Source: an uncultured Bacilli bacterium (lineage in GTDB: Bacteria > Bacillota_I > Bacilli_A > RF39 > UBA660). From it: a stretch of 36,597 nucleotides of DNA. The stretch covers positions 1-36,597 of the forward strand of contig CALVRT010000095.1 of assembly GCA_944358735.1 (NCBI GenBank), given 5' to 3'. Under the pieces are notes generated by a model. The model was not told the origin of the DNA, did no database searches, and saw only the letters and a list, made by a program, of their open reading frames with translations. Below are positions 1-36,597 of the stretch, in pieces (the stretch's first letter is position 1; each line of letters begins with the position of its first letter). Made by a program: the position numbers and the translations under genes.

Positions 1-215
1 GATTTAGGACTGTTGCTTAAAATAATCACTTTAAATCCCTTTTGTTTTAAACTAACAAATAAGTCTTTAGCTTTCTCAGATGGCCGCTTATCTTTTGACG
101 CGACAATCGTATTATCTAAATCAAATAGTAAGCATCTAATTCCATTACTGTAAAGTTTTGAATAATCAACTGTATAAATACTTTTTTGATAAATATCTGG
201 AACATACTTTTCCAT
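1..215 (-). CDS. yqeG: YqeG-family HAD phosphatase, N-terminal part (runs off the left edge)
   Basis: This is the first 71 residues of a HAD-superfamily (subclass IIIA) phosphatase; the rest lies outside the window. HAD motif I is visible as DLDNTIVA near residues 32-39, followed by a KGFKVIILSNS segment that fits motif II. The opening (MEKYVPDIYQKSIYTVDY) matches the YqeG pattern of a short N-terminal strand-helix leading to the DLDNT motif. The start ATG is preceded by a strong ribosome site, GGGAGG. YqeG proteins are small predicted phosphatases usually found with ribosome-assembly genes such as yqeH; that neighbourhood cannot be seen here. Family call is confident; substrate unknown. Confidence 0.85.
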   Translation of the reverse strand, partial: MEKYVPDIYQKSIYTVDYSKLYSNGIRCLLFDLDNTIVASKDKRPSEKAKDLFVSLKQKGFKVIILSNSPK

Positions 216-236
216 ACATTTCCTCCCTTACAACTA

Positions 237-266
237 GGGTAGTGTGAATAGTTTACTACACTACCC
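237..266. repeat. 9-bp inverted repeat upstream of yqeG
   Basis: GGGTAGTGT and ACACTACCC are separated by 12 bases. On the plus strand the hairpin is followed by a T-rich stretch; on the minus strand it lies in the yqeG leader with no T-run. It could be a plus-strand terminator, a leader hairpin or operator for yqeG, or part of the neighbouring insertion-sequence end. The sequence alone does not decide. Confidence 0.5.
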
Positions 267-369
267 ATAACTTTTTCTTTATATTTAAAGGCTTTTTTAA
301 CTTTTTTATTAATGACTCCCTTTTTGAAGTAATTTTTTTGTTAAAATTTGCCTTTTTTCCATCAAAAAA

Positions 370-437
370 TGACATTACCTGATATAATATAGACATAAAT
401 TGAATCGAGATAATGTCGATAGAATCGAGGTAATGTC
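370..437. repeat. Three copies of a 15-16 bp motif at the insertion-sequence left end
   Basis: Two direct copies of GAATCGAG(A/G)TAATGTC lie 20 bp apart (402-417 and 422-437). A third, inverted copy, TGACATTACCTGAT, lies at 370-383, with a TATAAT-like box beside it (384-389). The last copy runs directly into the transposase ATG. This layout suits transposase-binding subterminal repeats or an operator for the transposase. No matching right end is present in the window. Confidence 0.55.
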
Positions 438-977
438 ATGTCTAAAATTATATCATTTTTTATTACTTTTTTAAATAGAATTAATAAACTTATTTGGAAA
501 TTTATCATTTTTTTGTCAAAATTTATCAAAGTTGATGATGTAGTCACTAACAATAAACCTACTGACGAGAAATATAAACAGTTTAAAGTTGATGATTCTC
601 CTTTAATAGAGCCTGTTGTCAAAATTGAACATAAAGATTATAGAAAGATTATTAAAGAAAACAATATTAAACCCATCTCTCGCAAAAACGGTAAACAAAC
701 TCAATTTGAATGCAAAGTTTGTTCTTTTATCTTTTCTAACAATCCCTATAAACAAAAAGATGTTGTTTTTAAATGTCCTCATTGTCAGCATACGCTTTCT
801 TTAAGAGTACAAAGAGCTGATTATGATGTTTTTGTTTGTAAGAATTCTAAATGTAGATACTATTTAAATAATTTAGCCACTTTAACTTTATCTTCTAAAA
901 AAACTTTGAAGAAAATCCTACACTCTTTAAAATGCATTACATTTATCGTAAATTTCACATTGATTTACCTGCTTTAA
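438..977 (+). pseudogene. Insertion-sequence transposase, N-terminal zinc-ribbon part
   Basis: This reading frame holds the DNA-binding part of a DDE transposase. A basic N-terminal segment is followed by two zinc-ribbon Cys pairs (CKVC and CPHC, about residues 92-120) and a third pair in CKNSKCRYYLNN. In related transposases this runs straight into a segment like LHYIYREFHID; here that segment lies in the -1 frame, and the zero frame ends with a short unrelated tail. Either the copy is frameshifted, or the two parts are joined by -1 frameshifting at a T TTA AAA heptamer at 926-932. The element's 3' end is missing, so it is probably inactive. Exact IS family not assigned. Confidence 0.7.
926..932 (+). 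promoter_or_regulatory. Candidate -1 frameshift slippery heptamer (T TTA AAA)
   Basis: Codons TTA AAA of the zinc-ribbon frame, with the preceding T, form T TTA AAA, of the X XXY YYZ type used for -1 frameshifting. A -1 slip re-pairs TTT AAA and continues exactly at ATG CAT TAC, the first codons of the downstream transposase frame. That ATG (932-934) could also allow re-initiation. A chance frameshift mutation is the alternative. Confidence 0.4.
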
Positions 978-1954
978 CAAAAGATTATCGTGATTTTGTA
1001 AAGCAACCTGTTGATCTTTCTAAAATTTACTCTTCAGATTATGTACTTGGTTTATGCCTTACTTATCACGTTAATTATGGTCTTTCTTATAGACAAACCG
1101 CTTCTATTTTAAAAGATATTCACGAAGTTTCTATTTCTTATAAAACGGTTGAAAACTACTGTAAATCTGTTTCCCCAACTGTTCAAGCTTTACTTGAGTT
1201 TTATCCATACGATTTGTCTGACACCATTGCCGCTGATGAAACGTATATCAAGATTTTAGGTAAAACTGCTTACATTTTTTTCTTCTTTGATGCTGTTAAG
1301 AAAATTGTTACTTCTTATCGTGTTTTTGATAAACGTGATTCTTTATCTTCTATCAAAGCTGCTTTTTCTACTTTATCAAAATATGATAAACTTCCCGATA
1401 GTTTAAAGGTAATTACTGATGGCAATCCTATTTATAATGTTGCTGTTCAGTATTGGTGTCAAAATGGATTACCCTTTGAATTATTTCAGGTTATTGGACT
1501 TACAAATCTTGATGAAACTTCCAATGAGTACCGTAGTCAAAAACAAATTATTGATGTTATCAATGTAAATTTAACAGGAACTATCTTATGTTGTCAATTA
1601 ATGATTAAAAATATGAAAAAACATAATAATGGTTTTATTATAAATATTAATTCACAATTAAGTAACACATACAGAGCAGAAAGAAGTGTTTATTGTGCAA
1701 GCAAATGGGGAGTTACTGGTTTTTCTAATTCCTTACAAGAAGAAATAGCAAACAATGGAATAAAAGTAACAAATCTAGTTATTGGAACATTAAACGAAAC
1801 TATGAAAATAAATGGTATAAAATATAGGCGTCCTATAAAATATATAGATAATGTAGAAATCGTTAATACAATTAAATTTTTACTTAATACACCTAAAGAT
1901 ATTATTATTCCAGAAATAACAGTTAAAAGTATATATGATTACAAACATAAATAA
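932..1954 (+). pseudogene. Chimera: transposase catalytic core joined in frame to the C-terminal half of an SDR dehydrogenase
   Basis: Residues 1 to about 208 are the DDE core: aspartates in ADETYIKI and ITDGNPIY, then the conserved VIGLTN..ETSNEYR..KQIID region. At about nt 1546-1566 the transposase sequence stops where the family would continue with an RFNRTFK-like segment. The frame instead continues as a short-chain dehydrogenase: VNLTGTILCCQLM, GFIININS and the active-site YCASK (YxxxK), then the usual VTGFSNSLQEEI helix. The SDR part lacks its N-terminal TGxxxGIG nucleotide-binding half. So a truncated IS and a truncated oxidoreductase gene are fused by a deletion or by insertion plus decay. 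The product is unlikely to be active in either role. Confidence 0.75.
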
Positions 1955-1970
1955 ATTATTGATTATTCAA

Positions 1971-2008
1971 AAATATATTGTGACTCAATTGCAATATATT
2001 TCTTTTTA
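1971..2008 (+). terminator. Intrinsic terminator after the SDR fragment
   Basis: AAATATATTG pairs with CAATATATTT across an 11-base loop, followed by TCTTTTT. It lies 16 bp after the stop and is probably the original terminator of the dehydrogenase gene. Confidence 0.7.
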
Positions 2009-2100
2009 TCATTATCATAAATTTTTAGTTTAAAACATAAGCATATTCCAGTATCTCAATACAACACAAACCAATAATACATATTTTTATTCACCTCTTC

Positions 2101-2144
2101 TCTAAAACAAAAATAGAATCCTTCTCTTTAGAGAAAAATTCTAT
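2101..2144 (-). terminator. Intrinsic terminator for the minus-strand membrane-protein operon
   Basis: Read on the minus strand, ATAGAAT + TTCTCT pairs with AGAGAA + ATTCTAT (one 2x2 internal loop, 2-base loop), followed by TTTTTGTTTTAG. It lies about 180 bp beyond the stop of the 257-residue gene. Confidence 0.7.
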
Positions 2145-2323
2145 CTATAACAATTATAACAATTGTTTTTCCTTTGTCAATGATAATTTTTATGTAAATT
2201 GATTAGTAATTTAACTTTAAATTAATCCAATACATTTACTGTACATTTTATCATAGTTTCACCTTATTTTGCTTGATTTTAGGTATGAATAAAATTATAT
2301 ATCATACAAAATCTAAACATCAT

Positions 2324-3097
2324 TTATTCTATTACAACAGTACTTAATAGTTCATATATATATTCATCAGTAAAATAGTCTTTCCCCAAAAATAAAAAGG
2401 CGTATCGCTTATTATCTTTAATCAAATAAGCTGTTTTTGTATTATTTGTATCTTCTAATATATATCCAGTATAATCACCGTTAATTAAAATTACATCCCT
2501 ATTTTCAGTATAAGAACCTAAAAATTCAATTTGCAAGTAATTTATAAGTAAATTTTCTTTCATTTTACTAACACTAGTAAAAATATTGTTTTTCATATTT
2601 TTATTTTCTTCTAATAATTTAATTAATTCAATATCATTAGTTATATTATTTTTCTCTAAAAATGCAATGACTTTTTCTTTTGAAATTTCTTTAGAATCAA
2701 AATTATCTTCTTCATATTTTATATAATCGACAAATGTCTTCTTGAACGGCGATATCCAAAATAACATTTCTCTATTTTGATCTTTTTCATCTTTGAAACT
2801 ATAAATGGCCATATCGGCAGATACATCTGTTTTTTCAAAATTACTAAAATCATTTCTTATTTTTACATTTTTATATGTTAAATATTCATCATTGTTAACT
2901 TTTTTATTAGTAAGCGTTACAGTTTTTTCAATATTAATTAAAGGTTTATCAACGGTATTTATTCTATCAACGTTCCAAGAATGTTCTATATAATAGTAAT
3001 GATCATAATAAAATACCACAAATCTTCTGTAACAAAAAAATGTTAAAACAAGTAAAACTATTAAGGCAGTTATATAAATTATTTTTTTCTTTTTCAT
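2324..3097 (-). CDS. Membrane-anchored hypothetical protein
   Basis: A 257-residue protein with a short basic N-terminus (MKKKK) and one membrane segment (IIYITALIVLLVLTFFCY), then a mixed, charged domain without cysteine pairs that I do not recognise; the bulk is probably extracellular. A GTG nine bases further upstream also opens the frame, but it overlaps the ribosome site AGGAG, which is spaced 8 bases from the ATG, so the ATG is chosen. The gene follows the DUF975-like gene by 18 bp and is probably co-transcribed with it. Confidence 0.75.
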   Translation of the reverse strand: MKKKKIIYITALIVLLVLTFFCYRRFVVFYYDHYYYIEHSWNVDRINTVDKPLINIEKTVTLTNKKVNNDEYLTYKNVKIRNDFSNFEKTDVSADMAIYSFKDEKDQNREMLFWISPFKKTFVDYIKYEEDNFDSKEISKEKVIAFLEKNNITNDIELIKLLEENKNMKNNIFTSVSKMKENLLINYLQIEFLGSYTENRDVILINGDYTGYILEDTNNTKTAYLIKDNKRYAFLFLGKDYFTDEYIYELLSTVVIE

Positions 3098-3115
3098 CAA
3101 AAGCACTCCTAACTA

Positions 3116-4066
3116 TTAATTATAACGATTAACCAATTCATCATATTCCACAGCGATTAAAGAATCAATATGTGGAATAAACCAGAAAATAAGTATCATA
3201 ATAAAAGCACAATATAAAACCATAGTAATAATAACAATTGCATCATTACTTAATCCTTTTTTTATTTTAATAGAAACATCTCCATTATATAAATTTTCTC
3301 CATTTAAATAACGATAGAAATTAGCTAGTGTAATATTAATATATGGTATAACCCAAAATAAAGCAATTCCTAATGTTAGTATTACAACTAAAAGCCTATC
3401 AATTAAGCTAATCAGCAAACCATAAAACTCAACTCTATGATCTTTAACTAAATGATTCGCTCTCTTAATCATTCCAAAAATAGTTTTATCTGTCACTTTT
3501 TCATCAGATGCAATATACGAAAACATTATGATAACAGGCATAAAATATATTTCTATAATAATTAATAAAAGAAAGCTATATGATGAAAAATAAGTTAAAA
3601 AACAAAGAATAATATTAAAAATAATAATTATAAAGAAATATTTTATACACCAACTAGGATTTTTAAAACTATTTTTAATAAGTGTTGTACATTTTATACA
3701 ATTTCCGCGACTAATTTCTAGACTGGCTTTAATCATTCCAAACGAAACAAAAAACCAAAATATTATATATAAAGGAATTGAAATAAATAAAATAAGTCCA
3801 AACACATCAGCAACAACTAATAATCTAGTGTTTACTGAAATTGCAAAAAGAATAATTAAACTAAATAAGGATAAAAGCGTCAAAAGTGGTATTAATATCA
3901 ATGGGCTTTTTTTTGCTTTTTTCGCTTGCTCTTTAATAGACTTTCTTATAATCGAATCATGAATTGTTTCCTTGTTTATAGAATTTTTAACACTTTGATT
4001 TTTATTATTTACATCTCCCATTTCTAAAATTTCTATTTTAGTAACATCACTACTTCTATAATCCAT
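3116..4066 (-). CDS. DUF975-like multi-pass membrane protein
   Basis: A 316-residue integral membrane protein with about six hydrophobic segments after a hydrophilic N-terminal stretch of some 50 residues. Near the end, the segment LTLGIALFWVIPYINITLA followed by NFYRYL matches the typical closing motif of DUF975 proteins (LTLGIG.LWV.PY...A.FY). DUF975 proteins are Bacillota membrane proteins of unknown function. AGGAGG precedes the ATG. It is the first gene of a two-gene unit with the membrane-anchored protein downstream. A 12-bp palindrome overlaps its predicted transcription start. Confidence 0.65.
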   Translation of the reverse strand: MDYRSSDVTKIEILEMGDVNNKNQSVKNSINKETIHDSIIRKSIKEQAKKAKKSPLILIPLLTLLSLFSLIILFAISVNTRLLVVADVFGLILFISIPLYIIFWFFVSFGMIKASLEISRGNCIKCTTLIKNSFKNPSWCIKYFFIIIIFNIILCFLTYFSSYSFLLLIIIEIYFMPVIIMFSYIASDEKVTDKTIFGMIKRANHLVKDHRVEFYGLLISLIDRLLVVILTLGIALFWVIPYINITLANFYRYLNGENLYNGDVSIKIKKGLSNDAIVIITMVLYCAFIMILIFWFIPHIDSLIAVEYDELVNRYN

Positions 4067-4101
4067 ATATTAGCCTCCTAATTTAACTTTGTATTTTTAG
4101 T

Positions 4102-4127
4102 ATGAATATTCATCAATATTTATTATA
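4102..4127 (-). promoter_or_regulatory. Probable -10 box and palindromic operator candidate
   Basis: On the minus strand a TATAAT (4122-4127) lies about 55 bp before the DUF975-like start. The perfect 12-bp palindrome ATGAATATTCAT (4102-4113) covers the expected transcription start. No good -35 box was seen. Confidence 0.35.
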
Positions 4128-4245
4128 TCATTTCCTATATTTAACATTTTCCAACATTTTATATAAAAAATCAATATTATTAAAAAAATTTGTGCATTTT
4201 GTTTGCTTCTATTCAAACATTTACACTCTTACCTTTATTAGAATT

Positions 4246-4272
4246 AAAAAAAGAATATGTTTTTTCATATTC
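4246..4272 (-). terminator. Intrinsic terminator after the truncated lipoprotein gene
   Basis: GAATATG pairs with CATATTC across a 6-base loop, with a T7 run on the minus strand. The plus side is also T-rich, so it may act in both directions. Confidence 0.65.
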
Positions 4273-4322
4273 CTTATTTTATAAAATACTTTTTTTATTG
4301 ATATAACCTCAAACTTAATATT

Positions 4323-4628
4323 TTATAAAAGTTGCGTACTTTCGTGTGTCATAACATATACACCATCTTCGTTTTTCAAAATAATTTGTTCGTGATTGTT
4401 AGTTTGATTTTTTAAAGAAACTCTAAATTTATCTTCTTTCGCATAAGAAACATCAACATCATACTTATAAACATCTTCATTATTAACAATTTCTAATTGT
4501 CCAGTTATACTATAAGCGTCTACTTTTTCCAATTTCTTTTCCAAATCTTTTTCAGCATCATTTACGGTATATTTACCACATCCTACCAAGAGAAAACAAA
4601 CACAAAAAATCATTAAAATTTTTTTCAT
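4323..4628 (-). pseudogene. LolA-like lipoprotein, probably C-terminally truncated
   Basis: A 101-residue lipoprotein. The signal peptide MKKILMIFCVCFLLVGC ends in a lipobox (LVGC), so it should be lipid-anchored outside the membrane. The sequence then follows a LolA/GerS-like pattern (SITGQLEI..NEDVYKYDVDVSY, IILKNEDGVYVMT). In the family this point is followed by roughly 200 more residues; here it changes to HESTQLL and stops, with a terminator right after. The 3' loss is inferred from my recollection of family length. An upstream TTG also opens the frame, but the ATG at the MKK sequence fits lipoprotein form and the weak GGTG ribosome site. A genuine short lipoprotein cannot be ruled out. 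Confidence 0.6.
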
Positions 4629-4739
4629 CATTTCACCATCTTTCAATTTTCTAGTTAATTATATGGTGATTATTTTAAAATATTCTGCATATTTTTCGAT
4701 TTTTCGGTCAATATATGTAATAGGACAAGGAGGAATAGA

Positions 4740-4940
4740 ATGGAAACATTACAAAAAATTTGTTTGGTTGTAACAATTATTGGCGCGGTAAACTGGGGAT
4801 TAATCGGTTTACTTGATTTTAACCTTGTTACAACTCTATTCGGTGCTGATTCCGGTTTAACTAAAGTGGTTTATACTTTAGTAGGTATTACCGGTTTAAT
4901 CAACATTGGTATTTTATTTGAACATATTGAAAATAAGTAA
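4740..4940 (+). CDS. DUF378 family small membrane protein
   Basis: A 66-residue protein with two membrane helices. The segments IIGAVNWGLIGLLDFNLV and LVGITGLI are the typical DUF378 pattern (GA.NWGL.G.F..D.V and VGl.gl). Function unknown in the family. AGGAGG lies upstream of the ATG. It is one of few plus-strand genes here and stands alone, flanked by a convergent DUF308 gene sharing the terminator. Confidence 0.85.
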   Translation: METLQKICLVVTIIGAVNWGLIGLLDFNLVTTLFGADSGLTKVVYTLVGITGLINIGILFEHIENK

Positions 4941-4978
4941 AAGAGTTTTCTCTAATTAAGGGAAAACTCTTTATATTT
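4941..4978. terminator. Bidirectional terminator between convergent genes
   Basis: AAGAGTTTTC pairs with GAAAACTCTT across an 11-base loop, with T-rich flanks on both strands. The right arm ends at the stop codon of the convergent DUF308 gene. Confidence 0.75.
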
Positions 4979-5501
4979 TACTATAACTATAAGCTAAATA
5001 AATATTAGATATCGCATCGATTATTAAAAAAACACCAATTACTCTAATAAATACTGCCACGGCACTAAAAGGATATATAATTAAAATAAGACCTAAAATA
5101 AAGATAATTACTGGAGCAATTAAGATTTGTAGCCACTTTTCATAACCATTGTTTTTAGCTTTAAAAACCGTGCCAATTTTATCTAAACTTTCAAGCATTA
5201 ACATAATACCAACAATAATTGGAATGATTGACACAAACGTTTCAGGATTTATTAAAATATAAATACCTAAAGCGGCAAATAAAATAGATATAAGTAATGT
5301 TGCCCGTACTAAAAAGCCACTACCGCCATTTTGAATATAGGAAAATATTCCAAAACAACCAGCAATAATTAATAAAGCTCCAATAAAGTAACAAATAAAG
5401 TTACTAACAAAAACTGGACTTATAACCATTACAATACCTAAAACTAAATAGATTACTGACATTCCGATAAAAGTTGATTTTATTTTTTTTACAAAGTCCA
5501 T
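4971..5501 (-). CDS. HdeD/DUF308 family membrane protein
   Basis: A 176-residue protein made almost entirely of six hydrophobic helices in repeated pairs, with LVLGIVMVISP.F and IGALLIIAGCFGIF segments typical of HdeD/DUF308 proteins. In enterobacteria HdeD is linked to acid resistance; in Bacillota the role is unknown. GGAGG precedes the ATG. No operon partner. Its stop lies in the shared terminator. Confidence 0.8.
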   Translation of the reverse strand: MDFVKKIKSTFIGMSVIYLVLGIVMVISPVFVSNFICYFIGALLIIAGCFGIFSYIQNGGSGFLVRATLLISILFAALGIYILINPETFVSIIPIIVGIMLMLESLDKIGTVFKAKNNGYEKWLQILIAPVIIFILGLILIIYPFSAVAVFIRVIGVFLIIDAISNIYLAYSYSKI

Positions 5502-5567
5502 AAATAACCTCCATTCTATATAAATAATAAAGTTTTTTTACTCTTTTGTCAAGGCGTATATCTAATC

Positions 5568-5594
5568 AAAAAAAGAAGAACTTTTATAAGTCCT
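5568..5594 (-). terminator. Terminator of the cdaA-cdaR operon
   Basis: On the minus strand AGGACTT and AAGTTCT pair (one G-U) across ATAA, followed by TCTTTTTTT, immediately after the cdaR stop. Confidence 0.75.
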
Positions 5595-5595
5595 C

Positions 5596-6963
5596 CTATT
5601 TTTCAACAATTCTAATTTTAACTTTTTTCGTTTTCGATACATAAGTTACTCTCGAATCTGTTCCTTCAACTTTAACTTCAACTTCATGTTCACCAGGTTC
5701 ATAATCTCTTAAATCAATATAAGCGACAATATCTTCAGCGGTTATGTTATTTAAAACTGAACTAACACCTTGAGCATTAACGGTAACTTGAATATCGTTT
5801 TGGCTAACACCTTGAACACTATAACGGTCATCTAAATTACGAACATCAATATTAACATTTTCAATATCTTTATCCGTTGCCGTTCCTAAAGTAAAGCTTA
5901 AAGTAATATTATTAACGGACATTGACCTTACACCTTTAGGTTTGGTTAAATCCATTTTATATTCTTTATTTTCTTCAATACCACTAACATCAACTTCCAC
6001 TGGAATATACTCTAAATCATCTAATGTGGCTTGACTAGCGTAAACTGTAGCTTCACTATCACTCATATTAATTGAGCTTATAGCTTTACCAAATTCAATA
6101 TCACCAACTGGAATTACTCTAATTGGTACTTGTTTACTTGGTGATTCAATATCAACTTCTACATTAATTTTATTTGGAACGATTTCCACATCAACAATAT
6201 TTCCATCTTTATCATAAGCTCTTAAAGGTACATCGCTTAAAGAAGTCGTCCCGGTTTCTTCAGCATTTAATTTTTCAGCATCAACTAAAGCTTTAACACT
6301 AGCTACTTTAGTCAAGCTATTATCGGCATTCTTATCATCAGTTCCTTTAATAACTACTTGGTCTACTTCTGGCGTTACACTATTAATAATTAATTTCTCA
6401 TCCAAACTATCTTGATTTAAAATATCAGTTGTTAATGTTTTAGTTTCTGATACTTTTGGATAAATGTTAACTGTAGCCACTGATGGATTTACACTATATT
6501 CGATTGAGCTTAATGGCTGACTATATTCAATATTAACTTTATGACTACCAACCTTTAAATTAGTTAAATCAACTGACACTTTAGAAGTTGTTGATTGTTT
6601 AGCAATGAACAAGTCAGAACGACTTCCCATTAAAGTTATATCAACATTTTCAGGAAGACCTTCAACTACATAAGCTTCTTCATTATAAACAGCTTCTACT
6701 GGTTGATTTTTTAAAACCTCAGCTGTTTTATTAGTAAAGACAATTATTTTTTGGTCGATAACAATAAAGACAACTAATGCTAAAATTAAGGAAACAAATA
6801 ACAAAGTATTTGATTTAGATAACCAACCTTCTAATGATTTTTCATTACCACCAAATTTATCAGTAAATTTAACGATTAATCTAGTTGTTGGGGTAATAAT
6901 TTTTTTATCAAAGAAATGACCTATTTTATAGAAAAAACCTTTTTTCTTTTTAGTTTTCTTCAT
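5596..6963 (-). CDS. cdaR: CdaR, YbbR-domain regulator of the diadenylate cyclase
   Basis: A 455-residue protein: a basic cytoplasmic N-terminus, one membrane helix (about 53-77), then an extracellular region of four YbbR-type beta domains (about 82-170, 170-275, 275-355, 355-455). YbbR/CdaR binds the membrane cyclase CdaA and modulates its activity. The ATG is preceded by AAGGAGG; the GTG 18 bases upstream sits before that ribosome site and is not the start. The first 14 bases overlap the end of cdaA, so translation is probably coupled. The operon ends in a clear terminator. Confidence 0.93.
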   Translation of the reverse strand: MKKTKKKKGFFYKIGHFFDKKIITPTTRLIVKFTDKFGGNEKSLEGWLSKSNTLLFVSLILALVVFIVIDQKIIVFTNKTAEVLKNQPVEAVYNEEAYVVEGLPENVDITLMGSRSDLFIAKQSTTSKVSVDLTNLKVGSHKVNIEYSQPLSSIEYSVNPSVATVNIYPKVSETKTLTTDILNQDSLDEKLIINSVTPEVDQVVIKGTDDKNADNSLTKVASVKALVDAEKLNAEETGTTSLSDVPLRAYDKDGNIVDVEIVPNKINVEVDIESPSKQVPIRVIPVGDIEFGKAISSINMSDSEATVYASQATLDDLEYIPVEVDVSGIEENKEYKMDLTKPKGVRSMSVNNITLSFTLGTATDKDIENVNIDVRNLDDRYSVQGVSQNDIQVTVNAQGVSSVLNNITAEDIVAYIDLRDYEPGEHEVEVKVEGTDSRVTYVSKTKKVKIRIVEK

Positions 6964-7759
6964 AGCTACCCTCCTTTTCACTAGTCGTTTTAGGATTTGG
7001 AGTTAAGCCTTCTAATAAACGAACTCTTACTTCATCTAAAGATAAATTATAAGTAAGTTCACTATCTTCGGCAATTGAAACCCGGCCAGTTTCTTCAGAA
7101 ACAACGATAGCAATACAATCTGATTGTTCAGCAATTCCTAAAGCTGCCCGATGTCTCGTTCCTAAACGTTTACTAATTACCGTACTAGAGCTAGTCGGGA
7201 AAACAGCTCCCGCACATGATATTTGGTCTCCTTCAATAATAACCCCACCATCATGAAGCGGATTATTAGTATAGAAAATAGAGCTTAATAAAGCAGAAGA
7301 AATATCGGCATATATCTTTTGAGCTTTATTAATGTAATTAGCTAAACTTGTATCGCGTTCTAAAACCATTAAAGCTCCAATTCTATTACTTTGCATAAAT
7401 TTAATAGCTGTCACAATTTCATTAACGGCTTTTTCACGTTCACTTAAAGTTAAAGTTTTATGGCGACCTAAAAATTTAGCTCGGCCCAAAGACTCTAAAG
7501 CATCACGAATTTCTGGTTGGAAAATTACAATTAAAGCTAGTGGTGCCCATTCAATAACATAATCGATTAAATATCCAATAGTTACTAAATCTAGTAAATC
7601 AGACAAAATTTTCGCCGCCACAATAATTAAAATTCCTTTAAACAAAAGAATCATTTTTACATTTTTTCTTAAACTTTTCAAAATATAATAAAGCAATGCC
7701 CAAACAAGTAAAACATCGAGAACTTTTTTCGCTAGGACAATAATATTATCTATAGTCAT
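6950..7759 (-). CDS. cdaA: CdaA, membrane diadenylate cyclase
   Basis: A 269-residue enzyme making cyclic di-AMP from two ATP. N-terminal membrane helices (about 8-80) lead to a DAC domain. Signature motifs are present: NPLHDGG (166-172), GTRHRAALG (200-208, the RHR motif) and SEETG (221-225). The first motif is usually DGA; here the alanine is glycine. GGAGG lies before the ATG and an extended -10 promoter upstream. First gene of the cdaA-cdaR operon; unlike Bacillus, no glmM is seen downstream. Confidence 0.95.
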   Translation of the reverse strand: MTIDNIIVLAKKVLDVLLVWALLYYILKSLRKNVKMILLFKGILIIVAAKILSDLLDLVTIGYLIDYVIEWAPLALIVIFQPEIRDALESLGRAKFLGRHKTLTLSEREKAVNEIVTAIKFMQSNRIGALMVLERDTSLANYINKAQKIYADISSALLSSIFYTNNPLHDGGVIIEGDQISCAGAVFPTSSSTVISKRLGTRHRAALGIAEQSDCIAIVVSEETGRVSIAEDSELTYNLSLDEVRVRLLEGLTPNPKTTSEKEGSYEEN

Positions 7760-7786
7760 TTTTTACCTCCAATTTATATTATTATA

Positions 7787-7795
7787 ATTATAACA
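7787..7795 (-). promoter_or_regulatory. Extended -10 promoter of cdaA
   Basis: On the minus strand TGTTATAAT (TGnTATAAT) lies about 28 bp before the cdaA start. The -35 region is only T-rich. Confidence 0.55.
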
Positions 7796-7833
7796 CATTA
7801 TAAAAATATTTAAAATAAATTATCTAATTTTGT

Positions 7834-7859
7834 CAAAAAAACTACCCTACTTAAGTAGG
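7834..7859 (-). terminator. Terminator after the Pro-rich protein gene
   Basis: CCTAC-TTAA-GTAGG hairpin followed on the minus strand by a T7 run; it starts right after the stop codon and separates this operon from cdaA. Confidence 0.75.
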
Positions 7860-7860
7860 A

Positions 7861-8634
7861 TTAGCTTTTCCAAATATCTAAAGATTCAGCTTGATTAGCT
7901 TCTTTACTTTGATTTGTCTGGGCTGGCGCTGGAGTTGATTCTGGTATAGGTTCTACTTCAGCACTTGGTTGATTAAATACAGGTGGCGCTTGTTCCAATG
8001 TTTCACCGACTACTGGACTTTCTTCTATAGCTGGAGTAGGCCCTTCACTAACCAAAGGAGCAGATGGTTCTGGTGCTGGAGTTGATTCTGGTATAGGCTC
8101 TACTTCAGCACTTGGTTGATTAAATACAGATGGCGTTTGTTCTAATGTTTCACCAACTACTGTATTTTCTTCTATAACTGGAGTAGACACTTCACTAACT
8201 GAAGGGGCAGAAGCTTCTGGTAAAGGACTTGGTTCTGTCACTGTTGGTTCAATTTGACTTTCCGGACCTGGAACGCTAAAAATTGAATCAGTAACTGGTT
8301 CATTTGCTTTAGCAAATTCAGGCATCGCAAAATCAATTGTTTCATTACCAGTGTTATCTTCAGCTACAGGCGTTACAATCGCTGGAGCATCAGGAATTTC
8401 GTTCCAGCTTTTATCAGCCGTTTGATAAACTTTTTCTTGACGAAGTTCAGCTTCAGTTGGTGAACCTTTAGTCCAAGCATCTAAATTTTCTTTTTCTTGT
8501 TTCTTTTCAGCTTTTACTTCTTTTTTGTTTTTATTAGCAAAAATAGTTCCTTCCGCTAAATAACCAATAATTCCTAATATAACAATAATAGCAACAACGA
8601 TAACCCAAAAAGTTATACTTGTAAATATTTCCAT
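7861..8634 (-). CDS. Membrane-anchored Pro/Glu-rich repeat protein
   Basis: A 257-residue protein with an N-terminal membrane helix (about 7-28), a Lys/Glu-rich segment (35-50) and a long disordered Pro/Glu/Ser-rich tail. The tail holds two near-identical 49-residue repeats (for example FNQPSAEVEPIPESTPAP in both). A LDAWTKGSP motif follows the basic segment, and an echoing LDIWKS ends the protein. Positive charges after the helix suggest that the tail is cytoplasmic, but this is uncertain. No known domain. AAGGAGG precedes the ATG. Third gene of the operon with trmL, 11 bp after it. Might be a scaffold or division-site adaptor; this is speculation. Confidence 0.7.
   Translation of the reverse strand: MEIFTSITFWVIVVAIIVILGIIGYLAEGTIFANKNKKEVKAEKKQEKENLDAWTKGSPTEAELRQEKVYQTADKSWNEIPDAPAIVTPVAEDNTGNETIDFAMPEFAKANEPVTDSIFSVPGPESQIEPTVTEPSPLPEASAPSVSEVSTPVIEENTVVGETLEQTPSVFNQPSAEVEPIPESTPAPEPSAPLVSEGPTPAIEESPVVGETLEQAPPVFNQPSAEVEPIPESTPAPAQTNQSKEANQAESLDIWKS
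7931..8224. repeat. Two 147-bp tandem repeats inside the Pro-rich gene
   Basis: The same text (beginning GGAGTTGATTCTGGTATAGG) recurs with a period of 147 bp (49 codons) at 7931 and 8078. The copies differ by scattered substitutions only. Confidence 0.85.
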
Positions 8635-8645
8635 TGTTTCCCTCC

Positions 8646-9152
8646 TTATTCTTTTTCCAAATAATCAGCACCTTTAAATGGTTCATCTCTTAATAAGCCT
8701 GGATAATCTTGTTGTCTTAAAGCTTCATAAACCATAATCGCAACACAATTAGATAAGTTAAGCGCTCTTACTTTATCAGTCATAGGTATTCTTAAACAAG
8801 TATCTAAATGGTCTTTTAGTATTTCTTTAGGAATACCAGTACTTTCTCTTCCAAAGATTAAATAAATGTTTTCTTCTTTAGGATAATTAAAACTTGAATG
8901 TGGTTTATGTCCATATCTAGTTAAAAAATAATATTTACCCTTATTTTTACTTTTAAAATCTTCAAAATTTTCATAAACTGTATAATCACATTCATTTATA
9001 TAATTAGCTCCACTACGTTTAACCACTTTTTCATCCAAACTAAAACCAAGAGGTTTAATTAAATGTAAGCGGGTATTAGTGGCCGCACAAGTCCGCATAA
9101 TATTTCCGGTATTTTGAGGAATTTCCGGTGCATATAAAACAACATTAACCAT
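8646..9152 (-). CDS. trmL: TrmL, tRNA (cytidine/uridine-34 2'-O) methyltransferase
   Basis: A 168-residue SPOUT-fold methyltransferase, a full-length match to TrmL. It transfers a methyl group from S-adenosylmethionine to the ribose of the wobble base (position 34) of some leucine tRNAs. Hallmarks are NVVLYAPEIPQNTGNIMRTC at the N-terminus, LIFGRESTGIP in the middle, and IPMTDKVRALNLSNCVAIM near the end, which form the knot and SAM site. Its ATG overlaps the stop of the preceding gene by 8 bases, so translation is coupled. Confidence 0.95.
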   Translation of the reverse strand: MVNVVLYAPEIPQNTGNIMRTCAATNTRLHLIKPLGFSLDEKVVKRSGANYINECDYTVYENFEDFKSKNKGKYYFLTRYGHKPHSSFNYPKEENIYLIFGRESTGIPKEILKDHLDTCLRIPMTDKVRALNLSNCVAIMVYEALRQQDYPGLLRDEPFKGADYLEKE

Positions 9153-9648
9153 TATCTATCATCCCATTTTTTTGTAAATTTTTTTCTAAATCTTTTACTT
9201 TATAATCAGTAACATCATTAACAACATCAATTATTTGACCGTTTTTAAAACTATATAAACTACTATTATTAGTAATTTTATTAGCTATTTTATTATTTAA
9301 TGCAAAGTCTTTTAAAATACTAGTAATATTACTATTTTCAGTAATATCAATATAAAGTACATTACTTATACTATTATCAACTATTAAATCCCTAAATTCG
9401 CTATCGAATTTGCGAACTTCTTTATTTTCATTAGAGGAAACATATAAAATAAAGTTAGGGTTTTCCTGTGCATAATTACTTATTTCATTTTCATTAATTA
9501 CTGTTGACACTTCTAATATTGGTGAAGTTTCGGCATAATATAAACGAGTAGTATTATACCAATCTCTTAAATAAAATACGATTAATACAAAACCAATAAC
9601 TACTATAAGCAAAATAAAATAATTTTTCTTTGGTATTTGCCTTTCCAT
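9145..9648 (-). CDS. Membrane-anchored thioredoxin-like protein without CxxC
   Basis: A 167-residue protein with one N-terminal membrane helix (about 10-27) and an extracytoplasmic domain. NFILYVSSNENKEVRKFDSEF, VLYIDITE and SLYSFKNGQIIDVV follow the strand order of a thioredoxin fold, but where the CxxC would be there is SNENK and there is no cysteine in the domain. It could therefore be a binding rather than a redox module. GGAGG precedes the ATG, and a good promoter lies upstream. First gene of the operon with trmL. The fold call is by eye and moderate. Confidence 0.6.
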   Translation of the reverse strand: MERQIPKKNYFILLIVVIGFVLIVFYLRDWYNTTRLYYAETSPILEVSTVINENEISNYAQENPNFILYVSSNENKEVRKFDSEFRDLIVDNSISNVLYIDITENSNITSILKDFALNNKIANKITNNSSLYSFKNGQIIDVVNDVTDYKVKDLEKNLQKNGMIDNG

Positions 9649-9672
9649 TTTAATTCCTCCAATTCTATAAAC

Positions 9673-9701
9673 ATTTTATCATATATATATTTTTTTGTAA
9701 A
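9673..9701 (-). promoter_or_regulatory. Sigma-A-type promoter of the trmL operon
   Basis: On the minus strand TTTACA - 17 bp - TAAAAT, about 25 bp before the first ATG. Confidence 0.65.
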
Positions 9702-9710
9702 TGACATGAA

Positions 9711-9758
9711 CAAAAATAAAACTGATAAAATATCTATTTAAAGATAAATTATCAGTTT
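9711..9758 (-). terminator. Terminator downstream of the surface-protein transcript
   Basis: AAACTGATAA pairs with TTATCAGTTT around an inner TATCT/AGATA stem; on the minus strand it is followed by TATTTTTG. It lies about 420 bp beyond the surface-protein stop, so the transcript probably includes the whole structured region. Confidence 0.65.
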
Positions 9759-9879
9759 ATAAATTTTATAATTTAAATATCAATATAACCCTATTATAAG
9801 CCTATATTAGCATTGTTTATCATAAATATGTGTTTTTCCATTATGATTGCTTTTGTTTGAATGTGGGGCAATAGAAGCC

Positions 9880-10071
9880 AAAATAGAGGGTGGTCCGGCA
9901 AGTTCTGGTTTTCTTTGTTTCACTTCTTTTTTAAAAATACTTTTATGACAAATGATGGCCTCTCGCGCGTGGCCTTAGGCCACTGCCAAGCAACTACTGT
10001 TGCTTGCCTCCCTCCGGCCTTTATAGTCCTTTTCCCATCTAGTTTTTTTTGGCCGGAGATGCCTCTATTTT
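9880..10071. other. 192-bp GC-rich element bounded by a 20-bp imperfect inverted repeat
   Basis: The ends are AAAATAGAGG-gtgg-TCCGGC (9880-9899) and GCCGGA-gatg-CCTCTATTTT (10052-10071): 16 of 20 positions pair. Inside are perfect hairpins: GTGGCC-TTA-GGCCAC (9969-9983), CAAGCAAC-TACT-GTTGCTTG (9987-10006) and CTCCGGCC/GGCCGGAG (10012-10019 with 10051-10058), the last competing with the outer stem. The GC content is far above that of the neighbourhood. It could be a structured RNA in the 3' part of the surface-protein transcript, or a small non-autonomous mobile element. No clear target-site duplication was seen. Confidence 0.6.
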
Positions 10072-10080
10072 AACCTTTCC

Positions 10081-10157
10081 CCCGCTCTTCCTTGCAAGCA
10101 AACACGAGCGGGTTAGGACGCTGCCAAAGGCAGGTCCTGTGACACGGCCTAAAGGCC
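10081..10157. other. Run of three strong hairpins just after the surface-protein gene
   Basis: CCCGCTC/GAGCGGG (10081-10087 with 10106-10112), AGGAC-g-CTGCC-aaa-GGCAG-GTCCT (10115-10138) and GGCC-TAAA-GGCC (10146-10157). They start about 25 bp beyond the stop codon. Hairpins just downstream of a variable region are a known feature of DGR target genes, but none of these is proof. None has a U-tract, so they are not simple terminators. Confidence 0.55.
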
Positions 10158-10181
10158 TTCCGAACTGTAAGTACTTAGTCA

Positions 10182-12281
10182 TCAAACCCCCAAGGTGTAA
10201 GGATCAGAGCTAGTCCCTGCTCCACCTGTAATTTGGATATTAGAGCTTAGAGTGACAACTGGGCGGACGCCGCTCGAGGCGTGAGCGGTGTAGTTGTTGA
10301 AGTCGCCGCCACTGTTCACCTTCCACACAGAGCGCGAGGAGCTGGCAGAATCCGGCGACATGGTCCACCAATTGTCACTATTAAACATCCAATTGCTATT
10401 TTTACATGGTGCACCACTTTGAAGTCCTTGATAGAAACTTGTACAACTACCATTTGTACTTGCTCTGACATATTCCGTCGCATCTATTAATGCAACCTTT
10501 CCTTTCCATTTCGCTGCTTTTACTTGTTCCATATCTTGACTCATACTTGTATTATTATAATATAACACTCCTACTTTATATACTGCATCTTCTTTTACCA
10601 TACTCCTTGCTGTCTCATTTAGCCCATTATAATACGTTTCATTCAAATACGTACTCATTTCTGATTCTTTACTTGGTAATTGATATTTTGTTCCATTATA
10701 TGTCCTTCCTAATGTCGTTATTGGGCTTAAGTTTGTATCATACAGTGTACTACTACTTCCATAGATATTACATCCACTACTATAATTACAATATTGGCTA
10801 CTATTATACCTTCCATTACTACTTGTATCAAATACTCTATCTAATAGCACTCCATTTCGCATTATTTTGATTGTATTATCACTAGTATTGACACTGATTA
10901 TCCTCCATTGTTCTCCATTGAAGGTAACATAGTTATTTGGATTACTTCCTCTATATGTGTATACATTATCTTCATATAAATCTTCATATAGGCCATCACC
11001 GCTAGTTACTACTCCAGTACTTTCTAATAAATCACTTCCTAATGAACCAACTTCAACCGTATAAGTACTTGTATTAACAGTGTTCGTTCCGTCACTGACT
11101 CTGGCTACTAATATTCCACTTTCTGTAAACTCTACTTTTTGACTTTGGGTCGCTGCTATCCATTCTCCACTATCTTTTTGATATTCGTATGTTAATCCTT
11201 CTCCTTCTGGATAACTTATAGTAACTGTTTTGCCATTATTCGTTTCTACTTCACTAAAGGTTGGCACATTTAAGACACTGGTACTTACTTCTTTATCTTC
11301 ACTTTCTACTTGTAAGTTGTCTCTATTGGTTACTCTTACCTTTATTGTATGACTTGTTCCTTGCGTTAGTCCTGTAAAAGTATAGGTATTACTTCCTTCT
11401 ATATATTCATTATTATCTATTTTATATTCATATTTAACTATTTCTCCATCTTCATCACTAGCACTAGTTACAACAGTTATACTATTAGTTGTACTGCTTG
11501 TACTTACATTATCTATTACTGGTGGAGTCGTATCTATCTTTCTAAATATCGCATACAGTGTTGTATTATTTGCTGGCATTGTATAGCTTTCTAATCCTGT
11601 TACGGCATCTTTATCGGTATTCCACCCCATAAATTCATATCCAGTTTTACTAGCCGTATAACTTAAATTTACATCTGTATTTTCAGCTACATAATTATTT
11701 ATCGCATTACTACTTTCTCCACCATTAGTTGTATAATCATATGTTACATAATATTCATCAGCTGGTAAGGGATTTTCACTATCTTGAGCTACATCGATAC
11801 TGACATCTAAACTTATATCTATATCTCCTGGGATACTGGTTACATTGCTATTAAATTCTACTCTTACTTGTAATTCTTTACTTTGATGTCCTTCAATAAC
11901 GTCTCCTTTAGAAAGACCTGATAAAGTAAAGGTTACATACTCATTTTCTTGATAATAAGAATTTATTTTTTCAATCCGGGCATCGATATCTCCCCTATTT
12001 TCAATCGTTACGGTATATAAAGCATAATCTCCAGGTTTAGAAAGTCCTGTATGAAATGAGGCATATAATCCATTGGTATTATCATAAGTTGGTTCTTCTA
12101 AATCTGTTGCTCCATTAAGTTCTGATTCAATATTCGTTATTCTAACATCCCAGTTACTGGTTATGTTACTAGTACCAGTAATGTTTAACTGACTTGAAAA
12201 AGCAGCATAGCCTATCCCCATTAAGACTAATACCGCACATAGTCCTAATATTATATAATTGTTCTTTCTTCTTTTATTCAT
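10182..12281 (-). CDS. Large secreted protein with a C-type-lectin-like end; candidate DGR target
   Basis: A 699-residue protein. The basic N-terminus and hydrophobic segment (about 8-30), followed by AFSSQLNITGTSNITSNWDV, resemble the TasA/camelysin-type leader. Then come a camelysin-like beta domain (to about 170), an InlB/Listeria-Bacteroides repeat (about 180-250, GYEFMGWNTD), two FN3-like beta domains (about 252-415), and a 270-residue C-terminal domain of the C-type-lectin/FGE kind ending in WWTMSP, GVRPVV and GTSSDPYTL. Codons in residues 638-674 are strongly GC-ending, unlike the rest of the gene. There is no LPxTG motif, so sortase anchoring is not expected. The upstream ATG of the frame (33 bases earlier) has no ribosome site; AAGGTGGGG precedes the chosen ATG. 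Confidence 0.8.
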   Translation of the reverse strand: MNKRRKNNYIILGLCAVLVLMGIGYAAFSSQLNITGTSNITSNWDVRITNIESELNGATDLEEPTYDNTNGLYASFHTGLSKPGDYALYTVTIENRGDIDARIEKINSYYQENEYVTFTLSGLSKGDVIEGHQSKELQVRVEFNSNVTSIPGDIDISLDVSIDVAQDSENPLPADEYYVTYDYTTNGGESSNAINNYVAENTDVNLSYTASKTGYEFMGWNTDKDAVTGLESYTMPANNTTLYAIFRKIDTTPPVIDNVSTSSTTNSITVVTSASDEDGEIVKYEYKIDNNEYIEGSNTYTFTGLTQGTSHTIKVRVTNRDNLQVESEDKEVSTSVLNVPTFSEVETNNGKTVTISYPEGEGLTYEYQKDSGEWIAATQSQKVEFTESGILVARVSDGTNTVNTSTYTVEVGSLGSDLLESTGVVTSGDGLYEDLYEDNVYTYRGSNPNNYVTFNGEQWRIISVNTSDNTIKIMRNGVLLDRVFDTSSNGRYNSSQYCNYSSGCNIYGSSSTLYDTNLSPITTLGRTYNGTKYQLPSKESEMSTYLNETYYNGLNETARSMVKEDAVYKVGVLYYNNTSMSQDMEQVKAAKWKGKVALIDATEYVRASTNGSCTSFYQGLQSGAPCKNSNWMFNSDNWWTMSPDSASSSRSVWKVNSGGDFNNYTAHASSGVRPVVTLSSNIQITGGAGTSSDPYTLGV
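10260..10370 (-). other. Candidate DGR variable region (37 codons)
   Basis: In 37 codons from TGG TGG to CCA, 31 end in G or C and 20 end in C, within an otherwise A/T-ending gene. Long runs have the form NNC (GGC GGC GAC TTC AAC AAC TAC ACC). That is the pattern expected when AAC codons of a template are diversified at their adenines. The region encodes the surface of a lectin-like domain directly before the conserved GVRP. No template copy and no reverse transcriptase is in the window. Confidence 0.5.
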
Positions 12282-12337
12282 AATTTCCCCACCTTTTTTT
12301 ATATTATTAACCATATTTTTGTTTTTATTCTAATTAG

Positions 12338-12366
12338 ATTTTAGCCTATAGTTTCGCAAATGTCAA
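12338..12366 (-). promoter_or_regulatory. Strong sigma-A-type promoter of the surface-protein gene
   Basis: On the minus strand TTGACA - 17 bp - TAAAAT, about 57 bp before the chosen start. Confidence 0.8.
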
Positions 12367-12394
12367 TAATAAAAAGAGGACTTTTAATCCTCTT
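12365..12394 (-). terminator. Terminator after the AAA+ gene
   Basis: On the minus strand AAGAGGA and TCCTCTT pair across a 7-base loop and are followed by TTTTATTATT. It lies about 70 bp beyond the stop, directly before the surface-protein promoter. Confidence 0.7.
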
Positions 12395-12461
12395 ATATCT
12401 ATTTATACATTGATTTTATTGGTATTACGCAGTACGCGTAGTGTCAATTTTACACATTTTT

Positions 12462-13451
12462 TTATATTTCATCTTCTTCACTAGTTACATCAGCTAAAGT
12501 AACATCTGGTAAATATATTTGTCTTTCTTCACAAATTCTTTTAAATTTTTCTCTAAAAGCCGCGCATTCCTTAACTCTACTATCAGGATAAATACGTTTA
12601 CTATTACGAATAGCCATATAAACATCAATAATATCAACTTCCGTTTTATTTTCAAATAAAGCATTAGAAAAAGCTCCTGATAAAACAGATAAAGACACAT
12701 CTGGATACATAGCTGATAAGCCATAAACCCTTTTAAATTCACTAGTTGCACTAACAATAGATTCCATAAGTAAAGTTGTTAAATAATGATTTGGTTGCAT
12801 TTTAATACCTGTTTTGTATTCAATTTTCGGAATTGTTCCGAGTAATATTTGAACAGTTGCTTCCTCACTAGGTTCAGAAACATCAATTCTATCAAAACGA
12901 CGAAGAAACGCCCTATCACGAACAATATAAGTTTCATATTCAATAGTTGTTGTCGCGCCGATGGCTTTAATATCACCACGGTCTAAAGCTGGTTTTAAAA
13001 TATTAGCTAAATCCATTGGACCATCACTATTACCCCCAATTAAGGTATGCACCTCATCTAAAAACAAAATAGTTTTAGGGGCTTTTTTAAGTTCACTAAC
13101 TAATAAATTAACAACACTTTCTTCTTTACCATTAACTAGCATCGTTCCTTTTAAACTAGATGTATTTATTTTAACAATTCTATAGCCTTTTAAAGCATTA
13201 GGAACAGCATCTCTTTGAATTAAATAAGCAATTCCTTCAACAATCGCAGTTTTACCAATACCAGCCTTACCAGTAAGTAAAGCTGATTTATCAGGCGTTA
13301 GTAAAACAAGCATCGTTCTTTTTATTTCTTCATCCCTTGCGATAGCAGGATTAGTAACATATTCTTTAGCTGTTAAATCATCACAATAATTAACAATAAT
13401 TGGATATTCATTTCTATCAAGGGGTGGCGCTAAATGGATATTATTATTCAT
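12462..13451 (-). CDS. Stand-alone Clp-type AAA+ ATPase
   Basis: A 329-residue protein holding a single AAA+ module like the D1 ring of ClpA/ClpC: Walker A GKAGIGKT (61-68), Walker B ILFLDEVH (128-135), sensor 1 IGATTT, and arginine-finger segment RAFLRRFDRI. It has no second AAA domain, no Clp N-domain and no ClpP-docking loop, so it is not a classical ClpC. It may remodel a specific partner. AGGAGAA precedes the ATG. It follows the thioredoxin lipoprotein gene by 1 base, so they form one operon and may share a task. The true role is unknown. Confidence 0.8.
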   Translation of the reverse strand: MNNNIHLAPPLDRNEYPIIVNYCDDLTAKEYVTNPAIARDEEIKRTMLVLLTPDKSALLTGKAGIGKTAIVEGIAYLIQRDAVPNALKGYRIVKINTSSLKGTMLVNGKEESVVNLLVSELKKAPKTILFLDEVHTLIGGNSDGPMDLANILKPALDRGDIKAIGATTTIEYETYIVRDRAFLRRFDRIDVSEPSEEATVQILLGTIPKIEYKTGIKMQPNHYLTTLLMESIVSATSEFKRVYGLSAMYPDVSLSVLSGAFSNALFENKTEVDIIDVYMAIRNSKRIYPDSRVKECAAFREKFKRICEERQIYLPDVTLADVTSEEDEI

Positions 13452-13452
13452 A

Positions 13453-13875
13453 TTATTTCTCCTTTATATAATTATTTTCGGTTAAAGCATCTACTATTTC
13501 ACTGTAAGAAGCTTCACCTTCAATTCGGTTAAAAGTACTTTCTTCTTGACCTTTTTCAATAAAAATTGTTGTTGGTGTTCCTGAAAATGGAAATTTAGCT
13601 TGTAAACTACTAGTGTCTTTTTCTGATAAATTATCAACATCAATATAATAAACACCATCAACATTATTTTCATCAATTACTTTATTTAAAGTTACTTTAT
13701 AAGAAGCACAGTGCGTACAAGTAGCTGAACCAATAAATAAAACAAAACTTTCCTTATCATCTAACATCTTATTTAAATCAGTATAACTAATTTCTGTGTA
13801 GGTTTTTGTACTACCACAACCACTAATCAATATAGCTACGGTAGCTAAAACTAAAAACATTAAAACTTTCCGCAT
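13453..13875 (-). CDS. Thioredoxin-like lipoprotein
   Basis: A 140-residue protein with a lipoprotein signal (lipobox ISGC, Cys20) and a thioredoxin-fold domain. The redox motif is CTHC (FIGSATCTHCASY) and the cis-proline loop is FSGTPTTIFI. It should act as a thiol-disulfide exchange protein outside the membrane. AGGTGAT precedes the ATG. It lies 1 base before the AAA+ gene, an unusual pairing of an outside redox lipoprotein with a cytoplasmic ATPase. Confidence 0.85.
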   Translation of the reverse strand: MRKVLMFLVLATVAILISGCGSTKTYTEISYTDLNKMLDDKESFVLFIGSATCTHCASYKVTLNKVIDENNVDGVYYIDVDNLSEKDTSSLQAKFPFSGTPTTIFIEKGQEESTFNRIEGEASYSEIVDALTENNYIKEK

Positions 13876-13908
13876 GTTATCACCTTTATAATTATATAAT
13901 ATTTTTGT

Positions 13909-13941
13909 GAAAAAAAAAAGACTAAATTAATCATTTAATCT
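13909..13941 (-). terminator. Terminator overlapping the LysM gene end
   Basis: On the minus strand AGATTAAAT and ATTTAGTCT pair (one G-U), followed by a T-run of about nine. The LysM-gene stop codon lies inside the hairpin. Confidence 0.7.
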
Positions 13942-14388
13942 TTGTGACTTTTTAATTACAATTAGTTGGTCGGGAACTAATAAGATTGTTTCGTTTTCAT
14001 CAGCTAAAGCATTCGCACTAGTGCCTAAATTACTTATAACCTTTTTTAACGTATCACCTTCACTAGTTACATAAAAATTATAGTTTTTGCTTGGCACAAG
14101 TATTTCTTGATTAGGATAAATAATATCATCTTGGTTTAAACCGTTTAATTTTAATAATTGATTAGGATTAACATTAAAACGTTTAGCAATTTCATACATA
14201 TTGTCCCCTTTTTTAACAATATATTTAGTAAACATTTCTTCGCCTTTAGGAACAACTAAATAAGTACCCGGCATTATATTAGAAGAAGACAATCCATTAA
14301 GTTCTAAAATTATATTAGGGTCAATACCAAGTTTATTACTAATACTATCTAATGTTTCCCCATTTTGAACTTGATATATTCTATACAT
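13927..14388 (-). CDS. Triple LysM-domain protein without a signal peptide
   Basis: A 153-residue protein of three LysM domains and little else (about 1-47, 54-99, 104-147). The first two are canonical: YQVQNGETLDSISNKLGID..ILELNGL and YIVKKGDNMYEIAKRFNVN..LLKLNGL. The third, YVTSEGDTLKKVISNLG, is weaker. LysM domains bind N-acetylglucosamine polymers such as peptidoglycan. No signal peptide or membrane segment is present, which is odd for a wall binder. AGGTGAAAG precedes the ATG. Monocistronic. Confidence 0.88.
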   Translation of the reverse strand: MYRIYQVQNGETLDSISNKLGIDPNIILELNGLSSSNIMPGTYLVVPKGEEMFTKYIVKKGDNMYEIAKRFNVNPNQLLKLNGLNQDDIIYPNQEILVPSKNYNFYVTSEGDTLKKVISNLGTSANALADENETILLVPDQLIVIKKSQRLND

Positions 14389-14432
14389 ACTTTCACCTCA
14401 CCATATTATATGATAAAGGTTTAAATCAGTCA

Positions 14433-14457
14433 CCAAAAAAAGAACTTTTCAGTTCTT
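14433..14457 (-). terminator. Terminator of the prenyl synthase/lipoprotein/bactofilin-like operon
   Basis: AAGAACT pairs with AGTTCTT across a 4-base loop, followed on the minus strand by T7. The stop codon of the upstream gene lies in the stem. Confidence 0.75.
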
Positions 14458-15529
14458 AACGCGAGCTTTTAATTTTATCAACAATTAAACCTAAACCAAT
14501 TAAAATTGTTACAATTGAAACTAAATAACGAACACCAGGGATTAGATTTAAAATCAATAAAACAAATAAACCAATTAAGCCAATTAACAGCATATTCATA
14601 TCTTTATTAAAGACTTTTTGCCAAATCTTATAACCTAATAAATAAGCTGTAAAGATTGTTGATAAGTAAATAGCAACAAAGTATAAAACTAATAGCACAA
14701 TACTAAGTGGTATACCAATTACAGTAATCATAAGAATAACCGCAATAATTGGGATTAATACTAACGATACTAAACCTTTAGTAAAAACTTCTAAACCTTC
14801 ATCAAAAGTAATTTTCTCATATTTTTTATTAATATATTCAATAACTTTTGGAAATAATAAACAAATAACGGCAAAGATTAAAGCATAACAAGCAAATGAT
14901 AATACTTTATTTGAAATAGTATTAAAGTAATTTTCTTCATCTTTATTGTTAATAGGGTCAGTCTTTATTGTCTTGCCAATTACCGCTTTATCACTTATTT
15001 TAGCTACCGCATCACTTGGATATGATAAATTACCTTCAATAGTAGCATCTTCGACTGTAATATTTTCGCTATAAATTTTGACATTACCTTTAATATTAGC
15101 ATTTTTAATCGTTACTTTAGAGGCATAAATACTAACATTACGGTTAAAATCTCCATCTAACTGGATATCTGTACCAAAAATAATTGTATCACGGTTAAAA
15201 CTTGCATCACTAGTCGTACTAATAATATTACCAACAATTAAAGCATCATTGTTAACAGTCCCCGTAATTTCAACATTATTACCAACTAAAGCGGCATAAT
15301 CAGTTTCGCCATTAAACGCGACATTATTACCAGCACCAGCGGTAATTCCTTTAACCTCACTATTAACTTCAACACTATTACCAGCTAAAGCCGTAGAAGC
15401 ATTGACATTGTCCTCTAAAACAATATCATCACTGGCTTCACTATGAAAGTGTTCAATAGTCATAGCTTCAACATTTTGCACGCTGAAGAAAAGTACCAAA
15501 GCAAGTAAAATTTTACCTATATTTTTCAT
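14456..15529 (-). CDS. Bactofilin-like membrane protein with signal peptide
   Basis: A 357-residue protein. A signal peptide (to about residue 23, VQNVEA) is followed by a beta-repeat region (about 35-190) of short strands spaced six to ten residues (AGNNVAF, GNNVEITGTV, VTIKNANIKGNVKIY), as in bactofilins and polymer-forming cytoskeletal proteins. Four to five membrane helices fill the C-terminal half. Usual bactofilins are cytoplasmic; here the repeat part is predicted outside. The start is the ATG after GGTGGTG; two in-frame GTG codons upstream belong to the ribosome site. Last gene of an operon with a lipoprotein and a polyprenyl synthase. Function unknown; possibly envelope organisation. 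Confidence 0.7.
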   Translation of the reverse strand: MKNIGKILLALVLFFSVQNVEAMTIEHFHSEASDDIVLEDNVNASTALAGNSVEVNSEVKGITAGAGNNVAFNGETDYAALVGNNVEITGTVNNDALIVGNIISTTSDASFNRDTIIFGTDIQLDGDFNRNVSIYASKVTIKNANIKGNVKIYSENITVEDATIEGNLSYPSDAVAKISDKAVIGKTIKTDPINNKDEENYFNTISNKVLSFACYALIFAVICLLFPKVIEYINKKYEKITFDEGLEVFTKGLVSLVLIPIIAVILMITVIGIPLSIVLLVLYFVAIYLSTIFTAYLLGYKIWQKVFNKDMNMLLIGLIGLFVLLILNLIPGVRYLVSIVTILIGLGLIVDKIKSSR

Positions 15530-15570
15530 TAATATCACCACCTTAATCTTATCATATTAATTTGCATAAA

Positions 15571-16158
15571 TCAATATGTCATTCCTTGATAATCTTCAGG
15601 AATTTCAAAATCTTTATCGTTTACTTTTTGATTGAAAGTTATAACTTCATATAGAAAATTTTCAGTATTTGACTCTTTTTTTATAAACTTTAATTTTTTA
15701 TCGTCAAAATAATAAGTAGTTTTAATGTCGCCAAACTTATAAGTCTCATATGTATATTTAAAACTATTTATTTTATCCTCCCCAGTTTTATAGCTTTTAT
15801 TTTTTAATTTATCCATACTTGGTGGTAAAATACCTTCAGCATAATTTAGTGATTGCGTGATTGAGGACGCATTATAAGTTTTATTTATAGTATCTAATGT
15901 ATATCGATAACCACCCTTTTCAATAAGAATTAAAGTACTATCACCAATTACTTCATAATAAATATCATCATTGTTTTTTTTAATAGTAATTATACTATTA
16001 CCATCTTTAAGTTTTAAATTATAAATACTATTATCATATTTATTTTCACTAAAATACTGATAAGTAAGCGCCCGGCCATCAGGATTTTTTATAGTTACTT
16101 CTTCATTGCCACAACCAGTTAATAATAAAACTAGTAAAATTAGAATTACTTTCTTCAT
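15571..16158 (-). CDS. Lipoprotein of unknown function
   Basis: A 195-residue lipoprotein with signal MKKVILILLVLLLTGC and lipobox LTGC. The mature part is rich in beta-strand patterns (YNLKLKDGNSIITIKK, TTYYFDDKKLKFIKK) and ends in DFEIPEDYQGMTY, as seen in LolA/LppX-like lipid-binding lipoproteins of Bacillota; this likeness is only moderate. AGGTGAAAG precedes the ATG. It follows the polyprenyl synthase by 7 bp. Confidence 0.7.
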   Translation of the reverse strand: MKKVILILLVLLLTGCGNEEVTIKNPDGRALTYQYFSENKYDNSIYNLKLKDGNSIITIKKNNDDIYYEVIGDSTLILIEKGGYRYTLDTINKTYNASSITQSLNYAEGILPPSMDKLKNKSYKTGEDKINSFKYTYETYKFGDIKTTYYFDDKKLKFIKKESNTENFLYEVITFNQKVNDKDFEIPEDYQGMTY

Positions 16159-16165
16159 CTTTCAC

Positions 16166-17296
16166 CTACTTTTCCCGAGCTTTTAAATAATGGGTAAAAC
16201 CAACTAATAATGGATAATCATTTAAACTAGCAATAGCTTCTTTAAATAAGCTATTCATTTTATCTTCCGCATATTTTTTAGCCCCAGATTCTGTAAATAT
16301 TGTTCTTATTTTATCATAATTATTAGTCCCATAATACTTTAAAAGGTCATCTTTATATTCCGTTTTTAAGGTATAACTATATAAAATAGTTTGCTTATAT
16401 TCTTCAGCGTCTGATAAACTTTTACCAATTTTTTCTTCATTACCATAAATTCCTAAAAGGTCGTCTTTTATTTGAAAAGCAATTCCCACATTTAACAAAC
16501 ATTTTTCAAATTTATTAATTACATCATCACTGGCATTACCTAAAACTAGTCCAAGACAGAAAGGCCCGATAACTGAATACCAAGCAGTTTTTAAAGTATA
16601 TATTTCAAATACTTGATTTTCTAAATTTTCACTTTGATTTATATATTGTTCTTTAAAGGGGAGAAATACATCAAGCATTTCACCTTTACAAGTTTTAATA
16701 ACCATATCATTATAATAATTAAGTAATTTCCCTATATTTGGATAATTTTTATATTGTTTTAAGATAAATGAACTAGCAAGGAAAAAACCTAAATCACCAA
16801 GACAAAGTGCCATTGAATTGGCTAGGTCATCTATATCTTGAACTTTATACTCTTTTTTATATAACACCGGAATAGTATCTTTACCACGTCTTTTTAAAGA
16901 TTTATCAATAATATCATCATGAATCAGAATAGAGGTTTGAAATATTTCAACCGCTAAAGCTAGTGGCAAATAGTTATCATCTTGTTTACCCGTTTGATAT
17001 CCTAAAGCCACCAAGGTAGCTCTTAAAAATTTCCCATCAGCATTATGAAAAACAAACTTTTCTAATGCATTTTTAATAATAGGATTATTTTCATTATTTA
17101 ATAATTCATCATTAAATTTATCTAATCCTTGTTCACATTTCTTTTTAACCTTTTGATAAAATATTAAAAAATTATCAAGCTTAATAATATCTTGGTCTTC
17201 CGTCATTAAAACCCCTTGATTGTTTTTTCGCCAACTGATAAATTCGTTTAAGTTAGCAAATTTTATTAATTTACCATTATATTTCAGTTCATACAT
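16166..17296 (-). CDS. Polyprenyl (isoprenoid chain) diphosphate synthase
   Basis: A 376-residue enzyme that condenses isopentenyl diphosphate onto allylic diphosphates. The first Asp-rich motif is DDIID (127-131), followed by the RRGK segment; the second is DDLLGIYG (278-285), the DDxxG variant known in some actinobacterial synthases, instead of DDxxD. The product chain length cannot be read reliably. About 40-60 residues precede the usual start of the fold and form an unmatched extension (MYELKYNGKLIKF, FISWRKNNQGVLM). AAAGGAG precedes the ATG. First gene of the operon with the lipoprotein and the bactofilin-like protein. Confidence 0.88.
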   Translation of the reverse strand: MYELKYNGKLIKFANLNEFISWRKNNQGVLMTEDQDIIKLDNFLIFYQKVKKKCEQGLDKFNDELLNNENNPIIKNALEKFVFHNADGKFLRATLVALGYQTGKQDDNYLPLALAVEIFQTSILIHDDIIDKSLKRRGKDTIPVLYKKEYKVQDIDDLANSMALCLGDLGFFLASSFILKQYKNYPNIGKLLNYYNDMVIKTCKGEMLDVFLPFKEQYINQSENLENQVFEIYTLKTAWYSVIGPFCLGLVLGNASDDVINKFEKCLLNVGIAFQIKDDLLGIYGNEEKIGKSLSDAEEYKQTILYSYTLKTEYKDDLLKYYGTNNYDKIRTIFTESGAKKYAEDKMNSLFKEAIASLNDYPLLVGFTHYLKAREK

Positions 17297-17317
17297 TTTA
17301 ATTCTCCTTTGTATTAG

Positions 17318-17342
17318 AAAGAAAAAGCTAATTTAATAGCTT
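17318..17342 (-). terminator. Terminator after the acidic hypothetical gene
   Basis: AAGCTA pairs with TAGCTT across a 6-base loop, followed on the minus strand by TTCTTTC; it overlaps the gene's stop codon. Confidence 0.65.
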
Positions 17343-18268
17343 ATTATTTTCACTTTGTTATCCCCAAATGTTTTTTCTATTTTACTTTTATGAGAAGCAC
17401 GATTTATTAAAGCTTCGTCAATGTTTTCATTTATAATATCGGCAGCGACACTGTTTTCAGGAATAGTAGTACTTTCTAATTTTCTTTTTAAATTAAAGAT
17501 GGTTTCATAATCTAAATAAGAAAGTATAATTTCTAGTTGCAAATCTAAAACCTTAAAAGTGGCTCGTTTTTCTAAAACCGGGTCATCATAAGTTTCGGTA
17601 GAGATTAAAGCATCAACCGTTTCCCAAAAAGCAGCATCGATATATTTAGTTAAACATACTGCTCCTGTTATAAAATCGACACCGGCCTCGTCATTTAACT
17701 GACTAACTGTTGGAATATTTAAGTTATTAACATTGAACCGGGCAGTTAATAAATCACTATCTAAAGTAGGTGTTTCAAAACAAGTATCATATTTAGCTTT
17801 TGTTAATAATTCTTTTTCTAAATCAGTATTATTAATACGACTTTGTAAACGTACTAAAAATTCACTAATAAGCGTTTTTTCAATATCTTTTTCAGGAATC
17901 TCGTCTTCAGCAAATAAAGCTTCCATAAGTTCACTATATTCGTCATCGTCATCATATTTTTCATCATTTGTAAGCTTTAATAACTGACTAGAAATACGAT
18001 TAACAATATGAACATAGTTAGGATTATTATCAATCGTATCTTCTTCAAATAAAATGACATTCATTTCATCAACATCAATATTACTATTTTTAATTTTAGT
18101 TAAAATATCGTTTTCTAACGACATTAAGTCTTTTATGTCATTAACAATTTGCCCATACTCGTTACTGGCAACTTTTCCTGAAAGTTCTAGTTCACATAAC
18201 TTACTATATTTCTCATAAACATTTTCAGTAATTTTTGTAAGGGATTCTAACAATTCTTTTTCTAACAT
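17333..18268 (-). CDS. Hypothetical acidic helical protein
   Basis: A 311-residue soluble, acidic protein with long predicted helices (opening LLESLTKITENVYEKYSKL) and a very acidic linker (DDDDEYSELMEALFAEDEIP, about 101-120). No signal peptide, membrane segment or known motif seen. AGGAGAG precedes the ATG. It appears monocistronic, with terminators on both sides. I do not recognise the family. Confidence 0.7.
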   Translation of the reverse strand: MLEKELLESLTKITENVYEKYSKLCELELSGKVASNEYGQIVNDIKDLMSLENDILTKIKNSNIDVDEMNVILFEEDTIDNNPNYVHIVNRISSQLLKLTNDEKYDDDDEYSELMEALFAEDEIPEKDIEKTLISEFLVRLQSRINNTDLEKELLTKAKYDTCFETPTLDSDLLTARFNVNNLNIPTVSQLNDEAGVDFITGAVCLTKYIDAAFWETVDALISTETYDDPVLEKRATFKVLDLQLEIILSYLDYETIFNLKRKLESTTIPENSVAADIINENIDEALINRASHKSKIEKTFGDNKVKIISY

Positions 18269-18316
18269 ATTTCTTCTCTCCTACTTATATTATATACTTT
18301 AAAGAGAAAAAAAACA

Positions 18317-18342
18317 AGCAAAAAAAGCCTCAAGCGGCTTTT
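18317..18342 (-). terminator. Terminator with the stop codon in its loop (glucosaminidase 1)
   Basis: AAAAGCC pairs with GGCTTTT; the TGA stop of the gene lies in the 6-base loop, and a T7 run follows on the minus strand. Confidence 0.8.
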
Positions 18343-19016
18343 ACCATATTTACATATCCATTTACTTGACTAGCCCAAGTAGAGCTAGAAGCATATTTAG
18401 TATTAATTTGTTCTAAAGTTGTAAGTCCATAATCATAATAATTCTTTTTTAAATTATATATATAACTTTTAATTCCTTCTTCTAATGAAGAAAAGGTTAT
18501 TAAGCCACCACCGCTGCGCATACCACCTACATTATTGTATTTTTTTACAGCATTACTACAGCTAGAATTACAACCAGTTTCGTGCAAACTAATTCCTACC
18601 GCAATATAAGGGTCTACTCCATAATCTACTGAATATTTGGCATAGTAATATCCTGTCCCCGACAAATTACTATGAAGTGCGCGGTTAAGTTTAGCCGTAA
18701 GTTCATCTAATGTCATGCCGTCATAAACAACTGGCTCTCTTAATGCTTCTTGTGTTGGTTCATTTTCTTCTTCCGGAAGAGGTTCTACTTCTTCTTTTGG
18801 TTCTGGCTCTGTTTGTGTAACAGTTACCTGCTCTTCAGCTACTGGAATTGCAGCCGCTAAATCAGCATTATATTCAGCCGAATTAGTCAATTCTTTTGAG
18901 TCAGCTTCATAGGCCCTCTCATCACCTTGAAGAGCAATATTCACAAGATGCGGAGCTGTAATTGCTACCAAGACACCAAACACTAATATAGCGCATACTA
19001 TATAATTTGACTTCAT
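18330..19016 (-). CDS. Membrane-anchored glucosaminidase-like protein (paralogue 1)
   Basis: A 228-residue protein: an N-terminal membrane or signal segment (about 5-25), an acidic Glu/Pro linker (to about 95), and a C-terminal domain of the glucosaminidase/lysozyme-like type (about 98-228). The likely catalytic glutamate is in SLHETG, followed by CNSSC and the conserved NNVGGM and SSTWASQVNGYV. Such domains cut glycan strands of peptidoglycan. A paralogue lies at 27494-28216 with the same layout. GGAGAG precedes the ATG, and there is a good promoter upstream. Monocistronic. Ends in TGA, which supports the standard code. Confidence 0.8.
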   Translation of the reverse strand: MKSNYIVCAILVFGVLVAITAPHLVNIALQGDERAYEADSKELTNSAEYNADLAAAIPVAEEQVTVTQTEPEPKEEVEPLPEEENEPTQEALREPVVYDGMTLDELTAKLNRALHSNLSGTGYYYAKYSVDYGVDPYIAVGISLHETGCNSSCSNAVKKYNNVGGMRSGGGLITFSSLEEGIKSYIYNLKKNYYDYGLTTLEQINTKYASSSTWASQVNGYVNMVKAA

Positions 19017-19040
19017 AACATCTCTCCTATACTGGTGTTA

Positions 19041-19069
19041 ATTTTATCATAAAAAAGGCTAGAAGTCAA
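19041..19069 (-). promoter_or_regulatory. Sigma-A-type promoter of glucosaminidase 1
   Basis: On the minus strand TTGACT - 17 bp - TAAAAT, about 25 bp before the start codon. Confidence 0.75.
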
Positions 19070-19086
19070 ATCGACATTATACCATC

Positions 19087-19113
19087 AAAAAAGCACAAGA
19101 AATACTTATGCTT
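19087..19113 (-). terminator. Terminator overlapping the DUF4116 gene end
   Basis: On the minus strand AAGCATAAG and CTTGTGCTT pair (one G-U) across 5 bases, followed by TTTT. The TAA stop lies in the hairpin. Confidence 0.7.
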
Positions 19114-20026
19114 TTACAAATTGAGGACCATTTTGAGGATTGTCATTACTATTTCCTTTATCAAGCATATCAACTAAAGCTGAAATTTGTTCATCTAATT
19201 GTCTACTTTCTTCTTCTAAACGTTTACGTTCTTCAAGCATATCTTTAAGTCCTTGTAACACTTCTTTTTTATGTTCTATTTCTTTAACTAAATCTTCAGT
19301 ACCTTTTTTAGCTGATTGTAAATTTTGGTCTAATACATCATTTTGTGGTTTTTCTGTTACAACTTTATTTCTTGATGTTTTTGCTAAACAACGCAACACA
19401 ACTTCTTTAGTGTGTTCATTTATACAAGGGCTAGAGATACCTTCAGAAAATTTAATAAAATCACCGATGGATTCAATATTTTTCCTTTCCTTAAGTCTAT
19501 TAAAGTTCTTTTTAGCTTTTCTCCCCATATCAATATGCTCAGATTTAATAGAATATGATTCTGAAATATTAAAACCAAGTTCCTGCATTCCCTTAACTAT
19601 TTGTTTCATTTTTAAATATTTTAATCCTTCAAAATTTTCATTATAAATTCTCTCAAATAAATCTTTATCAAGTTCATAATCCTTTTTATAAACTAAAACT
19701 TTAGGATTAGTCACTATAGCATCACGAATAAAACTTTCATCATTATTCAATTTTTCTGAAACCTGTTTAATAGAAAGCGGGTTTGCTTTAATACAAACTA
19801 AAGCAAGTTCTCGATTTTCTTTAATTTTAGGTCCGGCATGTTTTAGTACTGGTCCAGTTGTTTTCACTTTGGCATTAAGGGCTGCCATAACAACATCCTC
19901 ATCCTCACGTAATTCCGGACTTATAAAAATTTCTTCAGGATGGCAAAAAACACTAGCATCTTCAGAAACTGCTTTCAAAACAACTTCTTTATTATTACCA
20001 TCAAAATTATATAATTGTTTTTTCAT
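19106..20026 (-). CDS. DUF4116-repeat protein with C-terminal coiled coil
   Basis: A 306-residue soluble protein. Residues about 10-130 hold DUF4116-type helical repeats (NKEVVLKAVSEDASVF, DEDVVMAALNAK, NRELALVCIKANPLS). A basic middle part follows (about 160-230), then a coiled coil (about 240-290). The segment LEEESRQLDEQISA in the tail is identical to one in the HA-repeat protein encoded just upstream, and 42 of 45 bases match there. DUF4116 has no assigned biochemical role. AGGAGG precedes the ATG, and it has its own promoter. The shared tail suggests joint assembly with the HA protein. Confidence 0.8.
   Translation of the reverse strand: MKKQLYNFDGNNKEVVLKAVSEDASVFCHPEEIFISPELREDEDVVMAALNAKVKTTGPVLKHAGPKIKENRELALVCIKANPLSIKQVSEKLNNDESFIRDAIVTNPKVLVYKKDYELDKDLFERIYNENFEGLKYLKMKQIVKGMQELGFNISESYSIKSEHIDMGRKAKKNFNRLKERKNIESIGDFIKFSEGISSPCINEHTKEVVLRCLAKTSRNKVVTEKPQNDVLDQNLQSAKKGTEDLVKEIEHKKEVLQGLKDMLEERKRLEEESRQLDEQISALVDMLDKGNSNDNPQNGPQFVKA
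19179..19223. repeat. Shared coiled-coil tail, copy in the DUF4116 gene
   Basis: This 45-bp stretch differs from 20335-20379 in only three positions, all silent. Such similarity between genes with otherwise unrelated N-terminal parts points to a recent tail exchange or gene conversion. Confidence 0.8.
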
Positions 20027-20057
20027 TTAAACAAAACCTCCTTTTTTTACGGAACTT

Positions 20058-20085
20058 ATTATAATCAAATTTTCTATTTTGTCAA
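20058..20085 (-). promoter_or_regulatory. Sigma-A-type promoter of the DUF4116 gene
   Basis: On the minus strand TTGACA - 16 bp - TATAAT, about 30 bp before the start codon. Confidence 0.8.
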
Positions 20086-20094
20086 ATTTAGTCA

Positions 20095-20121
20095 AAGAAA
20101 AAGCATAATAAGTGTTATGCT
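20095..20121 (-). terminator. Terminator after the small coiled-coil gene
   Basis: AGCATAA pairs with TTATGCT across 6 bases, followed on the minus strand by TTTTCTTT; it overlaps the TAG stop of the 52-residue frame. Confidence 0.7.
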
Positions 20122-20278
20122 AATTCGAGTTTTTATATAAATTTAACAATTCAGCCAATTTTTTATTTTTTTCAATTACTTCTTTTTGAAGCTTTTCTAC
20201 TTCTTTTTGTAATTCTTTAATAAGGTTATCTATCTCTTCTAAAGTATAATCTTCTAAAACTTTATCGACTTTTTCCAT
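20120..20278 (-). CDS. Small coiled-coil protein (52 residues)
   Basis: A short frame starting MEKVDKVLEDYTLEEIDNLI and continuing with a heptad-rich KELQKEVEKLQKEV helix; it ends NLYKNSN. Its ATG overlaps the last 17 bases of the HA-repeat gene, and a weak GGTG site precedes it (an in-frame ATG nine bases further upstream is also possible). A terminator covers its stop. The overlap, the coding-like composition and the terminator placement support a real, translationally coupled gene. It may bind the coiled-coil tails of its neighbours; this is inference. Confidence 0.6.
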   Translation of the reverse strand: MEKVDKVLEDYTLEEIDNLIKELQKEVEKLQKEVIEKNKKLAELLNLYKNSN

Positions 20279-23200
20279 CGTCACCATTTGCTTTCTCTTT
20301 TAAATCAGAATCTATTCCCAATTGTCCAAGTATGGCTGAAATTTGTTCGTCTAATTGCCTGCTTTCTTCTTCTAAACGTCTTTTTTCTTCAGCTAAAGCT
20401 TGAAGTTCCTTTATTTTTTCTTGCCTACGTTGTTCGTCTAATAAAGCTTGAAGTTCACTTAATCTTTCACGTTTACGTTGATTAGCCAAAGCCATTTCTT
20501 CATTTGATTTAGAAACATCTTTAAGTCTTTGGTCAATTTCTGTTTCTTTTGTAGGCTCTATAGTCTGACTAGAAACTTCTTCTGACATTTCTGTTTCTTT
20601 TGTAGGCTCTATAGCCTGACTAGAAATTTCTTCGGCAACTTTTTCAGGAGTTTTTGTCTCTATTTCCTCATCAGAAATGACTTCAGTTTTCTCTGGTTCT
20701 TCAGAAACTTCTGGTTTTGTCTCTGAAACTTCTTCTGGCATTTCAACTTCTTTTGTAGATTCTATAGTCTGACTAGAAATTTCTTCGGCAACTTTTTCAG
20801 GAATTTTTGCCTCTATTTTCTCATCAGAAACAACTTCAGTTTTCTCTGGCTCTTCAGAAACTGCTGGTTTTTCCTTTGGAGCAAAAGATTCATCAAAATC
20901 TAAAGTAAAATCAATTTCATTTTGCTCTTTAGCATTCTTTATTTCCCAATCCATACCTACTTCATTAAGTAAATTAATTTGTAACCGTGATAATTTATTA
21001 TTTCGTTTATCCCAGCGTTGTGCTGGAATCCAAGAGCCAATATTTACACCATTATGTCGATACCAAGAAGAAACTTCCACCGTACCTCTAGTTTCAACAT
21101 AATCTTTATAAGCTAGAAAATATTTTAACCATTCTTTACCGCTTACATTATTTAACTCTTCTGGTATATTACCTTCTGTTAAATCTTTAAGACTACTATA
21201 TTTTTTTTCTTTTGCTTGTTCTATAGGTGGTTCTATTACTTCTGTAACAGCATCTTCTTTAACTTCATTTTCCATTAAATATCTTTTTGACGAAGTAATA
21301 AATTCTTCTTTTAAACCATAAGTCCAATCTATATTTTGCCTATTTAACATATTAATCTTGCTTTCGTCAAGCTCTAAATTCCAATAAGCACGTTGCTGCG
21401 CCCTTAACCAATGTCCAAGTTTACAACCTTTATAACTAACAGAAAATTCTACAACATTAGTTTTATTTACTATTTGATATTCTATAAGCATATTATAGTT
21501 TTCCATCCAGTTTTTATCAATGTTAGACAAAGTTTCTTCTGCTTGAACATTAATATCTTTTTCTTCAGTTTGGTCTTTCATAAAGCCATGTTTATCTATT
21601 AATTCTTGCTTATTTTCAGAAGATGTTTTACCTTCTAAAATACTCTCAAGTGTAACTATTGGAAAATCTTTAGGAAGAATACCAGCTTTAATATATGTCC
21701 GGCGCTTATCAGCCAAAGTAGAATTTTTAATATCATAAGTCCAATCTATGTGTAATTTTTCCAATTCTGTAATTTGATAATCATTTAAGAGTCCAAAATG
21801 ATAATTAACTCTTTGGTCTTTTAACCACCTAGTACAACCACTAATTTTTTCATTTATATTACCTTTTTGATTATAATGTAGTCTTACCTCCTTTAAATTA
21901 CTTTCCCAATCCAGTGATACGCCATTAGGGAGACTTTTATCTTCTTCAGACAATTTTGCAAGTGGATAGTCTTCAGGTATTTTCCCGTTTTTTCTTAACT
22001 TTTTCCACATTTTTTCTATATCATTATTATCAATACCATATGTCCAATCAATATCTAATCTTTCTAAAAGAACTATTTCGGTTTCTGAAAGCAAATTCAA
22101 ATGATACAAACATCTTTGTTCCGTAAGCCATCTTACACAGTTTTTTATCGGTACATTAATTGCACCAACCTTGTGATAATATTCTTTAACTTCACGGTAT
22201 TTTTTCAACCACGCTCTATCAACATCACCAATTATTGCATCTTTTAAAAGTTCAATATCACCATCATCATATTCTTCTTTTTTTGCATTAGTAATTGAAG
22301 GTTCAGGCAATTCAATATCAATACTAGTTAAAGCTTCAATTTCAACAGGTGAAAGTTCGCCTTTTTTTGCTCTTGCTCTTTGAACATCTAGCCATTTACC
22401 TAATTTGGCTTTTACAACTTGCTCATTATACTGTGGATCAACATAACCAAGCTTATCATATACCATCTTTGCTATTCCAAACATTGCTCGCCAATCTGAA
22501 TCCAATGATTTAAATTCAGGATTTTCATTATAAGGGATTTTTGATGCCGGTCGTTCTTCAGGTTGGTTTAACTCTTCTTTGATAACTGGCTCATCTTCAG
22601 TTATTTTTTCTGCAAATTCCTCTTTTTCATTTTTCTTCAAAGGTATCAAATTAAAGAAACCTTTAATCACTTCATCACTTTGATTTAGTAATTCCTCTAA
22701 CTTTTCTGAATCTTTTATAAGTTCAGCCGTACGAGCCAGAGAAGCATCAGTATTTTCACAACGTTTTTTTACATAATCTTGTACACTTTTTGGCCAATCG
22801 CCTTTTTTCTGAATAACACCAACAACATAAACATAATTATTCGGAAGCATTCTAAAAAGTACCCTTATTTGTTTGTTTCCGCGGCTTCGAAATATATTAT
22901 CATAATAATTAAGATTTTCAATCAATTGTCCATCACAAGTAAAATCAGCACGAATACGGTCAAATGCTTTTTTCACTGCCCAATATTCAGAACGATCAAT
23001 TTTACCTAAATCTTCAACAAATGGCATATTGTCTTTATCATTTTTAGCTATAATAATTTTATCAGAATATCTTTCTTCTTCTATTTCTATACCATTTAAA
23101 TAATCACGGCAAAAATCTATTTTTTCTTCCAAATCTTCAATATTTAATTCCTCTTTATCATTTTCACTAATTAATTCCAACATCGCTTGTTTTTCTTGTT

Positions 23201-23336
23201 CAAGGCCTTTAATAATTTCTTCCATATCCTGCTTAAAGGTTTCACGATTTTTATTTGGTAAAAGACTTAATATTTGTTCCATATCATTCTCATCGATTAT
23301 TATACTTATAATCGCCTTTATTTCTTCTTGAGTCAC
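20262..23336 (-). CDS. Protein with five helicase-associated (HA) repeats, a possible RelE-like domain and a coiled-coil tail
   Basis: A 1024-residue protein. Residues 1-100 are helical. Residues about 115-185 (VKKAFDRIRADF, QIRVLFRMLPNNYVYVVGVI) look like a RelE/ParE-type fold; this is tentative. Five HA repeats follow (about 280-350, 374-430, 477-535, 609-670, 732-795), with marks such as CVRWLTEQR, WLKDQR and LDIDWTYG. Then comes an acidic Glu/Pro repeat tail (about 820-930) and a coiled coil ending with LEEESRQLDEQISA. HA domains usually sit behind helicase motors and bind nucleic acid; here the motor is the separate gene upstream. GTG start with AGGAGG at good spacing, and its own extended -10 promoter. 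Confidence 0.8.
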   Translation of the reverse strand: MTQEEIKAIISIIIDENDMEQILSLLPNKNRETFKQDMEEIIKGLEQEKQAMLELISENDKEELNIEDLEEKIDFCRDYLNGIEIEEERYSDKIIIAKNDKDNMPFVEDLGKIDRSEYWAVKKAFDRIRADFTCDGQLIENLNYYDNIFRSRGNKQIRVLFRMLPNNYVYVVGVIQKKGDWPKSVQDYVKKRCENTDASLARTAELIKDSEKLEELLNQSDEVIKGFFNLIPLKKNEKEEFAEKITEDEPVIKEELNQPEERPASKIPYNENPEFKSLDSDWRAMFGIAKMVYDKLGYVDPQYNEQVVKAKLGKWLDVQRARAKKGELSPVEIEALTSIDIELPEPSITNAKKEEYDDGDIELLKDAIIGDVDRAWLKKYREVKEYYHKVGAINVPIKNCVRWLTEQRCLYHLNLLSETEIVLLERLDIDWTYGIDNNDIEKMWKKLRKNGKIPEDYPLAKLSEEDKSLPNGVSLDWESNLKEVRLHYNQKGNINEKISGCTRWLKDQRVNYHFGLLNDYQITELEKLHIDWTYDIKNSTLADKRRTYIKAGILPKDFPIVTLESILEGKTSSENKQELIDKHGFMKDQTEEKDINVQAEETLSNIDKNWMENYNMLIEYQIVNKTNVVEFSVSYKGCKLGHWLRAQQRAYWNLELDESKINMLNRQNIDWTYGLKEEFITSSKRYLMENEVKEDAVTEVIEPPIEQAKEKKYSSLKDLTEGNIPEELNNVSGKEWLKYFLAYKDYVETRGTVEVSSWYRHNGVNIGSWIPAQRWDKRNNKLSRLQINLLNEVGMDWEIKNAKEQNEIDFTLDFDESFAPKEKPAVSEEPEKTEVVSDEKIEAKIPEKVAEEISSQTIESTKEVEMPEEVSETKPEVSEEPEKTEVISDEEIETKTPEKVAEEISSQAIEPTKETEMSEEVSSQTIEPTKETEIDQRLKDVSKSNEEMALANQRKRERLSELQALLDEQRRQEKIKELQALAEEKRRLEEESRQLDEQISAILGQLGIDSDLKEKANGDDGKSR
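20335..20379. repeat. Shared coiled-coil tail, copy in the HA-repeat gene
   Basis: Partner of 19179-19223; 42 of 45 bases are identical, encoding the same peptide. Confidence 0.8.
20521..20880. repeat. Nested tandem repeats in the acidic tail of the HA-repeat gene
   Basis: The text TCTATAG(C/T)CTGACTAGAAA recurs at 20557, 20608 and 20761, so the spacings are 51 and 153 bp, that is 17 codons and three times 17. The long 153-bp units are nearly identical (peptide EEPEKTEV and EKVAEEISSQ in each). Repeat-number change by slippage is likely between strains. Confidence 0.75.
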
Positions 23337-23365
23337 TGTATCCCTCCTACTCGTCTATTATTTTT

Positions 23366-23374
23366 ATTATAGCA
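23366..23374 (-). promoter_or_regulatory. Extended -10 promoter of the HA-repeat gene
   Basis: On the minus strand TGCTATAAT (TGnTATAAT), about 29 bp before the GTG start. A T-run between the helicase stop and this box could act as a weak terminator. Confidence 0.6.
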
Positions 23375-23401
23375 CACTCTAATAAAAAAAAGAAGAACAA
23401 T

Positions 23402-26083
23402 TTAATTAATTCTATTTACTTTACGCCCATTTAAATATCTTACTTTTATGCTTTCTTGTCTTTCTTGTTCGTATCGTTCTTTTACATTAATAGCATATGC
23501 GTTAGTACTAGCCATTAAATTTTCATATTTGTTAGTTTTAATAAAGATTTTATCTAGCTGACCTTTAGTGAGTAGTCCTTTAACTATATCATATTCATCG
23601 TATAATCTTTGTTCTTCTTCGTCCTTACTATTTTTATATGGTATGTGCTTATTTTTATTATAAAATAACACATAACGTACTAATACTTCTTCTATTTTTA
23701 ATTCGTTTAATATTTTATCTAAAGCTGTTTTTAACATAGCCAGTTGATTATCCTTTTCAAAACGCTCGGTTTCATTATTAACCTGCTTAAAATCAGCAAT
23801 AATTTGCTTAATCTCCGATTTTAATAATTCACTAATATTTTCTTCTTCCAAACTTTGTAGTAAATTCTCATAATAACTAATATCAGCAACTACCCTATCA
23901 TAAAAAATAATTAAATTTACTTCATCCATTTCAAAAGCATCTTTTAAAAAATCATTTATTGATATAAAATTATCTTTTTTTAATTTTTCATAATATTGTT
24001 GTTGCTTTATTTTATTTATCATCGTGAAAACATACGATTTTTCAGCTTCTGAAAGTTCACTAAACATTATTTGGTATCTCGTATCATTTAAATAATCACT
24101 AATACTTTGAGCATAATTAATTATTTTATCAACTACATCTTTTCTTATTTTTGATTTCTTTTCTATTTTTTGCTCATTTATTTTTGAAACAGTGTTTAAT
24201 AATTTTTCAGCAATGACTGAATATTTATCATTATTTAATCTAACTATTCTAGATAAAGCAATTTTAGTATATATAGGAACACTTTCATTTTGACAATTCT
24301 CAACTGTTTCTTTTAAAAACTTCAAAATTTCAAGTTCACTAACATTTAAGTTTAAAATCAATTTTTCCCAAACTGTTAATGGATAGTTTTTAACAATTTT
24401 TCTTATTTCTTTTCTGATTGTTCGGTTTCCATTAGTTAAAAATTCTAAATAAATATCCGCCAAACTATTTTTTTCAAGTTCTTCTAATACCGGAATATTT
24501 TCTTTTAAATATGTAAATAATTTTTCTTTATTAGTTTCATATTCAGCTTTCTTTTTTAGATAAACACTGTCATACCCGTTTAATTGTTTTAACCTTTCTT
24601 CTTCAGAAACCATTAAAGAATTTGGCAATAAAACATTTAAAGATTTAAGCCTTTCTAACTGATTATTAGTAATATAATCTTCATATCTAAAGATTAAATT
24701 ATATGCTTTTTTAACTTCTTTATCTTTGATAATAAACGATACAATTATACCTCTTATTCGGTTAGCTTTTTTATATTTAGTTAATAAATATATCGCATTT
24801 TCTATTCGTGAATCAATTATTTTTTCTCTCGTAATACTATTTTTTATAGTGTTTAATTCAGAAAGTATTTCTTTTGAAGAATCAAGAATTTTAAATTTAG
24901 CTAAAATGCTGTCATAAAAAGCACATTTTTCTGGTTTCTTAACTTTTAATGCCTTAACCGCTTCTTCAATATCTTCATATATTCCTGTAATTTCCGAGTG
25001 AGAATTAAAATTATTAACTGAATCAAATATTTTAATATCTCTGTCTCTACTAGAAGTCGATAATGCTCTACCTATTTGTTGTAAATAAATAATTGGTGAT
25101 GTTGTTTTTCTATTTAAAATAACTCCATTAACTTTATCAACGTGAACCCCTTCATTTAGAACATTAACGGCAAATAATATAGAAAGGCCTCCTCTATCCT
25201 GATTAAAACTATCTAACTCTTCCTTATTTTCTTCTCTAGTTTGATTACTATGAACCTCATATCTTTTAACATTTTCAAAATGCCGAAACCACACTTCACT
25301 TTGTCTTTTACACTCTTGTAATTCACCTAAAGTTGAACAAAAGATAATATATTTTTCACCATCTTTAATATATTTATCAAAAAGGTTTGTATAAGCAAAT
25401 TCAGGGTCAACTTCATTTTTAACGACTTCTAATCTTTTCATTAATTGTTTTTTTTCTTCACAAAAAGATAATGATTGAACTTTTTTTAAGGCTTCTTGAT
25501 ATTCTTTATATAAAGTAACCGGTGATGTAATATAAGTTGGGGCTGGTAAAAGACCTTCAATAATAGCTTCTGCCAAAGTCTTGGTTGAAGCTACATTATT
25601 ATCAAAAAGTTCGGTCGTCATATTACGAGCATTATCTAAATATCTAATTGGTGTAGCCGTAAGACCAATAAACTTTTTATCTTCTTCTGAAGCGTCTAAA
25701 ATGGCTTTTAGTTCTTTTAATTTTTTATTAGTCTTGGCGGCTCCTGTCCGGTGATATTCGTCAAAAATAAAAACATCATATTTATCATAAAGCTCTTTCA
25801 TATCTAAATCTAAAAGAGTACGATAAATCATTGTATCAACATTTAATTCTTCAGAATCTAATCCTAAAGTTTGGGCATCACGTTCTAGCAATTGGTCCAA
25901 AATCGGATAAGTTGGCGCGAGATATAAAGCTTTTTTATCTTGGTGTTCAGCCAAATATTTAAGTGCGATAAAACTTTTTCCAGTCCCGGTTGCGTGATTA
26001 ATAACTGCACATTTATTATCTTCAAGCATTTCTAAAAGACATTTATATCCCTGCTCATTATGTTCAAATAATTTTAACGACAA
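23402..26083 (-). CDS. SF2 DEAD/DEAH-type helicase with long unassigned C-terminus
   Basis: An 893-residue protein. The ATPase core (about 1-370) shows Walker A ATGTGKS (31-37), a DEAH-variant DEYH box, motif III LTATP, and motif VI QQIGRALS. The set resembles type I/III restriction and HA-family helicases. The remaining 500 residues are helical and unassigned; a segment near the end (FYNKNKHIPYKNSKDEEEQR) recalls a divergent HA unit. The start is chosen as TTG, 8 bases after AAAGGAG; the GTG nine bases upstream overlaps the ribosome site. The HA-repeat gene follows. No methylase, nuclease or Cas gene adjoins it. Confidence 0.82.
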   Translation of the reverse strand: MSLKLFEHNEQGYKCLLEMLEDNKCAVINHATGTGKSFIALKYLAEHQDKKALYLAPTYPILDQLLERDAQTLGLDSEELNVDTMIYRTLLDLDMKELYDKYDVFIFDEYHRTGAAKTNKKLKELKAILDASEEDKKFIGLTATPIRYLDNARNMTTELFDNNVASTKTLAEAIIEGLLPAPTYITSPVTLYKEYQEALKKVQSLSFCEEKKQLMKRLEVVKNEVDPEFAYTNLFDKYIKDGEKYIIFCSTLGELQECKRQSEVWFRHFENVKRYEVHSNQTREENKEELDSFNQDRGGLSILFAVNVLNEGVHVDKVNGVILNRKTTSPIIYLQQIGRALSTSSRDRDIKIFDSVNNFNSHSEITGIYEDIEEAVKALKVKKPEKCAFYDSILAKFKILDSSKEILSELNTIKNSITREKIIDSRIENAIYLLTKYKKANRIRGIIVSFIIKDKEVKKAYNLIFRYEDYITNNQLERLKSLNVLLPNSLMVSEEERLKQLNGYDSVYLKKKAEYETNKEKLFTYLKENIPVLEELEKNSLADIYLEFLTNGNRTIRKEIRKIVKNYPLTVWEKLILNLNVSELEILKFLKETVENCQNESVPIYTKIALSRIVRLNNDKYSVIAEKLLNTVSKINEQKIEKKSKIRKDVVDKIINYAQSISDYLNDTRYQIMFSELSEAEKSYVFTMINKIKQQQYYEKLKKDNFISINDFLKDAFEMDEVNLIIFYDRVVADISYYENLLQSLEEENISELLKSEIKQIIADFKQVNNETERFEKDNQLAMLKTALDKILNELKIEEVLVRYVLFYNKNKHIPYKNSKDEEEQRLYDEYDIVKGLLTKGQLDKIFIKTNKYENLMASTNAYAINVKERYEQERQESIKVRYLNGRKVNRIN

Positions 26084-26101
26084 TACTTTCACTCCTTTCT
26101 T

Positions 26102-26129
26102 AAAAGAAAGCTAGGAACGATTCCTAGCT
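26102..26129 (-). terminator. Terminator after the sigma-factor gene
   Basis: A 9-bp perfect stem, AGCTAGGAA with TTCCTAGCT, has a 3-base loop and is followed on the minus strand by TTCTTTT. It separates the sigma gene from the helicase gene, so the helicase may depend on read-through or a weak promoter. Confidence 0.8.
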
Positions 26130-26131
26130 AT

Positions 26132-27418
26132 TTAACGTATATAATCATATACCTTACTGCTTCTTAATGGATGACGTAGTTTAGCTAACGTTTTACTTTC
26201 AATTTGTCTAATGCGTTCTCTTGTAACTCCAAATAATCGGCCTACTTCCTCTAAAGTTCTTGGGATTCCATCTACAAGGCCAAAACGAAGACTAATAACC
26301 TTTTGTTCTCTTGGTGCTAAAACATCTAATATTCTATTTATATCATCTTGAAGCATAGTATAGCTAGCCATTTCAAAAGGGTCAACTGATAAAGGCGTCA
26401 TATTTAACGGCAACATCCCATCTTCAGTTATTGAACTATCTTGCATTATTCCTTCTTCATAATAGCCGTTTTCATAAATGTTTTCTAATTCCTCATTTAT
26501 TAAAGCATCATAATTTATAGCATCATTAGCAAATTCTTTTAATTCTCTAACTCTTTCGGGTGGCAATCCCAACTGGTCGGCTAAATCCTTATCAGTTGGC
26601 GTATAACCTAATGATTCTTCTAATTCTCTAGTTATATTAGCAATTTTATTAATAGTTTCTAAAATATTAGCTGGAATTCTAATAGTTCGAGCCTCATCTA
26701 CAATAAATCTACCCAAGTTTAAGTTCCAAACATTAACATAGGTACTTAACTGATTTTTACTAGCTTCTTGATAAAATTTAAATATATACTTATCTACAGC
26801 TTTTATAGTTAACATAAATGAGAGCATATACTTATCTTCTTCTGATAAATTATATTTATAAAATTTTTTTACAATAGGTATAGCTAACCGAAGACTATGA
26901 GTGATTAAATCTTCTCTTAATTCTTTATATTTTGTTAGAGTTTGCTGATAAGCTTCTAAAATATTAGCATCTTCACAATTATCAATATCTAGTGACTCAT
27001 AAGCATCAAGCATTCTTTTATATTCAGCAAGTATTCTTAATTTACGTTTTTGCGTTCTTTTAGGATAAGGTTTCGTAGCATCATTTAATAACGTCTTATT
27101 AACAGCAAACCTTGAATAACCCTCAAGTTCATTTTCCGCTGTACTATCATTACCACGAAGACTATAGCCAGCTTCATTAATATAATCATAAGCCACTTGG
27201 ATTTCGGCTGCATTTAAATCATTACCATCAATTTTAATTTCTAAAATCTTACCCAAAGGGATAACTATTTTATAATCTTTAGCATCAATTCCTTTTCGAT
27301 ATTCACGGGCAAGTTCTTCTACAGCTTTAATTATTTTTTGTTCTTTTTCCGCAGGTACATCTTCTAAAAAATTAAGTTCTTCTTCAAATTCATAATAATC
27401 ATAATCTTTAACTAACAT
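26132..27418 (-). CDS. Diverged RpoD-like sigma-70 factor
   Basis: A 428-residue sigma factor. Region 4 is well conserved ([49 protein letters not shown]), so -35 recognition should be normal. Region 3 is recognisable ([10 protein letters not shown], then [14 protein letters not shown]). Region 2 is much changed: the usual DLIQEGNIGL is replaced by [18 protein letters not shown], and the usual TYATWWIRQA by [11 protein letters not shown], keeping only one Trp of the melting pair. About 150 residues precede it. It could be the primary sigma of a diverged lineage or an alternative factor. It has a perfect-looking promoter; GGGGG precedes the ATG. Confidence 0.85.
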
Positions 27419-27445
27419 AATATTCCCCCTTTTCTAATGATGCAT

Positions 27446-27473
27446 ATTATATACTTTTTTTCAAATTTGTCAA
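27446..27473 (-). promoter_or_regulatory. Sigma-A-type promoter of the sigma-factor gene
   Basis: On the minus strand TTGACA - 16 bp - TATAAT, about 28 bp before the ATG. Confidence 0.8.
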
Positions 27474-27480
27474 ATTCACG

Positions 27481-27504
27481 AAAAAAAACTGCCTTAAGCA
27501 GCTT
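27481..27504 (-). terminator. Terminator with the stop codon in its loop (glucosaminidase 2)
   Basis: CTGC-CTTAA-GCAG hairpin with extra A/T pairs, followed by T8 on the minus strand. The TAA stop lies in the loop, as in paralogue 1. Confidence 0.75.
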
Positions 27505-28216
27505 TAATTTCATTCATATAAGCGGTAACTTGACTCGCCCAAGTACTACTAGCCGCATATTTTGGACCAATAGTCTCTGGCGTCGTTAATCCTTGGCTAA
27601 AATAATTACTATAAAGGTTATTCATATAAGCACTAATACCTTCTTCTAACGTGGCAAAAGCTTTATATGAGCCCCCATTACAACCAGGACTACCTTTCAT
27701 ACCTCCCACATTATTACACTGTTTTAAAAGTGTACTACAATTCCACTTACAACCTGTTTCGTGCATAACAATCGCTACAGATAAGTAAGGGTCTATACCC
27801 AAAGATATAGCTTTTGAAGCAAAAGTTTCCCCATAACCTGCTAAATCAGAAGATAATGTTCTGTTTAATTTAGCTGAAAGTTCTTCCATTGTTAGACCAT
27901 CATAAACGATAGCTTTTTTAGCTTCTTCCTCTTGCTTACGCTTTAATTCTTCAGCTTCTTTTGCTTCTCTTTCTTTTTCTTCTTCATTGATTTTCTTTAA
28001 TCTTTCAACATTAACATCGACTTTAAGTTCTTCAGGCGAACTTGTAAAGTCTTCATCCAAATTAAGCTCGATTTCCTCGCTCTCTAAAGCATTTGTATTT
28101 AAAACAACATGTTTTTCCTCTTTATCAAGTGCGAGTACGACAGAACAATAAATTGTTCCAAGTAATGTAATGATTACGGCCATACTAACGGCCTTAATCG
28201 ATCCACTTGTTTTCAT
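27494..28216 (-). CDS. Membrane-anchored glucosaminidase-like protein (paralogue 2)
   Basis: A 240-residue protein with an N-terminal membrane segment (about 9-30), a highly charged Glu/Lys coiled-coil linker (about 70-100) and a C-terminal glucosaminidase/lysozyme-like domain (about 103-240). The catalytic glutamate is in VMHETG; CKWNC and NNVGGM follow; the end STWASQVTAYMNEIKAA matches paralogue 1. The linker differs: coiled coil here, Glu/Pro-rich there, which suggests different placement in the envelope. The ATG after GGAGAGGGTG is chosen over the GTG inside that site. Monocistronic, with a clear promoter. Confidence 0.82.
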   Translation of the reverse strand: MKTSGSIKAVSMAVIITLLGTIYCSVVLALDKEEKHVVLNTNALESEEIELNLDEDFTSSPEELKVDVNVERLKKINEEEKEREAKEAEELKRKQEEEAKKAIVYDGLTMEELSAKLNRTLSSDLAGYGETFASKAISLGIDPYLSVAIVMHETGCKWNCSTLLKQCNNVGGMKGSPGCNGGSYKAFATLEEGISAYMNNLYSNYFSQGLTTPETIGPKYAASSTWASQVTAYMNEIKAA

Positions 28217-28254
28217 TTTCACCCTCTCCTGCTTTTTTGGTTGAAACAGGCCCT

Positions 28255-28283
28255 ATTCTAACACATATATTTTCCTCTGTCAA
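28255..28283 (-). promoter_or_regulatory. Sigma-A-type promoter of glucosaminidase 2
   Basis: On the minus strand TTGACA - 17 bp - TAGAAT with an upstream TG (TGTTAGAAT). Confidence 0.75.
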
Positions 28284-28337
28284 ATTTTGGCATATAATAT
28301 GCTTATCTATATTATATGCGAGATATTAAATTATTAT

Positions 28338-28363
28338 ACAAAAAAACGTGATTAATCCACGTT
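28338..28363 (-). terminator. Terminator with the stop codon in its loop (sortase)
   Basis: AACGTG pairs with CACGTT across 7 bases that include the TAA stop; a T7 run follows on the minus strand. Confidence 0.75.
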
Positions 28364-28975
28364 TTGTAGTTCAGCTATATAAATGGTTTGCTCGGTATCA
28401 CTATCTTTAGTACAAGTAATCATTGTTAAAGTTTGCTTGTTTTTATTACGATATATCGTAACATCACCATCTTTAGTCTCATTATAAATATTAACTATTT
28501 TATATTCATATTTATGATTTTTATAAGTAATATAAGCCACATCCCCAACTACCAATTGATATAAATGCTTAAAATAACCTAAATAACTACTGCCAGAATG
28601 AGCAACTAATATAACATTACCATTCTTTTCATCAGGATAGTTAGAAGGTTCTAAAAAAGTTACATTATGACTAACATTATTATATTCATTATCTTTATCA
28701 TAAAATCCCCGATTTAAATTTATTTTGGGAATATCGAGGATACCTAAATATTCACCTGTATCATATTCAGGATTGGGCTGCTTTGGTTCTTCTGTTTCTT
28801 CGGCCTCAACATTTTGCGGAGTATTATCTTCTTCTTCTGTCGCTAAAGCAATACTTATTTGCTCATAAGCTGCTTCTTTTTTTTCACGAAAATAATTAGA
28901 AAGGAGCAAAAAAGAGCCTAATAATATAATTAAAACACCAATTGTAACAATCATTTTATTACTTAATTTATGCAT
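28352..28975 (-). CDS. Sortase family transpeptidase
   Basis: A 207-residue membrane-anchored sortase. One N-terminal helix (about 9-28), an acidic linker (46-72), and a sortase domain opening GEYLGILDIPKI. The catalytic His is His126 (LVAHSGSS) and the Cys is Cys188 (TMITCTKD). The usual Arg about eight residues after the Cys is Gln196 (DTEQTIYIAEL), a form I associate with one Bacillota sortase group. No LPxTG-type substrate is in the window. The start is set at the ATG after GGTGA; the ATG 12 bases upstream would lie at or before the predicted transcription start and has no ribosome site. Confidence 0.85.
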   Translation of the reverse strand: MHKLSNKMIVTIGVLIILLGSFLLLSNYFREKKEAAYEQISIALATEEEDNTPQNVEAEETEEPKQPNPEYDTGEYLGILDIPKINLNRGFYDKDNEYNNVSHNVTFLEPSNYPDEKNGNVILVAHSGSSYLGYFKHLYQLVVGDVAYITYKNHKYEYKIVNIYNETKDGDVTIYRNKNKQTLTMITCTKDSDTEQTIYIAELQNVD

Positions 28976-28991
28976 AAAGTTCACCATTAAA

Positions 28992-29020
28992 ATTATATCA
29001 AAAAAAACTTTTCCTTACAA
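28992..29020 (-). promoter_or_regulatory. Promoter of the sortase gene
   Basis: On the minus strand TTGTAA - 17 bp - TATAAT. The transcription start expected near 28985 leaves a leader of about ten bases. Confidence 0.65.
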
Positions 29021-29029
29021 CTTATTTTT

Positions 29030-29056
29030 TTAGCACTCCTCCTTGACAAGTGCTAA
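29030..29056. promoter_or_regulatory. CIRCE element (HrcA operator)
   Basis: TTAGCACTC - 9 bp - AAGTGCTAA, against the consensus TTAGCACTC-N9-GAGTGCTAA: one mismatch, in the right arm. It overlaps the -35 box of the clpB promoter, the usual position for HrcA repression relieved by heat stress. Confidence 0.9.
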
Positions 29057-29070
29057 AATAGTGGTATAAT
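29043..29070 (+). promoter_or_regulatory. clpB promoter
   Basis: TTGACA - 16 bp - TATAAT with TGG before the -10 (extended -10). The -35 lies inside the CIRCE element. Confidence 0.85.
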
Positions 29071-29102
29071 GGTATTAGATTTTAGAGAAAGGGGGGCAGA
29101 AT

Positions 29103-31208
29103 ATGCCTAATGGATATGAAGAAAATTTACAAAATGTTTTAGAAAAATATGGACGCGATATTACCGAAGCTGCCCGTAATGGCAAAATCGACCCAGTAAT
29201 TGGTCGCGACGATGAAATACGTAGTATTACGCGTATACTATCCAGAAAAACTAAAAACAATCCTGTTTTAATTGGTGAACCTGGTGTTGGTAAGACTGCT
29301 ATTGTTGAAGGTCTTGCTGGAAGAATTATCAAAGGTGACGTTCCTAGTAGTTTACAAAATAAGCGCGTTTGGGAACTTGATATGGGAGCTTTAATTGCTG
29401 GCGCAAAATACCGGGGTGAATTTGAAGACCGGTTAAAAGCCGTTCTTAAAGAAGTTAAAGACTCAAATGGCGAAATTATTATGTTCATCGATGAAATTCA
29501 TATGATAGTTGGTGCTGGAGCTTTAGAAGGTGCAATGGATGCTGGTAATATGCTTAAACCAATGCTTGCTCGAGGTGAAATTCATTGTATTGGGGCAACA
29601 ACATTAAATGAATACCGCAAATACATCGAAAAAGATGGGGCTTTGGAGCGTAGATTCCAAAAGGTTCAAGTTAAAGAACCAACCGTTACTGATACAATTA
29701 CGATTTTAAGAGGTTTAAAATCAAGGTTTGAAGTTTATCACGGAGTTACCATTAAAGACAAAGCCCTAGTAGCAGCAGCTACTTTGTCAGACCGTTATAT
29801 TACTGATAGATTTTTACCAGACAAAGCTATTGATTTAGTCGATGAAGCTTGTGCCACTATTAAAACACAATTAGAAAGTGTTCCTGTTAACCTAGATAAT
29901 TTAACTCGTAAAATTATGAATTTAGAAGTTGAAAGAGAAGCTTTAAAGAAAGAAAAAGATGAACTTTCTAAAAATCGTTTAAATGAAATTGATGAAAAAT
30001 TAACAAGTCTCAAAGAAAAAGAAACTAATTTAAGAACAGCTTGGGAACATGAAAAAGAAGTTAATAATGAAATTAACCGTAAAAAAGAAGAAATAGAAAG
30101 CGCTAATCATAATTTAGAAGTAGCTGAAAATGCTTACGATTTAGAGACTGCCGCGAGACTTCGTCATGGCACTATTCCGCGCCTTGAAAAAGAACTTGCT
30201 GAACTTAAGAAAAATAACAAAAATTCCATCTTAAGTGATGTCGTTGATGACGAATCTATTGCCGCTATCATTTCTAAATGGACTAATATTCCTGTAAACA
30301 AACTCGCTTTAGGCGAAAAAGAAAAATTAATTCATTTAGAAGAAAATCTAGCTAAAAGAGTTAAGGGACAAGATGAAGCTTTACATTTAGTTAGTGATGC
30401 CATTAAACGAGCTAGGGCTGGCATCAAAGACCCTAATAGACCAATTGGTTCATTTATATTTCTAGGTCCAACAGGTGTTGGTAAGACTGAAGTAGCAAAA
30501 TCTTTAGCTTATGAACTTTTTGATGACGAACGTCATATGGTTAGAATTGATATGAGTGAATATATGGAAAGTCATTCAGTAGCAAGATTAATTGGTTCGC
30601 CTCCAGGATATGTTGGCTATGATGACGGTGGACAATTAACTGAAGCAGTTAGAAGAAACCCTTATAGTATTGTTTTATTTGATGAAATCGAAAAAGCTCA
30701 TCGTGATGTCTTTAATATCTTGCTTCAAATATTAGACGATGGCCGTATTACCGATTCACAAGGCCGAACTGTTGATTTTAAAAACACCATTATTATTATG
30801 ACTTCTAATTTAGGTAGTGAATATATATTAGAGGGTAATGAAAATGCTAACGATTTAGTTATGAATGAACTTAGACATACCTTCAAACCTGAATTTATCA
30901 ACCGTATTGATGAAATAATTATTTTTAAATCATTAAATAAAGACACAGTTTACGAAATTCTTGATAAAATTATTAGTGAAATTGAAAGGCGTTTAGCCGA
31001 TAAAAAACTTAAATTAACCTTAACTAAAGAAGCTAAAGACTTTATTGTGGAAAACGCTTATGATGAAAAATATGGAGCTAGACCGATAAAAAGATATGTC
31101 AGCCGTAATATTGAAACCCTTTTAGCCAATAAAATTATCGAAGATGAAATTAAATTTAATACTGAAGTTATTGTCGATGTTCAAGATAATCACTTTATAA
31201 TAAAATAA
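29103..31208 (+). CDS. clpB: ClpB disaggregase lacking the N-domain
   Basis: A 701-residue Hsp100 ATPase that, with DnaK, pulls proteins out of aggregates. It starts almost directly at the first AAA+ domain ([20 protein letters not shown]), so the usual N-domain of about 150 residues is missing, as in mycoplasma ClpB. Two AAA+ modules: Walker A GEPGVGKT (58-65) and GPTGVGKT (455-462), with Walker [10 protein letters not shown] and SIVLFDEIE. The ClpB-type middle coiled coil lies at about 295-380, and no ClpP-binding loop was seen. Pore motif KYRGEFE. GGGGGG precedes the ATG; there is no possible start upstream past the promoter. Controlled by CIRCE/HrcA. Confidence 0.95.
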
Positions 31209-31238
31209 CGCTATGGTTATCCATAACGTTATTTTTTT
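31204..31238. terminator. Bidirectional terminator between clpB and the XRE gene
   Basis: AATAACG + TATGG pairs with CCATA + CGTTATT (one mismatch, 4-base loop), followed by TTTTT on the plus strand. It contains the stop codons of both convergent genes. Confidence 0.8.
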
Positions 31239-31480
31239 AGCAAATCTTCAATTGATACTTCTAAAGCTTCACTTAACTTAAGCAAAGTATAAACACTAAC
31301 TCCTTGAGTAATTTTATCACTTTCTAAATTACCAATTAAAGCAGTTGAAGTCCCAATCGCTTCGGCTAACATTTCTTGAGTTAATTTTCCTTTGTTTAAA
31401 TTATATAATTTACGGTAATATTTAACGTTCTTACCTATTGCCTCATATAATTTTTCTTCATCAACTCGTTTTTGATTCAT
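31229..31480 (-). CDS. Small XRE-family helix-turn-helix regulator
   Basis: An 83-residue DNA-binding protein with a full XRE/Cro helix-turn-helix: NVKYYRKLYNLNKGKLTQEM, AEAIGTSTALIGNLE, then LLKLSEALEVSIEDLL. It holds only the DNA-binding domain. The insertion NLNKGKL makes the first turn slightly long. Targets unknown; no operon partner. GGGAG precedes the ATG. Confidence 0.88.
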   Translation of the reverse strand: MNQKRVDEEKLYEAIGKNVKYYRKLYNLNKGKLTQEMLAEAIGTSTALIGNLESDKITQGVSVYTLLKLSEALEVSIEDLLKK

Positions 31481-31534
31481 ACTATCACTCCCGATAACAT
31501 TTTCTCATTTTTTTAACAATATTACCATAGAGTA

Positions 31535-32086
31535 TTAATGATAATTTGTCATTTTAGGTGTATTTTTTTCTTTTTCTTGTATCTTTTTCTCATACATATT
31601 AATTATTCTATTTTGATTATTAATTAAAGTTTCCATTTTATGATGTAAATCTTCTAAAATAAGTTCGCTTTTTAAATCAGTTTTATAATCATTTTGGTTT
31701 CTCAAACTATCCTTTTTAGCTTCTCTATTTTGACTCATCATAATTATCGGTGCTTGAATTGCCGCAATACACGATAAAACTAAATTAAGTAAGATAAAAG
31801 GATATGGGTCAATTGGTTTTTCTTTTAGAACAATAGCATTAACAATAACCCAAGCAATTAAGAAAAAAGTAAAAAATAAAATAAACGTCCAGCTTCCAGC
31901 TATAGAAGAAAATTTATCCGCTACTTTTTCGCCAAAAGTCATATTTTGTCTTTCTTGTTTGTCAATATCAACGGCAATTGGACTATCAATAAGCATATCA
32001 ATTAATTCTTCTTCATCTCTATTATCTAGCTTTTGATGTAAAAGCATATTGACAATTTCCCTTTTTTTCTTATTCATTTTATTCAT
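31535..32086 (-). CDS. DUF1003 membrane protein
   Basis: A 183-residue protein with two membrane helices (about 65-88 and 95-115). The signature SIAGSWTFILFF, DPYPFILLNLVLSCIAAIQA and PIIMMSQNR is that of DUF1003, a family of unknown function. The C-terminus is a coiled coil rich in Lys/Glu. CAGGAGG precedes the ATG. A TTGACA lies upstream but without a matching -10. Confidence 0.9.
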   Translation of the reverse strand: MNKMNKKKREIVNMLLHQKLDNRDEEELIDMLIDSPIAVDIDKQERQNMTFGEKVADKFSSIAGSWTFILFFTFFLIAWVIVNAIVLKEKPIDPYPFILLNLVLSCIAAIQAPIIMMSQNREAKKDSLRNQNDYKTDLKSELILEDLHHKMETLINNQNRIINMYEKKIQEKEKNTPKMTNYH

Positions 32087-32283
32087 CTAAATCCTCCTGA
32101 CATTCTTTTGACCATTACTTGTCAAAATTTACCGTTTTTTTTAATAATTTACAACCTACTAACTATTATTTCATATTGCTTTTTATATAAATGATTGATT
32201 TTTGGATTTTATTACCTTTCTTTGGCAATTATTCATTCAATAAGTTTTTATTAATATTATTAACTTAAATTTAATTTTAATTC

Positions 32284-32322
32284 ATTTAAAAATACTTATA
32301 AAATTAATTCATATAAGCATTT
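32284..32322 (-). terminator. Terminator of the superoxide-reductase operon
   Basis: On the minus strand AAATGCTTAT and ATAAGTATTT pair (one G-U) across 13 bases, then a T-run; it begins at the stop codon of the last gene. Confidence 0.65.
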
Positions 32323-32799
32323 TTATTTATATATATTATTTTCTTTTAACTTGTCAAAAGAAAAATCAATATCTTCGGCTTTTTTAGCAATATCAAAACT
32401 AGCTAAATAATTCTTTACATCAGCTTCACTTACTTGGCATAAACCCTCATCTATTAATTGGTTTGCGATTATATTACCATTTTCTTTTGTTTTTAAAACA
32501 TCAACAGGCCAACTAGCAAACTTAATTAATTTAGAACCATTATTGGAAAACTGTCCATAAGATGGGTCAATTAAAAATGTTTTATTAACAGCCTGCGCAA
32601 TAATAAATTCATGATGATAATCAGTATCAACAAAATTTGATATTGTCAAAGTATAATGTTCAATTTCGGCTTCAGTTAGCATTTCACTAATGTTATTCGC
32701 GAAAAATATACATAATCCTTCAGGATTAAACTGTCCTTGATAATCAACTACTTCATTTCGAATAACATCGACAATTATTTTAATTTGTTCTTCTTCCAT
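32323..32799 (-). CDS. Possible Cys-His-Asp hydrolase (transglutaminase/papain-like fold)
   Basis: A 158-residue soluble protein. Three spaced residues fit a transglutaminase/papain-type triad: Cys30 in PEGLCIFFA at a helix start, His62/63 in YHHEFIIAQA, and Asp78 in FLIDPSYGQF. The IDPSYGQF loop is like the DP(T/S)..QF seen in toxin-type members of such folds. Family not firmly assigned. It overlaps the previous gene by 20 bases; the second ATG is chosen because AAGGA lies 6 bases before it. Last gene of the operon with superoxide reductase; no partner explains its role. Confidence 0.6.
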   Translation of the reverse strand: MEEEQIKIIVDVIRNEVVDYQGQFNPEGLCIFFANNISEMLTEAEIEHYTLTISNFVDTDYHHEFIIAQAVNKTFLIDPSYGQFSNNGSKLIKFASWPVDVLKTKENGNIIANQLIDEGLCQVSEADVKNYLASFDIAKKAEDIDFSFDKLKENNIYK

Positions 32800-33220
32800 A
32801 GTCATTCCTTAATGTAAAAGTTTTATCTTCTGTAAAAAGTTCAAGTTGGTTCTGTTCATTGCTTTTTACTCGCCGGTATATTTCTGCCATTAATAAAGAG
32901 TTAGCCATTTTATCAAATATTCCCATATAAATTGCTGAATTATGAATATTTTCAATATCTACAGATAAAATATCCGTATAATAATATTCTTCTAGCATAT
33001 CGGTAATAGCTAGAACAGGAAACTGAAAGCTTTGCGCTAATGTAACTACTTTAGCATCTTCTTGCCAATCATAAACAACAATTTCTGAATAATCAGCATT
33101 CTTTAAATGTCTATAAAGTAAGCTTTCATCTGTATAATTTTCAGAGCTGAAAATCACCCCATAGTAATATAAAGTCGCTGTTTTATCAGCAGAACTAACA
33201 AATAATATTTTTTTATCCAT
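32780..33220 (-). CDS. Hypothetical protein in the superoxide-reductase operon
   Basis: A 146-residue protein, no signal or membrane segment. The opening KKILFVSSADKTATLYYYGVI and EIVVYDWQEDAKVVTLAQSF suggest an alpha/beta fold, perhaps Rossmann- or flavodoxin-like, but no motif is recognised. It lies 1 base after the superoxide-reductase stop and overlaps the next gene, so it belongs to the operon. Confidence 0.7.
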   Translation of the reverse strand: MDKKILFVSSADKTATLYYYGVIFSSENYTDESLLYRHLKNADYSEIVVYDWQEDAKVVTLAQSFQFPVLAITDMLEEYYYTDILSVDIENIHNSAIYMGIFDKMANSLLMAEIYRRVKSNEQNQLELFTEDKTFTLRNDYGRRTN

Positions 33221-33221
33221 T

Positions 33222-33590
33222 TTATTTTACTTTCGTTACCCAAAGGTCATGTTTATTACAATAAGCATATATTTCTGAACCTTTTATATAAGGGAATGCT
33301 GCTTTTGGTTCTTCACCCGGTTCTAAAAACTTCTTGGCTACTTTATCGTGACTAATAAGAGCAATCCAGTTAATTAAATGGTCTTCTTCCATTGGATGAA
33401 TCTTTTCGCCAACAGTTACAACAATTCTATCACCGTGAACTTCATAAACTGGTAAATGTTTTACTGCTCCTTCACCAGACTTATTTGCTTTCATAAGCTG
33501 CATTTCTTTGCCACAACACCTTAATCTTTTAGCGTCTCCTTCAATCATTTCAACAACATTTCCGCAAACGGGACAAACATAAAATCTCAT
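33222..33590 (-). CDS. dfx: Desulfoferrodoxin-type superoxide reductase (2Fe-SOR)
   Basis: A 122-residue protein that reduces superoxide to hydrogen peroxide without making oxygen, typical of anaerobes. Center I ligands Cys6, Cys9, Cys25 and Cys26 (CPVC and RCCG) are intact. Center II ligands His45, His65, His71, Cys111 and His114 are all present, with the catalytic Glu62-Lys63 before IHP. The start overlaps the end of the FAD dehydrogenase gene by 4 bases (ATGA). Part of a four-gene operon. Confidence 0.96.
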   Translation of the reverse strand: MRFYVCPVCGNVVEMIEGDAKRLRCCGKEMQLMKANKSGEGAVKHLPVYEVHGDRIVVTVGEKIHPMEEDHLINWIALISHDKVAKKFLEPGEEPKAAFPYIKGSEIYAYCNKHDLWVTKVK

Positions 33591-34975
33591 TTTCCATTCC
33601 TCCTTAATATATCGCTAGCCGCCACTAATCCAGTCGCTGCTGCTGTTACAATATTTCCTGCTTTACCAGCACCATCACCGATAAAATAAACATTGTAATC
33701 TTTTAATTTAAAATTATTATCTGTTTCTATTTCATTACTGAAAAATTTTATTTCTGGTCCATAAAGTAAAGTTTCACCATTGCTAACACCGGGAATTATT
33801 TTATTTAATGTATCCAAGCCTTCAATAATATTCGTAATTATTCGGTGCGGAAGAACTAGCGCTAAATCTCCAGCCACACAATCTTTTAAGGTGGGGGTTA
33901 TAAAACCTTTATTTATTCGATGCCACTGACTACGGCGACCATCTTTTAAATCTTTAAGAGTTTGAATAATTGGTTTACCATCGCCTAAAACATTGGCAAT
34001 TCGCGCAATACTTTCACCATACTGTCTTGTATTGGTTACAGGCTCGGTTAAGTTAACTTTAGTTATAAAGGCAAAATTACTATTATTAGACTTTATATCT
34101 TTTAAAGAATGACCGTTGACACAAATATAACCATAATAATTTTCTTTAGCTACAAAACCACCTGGGTTAGTACAAAAGGTTCTAATTTCATCACTATAAG
34201 TTTTCGTTTTAATAAAGATAGTTGGGTCATAGATTATATTACAAATTTTTTCAAGTATTTCTTTTCTTACTTCAACTCTAACACCAATTTCAATACTTTT
34301 TGATAGATAAGGAATTTTATACTTATCAGCTAGTTCCTGCACCCATTTCGCACCTGTTCTACCAGGGGCGACAACAACATTTTTTGCTTCAATTTTTTCT
34401 TTATCTTTAACAATAACAATATTGGTATTACCTTTACTTTGAATATCTATTACTTCAGCTTTTTCTAATAAATGAACACCTCTATCTTTTAAATAATTAG
34501 TAAAATCCTCAATATATTTAGGTAAATGGTCGCTTCCTAAATGTTTTTGTTTAATCAGCATTAACCGTGCCCCTTCGATTGCTACTTTACTTTTTATTTT
34601 TAATGCTTCATCCATGTTTGAGGGATAAACATCACTATCCATACCAAATTTAGTAAATATTTTTTCACAGCGGTCAATTAAATTATTCGCTTTATCTTCA
34701 TCCATATATTTGAACAAATCACTTTTACCAAGTTTGGGAATAAAATTTAATTTGCCATCCGAAAAAGTTCCCGCGCCCCCATAACCAGAAAGAATTTGGC
34801 AAGGATGACAATTCACACATTTTTTGTTTTTTTTCATTGGACAAGTTCTTTTACCAGCAAAACTTCCTTGGTCTAATAATAATATTTTTAAATCTTTGTT
34901 GTTTTCTATAAGTTCATAAGCCGTAAACAAGCCAGCTGGACCCGCTCCAACTATAATAGCATCATACTTTTCCAT
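33587..34975 (-). CDS. FAD-dependent dehydrogenase (COG2509-like)
   Basis: A 462-residue flavoprotein. The FAD-binding Rossmann motif is DAIIVGAGPAGLFTAYEL (about 4-21), and a second FAD segment near the end is VYFIGDGAGKAGNIVTAAAT. A Cys cluster, C-x7-C-x2-C-x2-C (CPMKKNKKCVNCHPC), followed by GYGGAGTFSDGKLN, is characteristic of this COG2509-like family; it may hold metal. Substrate unknown. The ATG after GGAGG is chosen, not the GTG inside that site. First gene of the operon with the superoxide reductase, suggesting a redox or oxygen-protection role. Confidence 0.88.
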   Translation of the reverse strand: MEKYDAIIVGAGPAGLFTAYELIENNKDLKILLLDQGSFAGKRTCPMKKNKKCVNCHPCQILSGYGGAGTFSDGKLNFIPKLGKSDLFKYMDEDKANNLIDRCEKIFTKFGMDSDVYPSNMDEALKIKSKVAIEGARLMLIKQKHLGSDHLPKYIEDFTNYLKDRGVHLLEKAEVIDIQSKGNTNIVIVKDKEKIEAKNVVVAPGRTGAKWVQELADKYKIPYLSKSIEIGVRVEVRKEILEKICNIIYDPTIFIKTKTYSDEIRTFCTNPGGFVAKENYYGYICVNGHSLKDIKSNNSNFAFITKVNLTEPVTNTRQYGESIARIANVLGDGKPIIQTLKDLKDGRRSQWHRINKGFITPTLKDCVAGDLALVLPHRIITNIIEGLDTLNKIIPGVSNGETLLYGPEIKFFSNEIETDNNFKLKDYNVYFIGDGAGKAGNIVTAAATGLVAASDILRRNGK

Positions 34976-35045
34976 AACCACCCTCCATTATCATTATAAT
35001 ATAAATAATAAATTTTTAAAATGGTTTTTTTGTGGTTTTTGGATA

Positions 35046-35564
35046 TTATTTATTATTTGGAAGTTCTTCTGCCCATCTTAAAAGATTTTTATTAATAAGT
35101 TCTAGTTCTTTTTCTATTTCCTCATCAGCCTTTCTAGTATGCCCATTAAAATAACTTAAAGTCATAGTTATGGTATCAAATTCTGTTTTACTATACCCAT
35201 GCTTTTCTTTATCCCATTTACCTTGTTTTTTAAACCCTTTTGGCAAAGTTTTAAAAAGATAATCTTTATCAAACATAATATATATATCCGTACTAGAGGG
35301 TCTAAAATAAATACGGAATTTTTCATTTTCTTTAGTTATCGTTATTACATCAATATCATACCTTTTAAATAAATCGCCTTCTGTTTCTTGCTTATTAACA
35401 AGACCAGTACGAATACTTTTATCATTATGACCCGCACAACAATATTTTGTTTTATACCCTTTTTTATTTAATAAAATAATAGTATCAGCTATTAAGTCAT
35501 CAACTTCAAAAACATCATCTCTTATTTCAAAAGTATTTTTATCAATATATTTTACATTACACAT
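35046..35564 (-). CDS. Hypothetical protein with a YCCAGH motif
   Basis: A 172-residue soluble protein. A segment LIADTIILLNKKGYKTKYCC followed by AGHND resembles a motif seen in several phage-like proteins of unknown function; Cys and His there might bind metal. A basic middle and a helical C-terminus follow. The frame is open for 93 more bases upstream, but that stretch overlaps a promoter-like TTGACA and lacks a ribosome site; GGGTGAT precedes the chosen ATG. Divergent from the next gene. Confidence 0.7.
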   Translation of the reverse strand: MCNVKYIDKNTFEIRDDVFEVDDLIADTIILLNKKGYKTKYCCAGHNDKSIRTGLVNKQETEGDLFKRYDIDVITITKENEKFRIYFRPSSTDIYIMFDKDYLFKTLPKGFKKQGKWDKEKHGYSKTEFDTITMTLSYFNGHTRKADEEIEKELELINKNLLRWAEELPNNK

Positions 35565-35642
35565 TTTATCACCCACTAACAATATATCATATATAATAAC
35601 TATTTTGTCAATCACTTTAATATTATAAATTACTAAAAACAT

Positions 35643-35671
35643 TTGACTTAAAAACATTAATAATATATAAT
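35643..35671 (+). promoter_or_regulatory. Sigma-A-type promoter of the acidic hypothetical gene
   Basis: TTGACT - 17 bp - TATAAT, about 30 bp before the chosen ATG. Confidence 0.8.
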
Positions 35672-35701
35672 TAATTTAGAATAAAAAGGGAGATGGGTTG
35701 T

Positions 35702-36154
35702 ATGAATAAAATTGAAAAAATTAATATCGCACGGGATTTTAATTTAGATGCTTATAATGTTGAAGATATATATGAAAAATTAATTAGCACTAATGAAGGG
35801 AACTCTGAAAATAGTGACCTTTTAATAAGGGTAATTGAAAGATCTTCTAAAGCAATTGAGCCAAGATTTGATTTAGATTTTTATTCTAATGAAGATTATC
35901 AGTGGGCCCTTTTCGATCAATTAGAAGCCTTATATCCCAAAAAATTTGGTGTTGAATTAAGTGAAGCTTGCGATGGTGAAAAAGAATTTACTTTTATCGA
36001 TTTAGTGAATGCGTGCTACAACTATATTGTTAATAATATAGTAACTGAAATTGAATTTTTAGAAGATTTTAAAGAAAGAGTTACTAAAAGAAATAAAAAA
36101 ATAGCTGAAAAGCTTGAAGAAGATAAAGAAAGTTTAAATGATTTAATTAAATAA
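35702..36154 (+). CDS. Hypothetical acidic protein
   Basis: A 150-residue, strongly acidic soluble protein with predicted helices (IEKINIARDFNLDAYNVEDI; ending in a Lys/Glu-rich coiled coil). No recognised motif. The start is the second ATG: the first (nine bases earlier) directly abuts the ribosome site AAGGGAG, while the second has proper spacing. Monocistronic, with a clear promoter and terminator. Confidence 0.72.
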   Translation: MNKIEKINIARDFNLDAYNVEDIYEKLISTNEGNSENSDLLIRVIERSSKAIEPRFDLDFYSNEDYQWALFDQLEALYPKKFGVELSEACDGEKEFTFIDLVNACYNYIVNNIVTEIEFLEDFKERVTKRNKKIAEKLEEDKESLNDLIK

Positions 36155-36180
36155 GACCTAGAATTAATTTTCTGGGTCTT
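36151..36180. terminator. Terminator between convergent genes
   Basis: AAGACC + AGAA pairs with TTCT + GGTCTT around a small loop, followed by TTGTTTT on the plus strand. The convergent pseudogene's stop codon lies inside. Confidence 0.7.
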
Positions 36181-36597
36181 TTGTTTTATCTTGTAAATAT
36201 CGTTTTATTAAAAAGGTTAAAAAATAAGGAAAAGTATAAAATTTGCCATTAAAGCCGATATTCTTGTTACAAAGTTTAATTCCATATTTAATATCTCTAT
36301 ATGATTCATTATTTATTAAATTATTTAATGATGCTGTACTATTATCACTTGCTTTTACTTCTACTGGAATTAATGAGTTTGTATTTCTTACAAAGAAATC
36401 CATTTCTATTGTCCCTTTTTTTTTTTTTTAAAAACATAATGAATATCCTGCTTTAACAAGCATATCAGCAACTATATTTTCATATATTGCCCCTTTATAA
36501 GTGTTAAAATTTTTGTTATTTCTTAAATCTTCCCCGGCTTCTTCATCAAGAGAAGCTATTAAAAGACCTGTATCTCTAAAATAAATTTTATAATTAT
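36164..36597 (-). pseudogene. ATPase/DUF4143 family protein, C-terminal end, broken by an in-frame stop
   Basis: The reading frame enters from the right edge as YKIYFRDTGLLIASLDEE, continues KGAIYENIVADMLVKAGY and meets TAA within a T5-A14 tract (36416-36434). The same frame resumes at once with KKKKGTIEMDFFVRN and SLIPVEVKA, the end of the DUF4143 nuclease-like domain (EMDFFVR...PVEVKA). Family members usually have a sequence like FYKNEKGTIEMDFF here, so the codon count is kept and the stop replaces a tyrosine. The N-terminal ATPase lies outside the window. It could be a real nonsense mutation or a homopolymer sequencing error. Confidence 0.8.

Follow-up and report, generated by a model that had tools for sequence, protein, structure and literature searches.

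In an uncultured Bacilli bacterium, a short GC-rich patch in a gene for a putative surface protein is, we are nearly certain, the variable region (VR) of a cellular diversity-generating retroelement (DGR) that would act in trans, with its template elsewhere in the genome. The window (the whole stretch of DNA analysed, 36,597 nucleotides) is contig C95 of a metagenome-assembled genome of 1.39 Mb in 104 contigs, 88% complete. Neither a reverse transcriptase (RT) nor a template is found on C95 when the whole contig is considered, just as a first-pass annotation of the sequence had reported. That annotation had proposed a DGR variable region, and its interpretation is borne out by variation restricted to template adenines, by a template and by RT/Avd loci in the same genome.

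The target gene encodes 710 amino acids on the minus strand, at positions 10182 to 12314, as read from its ORF, its translation and its Pfam matches (PF09479, PF18998 and PF19789); the true start may be 12281, at a second ATG (MNKRRKNN). Directly upstream, at 12462-13451 on the minus strand, is an AAA ATPase gene with a TniB-like match. The target has an N-terminal hydrophobic segment, a List_Bact/InlB-type repeat, a spacer region that we take, on our own reading, to be Ig-like, and a C-terminal DUF6273 domain containing the VR. The DUF6273 match spans 10245 to 10703 on the minus strand (hmmscan, residues 538-690, E 6.1e-8). Published work describes DUF6273 as a C-type-lectin-like domain subject to mutation by DGRs (PMC10743442, PMC11792537): models for gut phages give it a C-type-lectin-like fold in which a surface hairpin carries the VR (PMC10743442), and in Faecalibacterium prophages it is present in DGR targets (PMC11792537). 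The fold of the target domain is described here as putatively C-type lectin from the DUF6273 HMM match and the phage work (PMC10743442). An AlphaFold model of the lectin domain, built on an alignment of nine sequences, is too poor to use (mean pLDDT 49.5), and a PDB profile search with the domain returns chance-level matches only.

The genes neighbouring the target are housekeeping genes (CdaA, YbbR and SpoU methylase). A protein search of phage records finds no relative of the target, and the viral contigs contain a single distant one. Because the neighbours are housekeeping genes and phage relatives are nearly absent, we take the window gene to be a cellular DGR target, and a phage origin was rejected on the same grounds.

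The patch itself (10260-10370) comprises 37 whole codons with a GC content at third positions (GC3) of 0.838, or 84%. Twenty of them are NNC codons, and the run GGC GGC GAC TTC AAC AAC TAC ACC is confirmed. GC3 is 0.18 in the remaining 674 codons of the gene and reaches a maximum of 0.351 among 8687 stretches of 37 codons taken from the 31 other ORFs of the window. The composition given in the first-pass annotation is thus exact in all its numbers and far outside chance, and its placement of the patch at the C-terminal end of a C-type-lectin-like domain, before GVRP, agrees with the DUF6273 match, at whose C-terminal end the patch ends in GVRP. At the corresponding site, a homologue on contig C16 uses ordinary A/T-ending codons. 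The alternative raised at the outset, that all homologues share the same GC-rich codons, therefore does not hold.

The VR (10259 to 10359, minus strand, 101 bp) aligns without gaps to a sequence on another contig, which we call TR1 (C50:993-1093). TR1 is adenine-rich, with 34 A of 101, and reads SPNSNSNSNNVWNVNSSGNLNNNNANNTNGVRP, against SPDSASSSRSVWKVNSGGDFNNYTAHASSGVRP encoded by the window VR. The VR has changed 17 of the 34 adenines and 8 of the 67 other bases (p=5e-5; this and the other p values assume independent columns and ignore sequence relatedness, so that they are guides and not exact probabilities), and every one of the 17 adenines left in it sits on a TR1 adenine. From TR1 to the window VR, AAY codons are rewritten as NNY codons, which explains the long run of NNC; the earlier suggestion that AAC codons had given rise to it is therefore upheld. 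The template that had been predicted is found in part: an adenine-rich sequence that aligns without gaps does lie on another contig, but it is close to the parent of the VR and not the exact parent.

TR1 also aligns with six other genes (C52:440, C50:25987, C75:413, C36:4402, C10:996 and one on C57), and VRs are present in at least seven genes on scattered contigs. Each VR differs from TR1 by 17-22 changes at the 34 adenines and 3-8 at the 67 other positions (Fisher p 5e-5 to 8e-11). Among the seven VRs, 34 of 34 TR1 adenine columns are variable, as compared with 14 of 67 others (p=5.5e-16), and between the window VR and its C52 paralogue, differences occur at 21 of 34 adenine columns and only 1 of 67 others (p=7e-12). 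The bases found at template adenines are A (44%), T (21%), G (21%) and C (14%). Reading frames are open, and scaffold residues kept, in 13 of 13 VRs.

The comparison between strains that the first-pass annotation had suggested can be made with the nearest relative available, a sister species (genome G007), and its outcome is favourable. For 300 bp upstream of the VR, the C52 gene matches its counterpart there (G007:C18) at 98.3% identity. Inside the VR, 15 of the 34 adenine columns differ, and 1 of the 67 others. This shows a much faster turnover of the C52 VR than of its flank since the split between the two species.

Some departures from TR1 are shared. The window and C52 VRs both have GGC for TCG, T, C, T and C (columns 50-52, 59, 73, 76 and 82), and six VRs of the sister species carry much the same non-adenine signature. 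Since the window VR has eight non-adenine mismatches to TR1, most of them also in C52, we infer a second template, missing from the assemblies of both species, which probably has AAC at columns 50-52, followed by TTC, AAC and GCT; TR1 is a sister template and not the exact parent. When a template is inferred from seven VRs with the window left out to avoid circularity, 24 of the 25 mismatches of the window VR fall at inferred A and 1 elsewhere (p=3e-11). The second template was not found in the genome itself, in 43 other genomes of the genus, in phage records, in viral contigs or in other genome contigs; in the genome and its genus, TR1 is the only template found that is related to the window VR.

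The DGR-type RT that had been looked for is present in the genome, with Avd, on two other contigs. An RVT_1 search finds three places, on C35, C50 and C15. DGR-type RTs have the motif [LIV]GxxxSQ in place of QGxxxSP. The C35 candidate was rejected as a DGR-type RT: it reads QGGNLSP and is group II intron-like. The C50 and C15 sequences read IGSMTSQ and IGGLTSQ (the latter within GLSIGGLTSQ), the DGR form of the motif. The best solved match of the C15 RT is 8ub7, presumably the structure of the BPP-1 DGR RT.

On C50, TR1 is followed by a MutS_I-like ORF (MSL, 1335-1721), Avd (1783-2061) and RT (2030-3029 and beyond). As assembled, the RT frame is broken after LKFDI by a deletion or frameshift, which could be an assembly error. 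The C15 locus is like C50 in order, with a template, an accessory ORF, Avd and an intact RT of 344 amino acids. The Avd ORFs of C50 and C15 match bAvd in Pfam (E 2.6e-7 and 1.9e-9) and NF033474 in NCBIfam (1.4e-8 and 1e-10), in both cases below the curated cut-offs, as well as phrog_3206, 'Avd protein of DGR' (8.9e-11 and 1.4e-14). The match of the C50 ORF to MutS domain I is weak (E 0.00096), with 2.9e-10 for a relative in genome G027; the known DGR accessory gene MSL has a MutS domain I Pfam match (PMC10053308). At the C15-type locus of the sister species the target adjoins, and template and VR differ at 15 of 31 adenines and 5 of 76 other positions.

In the mechanism that we propose, an adenine-rich template RNA would be copied by a DGR RT with Avd, and errors at template adenines would convert AAY codons to NNY. 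The resulting cDNA would then replace the 3' end of the chromosomal gene, whose DUF6273 (C-type-lectin-like) product would be anchored at the surface, so that up to about 16 presumably exposed residues could change with the reading frame and the SP...VW.V..G...GVRP scaffold intact. Retrohoming may be continuing, with the second template as the putative exact parent, and the intact C15 RT could serve the window gene in trans. A wider scheme for the genus, which we offer as speculation and think rather improbable, is that templates and RTs form unlinked pools: template loci with a broken RT, such as C50, would be served by the RT of another locus, such as C15, and the members of one shared, dispersed family of surface lectins would be rewritten from a number of alternative templates, of which some come and go between strains.

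Three other explanations of the patch deserve comparison with a DGR acting in trans. The one we take most seriously, while still considering it unlikely, is that the DGR that wrote the patch has since lost or broken its template and RT, and that the patch is now fixed. The exact template is indeed missing from the assembly, the RT beside TR1 is frameshifted, and the VR of the remote target SP32 in Treponema denticola matches the template of another strain (PMC4891356). However, a second RT/Avd locus, on C15, is intact, the VRs have all retained their open frames and scaffold residues (13 of 13), and since the split from the sister species the C52 VR has undergone turnover, against a flank that differs by 1.7%. 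The missing template is weak evidence, because repeats tend to break assemblies, several VRs are no more than about 1 kb from the end of their contig and the genome is 88% complete; its absence is to be expected.

A retroelement would not be needed at all if paralogous lectin genes had exchanged sequence by gene conversion or recombination, or if a GC-rich segment had been acquired horizontally. Two features speak for this, the large size of the gene family and the near-identity of some downstream flanks from locus to locus (97% for the one at the C50 end), but conversion would move blocks and not produce independent changes confined to 34 adenine columns. Differences between the paralogues take in nearly every adenine column and hardly any other, and a template and loci for Avd and RT are present in the genome, so that we regard this explanation as very improbable. 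Selection on codons or composition, or chance, is the least credible of the three, to the point of being negligible: GC3 is 0.84 in the patch, against at most 0.35 in the 8687 other stretches, and the C16 homologue is A/T-ending at the patch site.

The first-pass annotation had also drawn attention to strong hairpins after the patch. A hairpin-rich segment does lie downstream (9940 to 10181, minus strand; DNA fold z = -3.9), but it is not a general part of the DGR. Copies are found only at C52, where the segment is displaced by about 370 bp, and at the C50 end, and no copy is seen downstream of the VR on C36, C10 or C57. With the segment at 3 of 7 VR loci and displaced at one of them, the hairpins were rejected as a general DGR homing element; a terminator-like repeat is probably the better description. 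In the Bordetella phage BPP-1 DGR, a hairpin directly follows the VR, whereas no hairpin is conserved across all VRs here. An Rfam search of the window gives no match.

In other respects the system resembles the BPP-1 DGR (target Mtd), which combines Avd, RT, template and VR, with adenine mutagenesis and a VR that lies at the 3' end of the target gene, whose product has a lectin fold, as it putatively does here. There the target is a single phage tail protein in cis, whereas here there are many targets in trans. A close parallel in arrangement is the DGR of T. denticola, with TvpA and remote targets (PMC4891356): it too is chromosomal and has VR genes, about seven in all, at dispersed sites. 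Its targets are C-type lectins, as ours putatively are; its templates are of several types, and one remote VR matches a template absent from the strain. That system belongs to a spirochaete and has a core locus with its own target; ours is in a small-genome uncultured Bacilli lineage with DUF6273/InlB-repeat targets, and its assembly lacks the template that would match the window VR. The DUF6273 targets of gut phages (tentaclins, PMC10743442; Faecalibacterium prophages, PMC11792537) likewise have the VR at DUF6273, with a proposed C-type-lectin fold. They are receptor-binding or virion proteins with an adjoining cassette, whereas here the target would be a surface protein of the host chromosome, and the template is on another contig.

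Remote and multiple DGR targets are thus already known from T. denticola (PMC4891356), and what appears to be new is the lineage and the target architecture, of which we found no description in the literature searched. At least seven surface genes in a 1.4 Mb genome of this uncultured Bacilli lineage would be given over to retroelement-driven hypervariation. A codon-composition anomaly in a single gene can point to a DGR target even when the machinery is on other contigs, a kind of remote target that cassette-based DGR finders, looking near the RT, would miss.

Several further observations concern DGR loci across the genus. A frameshifted RT beside a template, MSL and Avd that look intact is recurrent, at L013 2030-3130 (the C50 locus, G000:C50), L093 1075-2213 and L095. 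The contigs that hold the last two, G007:C22 (L093) and G006:C8 (L095), come from different species bins and encode identical proteins, including the DGR genes and DnaB/L9-like housekeeping genes; one of the bins may hold a misplaced contig. Genome G002 has three identical adenine-rich, template-like sequences of ~100 bp (L026, L041 and L046, on contigs C4, C2 and C1), that is, one template in several copies. By our own reading of the translations, the C15 DGR (L016 11176-15743, G000:C15) is near transposase-like and tyrosine recombinase-like ORFs and may belong to a mobile region.

DGR RT genes of related genomes are interrupted, exactly at the conserved GLPIG/NMTSQ motif, by a 3.43-kb element (L098 2994-6420 in G031:C23; L097 3114-6543 in G032:C5). 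The element carries three tyrosine recombinase genes, has ~90-bp inverted ends and is presumably of a type that we call recombinase-in-trio. The two copies are 99.8% identical and in opposite orientations. An end of the element also abuts a third, more distant RT at the same codon (L126 1-105, G032:C43), and the pattern suggests that the element inserts site-specifically into DGR RTs.
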